Source: Chitinophagaceae bacterium
Lineage (GTDB): Bacteria; Bacteroidota; Bacteroidia; Chitinophagales; Chitinophagaceae
Direction: 5' to 3'
Assembly (NCBI GenBank): GCA_027486835.1
Contig: JAIXOJ010000198.1
Span: forward strand, 1 to 64,000
Length of the DNA stretch: 64,000 nt
The notes under the pieces were generated by a model, which made no database searches, was not told the origin of the DNA, and saw only the letters and a list, made by a program, of their open reading frames with translations. Position numbers and translations under genes: made by a program. Below are positions 1 through 64,000 of the stretch, piece after piece (within the stretch, counting starts at the first letter, position 1; each line of letters begins with the position of its first letter).

Positions 1-1
1 C

Positions 2-3000
2 GATGCAAAAATTGGTCAAACAAGACTAAGGGTTCGTTGCAGGTATAATACCTTACCTGGAAACACTCCTTGTACAAATTATTCTTTTGGTGAAACAGAG
101 GATTATGTGGTAAATATTCTCAAGGGTAATTGTACCGCTGCTATTGTTATTGCCTCAAATGCTGGCACAAGTGTATGCACAGGTGATTCGGTGTTGTTTA
201 CTTCAACAATTTATAATGGCGGTACAACTCCTACTTACCAATGGAAGAAAAATGGCACTAGTGTAACAGGTGCAACATCACCAACTTATAAAACCAATAA
301 TCTAATCAGCAGTGATGCCATTACTTGTCAGTTGACATCAACTGCAAGCTGCGCGGTAACATCTGTAGTTAATAGTAATTCAATAAATACTACCATTACT
401 TCTGCATCAATTGTTCCCACAATAACAATTAGTACTGTTCCTTCTACTTCGTCAGCAATTGCAGCGGGTACTTTAGTTACATTCTCTGCATCGGCAACAT
501 TGACTGGAAACTCACCTTCTTATGTTTGGAAAAAGAATGGTATTGTAGTAGGAACAAATAGTTCAACTTATAAAGACAGTACCTTGGCCACTGGTGATGT
601 GGTTACTTGTACTCTTACAAGTTCCTCTAATTGTGCATCACCCAAAAATGTAACAAGTGCTGATTTAACAATTACAACCTACTTAAATTACTGTACACCA
701 ACAGCTAGTTGTACAGGTAGTGATTATATAAGTCAAGTTGACTTTAATACTATTAGTAGATCTTCTGTATGTGATAGTTCAGGATATAGTTTCTTTAATG
801 ACTCTACAAATACTACTACAGTTTCACAAGGTGACACAGTAAATCTCTCTGTATCTACATCCACTGTTTTTAAAGAAGGGGTAGTTGCTTGGATAGATTT
901 TAATCAGAATGGTGTTTTTGATAGTACTGAAATGGTATTAAATGACTTTTTAGGTACTAATGGTGCTGTTTACAGTAAAGACATTGCCATTCCTTATGAT
1001 GCTAAAGTTGGACAAACAAGGCTAAGGGTTCGATGCAGGTACAACGCCATTCCTGGGCATACACCATGTACAGCTTATACTTATGGTGAAACAGAGGATT
1101 ATGTGGTAAATATTCTCAAGGGTAATTGTACCGCTTCTATCGTTATTGCCTCAAATGCTGGCACAAGTGTATGCACAGGTGATTCGGTGTTGTTTACTTC
1201 AACAATTTATAATGGCGGAACAACTCCTACTTACCAATGGAAGAAAAATGGCACTAGTATCACAGGAGCAACATCACCAACTTATAAAACCAATAATCTA
1301 ACAAGCAGTGATGCAATCAGTTGTCAGTTAACATCAACTGCAAGCTGCGCGGTAACATCCGTAGTTAATAGTAATTCAATAATTACTACCATTACTTCTG
1401 CATCAATAGTTCCCACAATAACTGTTAGTACTGTTCCTTCTACTTCGTCAGCCATTGCGGTAGGTACTTTAGTAACATTTTCTGCATCTGCCACATTAAC
1501 TGGAAACTCACCTTCTTATGTTTGGAAAAAGAATGGTATTGTAGTAGGAACAAATAGTTCAACTTATAAAGACAGTACCTTGGCTACTGGTGATGTGGTT
1601 ACTTGTACGCTTACAAGTTCTTCCAATTGTGCGTCTCCAAAAATCGTAACTAGTACTGGTGTAACTATAACAACTTACTTAAACTATTGTAAACCAACTT
1701 CTAGCTGTACTGGTAGCGATTATATTAGTCAAGTTGACTTTAACACTATCAGTAGATCTTCTGTATGTGATAGTTCAGGATATAGTTTCTTTAATGACTC
1801 TACAAATACTACTACTGTTTCACAAGGTGACACAGTAAATCTCTCTGTATCTACTTCCACTGTGTTTAGAGAAGGGGTAGTTGCCTGGATAGATTTTAAT
1901 CAGAATGGTGTTTTTGATAGTACAGAGATGGTAATAAATGACTTTCTGGGTACTACTGGTGCTGTTTACAGTAAAGACATTGCCATCCCTTACGATGCTA
2001 AAGTTGGACAAACAAGGCTAAGAGTTCGATGCAGGTACAACGCCATTCCTGGACATACACCATGTACAGCATATACCTATGGAGAAACCGAAGATTATTC
2101 TGTAATCATATCCAAGGGTAATTGTAACTCAACTATTTCAATTTCTTCTAATGCTGGAACGAGTGTTTGTCCAGGTGATACTGTATTGTTCACTTCAAAT
2201 ATTGCATTTGGAGGCACAAGCCCTTCCTATCAATGGAAGAAAAATAATGTCAATGTTAGCGGTGCAACTTCTCCAACTTACAAAACAGTTAGTTTAACTA
2301 GTAGCGATGTAATTACATGTGCGCTTACTTCTAGTGCTACATGTGCTGTTAGTGCGACAGTTGTTAGTAACAGCATTCAAACTACGGTGACAAGTGCCTC
2401 ATTAGCACCAACTATAACGGTAACTAGTACTCCATCTTTATCCTCCCCGATTGCTGCTGGTACTTCTGTTGTATTTACCGCAGTTGTTACATTACCTGGA
2501 AACGCACCGGTGCTTGTTTGGAAGAAGAACGGTACCACTGTAGGTTCAAATAGTTTAAGTTATACGGATTCTACTTTATCAACTGGAGATATCATAACTT
2601 GTACATTAACTAGTACATCAAATTGTGCTACTCCAAAAACCGTTAAGAGTGCTAACCTAACAGTTACTACTTACCTAAATTATTGTACCCCAACTTCCTC
2701 TTGTACTTCTAGTGATTATATCACTCAAGTTGATTTTAACACCATCAGTCGTGCATCTACATGTGATAGTTCTGGTTACGCTTATTTCAGTGACTCCTCT
2801 AATTCAACCACAGTGTCGAGAGGCGATACAGTTAATCTATCAGTTTCTACATCAACTGCGTTCAAGCAGGGTGTAGTTGCATGGATTGACTTTAATCAAA
2901 ACGGTAAATTTGATAGTACCGAGATGGTTATAAATGAATTAAGTACAACAACTGGTGCGGTTTATAGTAAAGATGTTGCCATTCCTTCAAACGCAAAATT

Positions 3001-3117
3001 GGGTCAGACAAGATTGCGCGTGAGATGCAAATACAATTCTGTTCCGGGAAATACACCTTGTGACAACTATAATTATGGAGAAACTGAAGATTATTTAATT
3101 AATATCACTTCATCTTC
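2..3117 (+). repeat. about 996-bp in-frame coding repeat (three full units plus a partial one)
   Basis: Equivalent landmarks (the codons for DAKVGQTRLRVRC) recur near nt 2, 1000, 1994 and 2993, a period of about 996 bp and a multiple of three. The first two units are nearly identical at DNA level and the third is clearly diverged, which suggests recent duplication or gene conversion of the first two. Confidence 0.85.
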
Positions 3118-4357
3118 GATTGCTCAATATGTTGTTACAGGTGGCGCACATCACCCGAATGGTTCATATATACCTACTGTAACTGCTAGTTTAAATGGGA
3201 CTAATTATTTGGTTACGGATGCCCAAGGGAATTATAATTATACCATTCCAAGTACTGGTACTTATAATATTAAATTGTCCAAAAACAATGACAAAACCAA
3301 ATCAAATGGTGTAACTGTTATTGATGCCTTGATAGTACAAGGGCATATTCTTAATAAAACCATTCTTAACTCTCCTTACAAGTTAATTGCCGCAGATGTT
3401 AATCATTCAAATGATGTTTCTGTAATTGATATCATCTACATGAAACGTTTGATTCTTGGTCAGGACACCACTTTTGCAGGTAATCGTTTGTGGGCGTTTG
3501 TGGATAGTGCATACGTTTTTCCTAATGCTGCCAAACCTTTCCCATACAAAGACAGTATTTTACTTACCAATCCTTCTGCAAATTTGATTGGACAAAGCTT
3601 TATTGGTGTTAAGTTAGGAGATGTAAACTATGATTGGAATCCAGCTTTATTAGGAGTGAAAGCTACAAATACCAAACCTTTAGAACTTTATTACAACGAT
3701 ATTAATGTTGGAAGTTCAAATGAAATTCGGGTTCCTGTAAAAGTTAAAAATTTCAAGGATTTACTTGGTTTGCAATACACGCTTAATTTCAATAGTCAAA
3801 CTTTAGAGCTAAAAGCTATTGAGAATACCAGTTTGAACATTGAATATGGTATTAAGCAAGTTGCTGATGGAAAGATTGCATTCTTGTGGAATGACGATAA
3901 ATTAAACGCAACTTCATTAAATGATGGCACCACTTTGTTTGAATTAGTATTTAATCGTAAGGCTGCATTTGTTGAAGAAGATTTACGTATTTCCTCCGAT
4001 GTTGCTACTATAGAAGCTTGGGATGCTAATTTCAAATTGCATAACATTGTTAAAACGAACGGTAGGCTTTCCTCTTCTGCTGAAAATGTCCGTTACACTG
4101 AAAGTTGGAATGTGACACCAAATCCTTCAGATGGCATTGTAAGATTGAATCTTAGTTTGACTACTGCTAAAGAACTTCAGTTTGAGTTGACCAATGTGGA
4201 AGGAAAAGTTTTAGTAACGAAAAAACTATCTGGCGTAAAGGGTAACTCATCTACAATACTGAACTTTAAGGAGCAATCAAAACTTGCTGCTGGGGTTTAC
4301 TACATTAGGTCATCGGGAATAGATGCTCAAAATGTTAAACAATTGATTATCAAATAA
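2..4357 (+). CDS. GEVED/Ig-like repeat protein with dockerin, cohesin-like and T9SS sorting domains (5' partial)
   Basis: Open from the left edge in frame 2, so the N-terminus lies outside the window; the GTG at 107 is internal to a GEVED domain and not a real start. A partial GEVED copy at the edge is followed by three full units of two Ig-like segments plus one GEVED domain (motifs WIDFNQNG and GETEDY). After about nt 3120 come a dockerin-type duplicated segment (AADVNHSNDVSVIDI), a cohesin-like beta domain (LGLQYTLNFN) and a type IX secretion C-terminal domain beginning VTPNPSDG. It should be a very large cell-surface or secreted adhesin-like protein, exported by Sec and then T9SS. The dockerin-to-C-terminus block is paralogous to the protein at 47333-48778. 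A strong terminator follows. Ligand unknown. Domain calls are from motif recognition. Confidence 0.93.
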   Translation, partial: DAKIGQTRLRVRCRYNTLPGNTPCTNYSFGETEDYVVNILKGNCTAAIVIASNAGTSVCTGDSVLFTSTIYNGGTTPTYQWKKNGTSVTGATSPTYKTNNLISSDAITCQLTSTASCAVTSVVNSNSINTTITSASIVPTITISTVPSTSSAIAAGTLVTFSASATLTGNSPSYVWKKNGIVVGTNSSTYKDSTLATGDVVTCTLTSSSNCASPKNVTSADLTITTYLNYCTPTASCTGSDYISQVDFNTISRSSVCDSSGYSFFNDSTNTTTVSQGDTVNLSVSTSTVFKEGVVAWIDFNQNGVFDSTEMVLNDFLGTNGAVYSKDIAIPYDAKVGQTRLRVRCRYNAIPGHTPCTAYTYGETEDYVVNILKGNCTASIVIASNAGTSVCTGDSVLFTSTIYNGGTTPTYQWKKNGTSITGATSPTYKTNNLTSSDAISCQLTSTASCAVTSVVNSNSIITTITSASIVPTITVSTVPSTSSAIAVGTLVTFSASATLTGNSPSYVWKKNGIVVGTNSSTYKDSTLATGDVVTCTLTSSSNCASPKIVTSTGVTITTYLNYCKPTSSCTGSDYISQVDFNTISRSSVCDSSGYSFFNDSTNTTTVSQGDTVNLSVSTSTVFREGVVAWIDFNQNGVFDSTEMVINDFLGTTGAVYSKDIAIPYDAKVGQTRLRVRCRYNAIPGHTPCTAYTYGETEDYSVIISKGNCNSTISISSNAGTSVCPGDTVLFTSNIAFGGTSPSYQWKKNNVNVSGATSPTYKTVSLTSSDVITCALTSSATCAVSATVVSNSIQTTVTSASLAPTITVTSTPSLSSPIAAGTSVVFTAVVTLPGNAPVLVWKKNGTTVGSNSLSYTDSTLSTGDIITCTLTSTSNCATPKTVKSANLTVTTYLNYCTPTSSCTSSDYITQVDFNTISRASTCDSSGYAYFSDSSNSTTVSRGDTVNLSVSTSTAFKQGVVAWIDFNQNGKFDSTEMVINELSTTTGAVYSKDVAIPSNAKLGQTRLRVRCKYNSVPGNTPCDNYNYGETEDYLINITSSSIAQYVVTGGAHHPNGSYIPTVTASLNGTNYLVTDAQGNYNYTIPSTGTYNIKLSKNNDKTKSNGVTVIDALIVQGHILNKTILNSPYKLIAADVNHSNDVSVIDIIYMKRLILGQDTTFAGNRLWAFVDSAYVFPNAAKPFPYKDSILLTNPSANLIGQSFIGVKLGDVNYDWNPALLGVKATNTKPLELYYNDINVGSSNEIRVPVKVKNFKDLLGLQYTLNFNSQTLELKAIENTSLNIEYGIKQVADGKIAFLWNDDKLNATSLNDGTTLFELVFNRKAAFVEEDLRISSDVATIEAWDANFKLHNIVKTNGRLSSSAENVRYTESWNVTPNPSDGIVRLNLSLTTAKELQFELTNVEGKVLVTKKLSGVKGNSSTILNFKEQSKLAAGVYYIRSSGIDAQNVKQLIIK

Positions 4358-4380
4358 ACTGTGTAGTCGCATGCCTATTA

Positions 4381-4417
4381 AAAGGCCATCTCTTTCATTT
4401 GAGATGGCCTTTTTTTT
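4381..4417 (+). terminator. Rho-independent terminator
   Basis: A perfect 12-bp stem (AAAGGCCATCTC with GAGATGGCCTTT), an 8-nt loop and a run of T. It lies 23 bp after the stop of the large surface protein. Confidence 0.92.
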
Positions 4418-4726
4418 ACTACTCTTAGCAAAGGGATTCATATGCTAACTACGCAAACTCTATAATGTATAGGTTAACCGTATTAGTTGCATCAATAAGA
4501 AATTCCTTTTTTTTACTCTATTATGAGTTTTTTTATGTTAAGGCGCAAGCGAATAATACTATTAAGATTCTTGATACCCATTGTTTTCGACTTCGGAATT
4601 AATTATCGGTAATCTTCTTTAAGACTATTTCAATTGACAAAAAGTGGAAGTTGCAAAATAATATAACCAGCTATATTGAAATCTTTTAAGCATCAATTAA
4701 GATTGAAACGTTTTCTTTGTTGATAC
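4418..4726. other. Intergenic region upstream of the GT2 gene
   Basis: About 310 bp, AT-rich, with no ORF, RNA fold or repeat that I recognise. It must hold the promoter for the glycosyltransferase. A TTGACA at about 4635 and a TAATAT 19 bp later resemble sigma-70 boxes but do not match the Bacteroidota consensus, so no promoter is called. Confidence 0.5.
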
Positions 4727-5872
4727 ATGATACTACTGTTATCCATCATTTTTATATTGCTTGCTTTATATACGGTTGTAATTTTAATTTATAGCCATTG
4801 GTTTAATCAATTAAAAGTATTTCGACTTGGCGAAAATTATGCACCTAAATATTCCTTTAGCATCATCATTCCTGCAAGAAACGAAGCGGCAAATATTGAA
4901 AGGTTATTGCAATCTATTTTGGCTCAACAGTATCCTAAGGAATTATTTGAGGTAATAGTGGTAGATGATTTTTCTACCGATGCCACCCCTCTGATTGTAA
5001 CAAACATTGGTGTGGAGCATTCTAATGTGCGATTGATCAGCCTATCAACAGAACTGAACGGCAAAAAACTCAATGCGTATAAGAAAAAGGCAATTGAACT
5101 TGCGGTTGCATCATCTAAGCACGAATGGATAGTAACCACTGATGCCGACTGCTGGGTAAAGCCCAAATGGCTTTCTTTCTTTGATGCGTATATTCAAGAA
5201 ATGCAGCCTGTATTTTTTGGAGCGCCTGTAGTGTTTAGTAACAATGGTAGTGTGTTAGAAACGTTTCAGTGTATTGACTTTATGGCTTTGCAGGGTATTA
5301 CTGCTGCTGCGGCAAGTGCTGGTAAACAAGCCATGTGTAATGGGGCCAATCTTGCTTATAAGAAATCGGTTTTTTATGAGGTGGAAGGATTTAGCGGTGT
5401 AGACAATATTGCAAGCGGTGATGATATGCTGCTAATGAATAAAATGAAATTGGCCTATCCACAAAAATTGGGGTACTTGTTTTCCCCCGAAGTAATTGTT
5501 TCTACCCTTCCGATGGATACCCTAAAAGGATTTTTAAATCAGCGAATCCGATGGGCAAGCAAGACAAATAAATACAAAGACACGAGCGTGGTAGTGGTGT
5601 TATGGATGATTTTCTTGCTGAACATCGGCCTTGCCATACTGCCTATTTTAGCACTACTTTTTTGGCCGGATGCTTTTGTCTATTGGTTAGCTTTCTTGGC
5701 TATAAAAACATGGGTAGAAGCGAGTTTTGCAGTAAAAATTGCCCAATTCTTTTCTATTAAACTCTTTTGGTGGAACATGCTTTTGCAATTACCCCATGTA
5801 TTTTATACCAGTATAGCAGGCAGTTTTGGATTGATGGGCAATTACCGATGGAAGGGGAGGAGTGTACACTAA
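4727..5872 (+). CDS. Membrane-anchored family 2 glycosyltransferase
   Basis: 381 residues. An N-terminal transmembrane helix (about 1-22) is followed by a GT-A catalytic domain opening SIIIPARNEA. Visible motifs are VVDDFSTD (78-85, nucleotide binding), TTDAD (137-141, DXD metal site), GDDMLL (231-236) and QRIRW (272-276), the QxxRW signature of processive or polyprenyl-type GT2 enzymes. Two or three hydrophobic helices close the protein (about 290-360). It should transfer a sugar from a nucleotide donor to a lipid or polysaccharide acceptor at the inner membrane. It stands alone between a terminator and a convergent helicase gene, so no pathway can be inferred; donor and acceptor are unknown. 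ATG start, no competing upstream start. Confidence 0.9.
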   Translation: MILLLSIIFILLALYTVVILIYSHWFNQLKVFRLGENYAPKYSFSIIIPARNEAANIERLLQSILAQQYPKELFEVIVVDDFSTDATPLIVTNIGVEHSNVRLISLSTELNGKKLNAYKKKAIELAVASSKHEWIVTTDADCWVKPKWLSFFDAYIQEMQPVFFGAPVVFSNNGSVLETFQCIDFMALQGITAAAASAGKQAMCNGANLAYKKSVFYEVEGFSGVDNIASGDDMLLMNKMKLAYPQKLGYLFSPEVIVSTLPMDTLKGFLNQRIRWASKTNKYKDTSVVVVLWMIFLLNIGLAILPILALLFWPDAFVYWLAFLAIKTWVEASFAVKIAQFFSIKLFWWNMLLQLPHVFYTSIAGSFGLMGNYRWKGRSVH

Positions 5873-6092
5873 CTAAATTCGGATGCCTAGAAGTTTTTCG
5901 CTACCATTTGTTTAACCTCGACCCAACACCTTTACAAGGGAGGGGGCAAAGCGAATAACTTTTATTCAGCCATCAATGCTAGGAGGCAGGTAACCAGCAT
6001 CCTTACCTAAATAAAAATACTGGTTGAAACTTATAAAAACAAAGCTTAGCTGATTGTAGCAAAAACGAAATGCATCTTTAGGGGATGGACAC

Positions 6093-8837
6093 TTATATCC
6101 TCCCCCATTTAATGTTAAAATTCAAAATGTACACACCTCTTTCTAATCGTTGAAATACCATTTTACAGTTCGATTTACCCGAATGGCTGATTTCGTTGTT
6201 AGCCAAAATGCTATTGATATAGCTGCGCACTTTTCTGTTTTGGGGGATAATTTCATCTGGAAATAAACCTACCAATGCTTCCATATCATTCATGTTAAAC
6301 GAACCCATTGGGTTGTTTTTTTCTATGTCGGATTTTAATACCACTTTTTCTTCTTGAGAGGAATGTTTGGTGCGCATTAAAACAATTAGGTAATACAACA
6401 TGCTATGGCTATTGATTTTGATAGTTTGCTTGCCCACTTCCAAATCTATATGGGTGGGTTTTACCAAATGCCAAAACTGCTTAAGTATCTGCGGTGTGGC
6501 CACTTGTTGCTGCTTAAACAGCGTGTGCTTATAAAATCCATCTACCAAATAATCGATGGCCATCCATCCCTTTTTATCGGTGGTTTTTATGGAAATTCCT
6601 TTTTCAAGCAGTTCGGTACTTAAAGCCGCTTGCCCATGGTGCAAACCCAACATGAGTGCATTGGCACCTTCATCTGCCGTAAACTGTATGCCATATTTCT
6701 GCAAAGTGGCCATAACTGGTGCTTTTTGGCCTAGCCTTACCTGCTTGGCAAATTCTTTTCGTGCTATGCGTATTTCGCGCATAAACACCATTGCCCGCTG
6801 AAATTTCAAGTCAGACAATTGTTCTATCCAATCGATCTGTTGGTGGTTGGTGGCGTATTCAAACAGTTGCTTCCGTTCTTTCTTAACCTCATTTTCCGTT
6901 TTGGAAGGGTCTAAGGCCAAAGCAACAATCTGCTGTAATTGGTCTTGGCTAATGTATTCATACCCCAAATACTTAGCCCTGATTTGTTCGGCCTGTTCGT
7001 ACTTGCCCTGATCTTGGAGGCGTTGCGCTTCGGCCAACCACTCTTCCTTGGTCGATTTAGTTTCGGCTACCTGTATTTCTTTTTTGGTTTCTAACAACTG
7101 TAGCAATTGCAAAGCAGGGTGCGTTACCTTTTTTTCAAACAGGTAGATATTTTTTACCGCACGGGTAATGGCAACATACAGCGAGTTAATGTAAAACTTA
7201 TAAATCTCCGCATCCTTGTCGTGTTTATTGGCCGACCGATTGTAATTAAGTTCTTCTTGCAACAAGTCTTCGGGAGTTACTCCTTGAATGATTTCTTTAA
7301 ACTCGCCCTCGTGGTTAGAGATAAAGTTTACTAGAATTACATTCTCATATTCCAAGCCCTTCGCTTCTTGCACACTGAACACTAGTGGAGTTTTGAAAAA
7401 CTTACGGGCTTCTTCCTTATATATACTATCTGTAACTATTACCGCAAACTTGGTACTGTTCTGCGTACGTCGATTGAGTTCGGTTTTCTTTTTGTCGTCG
7501 TCGGTATATAAAATGGCCTCCCCTTCTGCCTTGCTGATGGTATTGACCAAATAATTGCTTTCCCTGTCAATAGACCCAAAACGGGTGTTTTTAATCTTCA
7601 GCAAATTGTTGCTCAGCGTTACTACCTGCGGACTGTTGCGGTAATTGGTTTGCAAAATCTGGATTTGCTTAGAAGTATCGCTCGTGTGGTGGAAATAGGT
7701 TTTCACCTTGCTCCAAGAGAAGAAATTGGGGTGTACAATTTGGTTACTATCGCCCGTAAGAATGAAATTATCAGCTTTTTTCAGGGATTGTAAAATGCAC
7801 TTTAGCTGGATGTTGGTAATGTCCTGCACCTCGTCTATCATTACATAATCATAACGGGGTTGCACTTTTTCAAGGTATTGGTGGCAAATAATATTGCTGT
7901 CGTACCAACCGTTTTCAGCCAACCATTCGAGGTATTTGGTAAAGAGTGGGTAGAGTCTTTTTCGTTCATCTGCTGAAAAAATAGATTGCTTAACCCCTAA
8001 TTCCAAATATTCTTTCTCCGATAAATAAGCAGCATGGATGGGCGAACCTGTTATTACGCCTTTAAATTCTTCATACACACGGTAGGGCTCATTTATTTTC
8101 AATGCTTGAGCATGGCGGGCAAACCAAGGCGCAAAAGCACGGAAATGGATTTCCTTACCTGCGGGTTTTTCCCAACTGGACAAATAATCGTTCAACGAAA
8201 GAAATTCTGCCTCTTGGTATTCATTTTCATAACCCCCACTATAATAAAGTGTAGCCGCATTTTCCACTAAAAATTTTGAAAGCGAAATGTAGGCCACACT
8301 GCCAGCAAGTTGTTTCAACTTTTCTAACACCACTGCCGTTTTGCCGCTACCCGCCGAACCAATGATGATAAGCGGAGGTTGAATCTCCAACACTCTTAGT
8401 TGTAACTCATCAAAAGAAATGAATTTATTAAGCAGGTGTACTGACTTGCTTTTGGGGTGGAGATAGCTTAATTCAGGTGTTTGGTTTTGCTGGGTAGTAG
8501 CTTTTTCGATGGATTCGATGGGCAATAATTGGGCTTCATCTGGCAATTGCGCCCCCCTTAAATACCTACTTTGGGCATAATTATGCTCTTTAATTACTTC
8601 TAATAATAAAATATGGGTTTCGCCTTGGTAATTGACCAAATTAAAAAGTAAGCGATCTTTGATGTCCAGTCTTGCACGGTAAAACCCCGTATTTCCCATT
8701 TTCCTTACATCCGCACTTTTGAAATCACCTTTCTTTAATTGCTCAATGGTTTTGCCAAAGGTTTTTTCAACACTTTTTATATCTAATTCATTGTGATGAA
8801 GAATTGTATAGCCCATAAGCTTCAAAATAAAGCCCAT
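6093..8837 (-). CDS. UvrD-like SF1 helicase with RelE-like N-terminus and ankyrin-like C-terminus
   Basis: 914 residues. Residues about 1-95 resemble the RelE/ParE ribonuclease-toxin fold (GFYRARLDIKDRLLF, then ILLLEVIKEHNY). An SF1A helicase core follows: Walker A GSAGSGKT (160-167), Walker B DEVQD (335-339), TGDSNQ (361-366), NYR (398-400), VQEAKGLEYE (489-498) and YVAITRA (554-560). A helical linker (about 590-720) leads to ankyrin-like repeats (about 720-790) and a C-terminal basic segment. The core should bind and unwind nucleic acid using ATP. The composition looks like defence or stress proteins rather than housekeeping UvrD or Rep, but no partner gene is adjacent. Start taken as the ATG at 8837; Met8 (MGYTILHHNE) is an alternative. 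RelE-type catalytic activity is unproven. Confidence 0.88.
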   Translation of the reverse strand: MGFILKLMGYTILHHNELDIKSVEKTFGKTIEQLKKGDFKSADVRKMGNTGFYRARLDIKDRLLFNLVNYQGETHILLLEVIKEHNYAQSRYLRGAQLPDEAQLLPIESIEKATTQQNQTPELSYLHPKSKSVHLLNKFISFDELQLRVLEIQPPLIIIGSAGSGKTAVVLEKLKQLAGSVAYISLSKFLVENAATLYYSGGYENEYQEAEFLSLNDYLSSWEKPAGKEIHFRAFAPWFARHAQALKINEPYRVYEEFKGVITGSPIHAAYLSEKEYLELGVKQSIFSADERKRLYPLFTKYLEWLAENGWYDSNIICHQYLEKVQPRYDYVMIDEVQDITNIQLKCILQSLKKADNFILTGDSNQIVHPNFFSWSKVKTYFHHTSDTSKQIQILQTNYRNSPQVVTLSNNLLKIKNTRFGSIDRESNYLVNTISKAEGEAILYTDDDKKKTELNRRTQNSTKFAVIVTDSIYKEEARKFFKTPLVFSVQEAKGLEYENVILVNFISNHEGEFKEIIQGVTPEDLLQEELNYNRSANKHDKDAEIYKFYINSLYVAITRAVKNIYLFEKKVTHPALQLLQLLETKKEIQVAETKSTKEEWLAEAQRLQDQGKYEQAEQIRAKYLGYEYISQDQLQQIVALALDPSKTENEVKKERKQLFEYATNHQQIDWIEQLSDLKFQRAMVFMREIRIARKEFAKQVRLGQKAPVMATLQKYGIQFTADEGANALMLGLHHGQAALSTELLEKGISIKTTDKKGWMAIDYLVDGFYKHTLFKQQQVATPQILKQFWHLVKPTHIDLEVGKQTIKINSHSMLYYLIVLMRTKHSSQEEKVVLKSDIEKNNPMGSFNMNDMEALVGLFPDEIIPQNRKVRSYINSILANNEISHSGKSNCKMVFQRLERGVYILNFNIKWGRI

Positions 8838-9273
8838 AGATTCATAAAGGAAATAGCATCATACACATTTTGGAAATTATCTTGATTGCGATGTTTTAAT
8901 CCACAATGTGGATAAGGGATAAGCGACAAACAAGCATTTGTTTTCTAATTGCTTTGTGATAATTGAGGTTAACATAGACCCTAATGCTTTGCCTCTATTT
9001 AAAGCTCCCACCCCCAATAATCATGAGATTCATAGCAACGCTATCAATCATAGTTCAGACAACATCCCCAATTTTCTAGATTACAGTCCCTTGGCAATTC
9101 CCTTCCGGGCTATGAGGCCATTATTTCCGCCTTGGACAAATGAATCTAGCAAACCCAAAATCCAATTTATAAGCTCCCTATTAACATTATTCCTCTCCAA
9201 TAATATGTTCTGGACAATAAGACAAACTACACAAAACAAAAAGCATTGTTGCCTCGCTGGCTATATTCGCCGC
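8838..9273. other. Divergent intergenic region between helicase gene and guaA
   Basis: 436 bp. The frame of guaA stays open back to 8938, but the translated extension has no resemblance to any GMP synthase and is low in coding character. I see no repeat, RNA or promoter consensus that I can defend. Confidence 0.5.
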
Positions 9274-10809
9274 ATGACGGAAAAAATATTAATTCTCGAT
9301 TTTGGTAGTCAGTTTACTCAATTGATTGCCCGTGCTGTGAGGGAGGCCAATGTTTATTGCGAAATCATCCCTTACAACAAGCGTTTTGAAATAGATACAC
9401 AGCTGAAGGGAATCATTTTGAGTGGGTCGCCATTTAGCGTAAATGATGCAGATGCACCTCAAGTAGATGTGGCAGCATTGTCTGCCCAATTGCCCATTTT
9501 AGGTGTGTGCTATGGTGCACAGTTAATAGCCCAACAAATGGGCGGCCGGGTGGATAAGAGCAACAAAAGAGAGTACGGCAGGGCTAATTTGGCACTACTA
9601 AACACTTCAGATATATTTTTAAAGGAAGTACCAAACAATAGTCAGGTATGGATGAGCCATAGCGACAGCATTGCTACTTTGCCCATTGGCTTTGAAGTAT
9701 TGGCAGCTACTGACAATATTCCTGTAGCTATTTTCAAAAACACGCTAAATAATTTCCCCATTTATGGTTTGCAATTTCACCCAGAAGTACACCATTCTGT
9801 TGCAGGCAAAACCCTTATCCAAAACTTTTTAGTAAAAGTGTGTGGATGCAGCCAAGATTTTACGCCAGCCGCTTTTGTTACCGAAACCATTGAACAATTA
9901 AAGCTTCAATTGGGTGATGCCAAAGTAATCATGGGTCTGAGTGGGGGCGTTGATAGCACCGTAGCTGCTACATTAATAAGTAGGGCAATTGGTAGTAATT
10001 TACATGGCATTTTTGTGGACAATGGGGTGCTACGCAAAAATGAATACCAGCAAGTATTGGACATCTACGCACAATTGAACCTGAATGTAACAGGCGTTGA
10101 TGCCAAAGATTTGTTTTACAAAGCCCTCGATAACCAAACAGACCCTGAAGCAAAAAGGAAAGCGATAGGGAAAACCTTTATTGATGTGTTTCAGATAGAA
10201 GCGGCCAAAGTGAAGGATGCTGCCTTTTTGGGTCAGGGTACTATTTATCCAGATGTGATTGAAAGCGTAAGTGTACATGGTCCATCGGCAACAATTAAGT
10301 CGCACCATAACGTAGGTGGGCTACCCGATACGATGCACTTAAAATTGGTGGAACCATTGCGTTTTCTATTTAAAGATGAAGTGCGCAAAGTGGGGCTTGC
10401 CTTGGGCATACCGCACGAATTGCTGTTCCGCCATCCATTTCCAGGGCCTGGTTTGGCTATTCGCATTTTGGGGGAGGTAACCGCAGAGAAAGTGGCGTTA
10501 CTGCAAGCGGCAGATGCCATTTATTCAGATGCGCTGAAGTCTTGGAACTTATATGATAAAGTATGGCAAGCGGGCACAATCCTACTTCCTGTGAAAAGTG
10601 TGGGGGTCATGGGCGATGAACGTACGTATGAGTTTACAGTGGCACTACGCGCGGTAACCAGTGTGGATGGTATGACGGCAGATTGGGCGCATCTTCCTTA
10701 CGATTTCTTGGCTCATGTATCTAATGAAATCATCAATAATGTAAAAGGAATCAACAGAGTGGTGTACGATATTAGTAGTAAGCCACCTGCTACTATTGAA
10801 TGGGAATAA
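9274..10809 (+). CDS. guaA: GMP synthase (glutamine-hydrolysing)
   Basis: 511 residues from the ATG at 9274 ([13 protein letters not shown]), the usual length for GuaA. It converts XMP to GMP with ATP and glutamine, the last step of de novo guanine nucleotide synthesis, in the cytoplasm. The class I amidotransferase domain has the nucleophile in GVCYG (Cys79) and the His/Glu pair in FHPE (169, 171). The ATP pyrophosphatase domain carries the P-loop SGGVDS (223-228), and the GuaA dimerisation domain ends with [11 protein letters not shown]. The open frame reaches back to 8938, but those 112 codons lie before the conserved first strand and are rejected. Stand-alone gene; function certain. Confidence 0.98.
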
Positions 10810-10814
10810 TAAGG

Positions 10815-10855
10815 TGTTAAGCCATTAGTGGTTTTACGCTAGTGAGGGCTTAACA
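10815..10855 (+). terminator. Possible terminator hairpin after guaA
   Basis: A 9-bp stem, TGTTAAGCC with GGCTTAACA, separated by a 23-nt loop and starting 5 bp after the guaA stop codon. There is no clean T-tract, so termination is only likely. Confidence 0.4.
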
Positions 10856-10859
10856 AAAT

Positions 10860-11574
10860 ATTATTAAATAATAGTAAGCAGTTTATTATAAGCTATATAT
10901 CCTCCATTTAGGAAAGAAGACTTCTGGGGTGATTACCAAGATTGTAAGAACAAGGACTAATTCTTGCTCAACACAACCAATTGTGGTTTTTAGTTAAGTT
11001 CGCTCCAATTGCACAAAAAGTTGAATGATTCAAATTAAATTTGGGTATTAGTGGTTATTTTAAAAAGTGATAAGTTGCTTTCGCTATTTAAACATAAATC
11101 CCTTTACATCGGCTCACTACTTGAAACACAGAACAATTTCTTGCTAATATAGATAATAGCTTTGTGGAGGTAGATTGGGATTAATTTGTATGTCAAAGAA
11201 TCATTTAGATATCCACAGACTAGCCAATTGGTTATACCTTAGATATTATTATAGAAACCAAATTGTTTTTAAGAAAAAGGAATTTATTGAGTTAAGCTAA
11301 TTGGAAATATCCAGACAAGTGATGAACCCCAATCAAGGTTAGGAATGTGTATTTTTTTAAAAAGCTTATTAATAAGTAAATTGACCATTTGTGAGGTAGG
11401 TAAAACTTTTTTGTGTGGAAATATTGCTAAAAAGTGATTAGATTCCTGTATTCAATTACACACCATTCGTTATTTGCTCGATACTAATCATCCTAGGTTT
11501 TCGCTTAATTTATTGGAGCTTAGCCTCTTTTAGCATTCATGTAAAAAACGTATAGACAGTGGTGCAAAATAAAT
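10860..11574. other. Gene-poor zone with possible decayed coding fragments
   Basis: About 715 bp with no intact gene. Short stretches read like protein: 34 codons from the ATG near 11189 (MSKNHLDIHRLANWLYLRYY), and codons near 11450 (IQLHTIRYLLDTNHPRFSLN) ending at the TAG near 11530. They are in different frames and broken by stops, as expected for the remains of one or more lost genes. I cannot name the family. It lies directly beside a toxin-type pair, which is consistent with turnover of accessory genes. Confidence 0.3.
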
Positions 11575-11931
11575 TTAGTCTATTGAGAATAGTAAATCTT
11601 TTACTTGGTTGAGTAATATCTTTAGGTGAACGCGTTTTATTCTATTTGCAAAGTTTTTTATTTCTGTTTCTTTGAAACTTACGGTAATGTATATTCTAAT
11701 TTGTGAACCAGATTTTAATGGACTTTCAAACATCTCATTCGTACAATCAAAGGAATATCGATCTTTATGAGTAGTGGAACTCATCATAAGGCCAGTATAG
11801 AATTTTTCGTGTGAATTTGATTTGTCTGAACTAATAATTAAAACAGGATGCGGTAACGGCTCCCCTTTGGGAATTTTAATTGGGTCAAACAGATAAACTA
11901 AATCACCTTGTTTATATTGAGGTTGGGACAT
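11575..11931 (-). CDS. PemK/MazF-like toxin candidate
   Basis: 118 residues. The N-terminus has the MazF/PemK pattern: GDLVYLFDP, then HPVLIISSDK, then a strand with FYTGLMMSSTTH, and later GSQIRIYITV, matching the small beta-barrel of this endoribonuclease family. MazF proteins cut single-stranded mRNA and stop growth until neutralised by a cognate antitoxin. The start ATG at 11931 lies inside the last codons of the upstream gene (20-bp overlap), so the two should be translationally coupled. The usual catalytic Arg and Thr/Ser cannot be assigned by eye. It could be a PemK-fold protein of another role. Confidence 0.65.
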   Translation of the reverse strand: MSQPQYKQGDLVYLFDPIKIPKGEPLPHPVLIISSDKSNSHEKFYTGLMMSSTTHKDRYSFDCTNEMFESPLKSGSQIRIYITVSFKETEIKNFANRIKRVHLKILLNQVKDLLFSID

Positions 11932-12409
11932 TGCTGCTATGCAAAGAATTAATGGATATTATAGAGGCATTGTTTATCAATTCTTTATCCGAATCAATTT
12001 TATTTTTACCAATAAAAGCAGCTAACCTTATAGTATATTCTATAGCGTAAAGTTCAGTAAGTATATTTTCGGATGCTTCTGCTATGAATTGGTTTTCACA
12101 AAACTTGAATTTCTCCAATATGTTATAAATCTTTTTAAATCTTTTTAAATCTTTTTCGGCTTTGGGATATGCAATAATTGCGCTTGAATTGTCTATGTTT
12201 TTTATTTCTAATTTTAAAGTGGATATGTGGGTGAATAAACTTTCAAGATCATGCCTGATACTCAGAATTATTTTTTCTTTTATTTTTTCAAATGAAAAAA
12301 TAAGATTAAAATAGTTTATTATTTTTAAGGTATGAAACCTTAAATCCAAAATTATATTGTTATTATAACCATGAATGCTCAAAGGAGAAATACTTGATTG
12401 ATATTGCAT
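11912..12409 (-). CDS. Helical hypothetical protein, possible antitoxin partner
   Basis: 165 residues, not recognised. It is rich in Ile, Lys and Asn and predicted mostly helical, with no DNA-binding motif that I can see. Its 3' end overlaps the start of the PemK/MazF-like gene by 20 bp, the arrangement expected of an antitoxin-toxin operon with the antitoxin first. At 165 residues it is longer than classical MazE-type antitoxins, so it would be an unusual partner, or the two genes may be coupled for another reason. A short direct repeat (CTTTTTAAAT, two and a half copies) at about 12127-12152 encodes part of a Lys-rich helix. ATG start; the intergenic region behind it is AT-rich. Confidence 0.6.
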   Translation of the reverse strand: MQYQSSISPLSIHGYNNNIILDLRFHTLKIINYFNLIFSFEKIKEKIILSIRHDLESLFTHISTLKLEIKNIDNSSAIIAYPKAEKDLKRFKKIYNILEKFKFCENQFIAEASENILTELYAIEYTIRLAAFIGKNKIDSDKELINNASIISINSLHSSNVPTSI

Positions 12410-12534
12410 AATACAAGGTTGTATAATTTTAATTCAGCTAAGTACAGACAATTAGCACTCTTTTTTTTTAAAATGAATTTATTGCGTACTTTTTTTAACT
12501 AGCGCAAGATACAATTCAGTGAGTAAATGAGTGA

Positions 12535-12924
12535 AATGTTGTCCAAATTTATTTAGGAGGGAATGATTATACAATAAATCATACACTTTTTGCTAGCCCA
12601 GCATTATTGCTCCATCATGCGGAGTCACTTGCATGGAAACATCCGCATTTAAGTACTGAAACCCTCGTTAATACCATGCAAGAATGTATTAATCACTGTA
12701 CACTGCCTCTATATTTACAAGACACCACAAACATATGGTGGAGAGAAGCGAAACTGAGTACAGAGTGGCTTGATTTGATATTCCCAATTTTCTACCAAAA
12801 ACTGAATATCCCACAAGATTTTTACAAGAGAGATTACTATCAGCTCATTTCGCTGATGGAGGTTGACTCCATAGATGAAGAACTAATAGCTTATTTAGAT
12901 TTGATTTACAATACAATTGTATAA
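12535..12924 (+). pseudogene. 5'-truncated hypothetical ORF
   Basis: A coding-like frame runs from just after a TGA at 12532 to the stop at 12924. The earliest usable start is a TTG at 12607 (about 105 residues), yet coding-like sequence (YLGGNDYTINHTLFASPA) lies upstream of it with no ATG, GTG or TTG. This suggests loss of the original 5' end. The protein is rich in Trp, Leu and acidic residues (TTNIWWREAKLSTEWLDLIF) and is not a family I recognise. If a start at 12607 is used it would be a small soluble protein. Confidence 0.4.
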
Positions 12925-13010
12925 CCAAATATCTACCCATCACCAAGTGAATACCTCATCTAAGGCAACGTTTTATGGCAGTTATTTATCATTATATAAA
13001 AACAACTTTT

Positions 13011-13730
13011 ATGAAACGATTTATGCCCATCAAGCAATGTTTAATTGGCTTTATTTTTTTGGTAGCCACACAATTTTCATTTGGTCAAAAAACTGAGATA
13101 CATCTCAATGCCTATACTGGACTATTCTCTTTTCGTGGCAATGGGGCTAGTGATGTTTCTAGCATTATAGATAATTCATACACTCCGCCATATGAGTTCA
13201 CTACCAAGCCTTATGGTACTAAAAGTGCCTTTTCTTACGCGCTTGAATGCCAGATACAGCGGGTTACGAAGAAAAAATTCATTTATGGAGTGGGCACAAG
13301 GTATGAAGCATTAACAAGTAAAGTAGCCATTGATTCCATTTGGCAAAACGGCTTAGTATACAGACCATTAGCGGCAAAAGGGGAGACTAATTTAAAAAAT
13401 ACATTTGTAGCATTTAATCCTTTTATTGGCTATCGGCTTGTGTACACAAATTGTAGTATAGATGTTTTTGCGGGTGTAGATTTAGCAGTTTGTGTAAAAA
13501 GTGAGGAGCATGGAAATGCTGAGGCAAGTGATAAAACAGTGGTAAAAGTAGAAAACGACCATACAAAGCCTTCTATTGATTGGCGGCCATGTGTTCAAAT
13601 AAAAACGCAGGTGAAAAAAGTAGGTTTACTGTTAGGTTTCGCTTATGGATTGACCAATTATTCAACACAAAAAGACCTAAAAGCATATAGTAGTTTCGTG
13701 AGGATTGGTCTTAGTTATCAGTTGAAATGA
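13011..13730 (+). CDS. Outer-membrane beta-barrel protein
   Basis: 239 residues from the ATG at 13011. An in-frame ATG at 12975 would put 12 residues before a clean signal peptide (MKRFMPIKQC, hydrophobic core, FSFGQ cleavage region), so the later start is preferred. The mature protein alternates hydrophobic and polar residues in short strands and ends with SFVRIGLSYQLK, the aromatic C-terminal strand expected for insertion by the BAM complex. It resembles the small 8- to 10-stranded barrels common in Bacteroidota. Ligand and role are unknown. It is followed by about 250 bp of spacer and then a minisatellite. Confidence 0.8.
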   Translation: MKRFMPIKQCLIGFIFLVATQFSFGQKTEIHLNAYTGLFSFRGNGASDVSSIIDNSYTPPYEFTTKPYGTKSAFSYALECQIQRVTKKKFIYGVGTRYEALTSKVAIDSIWQNGLVYRPLAAKGETNLKNTFVAFNPFIGYRLVYTNCSIDVFAGVDLAVCVKSEEHGNAEASDKTVVKVENDHTKPSIDWRPCVQIKTQVKKVGLLLGFAYGLTNYSTQKDLKAYSSFVRIGLSYQLK

Positions 13731-13978
13731 TTTGTAAAGGATGAAATTTCTGTTATTTTAATTACTAATACTTAATAATAAACAATTTTGACTAATCAAG
13801 ATTTAAAGGAATTGATAGTCAGTTAAGCGATAGCAAAAGCTAAGACAGATACACAAATGGCAGGACAGATTTCCAACTTGCACAAAAAAATGCTCAAATG
13901 ACAATCTCCAATACATGAATGGATGACTTGTTCGCTATTGGGCATAACAATGGTTTGATTGCCGATTTTAAACTCATT

Positions 13979-14593
13979 GGCATCTGTACAAGAATTTATG
14001 GCATCGTAAAAATTACGGTGGCATCTGTACAAGAATTTATTGGTCGGCAAATTTTTCCGAGGTTTCTGTATAAGAATTTACTGGTCGGCAAATTTTTCCG
14101 AGGTATCTGTACAAGAATTTATTGGTCGGCAAATTTTTCCGAGGCATCCGTACATGAATTTATCGGTCGGCAAATTTTTCCAAGGCATCTGTACAAGAAT
14201 TTATGGCATTGTAAATTTTTTCCGAGGCATCCGTACAAGAATTTATCGGTCGGCAAATTTTTCCGAGACATCTGTACAAGAATTTATCGTTTGGCAAATT
14301 TTTCCAAGGCATCTGTACAAGAATTTATGGCATCGTAAATTTTTTCCGAGGCATCTGTACAAGAATTTATCGTTCGGCAAATTTTTCCGAGGCATCCGTA
14401 CAAGAATTTATCGTTCGGCAAATTTTTCCGAGGCATCTGTACAAGAATTTATGGCATTGTAAATTTTTTCCGAGGCATCTGTACAAGAATTTACTGGTCG
14501 GCAAATTTTTCCGAGGCATCTGTACAAGAATTTACTAGTTGGCAAATTTTTCCGAGACACATGTAAGTGAATTTTTAGGCTGGTAAATAATGC
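13979..14593. repeat. 41-bp tandem minisatellite, about 14 full copies plus a decayed one
   Basis: Units begin GTACAAGAAT at 13986, 14027, 14068 and so on. Most are 41 bp (core GGTCGGCAAATTTTTCCGAG); a second class of mostly 42 bp reads GGCATCGTAAATTTTTTCCG at units 1, 6, 9 and 12. The last three intervals form a 124-bp higher-order repeat. Every part of the unit is repeated, so it is not a CRISPR. Because 41 is not a multiple of three, the stop-free frames across it are artefacts. It ends about 195 bp before the gene at 14788. Confidence 0.95.
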
Positions 14594-14717
14594 TGGGTTA
14601 CATAATTCTTTTACTTCCTATTGCAAATATGGTATCGTATTATTTCTATAGGTAAAATAATCGGCTTTTTGAATGTAATTGTTATTTTTTTATAAAAATC
14701 TGAAAATGATGGGGTTG

Positions 14718-14751
14718 TTTGTAGAAAATTTATCTTTGATTATTATTTTTG
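14718..14751 (+). promoter_or_regulatory. Bacteroidota-type promoter
   Basis: TTTG at 14718-14721 and TATTTTTG (TAnnTTTG) at 14744-14751 with a 22-bp spacer. The expected transcript start is about 30 bp before the ATG at 14788. It lies between the minisatellite and the gene. Confidence 0.55.
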
Positions 14752-14787
14752 CACTAAATCAATCATTTTTATTCAAATCAGTTAATT

Positions 14788-15756
14788 ATGCTTTTCTTTG
14801 AAAAACTATTCGAACCTTTCTTTGATAATGATCGCATTACGGATGCACGAATTTACAATTTTTGTAATTATACCTTAATCCGAATGCGTACTGGCAATGG
14901 AACTGGTATTTACTCAGACTTTATTGCTATACTTGATAAGCCTACCCAAGCGATGTATTTAGCCATTTCAAGTTTAGATACGGGTACCAATATTCAAATT
15001 GGTAAGACCAAAACAAATGATCAGGTGTTGGCTGCTTTCAAAGCTAAAATGAGTGATGAACAAAGCATTATTGCCAAAAGCTTGGGCGGTAAAAACAAAC
15101 CTGAATTTTTAGAATTTTATCCACATAAGGGTACTGAATACTCTAAAGCTACCAAAGAACAAATGCCCATATTGGTAAAAAGGGTAGCGGATGCCGCAAC
15201 AAAATATGAAACAAAAATTGGTAAAACCTTAGCCAATGAACTGAGACAATTACAAACCGATTGGAATAATAGCAGAGATAGTCAAACTACCCAAATTGCT
15301 GCGGTGGGCGATCAAAAAGTAATCAAGTCAAAAACAAGGATTGAATTAGAGGATGCTATTAAATTGGTATTGTTAGAATTAGCAAAGTTGTTCATGGACA
15401 AACCAGGGTTATATAAGCAGTTTATAAAACCTTCTTTGTTATACCCAAGTGGTAAAAACGTGAAATCGGTTAATTACAATGGTACAACTGACCCAGAAGC
15501 AGTTTCTGTTGTATTTCACGATAATATTAGTGATGATGCTGAAATTAGTATCAAAATTACCAGTATTGATACAGAGGCTATTCTTTATATTGGGGAATCA
15601 CCCACAGAAAAGCCAACAGCAGTAGGCAAATTATTTAGACCATCTAAAAAGTTTAGTCATTTAACTGCCATTGAGTTGGGTACAGAGGGTGGTTACTTAC
15701 TGCTTTATAATCCCAGTAAAACAGATAAAGTAGTTTGGGAAATTAAGGTGCGGTAA
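14788..15756 (+). CDS. Conserved Bacteroidota hypothetical protein (paralogue of 49625-50575)
   Basis: 322 residues, no signal peptide, no enzyme motif. The N-terminal two thirds are helical (KEQMPILVKRVADAATKYET); the last third is a beta-rich domain ending YLLLYNPSKTDKVVWEIKV. A characteristic stretch, FLEFYPHKGTEYSKAT, is the best family landmark. I know this family only as uncharacterised proteins of Chitinophagaceae-type genomes. A diverged paralogue with the same architecture occurs at 49625-50575. Both follow a 41- or 42-bp minisatellite. The gene is 27 bp upstream of a lipoprotein gene and probably cotranscribed with it. Function unknown. Confidence 0.88.
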   Translation: MLFFEKLFEPFFDNDRITDARIYNFCNYTLIRMRTGNGTGIYSDFIAILDKPTQAMYLAISSLDTGTNIQIGKTKTNDQVLAAFKAKMSDEQSIIAKSLGGKNKPEFLEFYPHKGTEYSKATKEQMPILVKRVADAATKYETKIGKTLANELRQLQTDWNNSRDSQTTQIAAVGDQKVIKSKTRIELEDAIKLVLLELAKLFMDKPGLYKQFIKPSLLYPSGKNVKSVNYNGTTDPEAVSVVFHDNISDDAEISIKITSIDTEAILYIGESPTEKPTAVGKLFRPSKKFSHLTAIELGTEGGYLLLYNPSKTDKVVWEIKVR

Positions 15757-15783
15757 GTATGGGATAAGTTTGTAAAAAATGTT

Positions 15784-16638
15784 ATGTCGGCAACCCTTGA
15801 AAAAATTATTGCTCTTGGTTTTATAATTTTTATGTTAGCTTCTTGCAATGACATAAACAAGCAAAAAGCAGTCAAACAAAACAAGTCCATTTCGGATTCT
15901 ATTGTTAATGTAAATATACCGGTTGAACCACCATTAACCGAACGTCTTAGATCAGATATTGTAACTTTTCCTGTTGATAGTTTAATGCAAATTAAAGTGT
16001 TGACAACAGGAAATTTTCATAGTGACGAAGTTTGGGAAACGGCAAACAAAGAAAAATGGACTGGCATTTTCAAGAGCAAAAGTGACTTTTATATTAAGGC
16101 AACATCGATCAAAGCAAAAAAAGTTCATGATGGTTTTGTTGATGAGAATGAGAAAGAGAAAACAGGCTGGGAAATAACTACTCCAAACAAAGACAGTAGC
16201 ATAATCTTAATTGAGATGCAGCCTTATCTTGAAGAAAGGAAAATACAGTCGGTAACAATTTATAAAAACTTCATTTATCCAAATGACACTGTAGTTTTTT
16301 CTTTTCTGGGTAATAGGTACAAATTATTTGCAACAGGCATAAGTAAGAAAGTACAAGGCGAAGCAGAAGCACTTGAGGTAATGAAATATAGGCTTTACCT
16401 GACTGCGTATATAAATGGTAAAGAAACAACTCAGCTTTTATCTGCACAGCCCGATTTTGATGACAAAATGATTGAACTATTATTTGCAGGAGATATTGAC
16501 GGTGACGGTATTTTAGACTTTATTATTGACAATTCAAGACATTACAACATGTATAAGCCTACATTATATTTATCAATGCCTGCAGAAAAAGGACAAATTG
16601 TTAAACCTGTAGGTTTTCATGTTAGCGTAGGCTGTTAA
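15784..16638 (+). CDS. Lipoprotein with FG-GAP-like calcium motif
   Basis: 284 residues. The N-terminus carries a hydrophobic stretch with lipobox LASC, so it should be a lipid-anchored envelope protein. The body is a beta-rich domain of unknown family. Near the C-terminus the segment FAGDIDGDGILDFIID has the DxDxDG pattern of FG-GAP or EF-hand-like calcium loops, often seen in Bacteroidota proteins that report or integrate surface signals. It lies 27 bp after the 14788 gene on the same strand and ahead of a bidirectional terminator, closing a two-gene operon. Function not known. Confidence 0.8.
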   Translation: MSATLEKIIALGFIIFMLASCNDINKQKAVKQNKSISDSIVNVNIPVEPPLTERLRSDIVTFPVDSLMQIKVLTTGNFHSDEVWETANKEKWTGIFKSKSDFYIKATSIKAKKVHDGFVDENEKEKTGWEITTPNKDSSIILIEMQPYLEERKIQSVTIYKNFIYPNDTVVFSFLGNRYKLFATGISKKVQGEAEALEVMKYRLYLTAYINGKETTQLLSAQPDFDDKMIELLFAGDIDGDGILDFIIDNSRHYNMYKPTLYLSMPAEKGQIVKPVGFHVSVGC

Positions 16639-16766
16639 ACCTAAAGATTAGTTGATTGCGGACTCTGCCAATAACAAACTTTGTTGTATGCTTCAAAGCT
16701 TCTAGGTTACTAATAAAATTCATTTTTCGTTCCGTGTATGTTATAATCAGATTTTATAGGCTACAC

Positions 16767-16802
16767 CCAAAAGGGGAATAACACCAGTTATTCCCCTTTT
16801 GG
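16767..16802. terminator. Bidirectional terminator
   Basis: A perfect 16-bp stem (CCAAAAGGGGAATAAC with its complement) around a 4-nt loop, between the convergent lipoprotein and M23 peptidase genes. The A and T runs within the stem allow it to serve either strand. Confidence 0.8.
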
Positions 16803-16858
16803 CTTGAAAAAAATGAGGTGCTTTCATCTTAGCGAAACATCAATGCACCTAAATTATA

Positions 16859-17839
16859 TTAATCAAAACTTTGGTTACCACTTGCTGCTTGTTTGAGTAA
16901 GCGATCAAATTGGGCAGGGTTAATATCGTTGTAGAAATAATAAACTGGATCCACTGGTTGCCCGTTTCTGTGTACTTCATAATGGCAGTGGGGGCCTGTA
17001 CTTTTACCCGTACTGCCTACATAACCAATAACCTCACCACGTTTTACTGTTTTGCCAGCTCTGGCTTTGATGCGCACCATGTGTCCATAAACGGTTTCAT
17101 ATCCAAAGCCATGACTAATTACCACATGGTTGCCAAATCCACTGGCGTTATAATTCGCCTCTTTCACTTTACCATCCGCTGTAGCATAAATAGGTGTACC
17201 CTGAGGTGCCGTAAAGTCTAGCCCTGCATGGAATTTACTCACTTTATACACTGGATCAATGCGGTATCCAAAACCACTAGAAATAGCACTCAAGTTTTTG
17301 TTACTAACTGGTTGAATTGCGGGAATGGCAGCCAATAGTTTCTCCTTGTTTTTTAACATATCGCCGATTTCAGCATAGCTTTTGTCCATAAATCCAATTC
17401 TGTAACTAAGGTTGTTTAGTTGGTCTTTAAGGCTGTTAACTAAAGTGCTTTGGCTCAACTGCTCCACTAAATTTAGTTCTTTGCTGGTTTCCATTTTTTT
17501 CACTCGAATGCTATCAGGTATTGGCTTCGCTTCAAAAATAGCCCGATACACATTGTTGTCCCTGTTTTCAAGTTCTTCCATTTGCAACTGTAGTTGCAGC
17601 ACTTTGTCTTGCAATACTTTGTAATCATCCCTAAGCGCATTGTTTTGTGCCATTAGTTTTTTTTCATTAGCAGAGGGAAAATAGCGGTACATCACGCTTA
17701 CAATTATGATAGAAGTAACCAAAGAGGCCGCCACAAAACCAAAAATGCGCAGCATACGCACTTTAAAAGGCGTTTCTAATTTCTCAAAACGCAGGGTGTT
17801 GGTATTGTAAAAGAATTTTATTTTTTTCATGCTCTTCAT
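16859..17839 (-). CDS. M23 family metallopeptidase
   Basis: 326 residues. A cytoplasmic N-terminus, one transmembrane helix (about 29-51), a coiled coil (about 57-95) and a C-terminal LytM/M23 domain. The zinc site is intact: HxxxD in FHAGLDF (His204, Asp208), His253 in YGHM and HxH in PHCHYE (284-286). These enzymes cleave peptidoglycan cross-bridges or act as EnvC/NlpD-like regulators. With all ligands present an active DD-endopeptidase is likely. It is divergent from alaS across about 200 bp. ATG start at 17839; Met4 is an alternative. Confidence 0.92.
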   Translation of the reverse strand: MKSMKKIKFFYNTNTLRFEKLETPFKVRMLRIFGFVAASLVTSIIIVSVMYRYFPSANEKKLMAQNNALRDDYKVLQDKVLQLQLQMEELENRDNNVYRAIFEAKPIPDSIRVKKMETSKELNLVEQLSQSTLVNSLKDQLNNLSYRIGFMDKSYAEIGDMLKNKEKLLAAIPAIQPVSNKNLSAISSGFGYRIDPVYKVSKFHAGLDFTAPQGTPIYATADGKVKEANYNASGFGNHVVISHGFGYETVYGHMVRIKARAGKTVKRGEVIGYVGSTGKSTGPHCHYEVHRNGQPVDPVYYFYNDINPAQFDRLLKQAASGNQSFD

Positions 17840-18037
17840 ATCAGCAAGGCAATAATTTATTTGAACAAAAATTGGGGTAGATTAGTCGTAAAAGGCAACA
17901 GATACATCCAAAGGAGAAATTTTTATACGCATTTTATGGGCTAAAAATTCTTTACACAACGGTCATACGGTTACCTTTACCGCCTTCAAAGATAATTTTT
18001 AAGCGTACTATTAATAATTTTTAACAAACAGGATACA

Positions 18038-20641
18038 ATGATGACTAGTGTAGAAATCCGCCAGCAGTATTTAGATTTTTTTAAAAGCAAGCAACATCAA
18101 ATTGTACCATCCGCTCCAATTGTAGTAAAAAACGACCCTACATTGTTGTTCACCAATGCGGGTATGAACCAGTTTAAGGACTTTTTCTTAGGCAATATGG
18201 ATTCGGAAGTTCCGCGTATTGCCGATACCCAAAAATGTTTGCGTGTTAGTGGCAAACACAACGATTTAGAAGAAGTGGGGGTAGATACCTATCACCATAC
18301 CATGTTTGAAATGTTGGGCAACTGGAGTTTTGGCGATTATTTCAAAGTTGAGGCGATTGCATGGAGTTGGGAACTGTTGACCGAAGTTTTTAAATTAGAC
18401 AAAGACAGATTATACGTTACTATTTTCCAAGGAGATGATAAAGATGGATTGCCAAAAGATGTGGAGGCTTTTGAAGAATGGAAAAAAATAATTAGCGAAG
18501 ACCGTATTTTATTAGGCAATAAAAAAGATAACTTCTGGGAAATGGGCGACACAGGCCCTTGTGGTCCATGTACCGAAATTCATGTGGATTGCCGTAGTGA
18601 TGCAGAACGTGAATTAGTCGATGGTAAAACTTTAGTAAATAATGATCATCCTCAAGTAATTGAAATTTGGAACATTGTATTTATGCAGTTCAATCGACTA
18701 AAAGATGGTTCGTTACAGCCATTGCCCGCCAAGCATGTGGATACGGGAATGGGTTTTGAGCGATTGGTACGCGTTATTCAGCAAAAAACATCTAATTACG
18801 ATACAGATGTATTTACTGGCACAATACAAGCAATAGAAAAAATAACTGGTAAACACTACGATTTTGGTGACAGTAAACAGGCCATTGCATTTCGTGTATT
18901 GGCAGACCACATTAGGGCTATATCTTTCACTATTGCCGATGGTCAAATGCCCAGCAATACCGGAGCTGGCTATGTAATTCGCCGAATATTACGTCGAGCT
19001 GTTCGTTATTATTATTCTTATTTAGACTATAAACACCCCCTTCTTTTCCAATTGTTGCCCTTGATAGCGCATCAATTTGAAAATGTTTTTCCAGAACTTA
19101 AAAGCCAATTAGAATTTGTTGGCAAAGTGGTAAAAGAAGAAGAAGAAGCTTTTTTACGCACGGTGGATAAGGGATTGGCCATGCTAAACGAGGCGAAAGA
19201 AAATATCACTGGCGAGGGTGCATTTAAGCTCTATGATACTTATGGATTCCCGCTAGATTTAACCATTTTAGTTGCAGCAGAAAAAGGATTAACTGTTGAT
19301 GAGGCTGGATTTGTGGTAGAAATGAATCAACAAAAGACTCGTTCCCGTGCAGCATCAGTAGTAGATACGGAAGATTGGATAGTGCTACAAGAAAACCCAG
19401 TTTCTACTTTTACAGGATATACCACCTTAGATGCTGTAACAACAGTTGTAAAATACAGGAAAGTAAAAGCAAAAGGAAAAGAAGGATACCAAATTGTAAT
19501 GGCTGAAACACCATTTTATGCTGAAAGTGGTGGTCAAGTAGGGGATAAAGGTACCCTCAATTTTGGTGGTGACATCATTATTGTGATGGATACCAAAAAA
19601 GAAAATAATCTTACCATTCATTTGACTGAAACATTGCCACAACAAATTGAAGGTAAAGTCGTAGCTAAGGTATATGCGCATTTGCGAGAAGCTACCTCTG
19701 TTCATCACAGTGCCACCCATTTGTTGCATGCTGCATTGCGTCAAGTACTAGGCAATCATGTAGCGCAAAAGGGGAGCATGGTAAATGATGAACAATTGCG
19801 TTTTGATTTTTCCCACTTCGCTAAGGTATCTGATGATGAAATAATAGCCATTGAAAGCATTGTAAATGAAAAAATCAGGGAAAATATTCCAGTTTTCATT
19901 GAAGAAATGCCAAAGGAAGCAGCACTTCAATTGGGAGCCATGGCCTTATTTGGTGAGAAATATGGCGACATCGTAAGGGTTGTTGTAATGGATAAAGATT
20001 ATTCAGTAGAATTATGTGGCGGTACGCATGTAGGCAACACAGGCGAGCTGGGCGTATTTAAAATAAAGCATGAAACGGCTGTTGCGGCTGGTGTTAGGAG
20101 GATAGAAGCAGTAAGTGGAAAATCGGCGGAAGCATTGATTAATCAAGAATTAATCACACTCGAAACAATTAGGAAAGCTTTAAAAAATCCAAAGGAAATT
20201 ATTAAGTCAATAGAAAATTTATTGACCGATAATGCACAATTAAGAAAAAAGATCGAAAGCTACGAAGCCAAGCATCTTCATATGATTCGTAAAGAATTGT
20301 TGCAGCAGGTAGAACCAATAGACGATATCCAATTTCTTGGTGCCATAGTAGAAGTTAGTAATGGAGATAGTTTGAAAAAATTGTGTTTAGATTTAAAATC
20401 AGACCTCACAGATTATGTGGTTGTCTTAGCTTCCAATGTAGAAGGAAAAGCATTCGTCGCTATAATGGTTGATGAAACCCTGAATAACGCTAAAGGTTGG
20501 GATGCCCAAAAATGGGTAAAGGAAATTGCTACTCCATTAATCAAAGGCGGTGGGGGCGGCCAAAAATTATTAGCCACAGCTGGTGGGCAGGACGCTAGTA
20601 ATTTGGAGTTGATTATTGAACAAATTAAGGATTTGCTATAA
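18038..20641 (+). CDS. alaS: Alanyl-tRNA synthetase
   Basis: 867 residues, full length for bacterial AlaS. It charges tRNA-Ala and edits mischarged Ser or Gly. The class II catalytic core contains TFMFEML-type residues (HHTMFEMLGNWSFG) and GPCGPCTEIH. The editing domain has HSATHLLH (near 556-564) and the zinc Cys in CGGTHVG (near 660). The C-Ala domain ends with GGGGGQKLLATAGG. Two consecutive ATG codons begin the gene (18038 and 18041). A hairpin terminator follows at 20712. It is monocistronic as far as can be seen. Confidence 0.98.
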   Translation: MMTSVEIRQQYLDFFKSKQHQIVPSAPIVVKNDPTLLFTNAGMNQFKDFFLGNMDSEVPRIADTQKCLRVSGKHNDLEEVGVDTYHHTMFEMLGNWSFGDYFKVEAIAWSWELLTEVFKLDKDRLYVTIFQGDDKDGLPKDVEAFEEWKKIISEDRILLGNKKDNFWEMGDTGPCGPCTEIHVDCRSDAERELVDGKTLVNNDHPQVIEIWNIVFMQFNRLKDGSLQPLPAKHVDTGMGFERLVRVIQQKTSNYDTDVFTGTIQAIEKITGKHYDFGDSKQAIAFRVLADHIRAISFTIADGQMPSNTGAGYVIRRILRRAVRYYYSYLDYKHPLLFQLLPLIAHQFENVFPELKSQLEFVGKVVKEEEEAFLRTVDKGLAMLNEAKENITGEGAFKLYDTYGFPLDLTILVAAEKGLTVDEAGFVVEMNQQKTRSRAASVVDTEDWIVLQENPVSTFTGYTTLDAVTTVVKYRKVKAKGKEGYQIVMAETPFYAESGGQVGDKGTLNFGGDIIIVMDTKKENNLTIHLTETLPQQIEGKVVAKVYAHLREATSVHHSATHLLHAALRQVLGNHVAQKGSMVNDEQLRFDFSHFAKVSDDEIIAIESIVNEKIRENIPVFIEEMPKEAALQLGAMALFGEKYGDIVRVVVMDKDYSVELCGGTHVGNTGELGVFKIKHETAVAAGVRRIEAVSGKSAEALINQELITLETIRKALKNPKEIIKSIENLLTDNAQLRKKIESYEAKHLHMIRKELLQQVEPIDDIQFLGAIVEVSNGDSLKKLCLDLKSDLTDYVVVLASNVEGKAFVAIMVDETLNNAKGWDAQKWVKEIATPLIKGGGGGQKLLATAGGQDASNLELIIEQIKDLL

Positions 20642-20711
20642 TTTTTTGTTGGTGCTAACGTAGTTTTTTGCAGCCATATTTATGGGGTAAAAAAAGTATA
20701 ACCAGCGATAC

Positions 20712-20757
20712 AAAAGCTGAGGCCAAAAATTCGATGATGAATGGCTTCAGCTTTTTT
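20712..20757 (+). terminator. Rho-independent terminator after alaS
   Basis: Stem AAGCTGAGGCC with GGCTTCAGCTT (one G-U pair), an 18-nt loop and a T6 tail, about 70 bp after the alaS stop and before the convergent permease gene. Confidence 0.82.
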
Positions 20758-20803
20758 CATTAGAGTTAGGGCTGCTCTTTGATGTTTCTTTGAGGTCGTT
20801 GAT

Positions 20804-22039
20804 TTAATTAAATTGAATTGCTTTTACAGGTTTCATTCTTTTCACAATAAGCGATGGGATTAAGAGTGAAAAAAAGCAAATCAAAGTAGTAGCTAAACAA
20901 ACCCCCACAACCTGCCACCAAACGATAGATATAGGCGCATAGGATACATAGTAAGCACTTTCGTCTAAACTGATAAAGTGCGTGATTTGTTGCAAATAGC
21001 AAAGACCAATACCTGAAATTGCACCAATGCCAATCCCTAAAATCGATATTGCAAACGCATAAAAGATAAATATTTGTTGTAACTGATTATCTGCAATACC
21101 CACCGCTTTAAGGATTCCAACCATTTTAGTTCTTTCAAGCACTAAAACTAATAAGCAAGTAATTAAATTGATGATAGCAACTAGGGACATTATGATGAAT
21201 ACTACATTCTTATTAACGTCCTGAATATTCAACCAATCAAAAATGTTCGGGTATATATCCCTAGTACTTTTGCTAATCCAATCCAAAGGGAGAGCATCAG
21301 AAATTTGATTACTTATTTCATCCATGTTTTTATAATCATCCAAAAACAATTCGTACCCCCCAATTTGGTTTTCATCCCAATTATTTACTCGCTGAATAAA
21401 GCGAATATCCGCCAAAACGAAGAGCTTATCGTATTCCTCAATGCCTGTTTTGTAGATACCAGACACCAGTACTTTTCTTTGTTTACTCTCCTTTGTATCG
21501 TTTGTGGAAATAAAATGTATTCGGATAGTATCCCCCACCTCAATGGCTAGTTCGCGAGCTAAAAATTCAGAAACCACCACTTCTTTACTATACATACTAT
21601 CCTTAAAATTAATCCATTTACCTTTCTTTAGAAATGGCTGAATATGCAACTGGTTGTATTCTTTATTTACCCCCTTGATTAAAACACCCTCAATATTCTT
21701 TAGCTTTTCCACTACAGCACTTTTTGTGGCAAAACGGTTTATTTCTACCACTTTTTTTTGCAGTTTTAGTATTCCAGCAATGGTGTCGCTGGTATTAATG
21801 GGGCTTTCTTCCGCTACAAGCGATTTAGTTGTTTCCAGATGTTGAACATGAATGTGCCCCCAAAAGCTAAAAACTTTTTCACTAATAGTTTTTTGAAAAC
21901 CATTTACAAAAGCAAGGGTAATAATCATGGTCATAACGCTTAAAGCTGTTGCTGTAACTGATAAGCGAATAATAAATTTAGAAAAAGTTTTCTGCCGGTT
22001 AATAGCAATTCTAGTAGCAATAAAAAAAGGAAAGTTCAA
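20804..22039 (-). CDS. FtsX/LolC-type ABC transporter permease
   Basis: 411 residues from a TTG at 22039 (residues NFPFFIATRIAINR follow), which is where related Bacteroidota permeases begin. An in-frame ATG at 22192 would add 51 atypical residues. Topology is that of MacB/LolCE permeases: one N-terminal transmembrane helix (about 25-50), a large periplasmic domain (about 55-265), and three C-terminal helices with the FtsX domain (VFIIMSLVAIINLITCLLV, then GILKAVG). Such proteins work with a LolD-type ATPase, absent here, to release lipoproteins from the inner membrane or for efflux. Single gene, convergent with alaS. Confidence 0.85.
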   Translation of the reverse strand: MNFPFFIATRIAINRQKTFSKFIIRLSVTATALSVMTMIITLAFVNGFQKTISEKVFSFWGHIHVQHLETTKSLVAEESPINTSDTIAGILKLQKKVVEINRFATKSAVVEKLKNIEGVLIKGVNKEYNQLHIQPFLKKGKWINFKDSMYSKEVVVSEFLARELAIEVGDTIRIHFISTNDTKESKQRKVLVSGIYKTGIEEYDKLFVLADIRFIQRVNNWDENQIGGYELFLDDYKNMDEISNQISDALPLDWISKSTRDIYPNIFDWLNIQDVNKNVVFIIMSLVAIINLITCLLVLVLERTKMVGILKAVGIADNQLQQIFIFYAFAISILGIGIGAISGIGLCYLQQITHFISLDESAYYVSYAPISIVWWQVVGVCLATTLICFFSLLIPSLIVKRMKPVKAIQFN

Positions 22040-22291
22040 TGTTTGATTTTTTTTTGTTGAAATGAAAATAGTTGAAAGTTCCCATAAAATTATGGAGCTA
22101 TCGGTAAAATTTATTTTACTAGTACTTAATTTATTTCTACTGTCTTTATGGAATACGCAAAATTTGTGGCAATATTTTACTATTTCAAGCATTGAAATTA
22201 TAATTCAATTTAATTTTGTTAAAAGAATGAATTTTATAAGATAAAATAAAAGTCATTTGAATGCAAACGATAAACTTCTACTAAGGGTTTG

Positions 22292-22323
22292 TTTGGGTGG
22301 AAAGGCATATATCATTATGTTTG
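22292..22323 (+). promoter_or_regulatory. Promoter of the exopolysaccharide operon
   Basis: TTTG at 22292-22295 and TATGTTTG (TAnnTTTG) at 22316-22323, spacer 20 bp: an excellent match to the Bacteroidota sigma consensus. Start of transcription expected near 22330, leaving about 100 nt of leader before the first gene at 22433. Confidence 0.72.
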
Positions 22324-22432
22324 CAGCATATTGTGGATTTATCAAGTAGTAATTATTTTAAGGTAAACATTCTTTTTTGTATAAAGAATTCTTATCCTTA
22401 AGCAGATAATAACTAATACAAATACTATATGC

Positions 22433-23254
22433 ATGGGGAATTTTAGAACGTTTTTTTTCTTTTACCTACCAATCTTAGCAATCGTTGCTATTTTATTTGT
22501 GGGTTGCAGAACTTATAAAAATATTCCTTATTTTATGGATGTGCCTGATTCAAGTTCTGGGATTGCCAAGATGCCAGAGTTTTCAGAGCCTACAATTCAA
22601 TATGATGACATTTTAAGTATTTCAATTAATACACTCGACGGAACTGGCACTTCTGTTTTGGGAATGGCATCTCAATCAAATTCACAACCGTCAACTAACG
22701 CCGCATCTTTGGGTAACAACACGTCTCTTACTATTCCCTCAAGTAGTACATATCATGTCGATAGGAATGGTACAATTGAAATTCCGCTTGTGGGAAAGTT
22801 TTCCGTATTAGGAACGACTACTATGCAGATTAAAAACCAAATTCAAACCAAATTATCTGAATTCTATAAAAACCCGGTAGTTGATGTTCGATTTGCAAAT
22901 TTTAGGATTACTGTTCTGGGAGAAGTAGCAAAACCATCAACCTATTTTGTACAAAATGAAAAGATATCTCTTTTCGACGCTTTAGGTTTAGCTGGCGATT
23001 TAACAATATTTGGAAAAAGAGAAAATGTTTTACTTATAAGAGATTCAATAGGTATCAAACAAATGGTTAGGTTGAACTTAAATTCAAAAAAAATAATTGA
23101 ATCTCCTTATTTCTTCCTTAAACAGAATGATATAATTTACGTGGAACCATTAAAAGCCAAAATTGCAAATTTAGATGCTGTACAAAATAGATACTTCGCT
23201 ATATCTTCTGCTATTTTATCATTGTTAATAATTATTGCGACAAGAGTTAGATAG
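22433..23254 (+). CDS. OPX/Wza-like polysaccharide export lipoprotein
   Basis: 273 residues. A signal peptide with lipobox-like LFVGC is followed by a polysaccharide export domain (about 50-150; YHVDRNGTIEIPLVGKF is the typical signature) and an SLBB beta-grasp domain (about 150-240; FRITVLGEVAKPSTY). The C-terminal hydrophobic helix (about 250-270) is a feature of Bacteroidota OPX proteins. It should form the outer-membrane exit channel for a Wzx/Wzy-assembled polysaccharide and work with the BY-kinase encoded 29 bp downstream. First gene of the operon, behind a consensus promoter. Confidence 0.92.
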   Translation: MGNFRTFFFFYLPILAIVAILFVGCRTYKNIPYFMDVPDSSSGIAKMPEFSEPTIQYDDILSISINTLDGTGTSVLGMASQSNSQPSTNAASLGNNTSLTIPSSSTYHVDRNGTIEIPLVGKFSVLGTTTMQIKNQIQTKLSEFYKNPVVDVRFANFRITVLGEVAKPSTYFVQNEKISLFDALGLAGDLTIFGKRENVLLIRDSIGIKQMVRLNLNSKKIIESPYFFLKQNDIIYVEPLKAKIANLDAVQNRYFAISSAILSLLIIIATRVR

Positions 23255-23283
23255 TACATAGGTTGTTTAATTTAAAATTAATA

Positions 23284-25698
23284 ATGGAGAATTCAAGATA
23301 TAAAAAGACTACGGAGACAGAAGCATTTGATGTGAAAAAAATTTTGGGTCAAATGATTTCACATTTGCCTCTTTTTATCTTTTCGATTATTATCTGTGTC
23401 GTTATTGCGTATAGCTATATGCGTTACACAACACCTATGTATAAGATACATAGCAAGATATTGGTTGCTGATAATGATAAAGGTGGGTCATCTCTATCGT
23501 TTGCCGAAAATGTGATACCAGATTTTAGCTCTCTACTCGGCATCAAAAGCAGTGTAGATAATGAAGCTGAAATATTGAAAACATACGATTTAATGGAGAA
23601 GGTTGTGCGCAATCTCAATTTAAATGTATCTTATTATATAGACGGGAGGGTACATAGTGTTGAAATTTTTGACAATATTCCTTTTGCATTAAAATTAGTT
23701 TCTATTTCGGATTCACTTAAATCTTTTACATTAAATCTAGATCTTCAAAAGGATGGGACAATTAAATTAATTGATAAGGATAAGAACTTTCAAATTAAAT
23801 CTAAATTCAACGATACTATCAATTATAAAAGTTGCAAGTTTTTTCTTATAAATAATGGACTCCCTTTTTCAAACAATAAATATCAGTTCAAAGTATCATC
23901 AATAGATGAAACAGTTGAGGAGTATGAGAAAAATACTGATATAATTGTTGTAAACAAACAAGTTTCTATAATTGATATTGGACTCAAAATCAATATCCCA
24001 AGGAAAGGTGAGATAGTTTTAAAAACACTAACTGATGAATATTTAAAGGTAAATCTTGATGACAAAAATCGAATAGCAGACAGTACAATTGCGTTCATTA
24101 ATGATCGAATTGAAATTGTTAGTTCTGAATTGAATGCAATAGAGGGTGAAATTCAAGGGTTTAAACAAGAAAATAATATTGCAAATATTTCAGAGCAATC
24201 AAAACTTTTATTGGATAATGCTTCGGAATTAGATAAAAACTCAAATAAGGTAGAGTTGATGATAAGTGTTAACGAGAATATGGAATCTTATCTCAAAGAC
24301 AGGAGAAATTTCAATAGACCTGTACCTAACATGATATCTGATGATCCTTCATTTTTAGCTTTGGCTGATAAATATAATACCTTGCAAATTCAAAAAGATC
24401 GATATGGCCTAACAAACACCGAAAAAAATCCAGTAATAGAAAACCTAAACATTCAGATTGCCAACCTAAGGGAGGATTTAATCAAGCATTTACAACGCCA
24501 AAAAAGTTCGCTTTTTATTGAAAGAAAGAAAAACGAAACATTAGGTACTTATTATAGTCGCATAATAAAGAAGGTACCGGCGGAAGAAAGATCTTTTCTT
24601 TCTCTTTCTCGCACGCAGGCTTTAAAACAAGAGTTATATTTATTCTTACTTAAGAAAAAGGAAGAAATGTTTGTTACAAAGGCTTCGAATATTCCAAGTG
24701 CAAGAGTTATTGATAGGCCTAAATCTGAAACTACTGCATATAGCCCGAAAAAAGGGATGATTATTTTAAGTGGGCTTTTTATAGGTCTTGTTCTACCATT
24801 TATTTTGCTGAACTTAAAGAATGCACTTAATAATAAAGTTTCTAGTAGAAATGACATAGAGTATTTGACGGACGCAACTATTTTGTCAGAAATCTCACAT
24901 AATTCTAATAATAACAATAAAGTTTTAGTAATTGATGAAAATTCACGTAGTATTATTGCTGAACAGTTTAGATCTTTAAGAACCAATCTACAGTTTGTAT
25001 TAAGCAAAGACAAAGAACATTCATCAATTCTTTTTACATCAAGTATGAGTGGTGAAGGCAAATCGTTTATTGCTCTAAATCTTGCAAATTCTTACGCAAT
25101 TACTGGTAAAAAAGTAGTATTGATGGAATTAGATTTACGTAAGCCAAAATTATCTCAGAATTTGGGGATATCAAACGATAAAGGGTTTACAAATTATTCT
25201 GCTGCAAAGTTATCTATAGATGATGTTATTGTTCCATCTGGAATCAATCCGAACTTGTTTTTAGTTCAATCTGGTCCTATACCACCTAATCCCTCAGAGT
25301 TATTGGTTAGTGAACGAGCATTAAAATTATACATTGAATTAAAGAGAAGATTTGATATTGTCATTTTTGATATGCCTCCAATTGGATTAGTAACTGATGC
25401 ACAAATTCTTGCTCCTTATGCAGATGCAGCGATTTATGTAATTAGGCAAAATTACACTTTCAAAGAGCAACTTGGAATAATTAATGACATAAAAGAAAAC
25501 AGCAAGTTCAATAATTTTTATTTGCTTGTAAATGACGTTAAGAGAGGTAATGGTTATGGATACGGTTATGGTTATGGCTATGGTTATGGTTATGGTTATG
25601 GCTACAGCTATGGATATGGATATGGATATGGAACCGAAACTAAAAAGAAAAAAGGAATATTGAATTTTATAAAAAAACAATTCATTTCTAAATCATGA
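23284..25698 (+). CDS. Polysaccharide co-polymerase and BY-type tyrosine kinase (Wzc-like)
   Basis: 804 residues from the ATG at 23284; a TTG 21 bp upstream is in frame but less likely. A Wzz domain with transmembrane helix (about 25-45) and a long coiled-coil periplasmic part (about 270-440) ends in a second helix (about 490-510). The cytoplasmic kinase carries Walker A MSGEGKS (about 586-592), Walker A' LMELDLRKPKL and Walker B VIFDMPP (about 693-699). The C-terminal tyrosine cluster is an extended Gly-Tyr repeat. It should control chain length and export by cyclic autophosphorylation with the OPX partner. No cognate phosphatase gene is visible nearby. It overlaps the next gene by 4 bp. Confidence 0.94.
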   Translation: MENSRYKKTTETEAFDVKKILGQMISHLPLFIFSIIICVVIAYSYMRYTTPMYKIHSKILVADNDKGGSSLSFAENVIPDFSSLLGIKSSVDNEAEILKTYDLMEKVVRNLNLNVSYYIDGRVHSVEIFDNIPFALKLVSISDSLKSFTLNLDLQKDGTIKLIDKDKNFQIKSKFNDTINYKSCKFFLINNGLPFSNNKYQFKVSSIDETVEEYEKNTDIIVVNKQVSIIDIGLKINIPRKGEIVLKTLTDEYLKVNLDDKNRIADSTIAFINDRIEIVSSELNAIEGEIQGFKQENNIANISEQSKLLLDNASELDKNSNKVELMISVNENMESYLKDRRNFNRPVPNMISDDPSFLALADKYNTLQIQKDRYGLTNTEKNPVIENLNIQIANLREDLIKHLQRQKSSLFIERKKNETLGTYYSRIIKKVPAEERSFLSLSRTQALKQELYLFLLKKKEEMFVTKASNIPSARVIDRPKSETTAYSPKKGMIILSGLFIGLVLPFILLNLKNALNNKVSSRNDIEYLTDATILSEISHNSNNNNKVLVIDENSRSIIAEQFRSLRTNLQFVLSKDKEHSSILFTSSMSGEGKSFIALNLANSYAITGKKVVLMELDLRKPKLSQNLGISNDKGFTNYSAAKLSIDDVIVPSGINPNLFLVQSGPIPPNPSELLVSERALKLYIELKRRFDIVIFDMPPIGLVTDAQILAPYADAAIYVIRQNYTFKEQLGIINDIKENSKFNNFYLLVNDVKRGNGYGYGYGYGYGYGYGYGYSYGYGYGYGTETKKKKGILNFIKKQFISKS
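25549..25632 (+). repeat. In-frame hexanucleotide repeat GGNTAT coding the Gly-Tyr tail
   Basis: About 14 copies of a 6-bp unit (GGTTAT / GGATAT / GGCTAT) in the kinase gene, giving alternating Gly and Tyr with one Ser. Unit loss or gain keeps the frame and would change the number of phosphorylatable tyrosines. Confidence 0.9.
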
Positions 25699-26906
25699 GA
25701 TTTATTTTAGCCCTATTTTTTTTATTTTTTTTATCATGCAAGAAAATTGATTTTGTACAATTGAGTACCTCTACAATTGTAAGTAACATTTATCAAAATA
25801 TTAAAGTTGATTCTAATTCTAAAACTCGTTTCATTTATAAGCCCACGGCTTTTCAATCGACTAATGGCTTAAAACGTGGATATCAAGGTGTTCCTGCAAT
25901 AGGATATAATGATGGAATAATTTATGTAGCATGGATGGCTGGACATGCTAATGAGGAAAAAGGCAATTACATAGTAGTTGTATCAAGCCTGGATAAGGGT
26001 TTTTCTTGGTCTCAAGAGTTAATATTGGCGCCAACAATAGATAGTTTTAGATGTATTGATCCAATGTTTTGGAATGAACCTAACGGCAATTTAAGATTAG
26101 GTTGGACCACAACTGCTTATTATTTTGATGGTGGAGTTTCAGGGGCATGGTCAATAGGAATTAAAGCAACAAATTCGAATTGCTTAATTACAAAACCTTA
26201 TAGAATGTTTGATGGAGTTTCAAATGTAAAACCACTATTTAGAGATAGCAAACCAAATGAAATTTTATTTCCCGTGTCAGGCTGGACATTAACAAGTGGT
26301 CAATTTCCTAATTCAGTTTCTGTACCAACATCTATTGCTGGGCCTCGTATTTACAGCTTTAATTTTAACTATATTAATGGCCAGTCATACATTTCTTCTT
26401 CTTTTATTAGTAAAATTTCCACCAAAAATTACCCCAGAGATTATGATGAACACATTATTGCTGAACAAGGAAAAGACACATTAAATTGTTTATTAAGAAG
26501 TTCTAGCTTAGGTTTTTACAGTTCGACAAGTTTTGATGCAGGTAATACATGGACTCAAGCTATACCGTTTACAAAAGTCGGGAACACGACCAGTTCCAGA
26601 GTTTTTTATGGTAAATTGAATTCTGGAAACATGTTGTTGGTATTGAATAGCAGCAAAAAAAGAGATAGTTTAGCTGCATTTTTATCCAAGGATCTAGGTA
26701 GAACTTGGCCCTACAAGCTGCCTATTTTTAACCCTTTATCTAGTTATCCTGATGTTGCTCAAGATGAACAAGGAAATATTTTATTGGTCTTTGATCAAAA
26801 TCGTTATCCATATGGTAGAATTTATTTTACAAAATTTACAGAGAATGACGTTATTTCTGGTATTTCGTCCTCTATTAAATTGTCATTTGTTTCAAAAATA
26901 AAATAG
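25695..26906 (+). CDS. Sialidase-like BNR-repeat lipoprotein
   Basis: 403 residues. A short signal peptide ends in lipobox FLSC (Cys15), so the protein should be anchored in the envelope. Three Asp-box motifs are visible: SLDKGFSW (98-105), SFDAGNTW (279-286) and SKDLGRTW (331-338), and a late strand SYPDVAQDEQGNILLVFD resembles the sialidase beta-propeller family. Asp-boxes are structural and occur in non-sialidases too; the Arg triad cannot be assigned with confidence. The start overlaps the kinase stop (ATGA), and the next gene encodes a CMP-nonulosonate synthetase, so it probably acts on the nonulosonate-containing polymer made here, as a trimming enzyme or a binding protein. Confidence 0.8.
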   Translation: MRFILALFFLFFLSCKKIDFVQLSTSTIVSNIYQNIKVDSNSKTRFIYKPTAFQSTNGLKRGYQGVPAIGYNDGIIYVAWMAGHANEEKGNYIVVVSSLDKGFSWSQELILAPTIDSFRCIDPMFWNEPNGNLRLGWTTTAYYFDGGVSGAWSIGIKATNSNCLITKPYRMFDGVSNVKPLFRDSKPNEILFPVSGWTLTSGQFPNSVSVPTSIAGPRIYSFNFNYINGQSYISSSFISKISTKNYPRDYDEHIIAEQGKDTLNCLLRSSSLGFYSSTSFDAGNTWTQAIPFTKVGNTTSSRVFYGKLNSGNMLLVLNSSKKRDSLAAFLSKDLGRTWPYKLPIFNPLSSYPDVAQDEQGNILLVFDQNRYPYGRIYFTKFTENDVISGISSSIKLSFVSKIK

Positions 26907-26914
26907 TATAAAAT

Positions 26915-27589
26915 ATGGTGGTTAAAGCAGTAATTCCAATCAGAAAGGGATCTCAAAGGGTCAAGAATAAGAATTTAAAGGCTTTTGGTAATACAACATT
27001 ATTAGAATTTAAGATTAATAATCTTCTAAAGGTTAGAAATTTAGATGAAATAATAGTTAATACTGATTCAGAAGAGGCTATTGAGATTGCTAAAATTTGT
27101 GGTGTTAGTTATCATCGTCGAGAGGATTATTATGCTTCATCTGAATGTTCTGGAAGTGATTTTTTTGAACATCTTGGAAAAGTTACAAATACTGATGTAT
27201 TTGCGTATTGCCCATGTACTAATCCATTTATTGAAGTAACAACAATTGAGGAATCAATCGATTTATTTTTAAGTAATGTTGGTGAATATGATAGTCTTGC
27301 AACTGTTTCGGACGTAAAACATTTTTTATGGCTGAATGGTAGTCCAATTAATTACGAGCGTTCAAAACAACCCAATAGCCAAAATCTACCAGATATAGTT
27401 TCTCTTAATTTTGGGCTTAGTCTTATAAAAAAAGAGGATTTAATAAAATTTAGAAATATCATAGGATTAAATCCTCTTTTTAAAAAAACATCTGCGGTAG
27501 AATCTATTGATATTGACACCAATTTAGACTATTTTATTGCAGAACAACTTTATAAATCAATAGTAATTGATGGAGTTAACATTATTTAA
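26915..27589 (+). CDS. CMP-nonulosonate (acylneuraminate) cytidylyltransferase
   Basis: 224 residues, normal for the NeuA/PseF/LegF group. The N-terminal nucleotide-binding motif reads IPIRKGSQRVKNKNL, a variant of the family IPARxGSKxxxxKN. NTDSEEAIEIA and YCPCTNPF follow the usual pattern. It should activate a nine-carbon sialic-acid-like sugar with CTP to give the CMP-sugar donor. Substrate (Neu5Ac, pseudaminate or legionaminate) cannot be told from sequence. It lies 8 bp after the sialidase-like gene and 24 bp before a sialyltransferase-like gene. No neuB or neuC homologue is in the window, so the sugar must be made elsewhere or scavenged. Confidence 0.88.
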   Translation: MVVKAVIPIRKGSQRVKNKNLKAFGNTTLLEFKINNLLKVRNLDEIIVNTDSEEAIEIAKICGVSYHRREDYYASSECSGSDFFEHLGKVTNTDVFAYCPCTNPFIEVTTIEESIDLFLSNVGEYDSLATVSDVKHFLWLNGSPINYERSKQPNSQNLPDIVSLNFGLSLIKKEDLIKFRNIIGLNPLFKKTSAVESIDIDTNLDYFIAEQLYKSIVIDGVNII

Positions 27590-27613
27590 CATTCATGCAA
27601 ATTTAAAATTCTA

Positions 27614-28567
27614 ATGAATTATAATGTTTTTGTTGCAACAAAACCATTTCAATGGCTGAATGTAGAAAATATCCCTAAATATAGTGACAATAATATTCTT
27701 ATTTTGGTAGCATATTTTCCACAGGCTAATGAAATTGCAAATAATATAAAGGTGAATTTTCCAGGATGGAAGAAAATAATTGTTGTTAAAAATAGGACTC
27801 AAGCATATCTAGCCTGTCTAAAACTTGATATTGATAATATTTATGTTGATTCTGATTATGGCTTACGTTGTTACCTATACAGTATGTTAAAATGTAACCT
27901 TTATGTTTATGACGAGGGAATTGGGACGTATACTAATAACCTACATGTGCAATTGGGTCTTAATAATAGTTTTAAAAAGATAGCTTTTAAACTTATTGGT
28001 GCGGGTTTTTTTCTGGGTGGAAATTGGAAAACTTCTGGTATATATGTGTATAATCCAAATTTCTACTCTAGTGTATTTAAAAATTATTTAAAGGGTAAAG
28101 AGATCTTATCATTTCAATTTCAATTTGGTTATTTTATTCGAAATAATATGGATAGAATTTCTAAAGTTTTTAACTTCAATGATTTCGATGATATTGTGGG
28201 TAAAAAAGTACTTTTATACATAACTTACCATACTGTATCTTCTGATTTATTGGATTATATTAGTTCAAATGAGAAAATGTATGATGTAGTTATTATTAAA
28301 CCACATCCCCATTTGGTTAAGTTCGGGGGTATTGATATATTCGATAATGTTAACTGTATTGTTAATACTAACCCAATTATTGCTGAAATATTTATTTTGA
28401 AATTAACACTTCATAATCATTTAACAGTACTCCACCAAAGTTCAACTTCTACTTTAAATTTGGGAAACATTTCTAATCTTACTTTTATTGATTTTAAAAA
28501 TCCTATTTATTGTAAGCAATATGATTTATATCAATCCTTTATCAAGGATTATAAAACTGCAGATTAA
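27614..28567 (+). CDS. Sialyltransferase-like (GT52/polysialyltransferase type) glycosyltransferase
   Basis: 317 residues, soluble, no signal peptide. The order of motifs is that of bacterial sialyltransferases: an acidic D/E-D/E-G site in YDEGIGTY (99-106), an HP site in IIKPHPH (227-233) that binds CMP, and a Ser motif SSTST (276-280). I infer that it transfers the CMP-nonulosonate made by the preceding gene onto the lipid-linked repeat unit. The assignment is from motifs, not overall similarity, and a polysialyltransferase-like or GT52 relative cannot be distinguished. Position in the operon supports the call. Confidence 0.75.
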   Translation: MNYNVFVATKPFQWLNVENIPKYSDNNILILVAYFPQANEIANNIKVNFPGWKKIIVVKNRTQAYLACLKLDIDNIYVDSDYGLRCYLYSMLKCNLYVYDEGIGTYTNNLHVQLGLNNSFKKIAFKLIGAGFFLGGNWKTSGIYVYNPNFYSSVFKNYLKGKEILSFQFQFGYFIRNNMDRISKVFNFNDFDDIVGKKVLLYITYHTVSSDLLDYISSNEKMYDVVIIKPHPHLVKFGGIDIFDNVNCIVNTNPIIAEIFILKLTLHNHLTVLHQSSTSTLNLGNISNLTFIDFKNPIYCKQYDLYQSFIKDYKTAD

Positions 28568-28573
28568 TATATC

Positions 28574-29995
28574 ATGCTTAAAATATTTAATAGAATTTCA
28601 AATTCAGCCCAACTAATGACTTGGGGAAGTTATTGCGTAAAATTACTAAATGCTGCAATAATACTACCAATTATTTTACACAAATTCAATAACAGTGAAG
28701 CTGCAATATGGTTGCTATTTCTGTTAATAATAAATTTAGTTAACCTTATTGATTCTGGATTTTCACAATCATTTTCACGTACTATATCATATGCATTTGC
28801 AGGTGCAATATCGATTAATAAATACAAACAAGATAGTAATCAAGCATCGGCCATATCTCCTAATTGGACATTAATTTCTAAGTTATTTGTTATAATGAGA
28901 AGAGTTTATGGCATTATGTCTATTATTTCTTTCTTTCTTATAGCGATTATTGGATCCTATGTTGTTAGCAAACCTATTTCAAATTTATCAAAGCCTAATG
29001 ACTTTTGGATTGCTTGGCTTATAATAGTATTAACAGCCCCAGCACTCGTTTTCGGTATTCTTTATACAACATTTTTAAATGGTATAAATAGAATCAATTT
29101 GTTGAAAAAATGGGATATAGTTTTTGGAGCTATAGGAGTAATTACAACCATTCTGATTTCATTAATTAAACCCTCTATTATTTATATCATTGCAAACATG
29201 CAATTTTGGTCTACGATGAATGTTGCAAGAAATTTTTTTCTTGTCAATAAATTATTTGTAAATAAGGAAATTGTCGATTTTGACTTTGATTTGTTCAAAA
29301 CGATTTGGTTTTCGTCTTGGAGGGCTGGCGTCGGTCTTTTATTATCATTTGGGGTTTTACAATTTACGGGTGTTTTGTGCAGCCAATATGCTGCAATTGG
29401 ATTTGTTTCATCTTATTTGTTAGCTTTAAGGATTATGTCAACAATTATTGAATTCTCTAGAGCTCCTTTTTACAGTAGAATACCTGAATTGTCTATTCTA
29501 TATTCGAGAGGAGATAAAAGTAGTTTATTGTTAAAAGCAAAAAATGGTTTTTTTCAGACAATTTGGTTATATACAATACTTGTTATTGTACTTTTTTTTC
29601 TTGCCAAACCTATGCTTTTACTAATTAAAAGTAATACAGTTTTTGTAAGTGCAAACGTTTGGGTTATTATGTCGATTGCATTTTTCTTTGAAAGGTACGG
29701 CTCATTGCATGTTCAATTATATACTATTACCAATCATGTTATATGGCATAAATCTAATCTTGGTTCAAGTATCATAATTTTGTTGTCTATTTTTGTGCTA
29801 CAACGTTACCTTGGATTCTTAGTATTCCCTGTCTCTCTGCTTTTGGGTAATCTTTTTTGGTACTCTTGGTATGGGGCGCGACATAATTATAAGGAGTTTG
29901 AAATTAGTATTTTAAAATTTGAGTTTTTTTCTGTAATATTACCTTTTTTTTTACTTTTGATTTTTTCTGCATTTGCATTTGTTTGTAGTTTTTAG
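28574..29995 (+). CDS. Wzx-type oligosaccharide flippase
   Basis: 473 residues with about 12 hydrophobic helices and short loops, the topology of PST/MATE-like flippases. The N-terminal NAAIILPIILHKFNNSEAAI and the charged first loop DSGFSQSFSRTISYAF match the family. It should translocate undecaprenyl-linked repeat units across the inner membrane. It lies 6 bp after the sialyltransferase-like gene and 11 bp before the polymerase gene, in the usual order of a Wzx/Wzy cluster. Substrate unknown; family call by topology and context. Confidence 0.85.
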   Translation: MLKIFNRISNSAQLMTWGSYCVKLLNAAIILPIILHKFNNSEAAIWLLFLLIINLVNLIDSGFSQSFSRTISYAFAGAISINKYKQDSNQASAISPNWTLISKLFVIMRRVYGIMSIISFFLIAIIGSYVVSKPISNLSKPNDFWIAWLIIVLTAPALVFGILYTTFLNGINRINLLKKWDIVFGAIGVITTILISLIKPSIIYIIANMQFWSTMNVARNFFLVNKLFVNKEIVDFDFDLFKTIWFSSWRAGVGLLLSFGVLQFTGVLCSQYAAIGFVSSYLLALRIMSTIIEFSRAPFYSRIPELSILYSRGDKSSLLLKAKNGFFQTIWLYTILVIVLFFLAKPMLLLIKSNTVFVSANVWVIMSIAFFFERYGSLHVQLYTITNHVIWHKSNLGSSIIILLSIFVLQRYLGFLVFPVSLLLGNLFWYSWYGARHNYKEFEISILKFEFFSVILPFFLLLIFSAFAFVCSF

Positions 29996-30006
29996 GGATT
30001 TTAAAT

Positions 30007-31392
30007 ATGAGATTAATTTTAATACTATTTGTTTTCATAATTCACTGCATTGTACTTCAGACAATACAAATTTCATTATTACTTGCTTTATCTTTTTTAT
30101 TAAATGTTTCTTATTTCCTTTTTATTTTGAATTATTTAATCTTAAATTCAAAATACTATTTTGATCCTTTTTTGTGTATATGTATAATTTTTTATTACAC
30201 CTTTCTGATTCTGTCTCCATTAGTTCAATTATATAATAATGCTAATGTTTTTGTTACTGGTTATCACATTAATCATGGATTAGCAGCTTACACCAATTTA
30301 TGGATTTTTTTATTTTATTACATTTTTTTTACGGTGAGAAAATTAAAATTTGTAAATCTGTCTGAAAGTATAACGGATTCATTATCTAATCAATTTAATA
30401 TATCTAAGGTTGTAATGTTATTATTTGCACTTTCTATTTTTTCTCTTGTTTTATCCTTATCTTACATTCAGAGTTCTCTTTCTGGAAATAGCTTTTCAGA
30501 CGAAAAGTTTGCAGGCTTGATTGTTGCAAAGTTTTTAATGATTATTCCTTTTATTTGTTTTTTAAAATTTCTTTCCTTAGATAAAAAGTATTTTAAAAAA
30601 AATATCTTTTATCTTTTTATAATTCTTATAATTGTATTGATAACAAAAAATCCAATTCTTGAAAAAAGAAATTCAATTGGTCCAATTTATTTTACGCTCT
30701 TATTCATTTTATTCCAGAAAAAGTTAAGCAATAATGTTACTTTTTTAACTGTTGTTTTCGGAATTTTTCTAGTTTTTTTTCCACTTTCTGCCATTGTGAC
30801 AAACGTTTCTTTTGGAGGTCACATGTCATTTGCAGATAAGATAGCAAGAATTCAAGATGACAGTTCCTTAAAAGAAGGCATATTGTCTTTGTTACTTAAT
30901 CACTTTAATTCTTTGCATTACGATGGCTGGGTTATGTGTGTAGCAGTGAGTGAATATGTACAGCTTAAAGGAGTTACATGGGGAAGTCAGTTACTAGGAG
31001 CAATATTCTTTTTTATACCTAGAGGACTTTGGTCAACAAAAGCTTATGGTACTGGCCAATTTATTTCAGAAAAATTATTATCTATATATTATGGTTTTGA
31101 TTTTTCTAATTTATCATCACCATTTCCTTGTGAGGGATACGTTAATTTTGGATTGTTTGGTGTTTTTGTTTTCTCATTTATTTTTTCAAAACTTTCAATT
31201 TTTCTAAAAAAATTTAGCAAAATTGACAGGTTTAATCTTTTTTACTATATATACATTTCATTCTATCTCTTTTTCTTTTTGCGTGGTGATTTGCAAAATG
31301 CTATTGCTTTTTTAACTGGGAGTATACTTGCATTCATGTTGGTTAATAAACTTGTTAATACTTTCTGTAGTGCAATTTATATTACCAAGTAA
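30007..31392 (+). CDS. Wzy-type O-antigen/exopolysaccharide polymerase
   Basis: 461 residues, very hydrophobic, with about 11 to 12 transmembrane helices and a larger periplasmic loop around residues 255-350 (FGGHMSFADKIARIQDDSSL, then IPRGLWSTKAYGTGQF). This is the pattern of oligosaccharide repeat-unit polymerases. Sequence conservation in Wzy is low, so the call rests on topology, the Arg-rich periplasmic loop and its place directly after the flippase gene. It should polymerise the repeat units at the periplasmic face under control of the Wzc-like kinase. Confidence 0.82.
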   Translation: MRLILILFVFIIHCIVLQTIQISLLLALSFLLNVSYFLFILNYLILNSKYYFDPFLCICIIFYYTFLILSPLVQLYNNANVFVTGYHINHGLAAYTNLWIFLFYYIFFTVRKLKFVNLSESITDSLSNQFNISKVVMLLFALSIFSLVLSLSYIQSSLSGNSFSDEKFAGLIVAKFLMIIPFICFLKFLSLDKKYFKKNIFYLFIILIIVLITKNPILEKRNSIGPIYFTLLFILFQKKLSNNVTFLTVVFGIFLVFFPLSAIVTNVSFGGHMSFADKIARIQDDSSLKEGILSLLLNHFNSLHYDGWVMCVAVSEYVQLKGVTWGSQLLGAIFFFIPRGLWSTKAYGTGQFISEKLLSIYYGFDFSNLSSPFPCEGYVNFGLFGVFVFSFIFSKLSIFLKKFSKIDRFNLFYYIYISFYLFFFLRGDLQNAIAFLTGSILAFMLVNKLVNTFCSAIYITK

Positions 31393-31427
31393 GTGTAAAT
31401 TTTTTTTTAAGTTATAATTTTGTTTTT

Positions 31428-32597
31428 ATGAAGTTATTACATATTGTACCAAGCATGGATCCTATTAGGGGGGGTGTTTGTCAAGCTATTAGGACTCTGA
31501 TTTTTGGTCTTGAAGCGCATTCAATTATCAATGAAGTGGTTACTGTTGATCAAACGGGTATTAACAAATTAGCTTCTGATAAATTTAAAATTTATGAGCT
31601 AGGGCCATATAAATCAAGCTGGTTTTATTCACCAAAATTATTACCTTGGCTAAAGGAGCACGTTAATAATTATGATGTGGTGATTTTACATGGTCTATGG
31701 TCTTATAATGTTTCTGCATGTATTTCTGTGTTTAGGTATAAAAAAAAAATACCAAAACTTTTTGTTATGCCACATGGAATGTTAGATCCTTATTTTCAGA
31801 AATCTCCTGATAGAAAAGTTAAGGCTCTAAGAAATCTTTTTTTTTGGAATCTATTTGAGAGAACATTAATTAATACCATATCCGACGGTTTATTGTTCAC
31901 TTGTACAAAAGAATTAGAACTCGCTGAAACTACTTTTTCAAATTATCAACCAAAGAATGTTTACAATGTCGGGCTCGGTGTAGCTTCTCCTCCAATTTAT
32001 AGTCAAAATATGAGTGATTTTTTTTACCAAATTGTCCCTAATGTTTCTGGTAAACCTTTCTTACTCTTTCTAAGTAGAATTCAACAGAAAAAAGGTGTGG
32101 ATTTGTTAATAAATTCCTACAATGAATTATCAAAAAAAAATTTAGATTTACCTAACATTGTTATTGCTGGTCCAGGGTTAGAATCAGATTATGGAAAAAG
32201 TATGGTGGAACTTGCCTCTGGCAATTCAAATATTCATTTTTCAGGTATGTTAACTGGGGAGGCAAAATGGGGTGCGTTTTACAACTGTGATGCATTCATC
32301 TTACCTAGTCATCAGGAAAATTTTGGAATCGCAATAGTTGAAGCTTTAGCATGTTCTAAACCAGTCTTAATATCTAATCAAGTTAATATTTATAAGGAAA
32401 TTGAAGAATCTTGCGCAGGTCTTATTGAAAATGATTCAGAATTTGGAACAATATCACTCATAGATAAATGGCACCATAAAAGTGAAGTTGATCGAAATAT
32501 TATGCGTAAGAATGCCAAGGAAGTGTATTTAAATACTTTTTCTATTGAAACAGCATCAATTAAGTTTAATGATTTTCTTATGGGATTATTTTCCTAA
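31428..32597 (+). CDS. Family 4 glycosyltransferase
   Basis: 389 residues, GT-B fold. The N-terminal domain opens KLLHIVPSMDPIRGGV. The C-terminal nucleotide-sugar domain has FLSRIQQKKGVDLL (214-227), IAGPG (246-250) and the retaining E-x7-E motif in HQENFGIAIVEAL (Glu297 and Glu305). Cytoplasmic enzyme that should add one sugar to the lipid-linked repeat unit with retention of configuration; donor and linkage cannot be deduced. It starts 35 bp after the polymerase gene. Confidence 0.9.
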   Translation: MKLLHIVPSMDPIRGGVCQAIRTLIFGLEAHSIINEVVTVDQTGINKLASDKFKIYELGPYKSSWFYSPKLLPWLKEHVNNYDVVILHGLWSYNVSACISVFRYKKKIPKLFVMPHGMLDPYFQKSPDRKVKALRNLFFWNLFERTLINTISDGLLFTCTKELELAETTFSNYQPKNVYNVGLGVASPPIYSQNMSDFFYQIVPNVSGKPFLLFLSRIQQKKGVDLLINSYNELSKKNLDLPNIVIAGPGLESDYGKSMVELASGNSNIHFSGMLTGEAKWGAFYNCDAFILPSHQENFGIAIVEALACSKPVLISNQVNIYKEIEESCAGLIENDSEFGTISLIDKWHHKSEVDRNIMRKNAKEVYLNTFSIETASIKFNDFLMGLFS

Positions 32598-32644
32598 TTT
32601 TTAATAGGGTCTCTTATACTATTTTCACATTAAATTAATTAAAT

Positions 32645-33193
32645 TTGAATCAGTTTCAAGATCTATCATTATTTTTAGTACCCAAAGAATTTAGAGGTAA
32701 ATCCAAAATTTATGTTCAGATTTGGTGGATTATTAATGATACTTTATTTAAATGGTCGCCGCAGGCTCTATATGGCTGGAGAAGATTTTTATTGAGACTT
32801 TTTGGGGCTCAGATAGGTAATAATGCATTAATACGTTCAACTGTTAAGATTACTTATCCATGGAATGTGTCAATTGGTAGTTATTCATGGATTGGCGATG
32901 ATTGTGTTTTATATAGTCTTGGTAAAATCAATATTGGATCACATGTTGCTGTTGCTCATAGTGTTTATTTTAATACTGGGGGGCATCATTATGACAAAAT
33001 TACGTTTGATATTTTTGCAAAGCCTCTTGTAGTTGAGGATGAATGTTGGATTACGAATGACGTTTATATTGCACCTGGAGTTACTATAGGTAAAGGCACC
33101 ATTGTAGGAGCAAGGAGTACTGTTTTAAAAGATTTGCCTGGTGGGATGGTTTGTGTTGGTTCTCCTGCAAAAGTTATAAAATTTAGATTGTAA
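32645..33193 (+). CDS. WcaF-like O-acetyltransferase
   Basis: 182 residues, a left-handed beta-helix (hexapeptide repeat) acyltransferase of the colanic acid WcaF type. Hexapeptide strands run through GSYSWIGDDCVLYSLGKINI and later APGVTIGKGTIVGARSTVLK; GGHHYD contains the catalytic His. The N-terminal WWIINDTLFKWSPQALYGWR is typical of WcaF. It should transfer acetyl from acetyl-CoA to a sugar hydroxyl of the polymer. The start is a TTG at 32645; no ATG is available near the family N-terminus. It lies between a GT4 and an SDR gene. Confidence 0.88.
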   Translation: MNQFQDLSLFLVPKEFRGKSKIYVQIWWIINDTLFKWSPQALYGWRRFLLRLFGAQIGNNALIRSTVKITYPWNVSIGSYSWIGDDCVLYSLGKINIGSHVAVAHSVYFNTGGHHYDKITFDIFAKPLVVEDECWITNDVYIAPGVTIGKGTIVGARSTVLKDLPGGMVCVGSPAKVIKFRL

Positions 33194-33210
33194 ATTAATG
33201 AATTCGCGTT

Positions 33211-34179
33211 ATGAATAAAATAATCGTTACTGGAGGTTCAGGTTTCATAGGAACAAATGTTGTTGAAAATCTAACAAAGAATGGATATGTTATTTTAAAT
33301 CTGGATCATAATAGTCCTATTAATCAAACACAGTTAAGTACATGGAGAGAGGTTGATTTGTTGGATTTACCCCTACTAACTAGTATTATCTTAGAGTTTC
33401 AGCCAGATGCAATCATACATCTAGGTGCAGTTACAGACTTAAATGGTGTTGATTTGACTTATTACGACGCTAATATAACTGGTGTTAGAAATTTGATTTC
33501 AATTGCAGATCAATTGCCTAATCTTAAAAAAGTCATTTTTGCATCTTCAATGTACGTATGTAAACCAGGTTTTATTCCCAACGATTATGATACATATAGG
33601 CCTCATACTGTATATGGAGAAAGTAAAGTTCAAACCGAATTGATTATAAAAGAAAATCTTAACACACATTATGAATGGATTATCGTAAGACCAACTTCAA
33701 TTTGGGGACCTTGGTTTAATATACCTTACATTGATTTTTTTAAAATTGTTTACCAACGAAAATATTTTGATTTTGGTAATACTTGTACAAAGAGTTATGG
33801 TTTTATTGGTAATACAGTTTTTCAGATTAAATCTTTACTTGAGACTAAAGGATTGCATTCTCGTGTATTCTATTTGGGGGATTTACCTGCTACCCCAATT
33901 TCAGAATGGGCTAATGAAATTTCTTTAAAGATGAATAAAGGTAGTATTAAAAAAATCCCTTTTTTTATAATAAAAATAGCTGCTTTTTTTGGGGATTTTT
34001 TGAAAGTTCTTGGATTTAATTTTCCAATTACATCATTTAGGCTAAAGAATATGACTACTAATAATGTTCTTCCCTTAGATGATATATATAATGTTACTGG
34101 TAAACCACCTTACTCAAGACAAGATGGTACTGCTCAAACTTTAGCTTGGTTAAAAAATCATAAAGGGTATCAATTTTAA
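33211..34179 (+). CDS. NAD-dependent sugar-nucleotide epimerase/dehydratase (extended SDR)
   Basis: 322 residues. Rossmann motif GGSGFIG (8-14), the Ser of ASSM (112-113) and the YxxxK pair in YGESK (Tyr135, Lys139) are intact, as in UDP/GDP-sugar epimerases, dehydratases and reductases. RPTSIWGPW matches the substrate-binding region. It probably makes or modifies a nucleotide sugar used by the adjacent glycosyltransferases. The exact reaction cannot be read from the sequence. Starts 17 bp after the acetyltransferase. Confidence 0.88.
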   Translation: MNKIIVTGGSGFIGTNVVENLTKNGYVILNLDHNSPINQTQLSTWREVDLLDLPLLTSIILEFQPDAIIHLGAVTDLNGVDLTYYDANITGVRNLISIADQLPNLKKVIFASSMYVCKPGFIPNDYDTYRPHTVYGESKVQTELIIKENLNTHYEWIIVRPTSIWGPWFNIPYIDFFKIVYQRKYFDFGNTCTKSYGFIGNTVFQIKSLLETKGLHSRVFYLGDLPATPISEWANEISLKMNKGSIKKIPFFIIKIAAFFGDFLKVLGFNFPITSFRLKNMTTNNVLPLDDIYNVTGKPPYSRQDGTAQTLAWLKNHKGYQF

Positions 34180-34198
34180 TATTTCAACTCAGATTTAA

Positions 34199-35443
34199 GT
34201 GCCTGATAATAGCAATAAAAAATTACTTATAATTGGAATTAATTATTTTCCTGAGATAACTGGCATTGGGAAATACACAGCCGAATTTTCCAGTTTTTTA
34301 TCTTCGGAGCGTTCTTTTGATGTGACCGTTGTAACTGGAAACCCATATTATCCTCAATGGAAGTTGTATAATGGTTATAAAAATTCTTTTACTAAAGAAT
34401 TTCTGTCTGATGTATTATTATTTAGATCTCCTCTTTATATCCCAAATAATCCAAGTGGTGTTAAAAGACTTATTCAGGATGCATTGTTCTTTATATGCTC
34501 ATTTTTTATTGTTTCTTTATTGATTTTTAAACGCAAGCGTTTTGATTTAATTTTTATACCTGTACCTTCATTTTTGCTTGGTTTTATTGGATTATATTAT
34601 AGGTTTTTCTTCTCAAATGCTAAAGTTGTTTATCATATTCAGGATCTTCAAATTGATGCAGCAGAGAATTTGGGTATGATAAATAATAAACCCTTATTGA
34701 AGATTCTTTACGGTTTAGAAAGATACATTCTTAAACATGTAGATTTTGTTTCCACTATTTCTGAGGGTATGAAAGGCAAAATCTTAGCAAAAACACCAAA
34801 CCTTAAACAATGTTTACTTTTTCCAAATTGGATTAATAGCAAAAATATTTTTCCCTTAATTCCAATACCTCCAATTAATGATAGTCTTCTTAGAAATAAA
34901 AAAATAATTTTCTACTCAGGAGCAATAGGTGAAAAGCAAGGTTTGGAAATGGTATTAGAAGCTGCAAACTTTTTCAATGAGAATACTAACTTGGTTTTTG
35001 TTATTTCTGGGGAAGGTCCTTATAAAAATAAATTGCAGGAATATGCGAATAAGCTAAAACTTAGTAATGTTGTTTTTTTAAATTTACTACCTATAAATGA
35101 ATTTAATGAAATGCTCAATCGTGCTTATTTGCACTTAGTGGTTCAAAAAGAATCTGGTAGCGATTTATTTTTACCATCTAAATTAACAAATATTCTTGGA
35201 GTTGGTGGTGCTGTTATTGTAACTGCAGCAAAAGGGACTTCCCTTTACGAAATTATTAATAAAAATGAATGTGGTATTGTAATTCCACCATCCGATTTGA
35301 ATGCACTTTGTGATACAATTACATTGTTGGTTAATGATTTGATATTTCAACAAAACTTGAAGTCTAAGGCTCTTGATTATGCTGTTAACAATTTGTTCCA
35401 ATCTTCTGTTACTGACAAATTTATTGAAAAGGTATTATTGTAG
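34199..35443 (+). CDS. WcaI-like family 4 glycosyltransferase
   Basis: 414 residues from a GTG at 34199. The N-terminus KKLLIIGINYFPEITGIGKY and the hydrophobic stretch around residues 94-125 match the colanic acid WcaI family. The C-terminal GT-B half contains YSGAIGEKQGLEMVLEAA and VFVISGEGPY, and a late SGSDLFLPSKLTNIL in place of the classic E-x7-E, as usual for WcaI. It should be peripheral to the inner membrane and add a sugar to the repeat unit. It is the last gene of the operon, ending 15 bp from a convergent lipoprotein gene. Confidence 0.87.
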   Translation: MPDNSNKKLLIIGINYFPEITGIGKYTAEFSSFLSSERSFDVTVVTGNPYYPQWKLYNGYKNSFTKEFLSDVLLFRSPLYIPNNPSGVKRLIQDALFFICSFFIVSLLIFKRKRFDLIFIPVPSFLLGFIGLYYRFFFSNAKVVYHIQDLQIDAAENLGMINNKPLLKILYGLERYILKHVDFVSTISEGMKGKILAKTPNLKQCLLFPNWINSKNIFPLIPIPPINDSLLRNKKIIFYSGAIGEKQGLEMVLEAANFFNENTNLVFVISGEGPYKNKLQEYANKLKLSNVVFLNLLPINEFNEMLNRAYLHLVVQKESGSDLFLPSKLTNILGVGGAVIVTAAKGTSLYEIINKNECGIVIPPSDLNALCDTITLLVNDLIFQQNLKSKALDYAVNNLFQSSVTDKFIEKVLL

Positions 35444-35458
35444 TATCTAAATATTTTA

Positions 35459-36172
35459 TTAATATTGTTCAACGTCTATTTTAATATTTTGCAATGCCTC
35501 AGCTGCTGTTTGACTTGCTTGAGTCATTAAAATGACCGAATATATTTTTGTTGATTCGAATAAGATATTGGATTTGGTTAATAGATTTACTGTTGTATTG
35601 TATATAGTAATATTATATGTTCCTGCTAGTATTGTTTTATAATTTGTAAAGTAATCATAGCTCTGGTGATCTAAGAAATTCCTTTTTGCATATTCTAATG
35701 TGGAATTGCCTGGGGAGCTAAACTTTAAGTTGACGTAATCAAAATATGCCTGTGTTCTAAAATCTAAGACTCGTATGTTGGAGTTGTTTGAAGTCGGTTT
35801 AGTTAAATCATCAGTTATCACAGATATTTTCCAATTGTAACCTACTCTGTAAACAAAGCAAGAGTATGATTTTCCTGCAAGTAAATCAATATTTTGGTCA
35901 ACTGCAGTGCCACCTCCAAAAATTATTTTTAAATTGTTTGTTCCGATACTCGCTGTTTTATATGTGGTAGGATAATATTGGGCAACATCACCTATTGATG
36001 TTGTATTTAGTTGTATGGATACATTACCATAGTCCATTACATTGAAGAACCGTATGTTAGGTGCTGCAGTTGAAGTAGTAGTCGTTGTTGTTGTCGAAGT
36101 TGTTGTATCAACTTGTTTTGTACAACCAATTACGAAATTTATAAAAAAAAGAAAAGGTATGAAACGTTTCAT
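35459..36172 (-). CDS. DUF4397-type lipoprotein
   Basis: 237 residues. Signal peptide with lipobox VIGC, then a Thr-rich tether (a run of about 17 Ser/Thr residues) and two beta-sandwich segments of the DUF4397 type (NIRFFNVMDYGNVSIQLN and NIRVLDFRTQAYFDYVNLKF). Such proteins are common surface or periplasmic lipoproteins in Bacteroidota and have no known activity. It is convergent with the exopolysaccharide operon, so a role in the same capsule is not implied. Confidence 0.82.
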   Translation of the reverse strand: MKRFIPFLFFINFVIGCTKQVDTTTSTTTTTTTSTAAPNIRFFNVMDYGNVSIQLNTTSIGDVAQYYPTTYKTASIGTNNLKIIFGGGTAVDQNIDLLAGKSYSCFVYRVGYNWKISVITDDLTKPTSNNSNIRVLDFRTQAYFDYVNLKFSSPGNSTLEYAKRNFLDHQSYDYFTNYKTILAGTYNITIYNTTVNLLTKSNILFESTKIYSVILMTQASQTAAEALQNIKIDVEQY

Positions 36173-36568
36173 CGGGTAAAGATAATTAAGTGCTGAATTA
36201 GTTGATAATTCTATGTTGTAATTTTTTGAATTTTAGTTTCTACCTATTATTGCATGTAAACTTTCTAATTGGCGTTACTCGACGTGAACTGTTAATTATG
36301 TATTATTTACTGCAATTCCAAATTTTTGATCTCTTATTTCGTGAAGACTTTCGTCACCTTATGTTTACAAATCCTCTCCACCATATTTTTCTTGGTGGCA
36401 TTTATAGGGATCTAAGGCGGCTTCCAGAATAGTCATTTGTAATGTTTTTAGGTTATTGGTTTTTTTTCCTAGTGCAAATATTAAATAATAGGTTTTGTCT
36501 CAATCTTTAATTGATGTTTCTAGATTTTGAAAATTAATTAATGTTTTAGATGAGAATTAATTTAAGCC
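36173..36568. other. Intergenic region between two minus-strand lipoprotein genes
   Basis: 396 bp. A 76-codon plus-strand frame here has no protein character. I see no hairpin, repeat or promoter consensus. It must hold the promoter of the DUF4397 lipoprotein gene. Confidence 0.45.
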
Positions 36569-37813
36569 TTATTGCTTTAAAATTGTTAACGTCTTACTGG
36601 TTTTATTGGTACAACTTTGTTCTGAAATTGTCGTAAGGGTGACTGTGTAGTTTTTATCCACGGTGCCAATTGGGTATGCATGAATTACACTAGTATTTGT
36701 AGTCATTGGGGTGGTAAATCCATCTCCATAGTCCCAAATATAGTTAGTTATTTTTCCTTGTGAAAGGGATGATTTATTGATGAATGTAAATTGATATGCT
36801 GAGGTTCTGATTGTATCAAATTGACTTATTGGAAGTGTAACAATGCCAATTGCTTGTACCATTTTTTGTGCAATAAACAAAACGGATGTTCCTTTTCTCG
36901 CGGTAACTGTTACTAGGTAATTGCCTCTCGTAGTGTAGTTGTGCGTGACTATGGTACCAGTTTGGCTGGTATTATCTCCAAAATCCCAAATAAGGGAAGT
37001 ACCTGCCGTTAATGTAGTAGCCTTACAAGTGAATGTAAATTGTTCTGAACTTCCGTTAGGACCACATGGATCAGTTTGTGAATAGGTAATTGTATCTGAA
37101 CCCAGATTACCTCCTGCTAAAACACTAGCGTTTTTTGTTGTGGTGCTAAAACAACCATTTGCGTTTCGTACAGTAAGTGTAACATTATAATTGGTTGTGG
37201 GGTTGGATAATGGAAATCCATGAATTATGGAGGGGCTATTGGTTTCGTCGATTGAGCCATCTGTAAATGACCAGATATATTTATCAATGTTACCAGTGGA
37301 AGTACTTCTAAATAAGTAGTTATTGGCTGAGGTGGTTTGGCTAAGTCTTGTAGCAACGAAGGATGCGACGGGAGCTGGGAAAGTGAAAGTGGTTTCAGCG
37401 GAATCTTGAACAACGCGATTGCTGTCAAGTACTCGTGCTATTACTGTATAAGTTCCTGTTTTGGCATATTGATTAGCAGTAGTAGGTTTGTCGGTGGAAA
37501 TATTGCCATCGCCGAAAGTCCAAAGAATGGTGGTATTACTGGGGATGTTTTTACCTGAAAGAGTGAAACTAACTTTTATATTATTGGTGGCACAAGGGTC
37601 TATGGGGCTTGAGGTAATTAGGTATTGTCCACCAAGTACTGACGTTGCTGGCGTACCGTTTGGATCAAGTGGAACGGAAATAACTGTTGAGGGATCCGTA
37701 GTCGTATTTCCTACTTGGTTCGTTACAGTAGGTGTGCAAGCGTTAAATATAATAAGCCAAATGAATAAGCCAATTAGTGGATATTTTTTGAAGTAACAGC
37801 AAATTTCTCTCAT
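36569..37813 (-). CDS. Lipoprotein with four PKD domains
   Basis: 414 residues from the ATG at 37813, which gives a proper lipoprotein signal (hydrophobic stretch, lipobox FNAC). The open frame runs upstream to 37918 but the extra 35 residues would bury the signal. Four PKD-like beta-sandwiches follow, seen as WTFGDGN, WSFTDGS, WDFGDNT and WDYGDGF with HGFP/HAYP-type strands after. PKD domains are spacers or carbohydrate and protein binders on the cell surface. It has no T9SS domain, so surface exposure would depend on lipoprotein export. It shares its strand with the following giant gene but is separated from it by about 175 bp. Confidence 0.85.
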   Translation of the reverse strand: MREICCYFKKYPLIGLFIWLIIFNACTPTVTNQVGNTTTDPSTVISVPLDPNGTPATSVLGGQYLITSSPIDPCATNNIKVSFTLSGKNIPSNTTILWTFGDGNISTDKPTTANQYAKTGTYTVIARVLDSNRVVQDSAETTFTFPAPVASFVATRLSQTTSANNYLFRSTSTGNIDKYIWSFTDGSIDETNSPSIIHGFPLSNPTTNYNVTLTVRNANGCFSTTTKNASVLAGGNLGSDTITYSQTDPCGPNGSSEQFTFTCKATTLTAGTSLIWDFGDNTSQTGTIVTHNYTTRGNYLVTVTARKGTSVLFIAQKMVQAIGIVTLPISQFDTIRTSAYQFTFINKSSLSQGKITNYIWDYGDGFTTPMTTNTSVIHAYPIGTVDKNYTVTLTTISEQSCTNKTSKTLTILKQ

Positions 37814-37987
37814 TCTTATTTTTCTCCTTTTGGTTAAGTACGAAAGTAAATCCAATTTATAATTCATGATTTTCTTAATCGCCTCCTTTGATTTTAGAAC
37901 GTAGGTAAACAATTGCAATGTTACTTTATTTTTATTTTAGGTTTAAGATTCGTTATTGATTTATTCAATTATGAAAAGCTATTAAGA

Positions 37988-40900
37988 TTATTGTTTGATA
38001 AATTGAGTGCATGTTCCTTTTGTCCAGATAGAAACGCATCGGATGAAAAAACTGCTTTTGGGTAGGTTTCTTACATCTAGGCGATAATTTCCCGTAAAGA
38101 AGTTTTTTTTCTGTAGCAATAATTGACCTTCAAAATTATACACTTGAATGATTGAATTAGCTTGAACATTTTTTATCGTGAGGTAGCTGGATGTGGGGTT
38201 AGGAAAGAGTGAAAGAGGTGGATTGTTACATTCTTTTGGATCTACTGCCAGTACATCGGAATATAAATTTGTTTTGAAATTCTTGCATAGTACTGAGCTG
38301 TCTCGATAGCTTATGCGATAATAAATGGTACTTACAGAGTCCGTATATCGACTGATGCTTGTATCAATATAGCGGTAGTCTACATTATTGATTCCTGATA
38401 GGGATGGGTAGGTAACTAGCGAACTGTAATTAATATTGTCAATACTTCTTTCTAGCGTATAAGTACTTACATTGGGATTAGGATAGGGTTGCCATTTAAC
38501 AGTAATAGCATATTGCTCGCACGAACTCGTAAAACTATTCATTGTGATTACATAACAAGGAATGACCAAGGAGTCTATTTTACTATACTGGAATTTGTTG
38601 GGGGCTTTTGCGCATAGTGTATCAATATATGCTACGCGATAGAAAAAAATGCCTCTTTTGGCTGGAAGGGTGTCTTCAATGGTATATATCCGCCCACCTA
38701 AGGTATCTGGTAAGACTGGAATACTGATTACGTTACTATAATTTTTTCCATCATTACTTCTTTGTAAAACGTATACTGAAATATAGGCACTAGAAAGGGC
38801 TGTCCATTGGATAGTTGCTGTTTGGTTGTTTTCGTTATTCCATTGAGGGCGGATTAGTACGGGGGCGGGGGTGCAGGTAATGGGTGGAAATGGAGAAACC
38901 GAATTAGATAATCGATTGATACTGCGAATATTACAAATTGAATCAAAGGCAACTACTCGATAGTAAACGATGCCTGAGTCAACTGAAACCGGATCGAGGT
39001 ATTGGTAAGAGCCTGATGCATTTTTGTAGATTGCGGGTAAGGTGGTAGCAATAACATAATTGGTATCGTTGAAGCTTTTTTGTAGTTCATAATACTTGAT
39101 ATTGGCATCCGTTACAGGCCTCCAATTAATTTGTATGTATTGGTCACTAATGCGGCTTGCATAAAAACTATCTAATGGATAGGTATTACAAGAAAGTATG
39201 CTTAATTTATTTGAAGGTGTATAGTAAGCAACGCCACAAATAGTATCAGTAATAGCCAACTTGTAATAAACCTGATTGCTGCCAAGGGGTAAGGTATCAT
39301 TCCACTCGTAAGTGTTCCCAGATGCATTAAACCCAGTAGGGAAATTTCTTAGCGTAATGAAATGAACACTGTCAGTACTACGAAGCAGGCTGTAAAAAGC
39401 AATGCTGGTATCTGAAGTACTTTTCCACCGAATATTTACAGTTCTATTAAAAGTATAATTAGCGGTAAGGGCAGGGTAAACTTGGTTACAGACGCGTACC
39501 GAATTAGTTTGTGCAGGTGCGCACACTATCCTTTTTGCATTTTTAGATAATCCATATCTGCTTGAAAGCAAGATAGAATCACCATAATCTGTACGATTGT
39601 TTAAGTTGCCTTGAGGATCATAATTGGCCATCTGGCGAAGATTACATTTGTCGTCGTTCCAAGTCCAAGCTAACCAGCCAATTTTTCTTTGTTGTAATAG
39701 GGTTAGAAAATCTTGGTATTTTAATTCCCACTTACATTCATTAGTTGGTGGAGATTGGTTGTTGGCTACTTCCCCAAATACATAAGTTAGGTTTTGTGTT
39801 TGCATTTGGTCTAATTCATCTACCATAGCGGTGAGATTTTCACCAGCGTTGTTCACCTCGTTGGGCTTAAAATGCCAATAGCTGTGTACGCTAAAAACTA
39901 TATTGTGAAAAGGGTCAGTTGTTAGTAGAATTTGTCCTACTGTTCCACTAGAATTTGAACCAGCAAAGACATCCCAGTTTTGACCAAAATCTGGTGCATC
40001 AATCATAATGGGTACCCTAATACCTGCCTGCCTGATGGCCAGAATGGCTGATCTATAATGAACTACAAAACTGTCCAATGCAGCTTGGTGGCTGAACGTG
40101 CTGTTTTTCCATAACCCTACCTCATTGCCCAAATTGATTATTAAATAGTTCTTATGCTTTTCAATTAAGTTAACGACATCTTTTCTTATCCAAAAGCTTG
40201 TAATCAATTGGTCGAAAGCAGCCCAGTTTTGGGTTTGTCCAAGGTAGGTTTGGTCAAAAAGGCAGAGGATAGGTATTACTTGGTTTCTGCCGCATCTAGA
40301 GAGTAAGGTATCTAGATGGAATAAACTGGCCACTTCGTCTTTTCCTTGATTCGTACGAATAGTGCCATCATTTACCCATTGTATTCTTACCGCATTGGCT
40401 CCAGAAGATAAAATTTGATTCAATTTAGAATTGGCCGCATTGATGTGTTTTACCAAATAATAGTCGTCAATGGCAGCATAATTTACCCCATTAAGTACTA
40501 ATTCTTGGTTACAGGAATTGAATAGTTTCCCATCTTTTGTGTATAGGGTATCTTGTGTATTAACAGTAGTAGGAGTAGAGGTTTGCAGCACTGTATCTGT
40601 AATTTGTATGAACTGCGTTCCACAATTTGCGTTCTGATATTGCAACCGATAGTACAATATATTATCTGCTATGTTCAACGTGTCTGCAAATCCATAGGCT
40701 CCGCCAGAATTGCCGTATTTACTTGCAACACTATCAATTGTTGTAAAAGTATTATTGTCTGTGCTGCGCTGCAATACATAAAAAGTCACGCCTGCATCAC
40801 TTTTAGTTACCCAATTGATATTGACCACATTGTTTTGGTAAGTTGTGGTAAAACTGCTCGGCGATAGGCTAATGCAATTGGTAGCAGATACTTTTCTCAA

Positions 40901-42988
40901 GCGTCTATTTTTGGTATCTGCCAAATACAATTGGTTATTCGCATCTAGCGCTAAGCCTACAGGGAAATTAATACTGGCCTTTACGGCTAATCCCCCATCA
41001 CCAGCAAATCGACCTTCAAAAAAACTATTGATAAATCCATCCCCTACAATTGTAGTTATGATGCCTCCACCGTTTATTTTTCTAATCCGCTGGTTGTAGG
41101 TGTCTGCTATATATAGGTTGCCTTGGTTATCCCCCACAATACCACCGCCTGGGGTTAAGCCTGCTTGTGTAGCTAGTCCACCATCGCCTGAGAAAAGGGG
41201 TAAACTATTACCAGCGAGGGTAGTGATGATTCCACTTGGACTTACCTTTCTTACTCGGAAATTATTGGCATCAGCAATGTATATATTGTTGGCCGTGTCT
41301 ATCCAGACACCCAAGGGGTTATTCAGTTGTGCATTTGTAGCAGTGATAAAATCACCATTGTATCCCGCTATTCCATTACCAGCTACTTTGGTAATAATGC
41401 CATTTACGCCAATTTTCCTCACTAAGTTATTACCTGCATCGGCCACATAAATATTGCCCATTTTGTCAATGGCAATACCCTCTGGTCTATTTAGTTGAGC
41501 CAATACAGCAAAGTTGCCATCACCCACATTGCCAGGTACACCCGTACCAGCGATGGTGGCAATAGCTCCACCAGTGGAAAATACCTTTCTGATGCGGTGG
41601 TTTCCTTTGTCAGCAATAAATATATTACCAGCAATATCCACCACAATTCCCGCTGGGCTTGCCAGCGTGGCGTTCAGTGCCAAACCGCCATCCCCACTAA
41701 AACCGAAATTGCCATTTCCTGCAATGCTTTTGAGCAGTCCTGCACTGTCAATAAGGTAAACAACATTATTTCCTGCATCGGAAAAAATGGGGCGGTTACT
41801 GCTATTTACCCCTACAAAAGCGGGACTTGCTAACTGTATTCCACTTGCAGGAAAACTCACTACCTCATTAGGATAGGTAATTCGAATGATACTGCCATTG
41901 GCATTTACCCTTCTGATGCAATTGTTTTGGTTATCTGCAATGTATAAATTACCCAGTTTGTCAAACTGGATACCCAATGGAAAATTTAAACTAGCAGCCA
42001 AGGCTGAATTACCATCACCCACCAAACGACCTTGGTTTTGTCCATCTACAAATCCATCACCCGCAAAAGTGGAAATGATTTGGTTGGGGGCAATTTTTCG
42101 AATGAGGTGGTGGTAAGTGTCTGAAACATACAAATTGCCCAATCCATCTACACATACATTTGTGGGAAAGGCAATGCTTGCAGCAAGCGCCGAACCGCCA
42201 TCTCCCAAACTACCTGTACGGCTGCCATTACCTGCAACCGTGGTAATAATACCGCCACTTATTTTTCTCACTACATTAATGCCCGCGTCTGCCACATAGA
42301 TATTACCGATTAAATCCACCGCCAAACCCATAGGATTACCCAATTGAGCCGTGGAAGCATTGCCATTATCACCAGAATACCCGTATTGACCAGTACCCGC
42401 AAACGCGTTAATGATTCCAGACTTTTGAATAACACGGATGCGGTGATCCGCAGAATCTGCTACGTATAAATTACCTGATTTGTCTAAGGCCAAACCAGTA
42501 ATGGCTTTAAAGCTTGCTTGTGTAGCTACCCCACCATCACCAGAATTTCCAGCTAGCCCATTTCCAGCAAAAGTTCTAATAATACCGTTGTTGTCAATAG
42601 TTCGAATGACACGGTTATAAAAATCAGTAAAGTAAATCGTATTGTTGGTAGTGTCTAAAACAAGGTTGGTGGGTTTGCTCAGGTTTGCGCTGTTTGCTGG
42701 GCCATTATCCCCATTATACCCATAAATGCCAATACCAGCGAGCGTGGTAACAACACCCGTTGGGCTAATCTTTCTAATCTGATAATTCAAGCCATCTGTA
42801 ACAATTAAGTTACCCGATTTATCCACCACCACCGCCTGTGGACCTGTTAAAAAAACTTCTGGGTCATAAATGCCTCCTCCGGCTACGGTAGAAATTGTTT
42901 GTGCATCAGCAGAAGCTAAGCAACCCATAAGGCCACCTAACACCAACATCAACCAACAAGAGGAGAAAGCGTTTATCCATTTTTTCAT
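37988..42988 (-). CDS. NHL beta-propeller / GH5 glycosidase / T9SS fusion protein
   Basis: 1666 residues. Signal peptide (1-29), then many NHL repeats (about 30-700, recurring GNLYVADSADHRIR-type strands; probably two propellers), a fibronectin-like segment (about 715-810), a GH5 (mannanase-like) catalytic domain (about 820-1165), further Fn3-like segments (about 1180-1580) and a T9SS domain starting LFPNPTS. GH5 catalytic residues are visible: acid/base Glu956 in LGNEVG and nucleophile Glu1073 in FGEVAN, 117 residues apart. It should be a secreted or surface-bound beta-glycanase acting on mannan-like or related polymers. The NHL-GH5 fusion is unusual. ATG start preceded by an AT-rich spacer; no SusCD genes nearby. 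Confidence 0.92.
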   Translation of the reverse strand: MKKWINAFSSCWLMLVLGGLMGCLASADAQTISTVAGGGIYDPEVFLTGPQAVVVDKSGNLIVTDGLNYQIRKISPTGVVTTLAGIGIYGYNGDNGPANSANLSKPTNLVLDTTNNTIYFTDFYNRVIRTIDNNGIIRTFAGNGLAGNSGDGGVATQASFKAITGLALDKSGNLYVADSADHRIRVIQKSGIINAFAGTGQYGYSGDNGNASTAQLGNPMGLAVDLIGNIYVADAGINVVRKISGGIITTVAGNGSRTGSLGDGGSALAASIAFPTNVCVDGLGNLYVSDTYHHLIRKIAPNQIISTFAGDGFVDGQNQGRLVGDGNSALAASLNFPLGIQFDKLGNLYIADNQNNCIRRVNANGSIIRITYPNEVVSFPASGIQLASPAFVGVNSSNRPIFSDAGNNVVYLIDSAGLLKSIAGNGNFGFSGDGGLALNATLASPAGIVVDIAGNIFIADKGNHRIRKVFSTGGAIATIAGTGVPGNVGDGNFAVLAQLNRPEGIAIDKMGNIYVADAGNNLVRKIGVNGIITKVAGNGIAGYNGDFITATNAQLNNPLGVWIDTANNIYIADANNFRVRKVSPSGIITTLAGNSLPLFSGDGGLATQAGLTPGGGIVGDNQGNLYIADTYNQRIRKINGGGIITTIVGDGFINSFFEGRFAGDGGLAVKASINFPVGLALDANNQLYLADTKNRRLRKVSATNCISLSPSSFTTTYQNNVVNINWVTKSDAGVTFYVLQRSTDNNTFTTIDSVASKYGNSGGAYGFADTLNIADNILYYRLQYQNANCGTQFIQITDTVLQTSTPTTVNTQDTLYTKDGKLFNSCNQELVLNGVNYAAIDDYYLVKHINAANSKLNQILSSGANAVRIQWVNDGTIRTNQGKDEVASLFHLDTLLSRCGRNQVIPILCLFDQTYLGQTQNWAAFDQLITSFWIRKDVVNLIEKHKNYLIINLGNEVGLWKNSTFSHQAALDSFVVHYRSAILAIRQAGIRVPIMIDAPDFGQNWDVFAGSNSSGTVGQILLTTDPFHNIVFSVHSYWHFKPNEVNNAGENLTAMVDELDQMQTQNLTYVFGEVANNQSPPTNECKWELKYQDFLTLLQQRKIGWLAWTWNDDKCNLRQMANYDPQGNLNNRTDYGDSILLSSRYGLSKNAKRIVCAPAQTNSVRVCNQVYPALTANYTFNRTVNIRWKSTSDTSIAFYSLLRSTDSVHFITLRNFPTGFNASGNTYEWNDTLPLGSNQVYYKLAITDTICGVAYYTPSNKLSILSCNTYPLDSFYASRISDQYIQINWRPVTDANIKYYELQKSFNDTNYVIATTLPAIYKNASGSYQYLDPVSVDSGIVYYRVVAFDSICNIRSINRLSNSVSPFPPITCTPAPVLIRPQWNNENNQTATIQWTALSSAYISVYVLQRSNDGKNYSNVISIPVLPDTLGGRIYTIEDTLPAKRGIFFYRVAYIDTLCAKAPNKFQYSKIDSLVIPCYVITMNSFTSSCEQYAITVKWQPYPNPNVSTYTLERSIDNINYSSLVTYPSLSGINNVDYRYIDTSISRYTDSVSTIYYRISYRDSSVLCKNFKTNLYSDVLAVDPKECNNPPLSLFPNPTSSYLTIKNVQANSIIQVYNFEGQLLLQKKNFFTGNYRLDVRNLPKSSFFIRCVSIWTKGTCTQFIKQ

Positions 42989-43297
42989 GTGCTACAATAA
43001 TATTGATATTTCTTCAACAGATGTAAGTAGGGCTAATTTTTTTGAATTTTTGTTGATGATGCTACAGCATGAGATACATTTTGCAATAATTGATTGTTGG
43101 TAAACCGATTAGTATTCTATTTTCAGCAAACGAGTGACATAGGTGAATGGTATTTTATTTTGTCCCATCCCGAAAAAGGAGCTAGGCTTATTTTGTGTAA
43201 ATGAAACCCTGCATCTACATTTTCTATCAGGAAAAAATCATGTTGCGAAGAAAAATAAATTGGTTGTAGGCACACTGTGGAGTAAATTGCTAAAACG
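42989..43297. other. Intergenic region with no recognised feature
   Basis: About 310 bp between the giant GH5 gene and the first hairpin repeat. An 80-codon minus-strand frame overlapping it runs into the hairpin and has no conserved character. Confidence 0.45.
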
Positions 43298-43338
43298 AAA
43301 AAAGCAGCTACCTCTATATGGAAGTAGCTGCTTTTTTT
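43298..43338. terminator. Hairpin repeat, copy 1 (bidirectional terminator)
   Basis: A 14-bp perfect stem AAAAAAGCAGCTAC with GTAGCTGCTTTTTT and a 12-nt loop. It serves as terminator for vapD on the minus strand. Copies 2 and 3 at 43866 and 45021 have the same stem and the same CCTCT start of the loop. Confidence 0.85.
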
Positions 43339-43404
43339 ATGGTAGATGAAGGTAGCGAATAGCACAAGTAATATTTTGATACCTATTTCTGCTTATAATA
43401 AATT

Positions 43405-43689
43405 CTATAGCATGATTGCTGGTTTTAAATCATTATTCTCTTCAATTCTTAACATTCGAACATCTTTTACACAGGTAGTAAACCATGGATAAGTTCTAGC
43501 TAACTTTTGAACTACTAATACACAGCTAACAGCAGTAATAGTGGTATTGCCAAAATAGACACTTCCCTGTTTCCATTCAAAGCCATTTGACTCCATAAAC
43601 TTTCTTATGTCACCATAAGCGTTGTTATAGGCGGCATGGTATTGTTCTTTCAAACATTCGGTGTCAATATCAAATGTGACTGCGTACAT
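43405..43689 (-). CDS. vapD: VapD-family ribonuclease toxin
   Basis: 94 residues, the usual size of VapD. The sequence follows the family closely: MYAVTFDIDTECLKEQYHAA, then YGDIRKFMESNGFEWKQGSV, then WFTTCVKDVRMLRIEE. VapD is a Cas2-like ferredoxin-fold endoribonuclease linked to toxin-antitoxin pairs (partner VapX) and to virulence plasmids. The strand-1 Asp in FDID is the metal or catalytic position. No VapX-like gene is visible upstream or downstream, so it appears orphan. It ends at a hairpin terminator and lies in a small toxin-antitoxin island. Confidence 0.85.
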   Translation of the reverse strand: MYAVTFDIDTECLKEQYHAAYNNAYGDIRKFMESNGFEWKQGSVYFGNTTITAVSCVLVVQKLARTYPWFTTCVKDVRMLRIEENNDLKPAIML

Positions 43690-43865
43690 AAAGGTTTCAA
43701 TTTGAAAAGCAAATAAAACGATTTTAGCTCAATGGTATGCCAAGTTTTTTTGCTTCTAAAAAAGGCATCATTTTTTTTGAGCAATCACTAATTTAATGAA
43801 CACTCACAATGGAAATTTGCAGCCCAATATTGATCAATAAAATGCTACTAAAAGAAATGGCTTAC

Positions 43866-43908
43866 AAAAAAAAGCAGCTACCTCTCCATTGATGTAGCTG
43901 CTTTTTTT
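43866..43908. terminator. Hairpin repeat, copy 2 (bidirectional terminator)
   Basis: Stem AAAAAAAGCAGCTAC with GTAGCTGCTTTTTTT, 12-nt loop. It lies downstream of the broken HEPN gene; 3' of it, CCTTAGCGA is shared with copy 3, and the 16-mer CGGCACGCTTGCGCCA at 43939-43954 recurs at 45148-45163. Confidence 0.85.
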
Positions 43909-43960
43909 ACTTTAGAAAACCTTAGCGATTGGCACAACCGGCACGCTTGCGCCAGCAAGG

Positions 43961-44081
43961 GGTAAATCCTGTTTACACCCGTATTCCAGAAACGATTATC
44001 GATCATTGTTCTTGCCTCTTTCAATGTATCATTAGTTCAATTGAGCCGGTATTCTATTAAATCGCTAATGTTCCCATTCAT
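43961..44081 (-). pseudogene. HEPN-domain partner of MNT, nonsense-mutated and truncated
   Basis: An ATG at 44081 overlaps the stop of the MNT gene (ATGA), the classic HEPN-MNT arrangement. Reading on gives MNGNISDLIEYRLN, then TGA, then in the same frame TNDTLKEARTMIDNRFWNTG followed by VNRIY. This matches the start of HEPN proteins (YRLxxAxxTLxEA, NxxINRxYY). Homology stops at about 43961, where the repeat containing CGGCACGCTTGCGCCA begins. The active RxxxxH motif is lost, so any toxin function is gone. Small size means an intact gene would need about 350 bp. Confidence 0.65.
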
Positions 44082-44395
44082 AGTAGCACCCCTTCTTGTT
44101 GAACATTTTGGTAAAAGGGAGTGATAGCATGCTTTGTTTCCCAGTCTTTTCTGCTTAAAACCAAAGGGCTGATGATTTTACCCGTTTCAAATTCCAAATC
44201 ATACAATGGATTTTTTATCCTTTTCTCATCACCATTGGTAAGCTTATCTGAATCAACTAGTATCAACAAATCAAAATCTGAATGTTTTTTGCCCTCACCA
44301 CGAGCGTGGGAACCATACAAAATAACCGTTGCGGTGGGTTCTGATTCAGCCACTATCTGTTTGATTCTTAGTAGCAGTTTTTTCTTTGAAGTCAT
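44078..44395 (-). CDS. MNT-family minimal nucleotidyltransferase
   Basis: 105 residues. The pol-beta nucleotidyltransferase signature GSHARG (28-33) followed by SDFDLLI (Asp40, Asp42) is intact. In HEPN-MNT modules such proteins act as antitoxins that AMPylate or otherwise block the HEPN RNase. Here the HEPN gene directly downstream is broken (see 43961-44081), leaving an orphan MNT. A good Bacteroidota promoter precedes it (44413-44442). ATG start at 44395. Confidence 0.87.
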   Translation of the reverse strand: MTSKKKLLLRIKQIVAESEPTATVILYGSHARGEGKKHSDFDLLILVDSDKLTNGDEKRIKNPLYDLEFETGKIISPLVLSRKDWETKHAITPFYQNVQQEGVLL

Positions 44396-44412
44396 TATTT
44401 AGGGAATTTAAT

Positions 44413-44442
44413 CAAAGATAGTTTTCGGCTAAATAAAATCAA
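44413..44442 (-). promoter_or_regulatory. Promoter of the MNT gene
   Basis: On the minus strand TATCTTTG (TAnnTTTG, 44413-44420) with a TTG (44440-44442) 19 bp upstream. The predicted transcript start is about 10 nt before the ATG at 44395. It overlaps the 3' end of the upstream small ORF. Confidence 0.5.
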
Positions 44443-44443
44443 C

Positions 44444-44740
44444 TCAAACCTGAATTTTGTAGATAGTGGCTTTAACCCTTTGATCTTCTATCCTTTTATT
44501 GCCAATTGGTGTTTCGCTATAAAACTCTAATTCGTGTACTTCTATATCGAAAATCCCAATTACAGGAGACAGATTTTTGGTGTGATTATGTACCCTACAA
44601 TAGTAATTTAAATGATTATCGGTTTGGAAGTAGGTAATATTTGTGTCTAAATAATTAGCTAATTGGTAAGGTACTGTCAACTGTTGAAGCTTTTTTTTCA
44701 ATGTAGTCCTTAATTTTTCCTTTTTTAACAGCATTGGCAA
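44444..44740 (-). CDS. Hypothetical small ORF overlapping the antitoxin-like gene
   Basis: 98 codons from an ATG at 44740. The first 14 codons overlap the 54-residue gene in another frame and are Lys-rich; the coding-like part begins at about LQQLTVPYQLANYLDTN, which follows an A8 tract (T8 at 44691-44698 on the plus strand). Removing one A would fuse the 54-residue frame to this one, giving about 125 residues. So this is either the downstream toxin-position gene (possible TTG start at 44701) or the shifted 3' half of a single gene. The protein has beta character (VIGIFDIEVHELEFYSE) and is not recognised. Confidence 0.4.
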   Translation of the reverse strand: MPMLLKKEKLRTTLKKKLQQLTVPYQLANYLDTNITYFQTDNHLNYYCRVHNHTKNLSPVIGIFDIEVHELEFYSETPIGNKRIEDQRVKATIYKIQV

Positions 44741-44819
44741 AAGCTGCTTTTTCTGCCATGTGCTTTTTAATTGCTATGGAAGCTATGGAGTCTTTTCTGA
44801 TGGTTATTTTAATTGACAT
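44655..44819 (-). CDS. Small antitoxin-like protein (54 residues)
   Basis: Too short for ordinary ORF calling. MSIKITIRKDSIASIAIKKH, then MAEKAAFANAVKKGKIKDYI and ending TLPIS. It resembles, from memory, short antitoxin-position proteins of Bacteroidota that begin KITIRKDS and end in a PIS/PIQ tail. A good promoter lies 32 bp upstream (44851-44879), which supports it as a real gene. It overlaps the 98-codon ORF. The A8 tract in its codons 41-43 is a possible slippage site. Confidence 0.5.
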   Translation of the reverse strand: MSIKITIRKDSIASIAIKKHMAEKAAFANAVKKGKIKDYIEKKASTVDSTLPIS

Positions 44820-44850
44820 AATTAGTGATTAAATTACGGTAATAAGTTTC

Positions 44851-44879
44851 CAAATTTAGGCGAAATCTATTTTATGCAA
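44851..44879 (-). promoter_or_regulatory. Promoter of the small antitoxin-like gene
   Basis: Minus-strand TAAATTTG (TAnnTTTG, 44851-44858) with TTG (44877-44879) 18 bp upstream. The expected transcript start is about 25 nt before the ATG at 44819. Confidence 0.5.
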
Positions 44880-45020
44880 GCAATCTCAAACTACAAAAGT
44901 TTTTGAAGGAATGAAAATGATTGCGGAAAGTAATCGACAAAAAAGCCACGGGTTAGCCTGGTTAAATATTTCTAGACACACCGAAACACTACTTATTGCG
45001 CTAATTTTAGACATCAATAC

Positions 45021-45060
45021 AAAAAAAGCAGCTACCTCTTTTTGGAGTAGCTGCTTTTTT
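45021..45060. terminator. Hairpin repeat, copy 3 (bidirectional terminator)
   Basis: Stem AAAAAAGCAGCTAC with GTAGCTGCTTTTTT and an 11-nt loop. It lies about 110 bp downstream of the collagen-like gene on the minus strand and is followed by ACCTTAGCGA, as in copy 2. Confidence 0.85.
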
Positions 45061-45112
45061 CATAGTAAAGACCTTAGCGAACAGGGATTGTAAATCCCAT
45101 TTAGCTGTTTAG

Positions 45113-45163
45113 GCGAGATGCCCTGCGGAACATCTCGCAAGCTAGAGCGGCACGCTTGCGCCA
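45113..45163. repeat. Hairpin plus CGGCACGCTTGCGCCA repeat
   Basis: GCGAGATG / CATCTCGC form an 8-bp stem with a 10-nt loop (45113-45138), followed by the 16-mer CGGCACGCTTGCGCCA (45148-45163), which is identical to 43939-43954 next to hairpin copy 2. The stretch 44820-45171 holds nothing else that I recognise. Confidence 0.7.
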
Positions 45164-45171
45164 TCGTTGAA

Positions 45172-47310
45172 CTATTTCCAACTTAAATACACAGTAGCGG
45201 TAATGCCATTTTGTGTAAGAGTTATTGATGATGGGTAAGGATTGGGTAATGTTATGTAATTTGAAATCTTAAAACGTACAGATCCAGCATAATCATGTGG
45301 ATCTAAGGTGTCAAAATCCCATAAATCAATGTCAATACTGGAATAGAAATTATTAATTCCATTTACAGTGTAAGCAGGTGATAAATACCAACCCACTGGT
45401 AACATAGAAGTAGTGATATCGCTTATTCTTGCACCAGAACCATTATACTTAATTACATTAGCGGAATCAGTTAAATTAATAAAAAAATCAGGCCCATTAA
45501 AAGGATCCCAAGTACTTCCCCCATCGGTAAGTGGATAATTTGATATAACCACCTGAGTAATTGTTGCTGAGGTATAGGCATCCCCAACGTTAACAAGTTT
45601 GTATGTAGTGCTAGAACCACTTAAATTAGTAACAACAAGTTTTACAAGATAAAAGCCACCATTATAATAGGCGTGGCTTGGATTTTTGGAGGTTGAGGTC
45701 GTATTATCGCCAAAATCCCAGAAGTAAGTACTGCCATTTGTTGAGGTGTTTGTGAAGCCAATATTCACGGGAGCAACAGAACCTGAACCACTAACATTAA
45801 AACTTGCGGTAGGGATAACTGAGGCTATAAAGATTGTCGTTGTAATCACGCTACTATCCCCAGTACTATAGGCTGTTAAACGAACTGTATAAATTCCGCC
45901 TACTTTATAAATGTGCGTAGGGGATGCTGTTGTAGAGTTTGTGCTGTCTCCAAAATCCCATAAATAGGAAGAAGCATTAGTTGATGAATTGACAAATGTT
46001 ACTGTATCAGGTGCTTGATTTATTCCTTTATAGCTAAACCTTGCTATAGGTGCAGGATTTGTCCATGTAGGTACACTTGAACTATTCATTTGTAAATACT
46101 GCCCACTTGCTCCAACTGAAATAGTATCCCATTGAGTTCCTGTCCAATAAAGCATTCCTCCTTTTTTATTACCAATTGTACTCAAAAACCCTTTTGGCCC
46201 TCTCACATTTCCAGTATTCAAAACCTGCCCATTGCTTAACGTAACAAACAAAGAATCGCCCGTTACTTTAGAGTTGGTGATACTAACACCATCTTTTCCA
46301 GCCGCACCAGTTGCTCCTTGGATTCCTTGAACACCTTGGTCACCCTTTATACCCTGAATCCCCTGCAAGCCTCTTGCACCACTATCACCTTTTGGCCCAG
46401 TTGCACCTTGGATTCCTTGAATCCCTTGGTCACCTTTTATTCCCTGAATCCCTTGAATCCCCTGCAATCCTCTTGCGCCACTATCACCTTTTGGCCCAGT
46501 TGCCCCTTGTATTCCTTGAATCCCTTGGTCACCTTTAATACCCTGAATCCCTTGAATCCCCTGTAATCCTCTTGCACCACTATCACCTTTTGGCCCAGTT
46601 GCACCTTGAATTCCTTGAATCCCTTGGTCACCTTTTATACCCTGAATCCCTTGAATACCCTGCAAACCTTTTGCGCCACTATCGCCTTTTGGCCCAGTTG
46701 CGCCTTGGATTCCTTGGTCACCCTTTACTCCCTGAATACCTTGAATACCCTGTAATCCTCTTGCACCACTATCGCCTTTTGGCCCTCTTACATAGCCAGC
46801 ATTTTGCACCTGGCCATCTGTCAAGGTAATTTTTAAGGAATCGCCCACCACTTTTGTTTGGCTGATGCCAGTGGGGGTGGTGCCGCCTGTGCTGCTGCCG
46901 CTTTTGAAGGCGTACAACGCATAAGGTACGCTCAATAGTTGCTGCGTACTCATGGTGAGGTAATTGGTATTAGTGCCTGTGGTGTCAATGTCTATCTGCA
47001 TAAACTTAGCATTGCCACCCCAATTAATATTGGCAAAATTGCCCGAAAGGGTAGTGCCTGCACCAATAGTGGCACTGAACAAACCCAATATATTGGTGGT
47101 GAGGTTGTGCTGTTCGCTGTACACCACCGTGCCAGTAGCAATACTGTCTCGTACAAAGAATTTCACATTAATGGGTTGGTTAATAATGGGTGCGCCATTG
47201 CTACTGCGGGCTACGGCTTGGTAGGGGAGGCCTGATTGGGCAAAAAGCGTATTGCCTACCAATAAAGCAAAAACAAGAACGGTGAAAAACTGGTAAAACT
47301 GCTGTTTCAT
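45172..47310 (-). CDS. Collagen-like and PKD-domain surface protein
   Basis: 712 residues from the ATG at 47310 (MKQQFYQFF); a TTG 15 bp earlier is in frame. Signal peptide ending LFAQ, a conserved N-terminal domain (about 25-130: GLPYQAVAR, QLLSVPYALYA) found on many Bacteroidota fibre proteins, a collagen-like Gly-X-Y region (about 175-350) built of 33-residue units, a short spacer, two PKD domains (LWDFGDST and FWDFGDNT) and a C-terminal beta domain without a T9SS motif. Collagen-like triple helices suggest a trimeric extracellular fibre. It starts 22 bp after the dockerin/cohesin gene and is probably cotranscribed with it. Confidence 0.9.
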   Translation of the reverse strand: MKQQFYQFFTVLVFALLVGNTLFAQSGLPYQAVARSSNGAPIINQPINVKFFVRDSIATGTVVYSEQHNLTTNILGLFSATIGAGTTLSGNFANINWGGNAKFMQIDIDTTGTNTNYLTMSTQQLLSVPYALYAFKSGSSTGGTTPTGISQTKVVGDSLKITLTDGQVQNAGYVRGPKGDSGARGLQGIQGIQGVKGDQGIQGATGPKGDSGAKGLQGIQGIQGIKGDQGIQGIQGATGPKGDSGARGLQGIQGIQGIKGDQGIQGIQGATGPKGDSGARGLQGIQGIQGIKGDQGIQGIQGATGPKGDSGARGLQGIQGIKGDQGVQGIQGATGAAGKDGVSITNSKVTGDSLFVTLSNGQVLNTGNVRGPKGFLSTIGNKKGGMLYWTGTQWDTISVGASGQYLQMNSSSVPTWTNPAPIARFSYKGINQAPDTVTFVNSSTNASSYLWDFGDSTNSTTASPTHIYKVGGIYTVRLTAYSTGDSSVITTTIFIASVIPTASFNVSGSGSVAPVNIGFTNTSTNGSTYFWDFGDNTTSTSKNPSHAYYNGGFYLVKLVVTNLSGSSTTYKLVNVGDAYTSATITQVVISNYPLTDGGSTWDPFNGPDFFINLTDSANVIKYNGSGARISDITTSMLPVGWYLSPAYTVNGINNFYSSIDIDLWDFDTLDPHDYAGSVRFKISNYITLPNPYPSSITLTQNGITATVYLSWK
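46311..46790 (-). repeat. 99-bp coding repeats of the collagen-like region
   Basis: About four to five near-identical 99-bp units, each coding 11 Gly-X-Y triplets (GPKGDSGARGLQGIQGIQGI...). The plus strand also stays open here, which explains several long antisense frames that are not genes. Confidence 0.88.
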
Positions 47311-47332
47311 AAAAAGTAATTTCAATGATTAA

Positions 47333-48778
47333 TTATTTGGTTGATTGTATCATGATGGGATAGGTGGCTTCTGCTGCCAATCCGCTAATGGTTAAATAAT
47401 AAATGCCGTCGGCTAAATGGGTGTTTTGATGTAAGGGAAGCTGGAGAGTTTGCCCCGTTTCGTTGATGCGATAGGTTTTCTTCCAAAGCTGTTTGCCAGC
47501 GGCAGTAGCCAAGGATAGCACCACTTGTTTGCTGGTGGTAGGTGGTAATTGCACGGTTACCCAATTGGTAGTAGGGTTGGGGCTGATGGCCACCAAGGGA
47601 GCGGGGGTCGTTTCCGCAGCCGCCTGTTTCCATTCTACGGAGTGGGCATCGTACTGTTTGTCGTAAGCCACCACTTGGGTAATGCTGCTGTTGATGGTCA
47701 ACTGGGGGTTAGGGGTAGCGTTGTTTTTGGGTTGTAGCAATAGGTAAAACAATACTTCGTCGTCCCGAAATGTTTGTGGGGTATTGGTTGCTTCTGCCCA
47801 AAGCATGGGTACTTTTCCCGTGCGTTCTGCATTCGCTTCCATATTGATGCGTTGGTTGTCAATACCGATGAAGTTGTACTCCTCAGCGTTGTAGTCTAGT
47901 GTAAATTGAAGGGCGAGCAGGTTGGTAAATTGGTGGGCATATACGGGTATTTTCAAGCGCAAGTTGTTGTCGATAATTGGCTTGCCTTGCAGCAATTGGA
48001 TGGGCGTTTTATACTTGACCGCACCCAACACACTGGCAGACCAGTCCTGGTTAACATCCCCGATTTTAACGCCATAAAAGGTTTGCTGGTCAGCCGAAAT
48101 GCGCATACCCGCTTTGGCAATGGATGCGGTATAAGGGAACGGATTGGAAGGGTTGACAAATACGAAACTGCTATCCACAAATGCCCAAAGCCGATTGCCC
48201 TTGAAGCTGGTGTCTAACCCAAGGATTAATCTTTTGATCAACAGAATGTCTAGTACGGATACTGCTCCATTGTTGTCGGCATCTGCCGCGATGATTTTAT
48301 AGGGAGAGTTGAGGAAAAACTTACCAAGGATATGCGACTGGATTTGCAGAATGTCCAAAGTAGAAACCCCATTCGCCTTCACCACATCATTGTTTTTAGA
48401 GGGTGCAAGCGTTACGGTAGCGGCATACCCTACTGGCAAAGAAAATTTGCCATCCAACCCTGCTTGCCATTGTCGGTTTTCAGAACCAGAGAGGTTTAAA
48501 CTAACATAGGGGATGGGTTTTTGTAGAGGGGTGATGCACTTGCCACGGATGATTAGTTTACCGTAGGGCTGCTGTACCCCTTGGGTTAACAATAGATTGC
48601 CTGCGGATAGCGACGGGGAAAACAATCCCCCTCCGGTAAATGACCCTGCGGCAGCATCGCCACCAAAACTGCCAAAGCCATTAGGCGATGCCCCTTGCCA
48701 TTGGCCAAAACTGCTCCAGCCTGCCACTTGCAGTAGGAAACCGAGCAGTAAAGTGTAGGAACGTGTTCGTTGTTTCAT
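47333..48778 (-). CDS. Dockerin/cohesin-like T9SS surface protein
   Basis: 481 residues. Signal peptide (1-25), a Gly-rich segment, a carboxypeptidase-regulatory-like strand region (GKCITPLQKPIPYVSL), a duplicated dockerin-like segment (ANGVSTLDILQIQSHIL and AADADNNGAVSVLDILLIKR), a cohesin-like domain (LALQFTLDYNAEEYNFIG) and a T9SS domain starting ISPNPTTNW. The dockerin-to-C-terminus part is paralogous to the C-terminal part of the protein at 2-4357, sharing GNRLWAFVDS and the GVKxGDVNxDW motif. It may attach to, or be part of, a surface complex. First gene of a two-gene operon behind a strong promoter. Confidence 0.92.
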   Translation of the reverse strand: MKQRTRSYTLLLGFLLQVAGWSSFGQWQGASPNGFGSFGGDAAAGSFTGGGLFSPSLSAGNLLLTQGVQQPYGKLIIRGKCITPLQKPIPYVSLNLSGSENRQWQAGLDGKFSLPVGYAATVTLAPSKNNDVVKANGVSTLDILQIQSHILGKFFLNSPYKIIAADADNNGAVSVLDILLIKRLILGLDTSFKGNRLWAFVDSSFVFVNPSNPFPYTASIAKAGMRISADQQTFYGVKIGDVNQDWSASVLGAVKYKTPIQLLQGKPIIDNNLRLKIPVYAHQFTNLLALQFTLDYNAEEYNFIGIDNQRINMEANAERTGKVPMLWAEATNTPQTFRDDEVLFYLLLQPKNNATPNPQLTINSSITQVVAYDKQYDAHSVEWKQAAAETTPAPLVAISPNPTTNWVTVQLPPTTSKQVVLSLATAAGKQLWKKTYRINETGQTLQLPLHQNTHLADGIYYLTISGLAAEATYPIMIQSTK

Positions 48779-48822
48779 TAAAAAATTCCGATTGATTGTG
48801 AGTAAATTTGAATAACGTTTGG

Positions 48823-48852
48823 CAAATATAGGAGGCGATTTGGAATATCAAA
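48823..48852 (-). promoter_or_regulatory. Promoter of the dockerin/collagen-like operon
   Basis: Minus-strand TATATTTG (48823-48830) and TTTG (48849-48852) with an 18-bp spacer, a near-perfect Bacteroidota promoter about 45 bp before the ATG at 48778. Confidence 0.72.
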
Positions 48853-49131
48853 ATAATTGCTTTGGAAACCAGAAATTTTTTTCAAACAACTTGAAAAATT
48901 TATTTTGAAATTACGCAATAGAGGGGTTTTGCCACGAATACACGAATGATGGCTTTGTGTGGTAATAGGTAATTATAGGGGAGTGATAAAAGCGGTATTT
49001 ATTCAGCGATGATAAAAAATACAGCAACAAAATGGGTAAAAATCAAGCAGTAAGCGGCATCTGCAACAAAAGGGTCTCAGAAAAAAATGGGTACTAGGTA
49101 ACTGCCTTGCGAAAAAGTTTTTTGAAAAACT
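48853..49131. other. Intergenic stretch with one dispersed GCCACGAAT repeat
   Basis: Holds GCCACGAATACACGAATGAT at 48931-48950, one member of a short repeat family also found near 54060, 54140, 57850 and 58320. Otherwise nothing recognised. Confidence 0.5.
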
Positions 49132-49465
49132 GGTACGTAGCACGTGCCACGACCCAGTTTTCTAAAATAAAATGGTACGTAGCACGTGCTATGACAGGGT
49201 TTTGAAAAAAAACTGGTACGTAGCACGTGCTATGACAGGGTTTTTAAAAATAAACTGGTACGTAGCACGTGCCACGACCTAGTTTTCTAAAATAAAGTGG
49301 TACGTAGCACGTGCTACGTACCACTTTTCTAAAATAAACTGGCACGTAGCACGTGCTACGACCCAGTTTTCTAAAATAAAATGGTACGTGGCACGTGCTA
49401 TGATAGGGTTTCCAAAAAAAAACTGGTACGTAGCACGTGCCACGACCCATTTTTTTGAAAACAAA
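49132..49465. repeat. 42-bp tandem minisatellite with palindromic core, 8 copies
   Basis: Units begin GGTACGTAGCACGTG at 49132, 49174, 49215, 49257, 49299, 49341, 49383 and 49425. The core GTAGCACGTGCTAC is a perfect 14-bp palindrome around CACGTG in most copies, followed by an AT-rich spacer such as TTTTCTAAAATAAA. It is not a CRISPR because the spacers are also repeated. It ends about 160 bp before the gene at 49625. Confidence 0.95.
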
Positions 49466-49624
49466 AAACGGTTGATAGTAATTTTATGACATGGGTTATC
49501 AAGTAAAATGGATGAAGTAAAAAAAATTTTCGATTTTTTTACAATAACCTGTTTGTTTTAAGAAAAATCCTTTCTTTTGTGGTCGATATTCCATGTACTT
49601 AACGTTAAAATCTCCTTTCGGGTT

Positions 49625-50575
49625 ATGTGGCCTCGCGCAGAAAATTTTATTCTCTATTTAACTGACGGCAATTATTTCAAAGCAAAAGCAATTTTTGGCC
49701 GTCACGATTCTATGTTGGAAGCAGGTGTTGCCGATAAAGACATCAACACGATTTTTACCTTCTTCCATCCTTTTTATGTCAGTTACGATAATATTTACCA
49801 AACTTGGTCTGCCTTGCGCAGCAGCAACTCAGGCAATACTAAAGCAGTTGTAAATTTGGTAGAGGAGCTTTCTGGAATCCAAATAAGAAAGTGGGATGTA
49901 GCCATTCAAGGTGTTTTTGACCTGAATTCTATTGAGTATAAAAAAATATTGCCCAACCGTCGCAAGCCGTTTCAAAACGGAAGTGTAAGCAATAGAGTAA
50001 TAGAATTGGGCAACTTATCCGTTGCTTTAGGAAAAATATCCGCTTTAGACCCAGTTGCAAAGCAAGTGGCCGCCTTTTTGGATGATATGAAAAGTGCTAT
50101 CAAGGTGCAAAAAACCCAGATGACGCAAATAGACAGTATTGCTGTTGCTTTAGAAGTGGCTCGTGTGGACGCTGCTGAGGCCATGTTTAAGGATTATGGA
50201 AGTTGCATAGCAAAGTTTTACAAAACCCCTGTTGCTATTGAAACCTATTTCCCTGTTGCGTTGCTTACTTCTAAATCTCAAGCTACATTTACCATTACGC
50301 TTGAGGATACGTTGCCAGAATTGTTGTTCAAACGCAAATTGGATGCAAAAAAGAAATTGAGTGTTATCAATTATGGCGAAAAACCCATTCAGTTGTATTT
50401 TACCAATGGTTTAAACAAACTGCCCGCAACAGGCCAAACGCCAGGTATCGTTCAAGGAAAGGATAAAGTAGAAATTAATCCTGCTGATATTTTTTATTCC
50501 GACACCAATCGTAGCTTATTCATCTCCATTGCAGATGCCGGTTCCCCTGCTTATGTAGAGGTAACTATCATATAA
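49625..50575 (+). CDS. Conserved Bacteroidota hypothetical protein (paralogue of 14788-15756)
   Basis: 316 residues from the ATG at 49625; the frame is open to a TTG at 49577, but a promoter-like TTTG / TTCTTTTG pair lies at 49552-49579 and family members start near the later Met. Helical N-terminal region (RKWDVAIQGVFDLNSIEY), a landmark EYKKILPNRRKPFQNGSVSN that aligns with FLEFYPHKGTEYSKAT of the paralogue, then a beta domain ending SLFISIADAGSPAYVEVTII. No enzyme motif. As with its paralogue, a minisatellite lies directly upstream. A terminator follows 18 bp after the stop. Function unknown. Confidence 0.87.
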   Translation: MWPRAENFILYLTDGNYFKAKAIFGRHDSMLEAGVADKDINTIFTFFHPFYVSYDNIYQTWSALRSSNSGNTKAVVNLVEELSGIQIRKWDVAIQGVFDLNSIEYKKILPNRRKPFQNGSVSNRVIELGNLSVALGKISALDPVAKQVAAFLDDMKSAIKVQKTQMTQIDSIAVALEVARVDAAEAMFKDYGSCIAKFYKTPVAIETYFPVALLTSKSQATFTITLEDTLPELLFKRKLDAKKKLSVINYGEKPIQLYFTNGLNKLPATGQTPGIVQGKDKVEINPADIFYSDTNRSLFISIADAGSPAYVEVTII

Positions 50576-50592
50576 CAGAACCTAGGTTCAAC

Positions 50593-50623
50593 AAAAAAGC
50601 CGAGCGAAAGCTTGGCTTTTTTT
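50593..50623 (+). terminator. Rho-independent terminator with GAAA tetraloop
   Basis: AAGCCGAGC, GAAA loop, GCTTGGCTT (one G-U pair), then T5. 18 bp after the 49625 gene. Confidence 0.88.
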
Positions 50624-50683
50624 ACGTCTTTTGCATTTTATATGCACACATTTATTAATCATCACACACTAATAAAACAAAAA

Positions 50684-51445
50684 ATGTTGAAAAATTTTCG
50701 ATTGCTATTGCTGCTTCTGCCCATTTGCCTTGTTCAAACTGTTGCTTCTGGTCAGGACTTTTTTACCTCATTAATTGATGGTGCTAAGAAGAAAGTAGAA
50801 AAAATGGGCGCCAAAACGGCGGAGAAGTTAATAAAGCAAACCACCAACGATTTAGAAACAGACCCCGAAAATTTCCAAGTGTTAAGTGTCTTAAACAAAG
50901 TAGGCAAGACCCTTCAAGCCGATGCAAGCAATTTGATTCAAGCCTCCTTAATAGATGAGGGTTTGAAAAAAGAATATCCCAACTTTTATAAGGCGTATAG
51001 TGATTTAAGAGATAATGATGAGGTAGTTAAAGAAATCGTATTTGGATTGGCAGAAAAGCACAAATCTATTTGTCATACAGAACGCAAAACGGGTACGATT
51101 TTTTTTGACCTGTATTTCTTTGCCAACAAAAAGATTAGTGAAGACAGAGCAATTTTTGATCTGTATCAAATGTCAGGATACCTTCATCGGAAATATTCAT
51201 CCGAAAACTTATCCTCGGCAGAAAAAAAGATGGAAACGCAACTATTTGCCTATGAATATGCGTTACAGAACACACAGCTTCACGCAAGCGAATATGGTTG
51301 TGGGCCTTTACTGTATGCTATAGGTATCGTAGAAAAAAGAAATAAAGAAACGGAAGATGGTTCAAAATCAAGAGCGGCAAAATTGGTGGTCACTAGGCCA
51401 ATATATCTAGTAGCCAAAGCCTTTGTTGCTAAGAAATGTAAATAA
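50684..51445 (+). CDS. Exported helical hypothetical protein
   Basis: 253 residues from the ATG at 50684; the in-frame frame back to 50612 crosses the terminator and is rejected. Signal peptide (LLLLLLPICLVQTVASGQ). The mature protein is helical and charged, with HKSICHTERKTGTIFFDLYF in the middle and three Cys late in the chain. It may be periplasmic. I do not recognise the family. Stand-alone. Confidence 0.72.
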   Translation: MLKNFRLLLLLLPICLVQTVASGQDFFTSLIDGAKKKVEKMGAKTAEKLIKQTTNDLETDPENFQVLSVLNKVGKTLQADASNLIQASLIDEGLKKEYPNFYKAYSDLRDNDEVVKEIVFGLAEKHKSICHTERKTGTIFFDLYFFANKKISEDRAIFDLYQMSGYLHRKYSSENLSSAEKKMETQLFAYEYALQNTQLHASEYGCGPLLYAIGIVEKRNKETEDGSKSRAAKLVVTRPIYLVAKAFVAKKCK

Positions 51446-51554
51446 GGCCAAGCTTAGAATCTGTATTCAAAGGTCTAGATAGCCTATGTTCTACAAAACG
51501 CTAACTATAGCAGGATGCGTTTTAGAATCTGTGATTTAGCCAGAAAAAAAAATA

Positions 51555-52010
51555 TTGAAAAATTATCTTGCATTTCTTGCGCTTTTTGTTGGGTTAGTGT
51601 TTCTTTTTATGGTACTGATAAATAATGGCGGTATTCAAAAAAGTTCTAGGAAATTGTCAGTACTGGATACTTTACAAGGTCATTGGGTTAATGAATCAGA
51701 TTCTATGAATCAGATATTCATTAGTGGTAGGAATTGGAATGAAAAATACTTTAGCCCTGAGTTTTCAATAGACTATCGGCTAAGGATTTATTTTTCTGAT
51801 ACAATAGTTAAAGGGGTTGATTTTAGACTAGTCAAAATTGATACAACCTTATTATCTGGCAATTACATTTTGACGGTTGATTTAAATGATTTTTCAATTA
51901 ATTGTGCTTCAATAAATGGCATTACCCAAAATTTAGCAGGTACTTACTTCTCAATATCTCCTACTGGAAGTGGAACATTACATTGTATAGATTTCAGGAA
52001 AATTAAATAA
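51555..52010 (+). CDS. Membrane-anchored hypothetical protein
   Basis: 151 residues from a TTG at 51555 (KNYLAFLALF follows); no ATG is available. One N-terminal hydrophobic helix (4-24), then a beta-rich domain (LQGHWVNESDSMNQIFISG, later FRLVKIDTTLLSGNYILTV) that resembles lipocalin-like small periplasmic domains of Bacteroidota. Function unknown. Confidence 0.65.
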   Translation: MKNYLAFLALFVGLVFLFMVLINNGGIQKSSRKLSVLDTLQGHWVNESDSMNQIFISGRNWNEKYFSPEFSIDYRLRIYFSDTIVKGVDFRLVKIDTTLLSGNYILTVDLNDFSINCASINGITQNLAGTYFSISPTGSGTLHCIDFRKIK

Positions 52011-52105
52011 CCCCGCTTGGATGAACTTTATGAACAATACACAGGCAATTTATTTACTAACGAAAAGAATAGGAGACAAAAAAGCAACTGATGAAATTGA
52101 CATAA

Positions 52106-52330
52106 GAAATCCGACATCTTTACACTTGCTCCTTACTTAATGTACCACCCATTTCCTCCAATCATCTACAGCAACTCCTTGAAATTCACGGCAACAAAGC
52201 CCGATATGATGAACAGAAATCAGCTTTTGATCCAGCTTTGTTCCAAGACGAACCCCAGTTATTGCTACTCCTCCAACAAATTCATCAAATGAAAAAAGGG
52301 TTAGATCAAGAAATATTTATTAAGGAATAA
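52106..52330 (+). pseudogene. 3' remnant of an unknown gene
   Basis: A frame with good protein character ends at a TAA at 52328-52330: QQLLEIHGNKARYDEQKSAF, then DPALFQDEPQLLLLLQQIHQ, then MKKGLDQEIFIKE. No start codon of the right size is available and upstream frames are broken, so it looks like the C-terminus of a lost gene. Family not recognised. The rest of 52011-52511 holds nothing I can name. Confidence 0.35.
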
Positions 52331-52511
52331 TTTCCCTAGAGTAAATTAAATGGTATAGAAAAGTGAAGTGTGTATCGGCACTTGCTCTTTCAATATGGGG
52401 TTGGTTGGGTTTTAATTGAAAGCTTCGAATAGCGATAAACTGAAAATAAAAAAGCATGATAAAGTACTCAATACTCAATCATGCTCGCCAGTTTTCGTCC
52501 CGTGAGAGGTG

Positions 52512-52901
52512 TTAAAAAAATGTGCGCATAAAATGCTTCCTTACAAACGCCAGCAACTGGTTTTCATCCATAAAACCAGTCTTGGTAATGCCAATTTTGG
52601 TTTGGGCAAAACGTTCATCTGCACGGAGGGCATGGTACAAATTCGCTTTATGGTAGGTAGGACCACACAACAGCACTTCGTTATAACCTTTTATCTCCTC
52701 AATCAACGCCTTTAGGTATTGCTTTTCTTCAAAGCAATTGGTAAAACAATTGATAGCATCTAACGCCACAGCCGATTTTAACGCCGCATCTTTCTGTTTT
52801 TCTAAGCGAATAGAAGTGGTTACAACATCCTCGGGTGTACTGTGCAAGAGGTAGGCGGTGGATTGATTCATCCAAACAGCAATTTTATGATGAATTTTCA
52901 T
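52512..52901 (-). CDS. Small conserved protein, possibly eRF1/pelota-like domain
   Basis: 129 residues. KIAVWMNQSTAYLLH at the start and YNEVLLCGPTYHKANLYHAL later, ending KTGFMDENQLLAFVRKHF, match a small Bacteroidota family that I remember as related to the third domain of eRF1/baeRF proteins (ribosome-associated fold). That relationship is from pattern memory and not certain. It sits with two other small minus-strand genes (53006 and 53361) of stress type. ATG start. Confidence 0.7.
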   Translation of the reverse strand: MKIHHKIAVWMNQSTAYLLHSTPEDVVTTSIRLEKQKDAALKSAVALDAINCFTNCFEEKQYLKALIEEIKGYNEVLLCGPTYHKANLYHALRADERFAQTKIGITKTGFMDENQLLAFVRKHFMRTFF

Positions 52902-53005
52902 GAGCGTAAATGAATGTTTGGTAATGTGGATGTTCTGATAAATGATAATGGAAAAGCTTTTTTCTTAACAAGTTTTTATTTGGCGAGGATACGCTACCGG
53001 TCGAT

Positions 53006-53230
53006 TTAAAAGGCTACACTAGAGGCTCTATGGGATACAGCATAATGTAAAACCAAAGACTTTAGCGAGCTATAATAGTCATATAGATTGCGCAGGGTAA
53101 TGGTTTCATTATAGTTAGTATGACTGCTAAAGGGCATTTCTACAATGTATTTACTCAACTCAGGATAGTATTGGCCAATAGTGATAGTGATGCTTAGTAT
53201 TTCAGCATTCAGTTCGGCAGTGGTCTTCAT
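53006..53230 (-). CDS. Small conserved Bacteroidota hypothetical protein
   Basis: 74 residues from the ATG at 53230; the frame opens 84 bp further upstream, but the family starts at MKTTAELNAEIL. The core ILSITITIGQYYPELSKYIV followed by EMPFSSHTN and LRNLYDYYSSLKSLV matches a conserved short family of Bacteroidota (pattern: IQ..FPELSKYI.EMP ... L..YYDSL). Helical, soluble. Function unknown; related genes are often near stress or general-regulon genes, which fits its neighbours here. Confidence 0.72.
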   Translation of the reverse strand: MKTTAELNAEILSITITIGQYYPELSKYIVEMPFSSHTNYNETITLRNLYDYYSSLKSLVLHYAVSHRASSVAF

Positions 53231-53360
53231 GATAATAGTGTTAAAAGAGGCAAGAGCCAACGGTAGGTAGAAACGAAAACCAAACATGGAAAAAGCATCG
53301 TGCTTCGCGCACAATGCTTTTTTAATTATTCACTAGATTCATCCCAATAGTGTACTAGTA

Positions 53361-53621
53361 CTATTTATGGGTAGCAGTAGTATGCTTGGCATGATCGGGA
53401 TGTGCAGCAGGATGATGGTTTGCTTTTTCATCTGCTGCTTTTTTTGCATCGGCAACTGTTTTAGCATGCGCATCAGGATGCGTTGCAACAGTTTCATGGT
53501 CTTTTTTTTCCGTAGCCTGATGTGCAGGTGCTTTTTCAGGATCCACGCTTGCAGCTTTTGTATCGTGGGGTTTAGCTGAATCGTGTTCTTTTTTTTCTGG
53601 TGCTACATGGGAAGTATTCAT
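53361..53621 (-). CDS. His/Lys/Ala-rich low-complexity protein
   Basis: 86 residues from the ATG at 53621 (MNTSHVAPEKKEHDSAKPHD); a start 42 bp upstream is less likely. About one residue in six is His, with many Lys, Ala and Asp, and no hydrophobic core, so it should be disordered. Such proteins may bind metals or nucleic acid. The plus strand has no better frame. Probable but unproven gene. Confidence 0.55.
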   Translation of the reverse strand: MNTSHVAPEKKEHDSAKPHDTKAASVDPEKAPAHQATEKKDHETVATHPDAHAKTVADAKKAADEKANHHPAAHPDHAKHTTATHK

Positions 53622-53997
53622 TTCTGTAAAATATTTGATTGTAACTGAATTGTTACTATGCAAAGGTGGCGGCTTATTGGGGCAGCACTATTATACCCCG
53701 CCAAGTAAAATTTACATCAATCCTAGTGTACATCCACATGCGTAAGTTATTTGCTGCAGCTTAACTTTAATTAGAGTTTATAGGGGCGGTACTGAAGGTC
53801 AGACCCTGTATAATAATGCGTCATGATTGCAAATGTCTTAGCACTTGGTACTTTGATAGAATCAGTTCAATATTTCAAAGGCAGTTAGTCAACATTTTGA
53901 TGCCAAATCCCAAATCCCCTGCTTATCAAACAGCGTAAGCAAGTTGACATTTTTTGAATTTATCTCGAAAGAAATAATAAAAAAGAGTCGTACAAGT

Positions 53998-54160
53998 GTT
54001 CGTGCCATTAGAGCGAATGCGACAATAATCTCCATAGGTAAAGAGTTAATCACCATTCGTGCATTAGTGGCATTACCTCTGTTCGTGCCATTAGAGCGAA
54101 TGCGCAATAATCTCCATAGGTAAATAGTTAATAACCATTCGTGCATTAGTGGCATTTCCC
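53998..54160. repeat. About 80-bp tandem duplication containing ATTCGTGCATTAGTGGCAT
   Basis: Two units, 53998-54080 and 54081-54160, both beginning GTTCGTGCCATTAGAGCGAA and containing AATCTCCATAGGTAAA and ATTCGTGCATTAGTGGCAT. They belong to the dispersed ATTCGTGCATTCGTGGCA family. The rest of 53622-54169 has nothing recognised. Confidence 0.85.
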
Positions 54161-54169
54161 CATAAAGGT

Positions 54170-57100
54170 TTATCGCTTACCCGCAAACTGCAAATAGTTA
54201 CACAACAATTTTCTAGACACTTCGGCAGTTGATTCAGGCAAATTGAGGCTATTGTAAATATCCAATGTGGAGAAAATAATCTTGCCCTTGCCATAAGGAA
54301 TAATACCCACACTTGTACCCAATTGTTGCGGATAGCTGTGGTATGCTCCTGCTACTAACTCTTCACCTTGCATCACAAAGCCCAATCGTTCATTTCCTTT
54401 ACGCACCACCATTTCGTAAGGCCAATCCATCCCTTGGTTGGTAGGCAAGTCCTTAAATAGGGGATGGGTTTTCACAAATTCCACACCGCCCAACCAAGTA
54501 GTCCCCACCGCAAATTTATCTTGGTACTGAATTGCTTTTTTCTGCGCTAATAAAGGCATCCATTTGTCGGTATTATCTATTATTACTAGGTTAGTGCCCT
54601 CTTTTTCAACTTTCTCTAAAATTTGGCTACTATAATTGGTGGTGTCTGGAATGCTCCAAAAAAAGCGGCAAGCACCTACATGGCGATTGTGTTTCAATTC
54701 TACCAAAAGGTGCACAGAAGCTCCTTTTTCTAAGTGAATACTTCCTGCGATTCTTTTCAACGTACTATTTAATTTGAACGTCTGACCATTAATCACCAGA
54801 TTACCAGTTCCGCCATAGCCTACCTCTAGTTGAAATTGGTAATCACCTGTCATTGGAGGAACTAATTTACCTTCCCAACGCACGCTATAGTTAAAAGTAG
54901 CGGGCACTTTGGGGTGCGGCGTTGCCCCTTGGTTTACAATCATATCTATATAGGCTTCTTTTTGCTGGGCTACTTCTGTGTCAAAATTGGCACCCATAAA
55001 ATAACGGGTATCCAACCCCGGTTTTCCATCTTTTCCTACTAAGTTTTCTTGTGGTACAATTCCTAAATCCCCTCCATTTGGCGACCGAGTTACCAATATC
55101 CAATCCAGTTTTTCTTGTTTTCCATCAAAAGTTGCTGCGGTAAATTGTTTTTTCTGTTGTAAAAATTGGCTGAGTTTATCTCCATATTCCCAAATAGCCC
55201 CTTTGCCTGCTATGGTGGTTGAACGCCAATCTACGGCCAACACTTCATCCTTGCCTGTAATGGGTTTAGGGCTACTGTTGTCCATGTTCAGCTCCGCAAT
55301 TATTTTATACATACCTGCATCAGCACCCAACGGTAGTGGTAACGCATCTGCCAACAGTTGACCAAAAACATCCCCTCCCTTTATGTGTACGGGAATGGAT
55401 TTGGCAGGTAGCTTTTGGCCATTAGGCGACACTAATTGTACCATTAGCTGGCCATTTCCATGAATGTTTTCTTCGTTAATGAGATAAATATCTGTAACTA
55501 CAGTATCCTTTGTAGCCAATACTTGTTTTCTTGGTTTGATAGCAACATAAACTGGCTGTGTATAATAAGCCATTACAGCAGCATCTGCCTTAGGATTGCG
55601 ATAACAATCTACTATGCCAGAGTGGTTTTCTAGCGGTTCTGACTCCCAGCCGTTTACAGCATAACCATCATTTACATCGCAAATACGATTGTTTTCAATT
55701 TTTCGGCCTTGATGATAAAGGGATATTTTACCCAATGCCTTCGTGAAATCATCTATGCTTGGAAAAGTAGCGGCTAACTTTTTTGCATCGTAAAACCCTT
55801 TAAACTGTTGGTAATCTATCTGGTAGTTATAGCCATCCCAGCCCATAATACTTGAATCGGACGTTGTTCCAAATATTTTTTCTATACGGGGCGGTGTTGA
55901 AAGAGCACCTTCCTCTCCGTTATACACAATTTCCTTGGCATTATCTGAATAGCCATAATACAAACTAGGCGATTGATACAAGCCCTGAAACCAAGTATGT
56001 GGCCCGCCAGCACGATGATAATCATACCACCCTGTCATGTATAAAGTAGTATCAAAAGGGCGGGCATGTAGTTTGGCTTGATCCTTAATATCTTTTCCAA
56101 TTGCCCAACCTGAAGTACGAGTAATAATCCGTGAAGGATCAATTCGATGTGCGTCTGCCATATCTTTTTGTTGAGAAATATAGGTGAGACTGTCCACATC
56201 CCTCATTTCGTTTTGCATGTTGTAAATGACCATGCAAGGATGGCTGCGGTCACGCTTCACCATACGCATCAGCTTTTCATGATTCCATTTCCGTGCTTCT
56301 AAATGTTTTACCCCCGATTGGTAATTACCTGGCTCTTCGTAGTACAACAAGCCCATGGAATCGGCTTTTTCCATCACAATAGGATTGCCTATGCACCGAT
56401 GAAAATTGAGCATGTTCAAACCCAATTCCTTGGCTGTTTTAATTTGTTTTTCGGCTAATTCTGGTGTAGGAAAAATACCATTAACAGGCCAGAAACCCCA
56501 ACTAATGGCCGTTTTTACAAAAACACGTTTACCGTTGAGTCTAAAAACAGCATTGCTGCCAATCCCCGAAGCTTCAAACCAACGGAAACCAAATATTTGG
56601 GTATCATAATCAGTAATACTTTCTTTATGGGTAAGTTTCACTTTGCATATATAAAGGTTAGGATGCTCCACATCCCAAAGAGCAGCATTGGGCAAATCAA
56701 TGGGTATATCTACTGAGTTGATACCTTTTTGCAGCGATACGGTGGGTAAGGTTCTACTAAAGACCACTTTATCTAGTGCATCTTTTTTCACAATGGTTAG
56801 CTGTAGTTTTCTACTGGTAGTGCTGTTTGTTTGGTTGTTCAATTCTATTTTAGCAATGGCTTTGGTAGGTATAGGTTGGTTCTGTAAATAGATGTCTTGA
56901 ATATACAGGGGTTGGCAAACCAGCAATTGCAACCTACCCGTAATGCCTCCAAAACCATGACTGCCCGATACATTCGTTTTGCCCCAAAGCATTTCATTAT
57001 CAATCCAGTCGAAATTGCCACCTGGGTCGGTAATTCTAACCGCCAAGCGAACAGTGGCACCTGCTGGTGCAAAGGCACTGATGTCCACTTCAAATGGCGT

Positions 57101-57535
57101 ATTACCAATTAAATCATAACCAACCAATTGTTCATTAATAAACAATTCTGCCCTGCATCGCACCGATTCAAAACGTAGCAAAGCTTTTTGTCCAGCAACA
57201 ACTTTGGGTATTGTTATGCTACGCCACCACCATGAAATTCCTTTTAAATCTGCCAAAGGTGCTGCTCCTTTTTGCAAGTATTGCTCTACAGTTCCTGGTA
57301 CAGCCACAGATATTCCATTATCGTTGTTCAACTGTTTCCAACCACCTGTGGGAGGATGGATGGGAAGCTGGTTCAAATCCACTGGTGGAAAATACAAACT
57401 GTCTTTCACCCAGCCATTGTCTGTGTCTTTCCATAACCGCCAGCCATTGCCAGATAAATCTATTTGTACACGACTTTGCCCAAAGCAATAGCAACTAAAC
57501 AACACACCAATCAATAACAGTATATTCTTTTTCAT
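54170..57535 (-). CDS. GH2 glycosidase with PA14 domain
   Basis: 1121 residues from the ATG at 57535. Signal peptide ending FGQ, a sugar-binding jelly roll (about 30-220), an Ig-like domain (about 220-330), and a GH2 TIM barrel with acid/base Glu443 in NMQNEMRD and likely nucleophile Glu541 or 542 in NGEEGAL. After the barrel come Ig-like segments and a PA14 domain (about 890-1010: YSVRWEGKLVPPMTGDYQF), then a ThuA-like C-terminal part. It should be a periplasmic or surface exo-beta-glycosidase (galactosidase, mannosidase or glucuronidase type). Substrate cannot be assigned. No T9SS domain; no polysaccharide-utilisation genes alongside. Confidence 0.92.
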   Translation of the reverse strand: MKKNILLLIGVLFSCYCFGQSRVQIDLSGNGWRLWKDTDNGWVKDSLYFPPVDLNQLPIHPPTGGWKQLNNDNGISVAVPGTVEQYLQKGAAPLADLKGISWWWRSITIPKVVAGQKALLRFESVRCRAELFINEQLVGYDLIGNTPFEVDISAFAPAGATVRLAVRITDPGGNFDWIDNEMLWGKTNVSGSHGFGGITGRLQLLVCQPLYIQDIYLQNQPIPTKAIAKIELNNQTNSTTSRKLQLTIVKKDALDKVVFSRTLPTVSLQKGINSVDIPIDLPNAALWDVEHPNLYICKVKLTHKESITDYDTQIFGFRWFEASGIGSNAVFRLNGKRVFVKTAISWGFWPVNGIFPTPELAEKQIKTAKELGLNMLNFHRCIGNPIVMEKADSMGLLYYEEPGNYQSGVKHLEARKWNHEKLMRMVKRDRSHPCMVIYNMQNEMRDVDSLTYISQQKDMADAHRIDPSRIITRTSGWAIGKDIKDQAKLHARPFDTTLYMTGWYDYHRAGGPHTWFQGLYQSPSLYYGYSDNAKEIVYNGEEGALSTPPRIEKIFGTTSDSSIMGWDGYNYQIDYQQFKGFYDAKKLAATFPSIDDFTKALGKISLYHQGRKIENNRICDVNDGYAVNGWESEPLENHSGIVDCYRNPKADAAVMAYYTQPVYVAIKPRKQVLATKDTVVTDIYLINEENIHGNGQLMVQLVSPNGQKLPAKSIPVHIKGGDVFGQLLADALPLPLGADAGMYKIIAELNMDNSSPKPITGKDEVLAVDWRSTTIAGKGAIWEYGDKLSQFLQQKKQFTAATFDGKQEKLDWILVTRSPNGGDLGIVPQENLVGKDGKPGLDTRYFMGANFDTEVAQQKEAYIDMIVNQGATPHPKVPATFNYSVRWEGKLVPPMTGDYQFQLEVGYGGTGNLVINGQTFKLNSTLKRIAGSIHLEKGASVHLLVELKHNRHVGACRFFWSIPDTTNYSSQILEKVEKEGTNLVIIDNTDKWMPLLAQKKAIQYQDKFAVGTTWLGGVEFVKTHPLFKDLPTNQGMDWPYEMVVRKGNERLGFVMQGEELVAGAYHSYPQQLGTSVGIIPYGKGKIIFSTLDIYNSLNLPESTAEVSRKLLCNYLQFAGKR

Positions 57536-57908
57536 AGTAAGCAATCAAATAAAAGCAAGTGATTTTGTAGGTACGTTCGGTATGTTTTTCAACTATTTAT
57601 GATAGATTCAATCCAACCTTATTACCAACACCAATGCCATTGAAGCGTTGAAAATAGGGGACAACCCAATTCAATAGGTTTTTGTACACATTGGGATAAA
57701 TATTTGGAACACAAACCGCTACCATTTCTTATTTCCATGGAGTTCGCCAAATACTAAACCGAAGAGAAAATAGGTTATAGGTAATTCAAATGGATAAGTC
57801 AATATAGTAGGTTTCACGGATGGTCAAAAATGCGCAAAAGTCTTGCTGCCAAGAATACACGAATATTTTATTTTGTGGACGCTACATGTTTTGTTGCTAG
57901 TTAACTTA
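57536..57908. other. Intergenic region with one dispersed repeat
   Basis: 373 bp; holds GCCAAGAATACACGAATA at about 57848-57865, a member of the dispersed repeat family. No promoter consensus found for the GH2 gene. Confidence 0.45.
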
Positions 57909-58293
57909 TTATAAAACAACTCGTTTGATGTTCAATTTCAATTCTCCAAAGTTTACAATAAGTGCAAGTTGGTTATTGGATATTTTTAGATAGTTCATAG
58001 CCTGTGCAAAGAATTCCTGACTAATAGATGATACTCCTTTTACTTCTAGTATAATTTTATCATACACAACAAAGTCAGCATAAAATTGGTGAGGCAGCTG
58101 AACGCCTTTATAATTAACAGCATACTTTTTTTTCTCTTTCGTAAGGTATATTAGCTTTTTTAAACTCATATTCTAAGGCATCTTTATAAACAATTTCCAA
58201 AAATCCCGCTCCCAGATGGTTATGTACTTCCATACAAATACCAACTAAGGTGTAACTCTCTTCTCGAAAAATTATTTTTTTCCAACTTCTCAA
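57909..58293 (-). pseudogene. GxxExxY family protein, frameshifted at an A8 tract
   Basis: The 3' frame (86 codons, 57909-58169) codes NYKGVQLPHQFYADFVVYD and VYDKIILEVKGV, the C-terminal half of the GxxExxY / PD-(D/E)xK_3 family. The N-terminal half is in another frame: TTG at 58293, then FREESYTLVGICMEVHNHLG followed by AGFLEIVYKDALEYE (the family GxxxExxY motif). The frames join if the A8 run (T8 at 58126-58133 on the plus strand) is one base shorter, giving an uninterrupted EREKKYAVNYKG and a protein of about 127 residues. Family function is unclear, nuclease-like fold. Confidence 0.75.
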
Positions 58294-58319
58294 TTTATTT
58301 TGGTGCGAAAATATTTAGT

Positions 58320-58552
58320 TGCCACGAATGCACGAATATTTTATTGCTTATACCAATGTACAATGGTTAAGTAATATGCTTTCGTGCATAAAAAAACATT
58401 CGTTCATTCAAGGGAGTCGCAACATTCGAACATTCAAGGTATAAAAAAACATTCGCTCATTAGTGCCATTAAAAAAACATTCGCTCATTCGTGGCATTAA
58501 AAAATCATTCGTGCATTCGTGGCATAAAGGAAACATTCGTGCATCCGTGGCA
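58320..58552. repeat. Cluster of ATTCGTGCATTCGTGGCA repeats
   Basis: About seven imperfect copies of ATTCGTGCATTCGTGGCA with A-rich spacers (AAAAAAACATTCG), mostly in one direction, and one inverted copy at 58320-58336. Not a gene; not CRISPR, since the spacers are only a few A-rich bases. Confidence 0.85.
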
Positions 58553-58589
58553 AACAAAAAAATTGCCAACCTTAGACAAGGTTGGCAAT
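58553..58589 (-). terminator. Terminator of the PID-CTERM-like gene
   Basis: Perfect 12-bp stem ATTGCCAACCTT with AAGGTTGGCAAT around a 4-nt loop; on the minus strand it is followed by T7. About 40 bp after the stop at 58632. Confidence 0.88.
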
Positions 58590-58631
58590 AAACTTAAAAA
58601 CAAAAAAAAGGGTTATATTAACCAGCACAAT

Positions 58632-58871
58632 TTAGCCAATGGATGGCTTTACTTTCTTTAATTTTTTTGCACCATAACTAATGCCAGAAGCAATCAGCAT
58701 CAAACTCATGCCCCCATCAAAGGGTATGGTAGGGCCGTCGCCAGTGGTGTTGATGGTGCTGCCACTATTGCCTGGGCCAGGGTTGGGCTGTGCATCTATG
58801 GCACTATTTGCCATTAGTACAATACCGGCAACAGCGATGAATTTACCAACTGAAATCAAATATTTTTTCAT
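58632..58871 (-). CDS. Small secreted protein with PID-CTERM-like sorting tail
   Basis: 79 residues. Signal peptide (about 1-27, ending AIDAQ), a short Pro/Gly/Asn-rich linker, then IPFDGGMSLMLIASGISYGA followed by KKLKK: a PxDGG motif, a transmembrane stretch and a basic cluster. This matches the C-terminal sorting-signal plan of Bacteroidota PID-CTERM proteins processed by an exosortase-like enzyme. I name it from memory; no exosortase gene is in the window. Own terminator downstream; next upstream gene is the large T9SS adhesin on the same strand. Confidence 0.8.
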   Translation of the reverse strand: MKKYLISVGKFIAVAGIVLMANSAIDAQPNPGPGNSGSTINTTGDGPTIPFDGGMSLMLIASGISYGAKKLKKVKPSIG

Positions 58872-59023
58872 GATTAAAACAGTATTTAATTTTATGAATA
58901 ATGAGAAAATGAACTGCCAACACTTGGAAGGCAGTTCTTGAGAATTGGTTAATAAGTTCTAGGTTTTAGGTATTATGTAATAAGTAGGTCAACGAAGATT
59001 AAACCTTAAATTTTTGAATTCCA

Positions 59024-59090
59024 CTTAAAACCTAAAACCTAAAACCTAAAACCTAAACCCTAAAACCTAATACTTAATACTTAAAGCCTA
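59024..59090. repeat. 7-bp CCTAAAA array abutting a stop codon
   Basis: About nine units of a heptamer (CCTAAAA, later CTTAATA) ending at the TAG stop of the 1634-residue gene. An inverted piece AGGTTTTAGG at about 58962-58972 can pair with it. Confidence 0.85.
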
Positions 59091-62000
59091 TTGCAACTCC
59101 AATTTGGTTTGGCCTATAACGGTTGAACCGTTCATGATGCGCAACACATAATTGCCCGCAGCCAAATGCTTTTGAATACTAAGTTTATCAGAACCAGTAC
59201 CCATTTGGTGGTTGATAGTGCTAGTCATCACTTGAACTCCAGCACTGTTCACCAAGCTTACTTGGTATTTACCAGTAGCCAAGTGTGCCATTTGCACATT
59301 CGCTTCATGTCCTTTTACTGGGTTAGGATAAACAGCTATAGTGCCAGATTTACCTATGGATACCGCAACAGTTTTGCTGTAATCTACGCTTCCATCTTTG
59401 CTCACAGCTTTCACTCGATAATAATTGATGCCAGTTGATGGCGTTTTATCAATGAAAGAATAGGCTGCACTATTTGCATTTGCTGCTGCCTGACGGTTGA
59501 TGGCTGTAAATTCCGTAGTGGCATTGCTGCGCTCTAGGCTGTAGCTTACAACCTCTTTTTCGCCAATGGTGTTCCATTTCAAGCTAACTACGTCGTTTTG
59601 CGCAACTGCGGTAAGCGCAATGCTTTGTACGGCAAGTGTACCAGATTGGAATCCAATGCTGAATTTGTTAGCCGCAATGGCGGTGTTTGCACCTACGGTG
59701 AAGGCAACTCCTGTGCTATCACCAGATAGTAAGGTACGAGCACCAGTAGTATTATCTATCAAATATGCCAAAAGGCCATTACCAGTAAACTGAGCTGCAT
59801 CTACCCTCAATACATAAGTAGTATTGGCAGTCAATTGATACAGATGGATAGGCAATACATCATTTACAGTAGGAGTGGGGTAGCCGCTGATGGCCACATC
59901 TGTTGTTCCCAATGTGAAAGCGATATTTTCAGCAGGGTTGGAGAATTTTTTTGAATCCTCTGTACCATACATTTTATCGAATCCAGTGCCAAAAACAGTT
60001 ACAGCTCCATCGATGTTGGTGCCGTTTTTATACAAGCCCAAGGCAATGCGATTAACACTGGCTGGTGTACCAAAAATGGATGTTTTGGTAGCAGTAGGCA
60101 CTTTACAGTTTTCTCTAAATAATAACGAAGGAGTACCACTTGCTGCGTTTTGAACAAAAAACGCTTGGTTAGGCTGTAAGTAACCGTTCATGTTCGATTT
60201 GCCCAATGGGTTGCTTGTGGTAGCAGTTTGTGCATTGTATGCCACATAAGTAGTGTAACCCGTTGGTGTACCATCATTGGTAAATGTGGGGTCGCAATAC
60301 CAGAAGCTTGCATTCATGTTGCTACTTGCTGCCCACACTAAACTCCAAGAAACAGGGCAGAGGTAAGGGTTGGCAACAAAACTGTAATTGTTTGCACCAC
60401 TATTTATATTGGGCATAGTAACATTTCCTGTAACCAAATTACCTGTTGCACGAAGGGTGGTATTGTTATACATCACCGGAATTTGTGTTTGCAAGCTACC
60501 AGTCCTATCTCCACGAATCAATACACGATATCCTTGGTAAGGGCTGAAGTTGGTGGTTTTAGTGTTCAAAACTGAATCCCAAACATTGTTTACACAGGTA
60601 AACATAGAGTGGTTACCAGTGAATGAATAATCTAAACCAGTTGTAGCATCAGTGCCTACTGTATTACCTTTTACTCCAGTAATTTGGATGCCCCAGCCTT
60701 GTGTATTTGCCCCGCTTTCCTGCCAGTTGCTAAAAATGCTACCAGCATTTGCCAAGCCAACACCTAAATCTCTAAACAAGCGCAAACCTTTAGGGATAAA
60801 TTTCTCTGTGGTTACTTTTCCAGTAATCGTTGCGCCTACCACACCTACTACGGCTGAATTAGATGCAGAAGTCGATTTCAAGGTCAATTTATTGCCCGTA
60901 TTAAACGTACCACTTGTAGGGGTAAATACGCCATAGAGGTTGAGGTTTGTGCCTAATGTAGCAGAACCACTTGTGATGGTGAGATCTTTTAAGCTATTGT
61001 AGGTAGCATCAAAATTGATAGTACCCACTGTACCACTGATAACCATAGAAGCTGCTGCTGTACTCTTGAAAGTACCCGTACCTGTAATAGCTCCAGTAAC
61101 GGTGATGGTTTTGCCATTTAAGTCAAGTTTTCCTGCCAAGTTTAGGGCATTAACGGTTGCATCTGCACTTAAAATGGGTTGTCTTGACGGCGCTAATGGA
61201 ATAATAACACTACTTCCAGATACTGGAGGGAAACTATAAGACCAGTTGCTGACGTTTGACCAATCGGTTGAAACGGTTCCTGTCCAAGTAGGCGTAAGTT
61301 TCCAGAAATACACATTGTCTAAAAATAATTGACTGGTGCCAAATGGTGTAGCAGATAGCTTCATTTGCGCAATCTTATTCAGGGCAATGTTGGTATAGTT
61401 GCTCAATGGAATATCAAAGCTGTTCCAGCCAGAGAAAGTAGGAATAAGTGTAAATGATTGTTCCACAGTGGCGGGGCTGGTGTTAATAAGGAATACATCG
61501 AAAGCTGTGCAATTGGTTGTCCAGATGTCTAGGTGTAAATGGGTCATGGTAGAAGCATTTACATTGCTAGTAAATTCTACTCCTGAATAATTCATGGTAG
61601 TGAATTTTTTGGTGGTATTTCCTGCAATGGACACATCGTTTACACCCGTTGATTGACCCCAGCTTGGCGACCAATTGATGCCAGAAACATTCGTATAAGC
61701 ATTGCTAAACAAGCTAATTACGTTGCCTGACGATACCGTTGGGGTAGTAGCTGCTACTGTTGGTGATGGATAAGATACCACAAAAGTGGCTGTAATGCTA
61801 CCACTGGTAAAACCTCCTGCTGCTGCCTGTGTGGCAGTGATGGTGGTACTACCTACACCTACAATCGTTACTCTATTCCCACTTATGGTGGCTACACCGG
61901 TGTTGCTGCTCGCATAACTAAATGCGCCACCACTGGTGCTGGTAGGTGCGGTTAAGTTAAATGCTGCATCACCTAAAGATTTGGCGGCAACACTAAAATT

Positions 62001-63992
62001 GGTAATGGTTGGTGCCGATGCTGGCTTCCAGAAATAAAGATTGTCTAAATACACCGTTCCGCTACCAAAAGGAGTGGACACAAATTTAAGCTGACCAATG
62101 GTGCTTAAATTAATGTCGGTGTATGCTGACAATGGAATGTCAATACTGTTCCATCCACTGTTGTTAGGAGTGATTCTATAGCTCTGTTCTTTTGATGGGC
62201 TGGTATTGATGAGGTACACATCAAACGCAGTACAGTTTGGTGTCCAGAAATCTAGGTGCAAATCAGTCATACTAGATGCATCAGCTACGCCAGATAATTC
62301 AAAACCTTGGTAGTTGAAGTTGGTGTATCTTTTTGTATTGTTTCCAGAAATGGTGATATCCGTTGAAATCGTAGATTGCCCCCATGCTGGTGTAAAATTC
62401 GTACCAGATTTGTTGGTGTAAGCATCACTATAGATAGACAATACCTGCGTTGAGGTTTGTGTTGGCGTTGGTGCTGCTGTGCTTGGGGGTGGATAAGAAA
62501 CCACTAAGCTGGTAGAAATGCTTCCACTATTATAGGTATCATCAGCGGCTTGAAGGGCTGTGATAGTGGTAGTGCCCACGCCCACAATATGTACCACATT
62601 TCCAGAAATGGTAGCCACATTAGTATTGCTGCTGGTATAGGTAAACGTACCTGTACTATTGCTAGTAGGAGGGGTAATGGTAAAATCTGCAGCACCCAAT
62701 AGTTTACTGCCAATACTAAAGGCAGATAGAGTAGGGGTTGCAGCTGCCTTCCAGAAATAAATATTATCCAGATAAATGGTGCTGGTGCCAAATGGTGTTC
62801 CCACAAATTTGAATTGAATAATCGTATTTAAATCTATGGAAGTGTAAGCAGATAATGGAATGTCTATACTAGTCCAGTCGTTGAGGGTAGGAGTTATGGT
62901 ATAACTCTGTTCAACACCGCCTGCATTAATCAAAAACAATTGGAAAGAACTACAATTGGGTGTCCATAAATCCACGTGTAGATTACTATATGCCGATACA
63001 TCTAACGGACTGGAAAATTCCACACCTTGGTAATTGAGGTAATCTAATTTCTTGGTTGTATTTCCTACAATGCTTACATCTGAAACGGTAGTAGATTGAC
63101 CCCAGTTTGGAAACCAATTGGTACCGCTTACATTCGTATAAGTGCCACTAAATAGGGAATACACATCTGTGCTATTAGCGGTAGGAGTAGGTGCTGCGGT
63201 GCTTGGTGGTGCATAAGAAACAACAAGGTTGTCAGTAATTTGTCCAGCATCAAAACCACCATCGGGTTCTTGTGATGCAGTGATGGTGCTAGTACCAACA
63301 CCTACTATTGTTACCTCATCACCATCTACTGTAGCTACACTTGGGTTACTGCTGGTGTAAGTGAATGCCCCTGCGCTATTGCTGGTTGGAGGGCTAAGGG
63401 TAAAGGGAGCGTCTCCTAAATATTTATCAGGTACACTGAAATTGGTAAGCGTTGGCACAGAAGCTGCTTTCCAAAAAACAATATTGTCTAAGTACACAAC
63501 GCTACTACCAAACGGTGTTGACACCAATTTTATTTGTGCAATACGGCTCAAAGCAATATTGGTGTAAGAAGTAAGCGGAATGTCGAAACTATTCCAACCC
63601 GAGAATGTAGGGTTAAGCGTTACTTTTTGTTCAATAGTACTAGGGCTGGTGTTAATTAAATACACATCAAACGCAGTACAATTGTCGGTGTAAACATCCA
63701 AGTGTAGGTTGGTGTAAGAAGAAGCATTTACTACCCCAGTAAATTCCACTCCTTGGTAATTCATGCTAGTGTATTGCTTGGTGGTGTTACCATCAACGGT
63801 AATGTCTGACACCTGGGTCGATTGACCCCAATTAGGAAACCAATTAATGCCCGACACATTCGTGTAGGCATCACTAAAAAGCGACAACACATCCCCCGAG
63901 TTGTACGTGGGTGTTGATGCTGCCGACGATGGCTGGGCATAGGTCCTGCACATGGCTAGAACCAGAAAGACAAACAGCAAAAGTTTTCTCAT
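59088..63992 (-). CDS. Large T9SS adhesin of four carbohydrate-binding-like/Ig-like modules
   Basis: 1634 residues, complete. Signal peptide (1-19). Four tandem modules (about 260 residues each, to about residue 920) each pair a jelly-roll domain (pattern ATPTxxSxxVxSLFSxxYTNVSG ... FDVYLINTSP ... GWNSFDIPL, TVYLDNIYFWK) with a bacterial Ig-like domain (VGVGTTTITA). A beta-helix-like segment (about 930-1060), a long beta region, an Fn3-like segment (WNTIGEKEVVSYSLERS) and a T9SS domain starting VYPNPVKGH complete it. The jelly rolls resemble CBM-like or GH16/GH30-associated surface-binding domains. It should be a secreted or surface-attached binding protein. Start ATG 8 bp from the window edge. 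Confidence 0.92.
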   Translation of the reverse strand: MRKLLLFVFLVLAMCRTYAQPSSAASTPTYNSGDVLSLFSDAYTNVSGINWFPNWGQSTQVSDITVDGNTTKQYTSMNYQGVEFTGVVNASSYTNLHLDVYTDNCTAFDVYLINTSPSTIEQKVTLNPTFSGWNSFDIPLTSYTNIALSRIAQIKLVSTPFGSSVVYLDNIVFWKAASVPTLTNFSVPDKYLGDAPFTLSPPTSNSAGAFTYTSSNPSVATVDGDEVTIVGVGTSTITASQEPDGGFDAGQITDNLVVSYAPPSTAAPTPTANSTDVYSLFSGTYTNVSGTNWFPNWGQSTTVSDVSIVGNTTKKLDYLNYQGVEFSSPLDVSAYSNLHVDLWTPNCSSFQLFLINAGGVEQSYTITPTLNDWTSIDIPLSAYTSIDLNTIIQFKFVGTPFGTSTIYLDNIYFWKAAATPTLSAFSIGSKLLGAADFTITPPTSNSTGTFTYTSSNTNVATISGNVVHIVGVGTTTITALQAADDTYNSGSISTSLVVSYPPPSTAAPTPTQTSTQVLSIYSDAYTNKSGTNFTPAWGQSTISTDITISGNNTKRYTNFNYQGFELSGVADASSMTDLHLDFWTPNCTAFDVYLINTSPSKEQSYRITPNNSGWNSIDIPLSAYTDINLSTIGQLKFVSTPFGSGTVYLDNLYFWKPASAPTITNFSVAAKSLGDAAFNLTAPTSTSGGAFSYASSNTGVATISGNRVTIVGVGSTTITATQAAAGGFTSGSITATFVVSYPSPTVAATTPTVSSGNVISLFSNAYTNVSGINWSPSWGQSTGVNDVSIAGNTTKKFTTMNYSGVEFTSNVNASTMTHLHLDIWTTNCTAFDVFLINTSPATVEQSFTLIPTFSGWNSFDIPLSNYTNIALNKIAQMKLSATPFGTSQLFLDNVYFWKLTPTWTGTVSTDWSNVSNWSYSFPPVSGSSVIIPLAPSRQPILSADATVNALNLAGKLDLNGKTITVTGAITGTGTFKSTAAASMVISGTVGTINFDATYNSLKDLTITSGSATLGTNLNLYGVFTPTSGTFNTGNKLTLKSTSASNSAVVGVVGATITGKVTTEKFIPKGLRLFRDLGVGLANAGSIFSNWQESGANTQGWGIQITGVKGNTVGTDATTGLDYSFTGNHSMFTCVNNVWDSVLNTKTTNFSPYQGYRVLIRGDRTGSLQTQIPVMYNNTTLRATGNLVTGNVTMPNINSGANNYSFVANPYLCPVSWSLVWAASSNMNASFWYCDPTFTNDGTPTGYTTYVAYNAQTATTSNPLGKSNMNGYLQPNQAFFVQNAASGTPSLLFRENCKVPTATKTSIFGTPASVNRIALGLYKNGTNIDGAVTVFGTGFDKMYGTEDSKKFSNPAENIAFTLGTTDVAISGYPTPTVNDVLPIHLYQLTANTTYVLRVDAAQFTGNGLLAYLIDNTTGARTLLSGDSTGVAFTVGANTAIAANKFSIGFQSGTLAVQSIALTAVAQNDVVSLKWNTIGEKEVVSYSLERSNATTEFTAINRQAAANANSAAYSFIDKTPSTGINYYRVKAVSKDGSVDYSKTVAVSIGKSGTIAVYPNPVKGHEANVQMAHLATGKYQVSLVNSAGVQVMTSTINHQMGTGSDKLSIQKHLAAGNYVLRIMNGSTVIGQTKLELQ

Positions 63993-64000
63993 TTCTTTTC

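Follow-up and report, generated by a model that had tools for sequence, protein, structure and literature searches.

In REPIN-RAYT systems, a single gene has its own adjoining cluster of repeats, copies of the same partly palindromic sequence lie at extragenic sites throughout the genome, and different copies of the gene carry different repeats (PMC3116915). Iteron and centromere arrays, such as those upstream of parAB or parMR, are direct repeats beside the gene or operon of their cognate binding protein, and these repeats likewise differ between families (PMC7671480, PMC9426499). In eukaryotes, satellite and centromeric DNA keeps its unit length while its sequence turns over, and is homogenized inside with decayed edges.

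The pairing described here, of an uncharacterized gene family with tandem arrays of 41 or 42 bp, resembles REPIN-RAYT in that a gene has its own cluster and dispersed copies, partly palindromic in some cases, with repeats differing between gene copies. However, the family has no match to the Y1/HUH tyrosine transposases, so the defining trait of that system is not met. Furthermore, these arrays are tandem with a fixed 41/42-bp period, and a family gene has at least one to three other arrays where REPIN-RAYT genomes hold hundreds of REPs; the period is conserved but the sequence is not, and close paralogs may have unrelated arrays. The likeness to iteron and centromere arrays (parC, parS-like), as direct repeats beside a gene and often upstream of it, is one of position only, without binding data. 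Unlike in those systems, the family proteins match neither ParA, ParM, ParB or ParR nor Rep, there is no conserved neighbor in 32 loci, many paralogs share a chromosome, and array similarity is only loosely linked to protein similarity, again without binding data. CRISPR arrays are also tandem units of variable sequence near a protein gene, but in the family arrays the entire unit repeats without unique spacers, and the family proteins (neighboring genes excluded) have no significant Cas match. As in eukaryotic satellite and centromeric DNA, unit length is kept as sequence turns over, and the arrays are homogenized internally and decay at their edges; unlike satellites, these arrays are bacterial, have about five units, and each lies beside one gene of one family. 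Searches of the literature, which did not cover bioRxiv or most subscription journals, showed no description of this pairing with 41/42-bp arrays, and it appears undescribed only as firmly as such searches allow.

The window, by which we mean the whole 64,000-nucleotide stretch of DNA that was analyzed, from a Chitinophagaceae bacterium (genome G000, hereafter the source genome), contains two array-gene pairs, A and B (Table 1). The initial annotation had placed a 41-bp array before the gene at 14788 and a 42-bp array before the gene at 49625, and both are confirmed by TRF and the open reading frames. Its array ends (14593; 49132-49465) differ slightly from those of TRF (14556; 49127-49454), and its gaps of about 195 and 160 bp are close to the 231 bp (A) and 170 bp (B) that we measure from array end to ATG. 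TRF reports 14 copies for array A, with higher-order periods of 83 and 124 (41+41+42) beside 41, and the degenerate edge of this array reaches about 14593. The TRF call for array B comprises 7.8 copies of 42 bp, with a degenerate 5′ edge in a longer row that begins at 49081; its dyad score is 0.76, compared with 0.48 for shuffles. The units of the two arrays have no sequence relation to each other. The 3′ flank of array B follows the pattern ..AAAACAAA..GGTTGATAG.GATTTTAT.. shared with two gene-less copies, its own version being AATTTTAT. The ORF list begins member B at a TTG (49577); we place the start of the gene at the downstream ATG.

Table 1. Positions of the arrays, flank and genes discussed in the text (window coordinates unless a locus is named)
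Feature	Position	Strand	Description	Basis
Array A	13979..14556	+	~14 units of 41 bp (some 42), GGCATCTGTACAAGAATTTATCGGTCGGCAAATTTTTCCGA	TRF, unit split
Family member A	14788..15756	+	322 aa	ORF, profile membership, AlphaFold2 model
Array B	49081..49454	+	~8 units of 42 bp, palindromic core, consensus GGTACGTAGCACGTGCTACG	TRF
3′ flank of array B	49455..49495	+	~40 bp, common to gene-less copies C94 and C108	
Family member B	49625..50575	+	316 aa	ORF, profile membership, AlphaFold2 model
DWVP-type example	L183:15417-15572 (array) with L183:15644-16312		further loci L206-L226	

The window has other repeats as well. A collagen-like repeat protein with PKD domains (45172-47325) includes a 99-bp coding repeat (46307-46785), the third long tandem array in the window. 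Tandem repeats at 53997-54156 (82 bp) and 58421-58552 (28 bp) share an ATTCGTG..TGGCAT-like motif. The repeat at L166:8967-9244 has this motif too, and the flank of the C184 array has a less exact version; we regard these as a separate dispersed repeat. Short tandem runs of GGTTAT (6 bp, 25546-25631) and TAAAACC (7 bp, 59026-59090) are also present.

The two proteins had been described as only distantly similar, which held: BLASTP detects no similarity between A and B (E 2.2), and iterated HMMs started from either one converge on an identical set of 62 ORFs. AlphaFold2 models of A (pLDDT 93.6, pTM 0.67) and B (pLDDT 94.6, pTM 0.67) predict the same order of fold elements, specifically a short helix, a long helix, a loop, a second short helix, a second long helix, and a C-terminal beta domain. 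Comparison of 60 aligned members with Pfam, NCBIfam, PHROGs and PADLOC identified no named family (best E-value 0.0023), and a PDB profile search with the family returned a single match with E 0.95. Foldseek searches with the family models gave no meaningful whole-chain match (TMq 0.30 or less in the listed matches); the C-terminal beta domain resembles small beta folds. No known DNA-binding fold was recognized in the family proteins, and the net charge of the helical domain is near neutral (median +1, range -8 to 11).

Of 395 genomes sampled from the class, 24 have family members, the source genome included, when at most five candidates per genome are scored. A sample of 296 genomes of the phylum (at most seven candidates scored in each) yielded matches only in the source genome and one other genome of the class, plus one weak match. 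Among 99 related genomes, again counting the source genome, 14 have a match to protein A and 17 to protein B, and some of these hold many copies. The source genome itself (6.4 Mb, 219 contigs) has 14 profile matches at E<=0.1, nine of them below 1e-30, contig-end fragments included. Relatives of protein B were found neither among phage and plasmid records by tblastn nor in a search of genome contigs with protein B.

We then asked how regularly family genes are accompanied by an array. An array of period 41 or 42 (TRF score at least 100, within 500 bp of the gene) lies upstream of 93 of 109 non-redundant family genes with at least 400 bp of upstream sequence. This set was obtained by removing duplicates by N-terminal sequence, which reduced 155 genes to 119, and by dropping 10 with less than 400 bp upstream, two of which had arrays; loci from the DWVP search described below (L206-L235), ORFs under 100 aa, and genes L366 and L367 of genome G282 are not in the count. 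Under a strict script rule, 91 of the 109 have a 41/42-bp array upstream, three are flagged as period 21 and 15 have none. Window gene A and L104 were flagged 21 since TRF also lists that period, and were counted as 41/42 because their TRF rows include 41/124 and 42/125, respectively; the third, L201, is a genuine period-21 case. Downstream of family genes, a 41/42-bp array is found in only 1 of 116, and a 21-bp array in three. The controls were 387 ORFs of 200 aa or more, drawn from random contigs in only three genomes, all of the genus; 41/42-bp arrays lie upstream of five of them and downstream of five, and period-21 arrays upstream of 21 and downstream of 15. Fisher's test for the stricter 91/109 against these controls gives a p of about 4e-74, but this ignores common descent and is not a true probability: because family genes are related by descent, it overstates their independence.

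The breadth of the pairing across taxonomic families is a better argument for the association than this p-value. Outside the genus, 21 of 28 fetched loci, from eight taxonomic families other than that of the source genome, have a 41/42-bp array upstream; among the exceptions, no array reaches the threshold at L238, L239, L251 and L255, contig ends truncate L250 and L263, and the period at L258 is 21. The check that the initial annotation had proposed, enrichment of arrays upstream of other members against background, was run and strongly passed, within the genus as well as for other families belonging to the class. These results show that the gene family is associated with 41/42-bp arrays and that the usual side is upstream. 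In the first locus set, the arrays beside family genes lie 5′ of the gene, and over 56 loci the median gap from array to ATG is 145.5 bp. The upstream side is not invariable: in the near-complete genome G282, three of six family genes (L363, L366, L367) carry a 41/42-type array 3′ rather than 5′. The 15 genes without a clear 41/42-bp array include L258 and eight others (L091, L108, L284, L093, L299, L292, L239, L251) whose upstream sequence still peaks in self-similarity at lag 41/42 or a multiple, the weakest being L239, at 0.54 versus 0.49 for the next lag. The upstream regions of the remaining six (L090, L098, L131, which is a degraded gene, L238, L255 and L282) contain neither a clear nor a decayed 41/42-bp array, although L282 has one downstream.

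No neighboring gene is conserved in the 32 loci examined. The family gene itself is common to 30 of them, the members at L282 and L283 being too distant for BLAST. Single-linkage clustering by BLAST gave a second-largest cluster of 20 genes, spread over 13 of the 32 loci (221-2080 aa, 62-5811 bp from the family gene). It was considered as a partner and rejected: its matches are weak, and it collects diverse secreted proteins, mostly with an apparent sorting-signal tail.

The property shared by the arrays is their period. The primary periods of 96 upstream arrays are 41 (28), 42 (55), multiples of these (12) and 21 (1), and the median length is 5.4 units; arrays genome-wide have many periods, most often 21 (24 of 60 in control regions of the source genome). 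Averaged over 61 arrays, autocorrelation peaks only at 41 and 42 among lags 3-63, and there is no 10- or 21-bp sub-periodicity within the units of these arrays. B-DNA has about 10.5 bp per turn, so periods of 21 and 41-42 bp fit two and four turns. The sequence of the unit, in contrast to its length, is locus-specific, and units are unrelated between most loci. Similarity between random units averages 0.17, with a 95th percentile of 0.24; protein pairs at least 80% identical (over residues after 60) have unit similarities anywhere from 0.15 to 0.93, and paralogs at 86-87% identity can have arrays as unlike as random ones (L105/L092, 0.17; L076/L082, 0.15). Over 121 pairs, unit similarity tracks protein similarity loosely (rho 0.42). 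With the middle domain held constant, partial correlations are 0.04 for residues 1-35, -0.08 for residues 36-60 and 0.27 for the C-terminal domain; a weak link of the C-terminal domain to array sequence is therefore possible and cannot be excluded. An N-terminal specificity region, which one pair of orthologous loci (L242/L243, below) suggested, is not supported by the 121 pairs. The initial idea of an array that travels with the family can thus be refined: period and position travel with it, and the repeat sequence does not.

Some units are partly palindromic. Compared with shuffles, 18 of 61 units have a stem and 20 of 61 a dyad at p<0.05, such that palindromy is enriched but not universal (18/61). 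In the 63 of 93 arrays with a usable stem, mismatches are G-T in 108 cases and A-C in 99; this near equality gives no sign of selection on one RNA strand and is as for duplex DNA. One-strand RNA hairpin units, a candidate we had considered, find no support in this symmetry.

Comparison of related loci shows that unit sequence turns over fast. L241, L242 and L243 represent a single orthologous locus in three genomes from the same genus. Their outer flanks share about 93-97% identity, and between L242 and L243 both outer flanks are 95-96% identical at the DNA level. In L242 the palindromic cores of the units have changed from GTAACGnnCGTTAC to TACAnACGTnTGTA, with variants, and parts of the linkers retain unit-by-unit variants despite the new cores. 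Of the differing aligned positions between L242 and L243, 21 of 22 fall in the first 90 of 333 columns, with none after column 120; the alignment is of translated frames, in which column 90 corresponds to about residue 80 and some differences precede the start codon. A single conversion tract extending from the array to the gene start would explain this pattern. In L126/L286, one half of each unit is kept and the dyad core is replaced, and in these ortholog pairs the period and linkers are retained while cores change. Within the source genome, the C6 and C171 genes share 86.6% identity over a stretch that begins about 100 bp upstream and ends 72 bp downstream, but one has a 42-bp and the other a 41-bp array, of unrelated sequence. 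We also observed array edges that decay into degenerate 41-42-bp units (L352:8900-9500, L336:4788-5180), which look common to gene-linked and gene-less copies.

Array units also recur away from family genes. The array A unit is found again at C38 of the source genome, with no family ORF in the 9 kb fetched there, and the array B unit at C94, C108 and C109. Five further close members of this genome have their units at one to three other places each; these numbers are lower bounds, since 40 of 63 first-look candidates were scored for them. In total, all seven tested array-bearing close members of the source genome have same-unit arrays in trans. In other genomes, arrays recur in trans for two of three in G282, one of one in G461 (40 of 51 first-look candidates scored) and none of two in G183, where not all family candidates of these three genomes were scored. 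No family match was found on the contigs bearing trans copies or in the stretches fetched around them, and gene-less copies are thus shown; several lie at contig ends, however, where a gene could follow past the break, and it is uncertain how many distinct loci there are. Twelve gene-less arrays have ORFs of at least 90 aa on both sides, some perhaps spurious; five of these flanking pairs are divergent, five tandem and two convergent. Unit for unit, array B is colinear with its C94 copy, and the two have about 40 bp of 3′ flank in common; the C107 copy is part of a 700-bp segmental duplication. Two further arrays were noted in passing. A different small protein (202 aa, containing MPTKEADIL) is preceded, at a distance of 228 bp, by a 41-bp array at L347:1-301 (C117 of the source genome) that C8 and C180 also carry, and a 40-bp array with a CTGTATCAATGGTACAG-like palindrome occurs at two contig starts (L142:1-324, L160:1-204), with no gene assigned.

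A second uncharacterized family, of about 220 aa with a DWVP/DWIP N-terminus, goes with period-21 arrays, again of locus-specific sequence. Such arrays lie upstream in at least 13 of 26 DWVP-family loci with usable starts; gene starts in this count are rough, and it omits L228 and L235 from the 30 loci that were fetched, while two of the other 28 were too short. Profile comparison between the main family and the DWVP family is not significant (hhalign probability 2.4%). Proteins of about 293-319 aa beside period-21 arrays at L137:5698-5984, L170:4579-4779, L150:15273-15459 and L205:2012-2172 are distant or unconfirmed relatives of the main family; in L150 and L205 the array is downstream.

Several explanations other than the one we favor must be weighed. 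If these genomes were simply rich in arrays, the pairing could be coincidental, as the initial annotation had allowed. Arrays of period 21/42/63 are indeed common in the source genome, but 93/109 family genes against 5/387 upstream controls and 1/116 downstream, with persistence in other families, contradict coincidence and all but exclude it. The suggestion that the array belongs to the locus, for example as a regulatory, structural or recombination element, is supported as far as the link to the locus goes. Ordinary cis-regulation, with the array as upstream promoter or operator region of the gene, fits the usual side and distance (median gap 145.5 bp), yet we consider it improbable. TAnnTTTG is known as a -7 promoter motif; this motif, the only promoter type tested, is present between array and ATG in 5 of 56 loci against a shuffle mean of 7.0 and is not enriched. 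Dispersed copies also lie between convergent genes, and the 3′ arrays of three of six G282 genes argue against an obligatory upstream regulatory role, so a plain 5′ regulatory role is unsupported. An RNA-level system, in which transcription of the array yields a repeat RNA with 41-42-nt units, to which the protein binds and whose units possibly guide it to same-sequence loci in trans, would account for the loose tracking between protein and unit, the fixed unit length and the shared trans units, and about a third of units are self-complementary beyond shuffles. We nonetheless doubt it: G-T is not in excess over A-C in the stems (108 to 99), periods of 21 and 41/42 fit B-DNA, and hairpins between array and gene are not in excess (mean z -0.53 in 62 loci versus -0.41 in 120 controls, in an 80-nt window before the start codon). 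A hairpin in this gap is visible by eye in a subset of B-type loci, but not above controls.

Least likely among the remaining explanations is a recombination or diversification hot spot, in which paralogs trade their gene starts and array cores by homologous exchange at the array. The core change in L242/L243 with N-terminal differences and conserved outer flanks, and the different arrays of the 86.6% identical C6/C171 genes, would agree with it. However, the behavior is not general, as N-terminal divergence across the 121 pairs does not follow the difference between arrays; one conversion tract suffices for L242/L243, and the fixed period is left unexplained. The main rival, which remains possible, is a REPIN-like selfish satellite: an array that replicates and has been spread to intergenic sites by the product of the neighboring gene, the gene-less arrays being non-autonomous copies. 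The occurrence of a gene-adjacent founder with dispersed copies of the same unit, the positions of gene-less arrays between ORF pairs of all orientations (five divergent, five tandem, two convergent), the colinearity of array B with its C94 copy including about 40 bp of common flank, and the multiplication of paralogs within one genome are all compatible with it. Against this, no transposase, nuclease or HUH family was found in 60 members (best E 0.0023) or in the PDB search, the flanks compared have no consistent ends or target duplications, similar genes adjoin unrelated arrays, and the C107 copy is a 700-bp segmental duplicate. The fixed period is also unexplained by this rival.

The reading we favor, although we place it short of even odds at a probability of about 0.4, is a two-part module consisting of a stand-alone gene and a helically phased array whose spacing is read more than its sequence; binding, assembly and a cellular role are all inferred. 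The module would comprise the gene plus an adjacent, usually 5′, tandem array of 41 or 42 bp, which is four turns of B-DNA, and the array would act as double-stranded DNA. Copies of the protein, with their predicted long helices and beta domain, may assemble along a single helix face, four turns apart, although there are no binding data. If the protein reads chiefly repeat length and dyad arrangement, as we propose, then the sequence would be free to drift but the period would not. The arrays in trans would either serve as additional docking sites or be remnants, and the result would be a nucleoprotein structure on the chromosome with a layout like that of iteron or centromere arrays. This phased-platform reading is favored by the periods of the family arrays, which are 41/42 or multiples in 95 of 96, with one of 21, and by the exact 21-bp, two-turn arrays that accompany the different, DWVP-type family. 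Against it, the family has no known DNA-binding fold and the charge of its helical domain is close to neutral; the link between array and protein sequence is loose (rho 0.42), with paralogs at 86-87% identity beside unrelated arrays; and 6 of 109 genes have no clear or decayed array upstream, while L201 and L258 have period 21.

A bolder version, which we think unlikely, is that the protein sets the repeat length, each helical module spanning two DNA turns, and maintains or makes the arrays on which it assembles. Under this equally doubtful scaling, one-module proteins (DWVP type) would correspond to 21-bp arrays and two-module proteins (the main family) to 41/42-bp arrays. All module alignments fall close to one register but are individually weak (best probability 10%), and there is no DWVP-type model; the L137, L150 and L170 proteins, at about 293-319 aa with 21-bp arrays, speak against strict scaling. 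If true, this version would amount to a bacterial satellite-DNA system with a protein-set repeat length.

This multi-copy gene family has a non-coding DNA partner whose length is tightly constrained and whose sequence is not. The phased-platform reading would link an unknown protein fold to helically phased DNA, and could be put to a direct test in a culturable member, should there be one. It would further account for some 'minisatellites' that lie at the ends of contigs in these assemblies, and would provide a bacterial counterpart to a question posed by satellite DNA, namely why unit length outlasts sequence.
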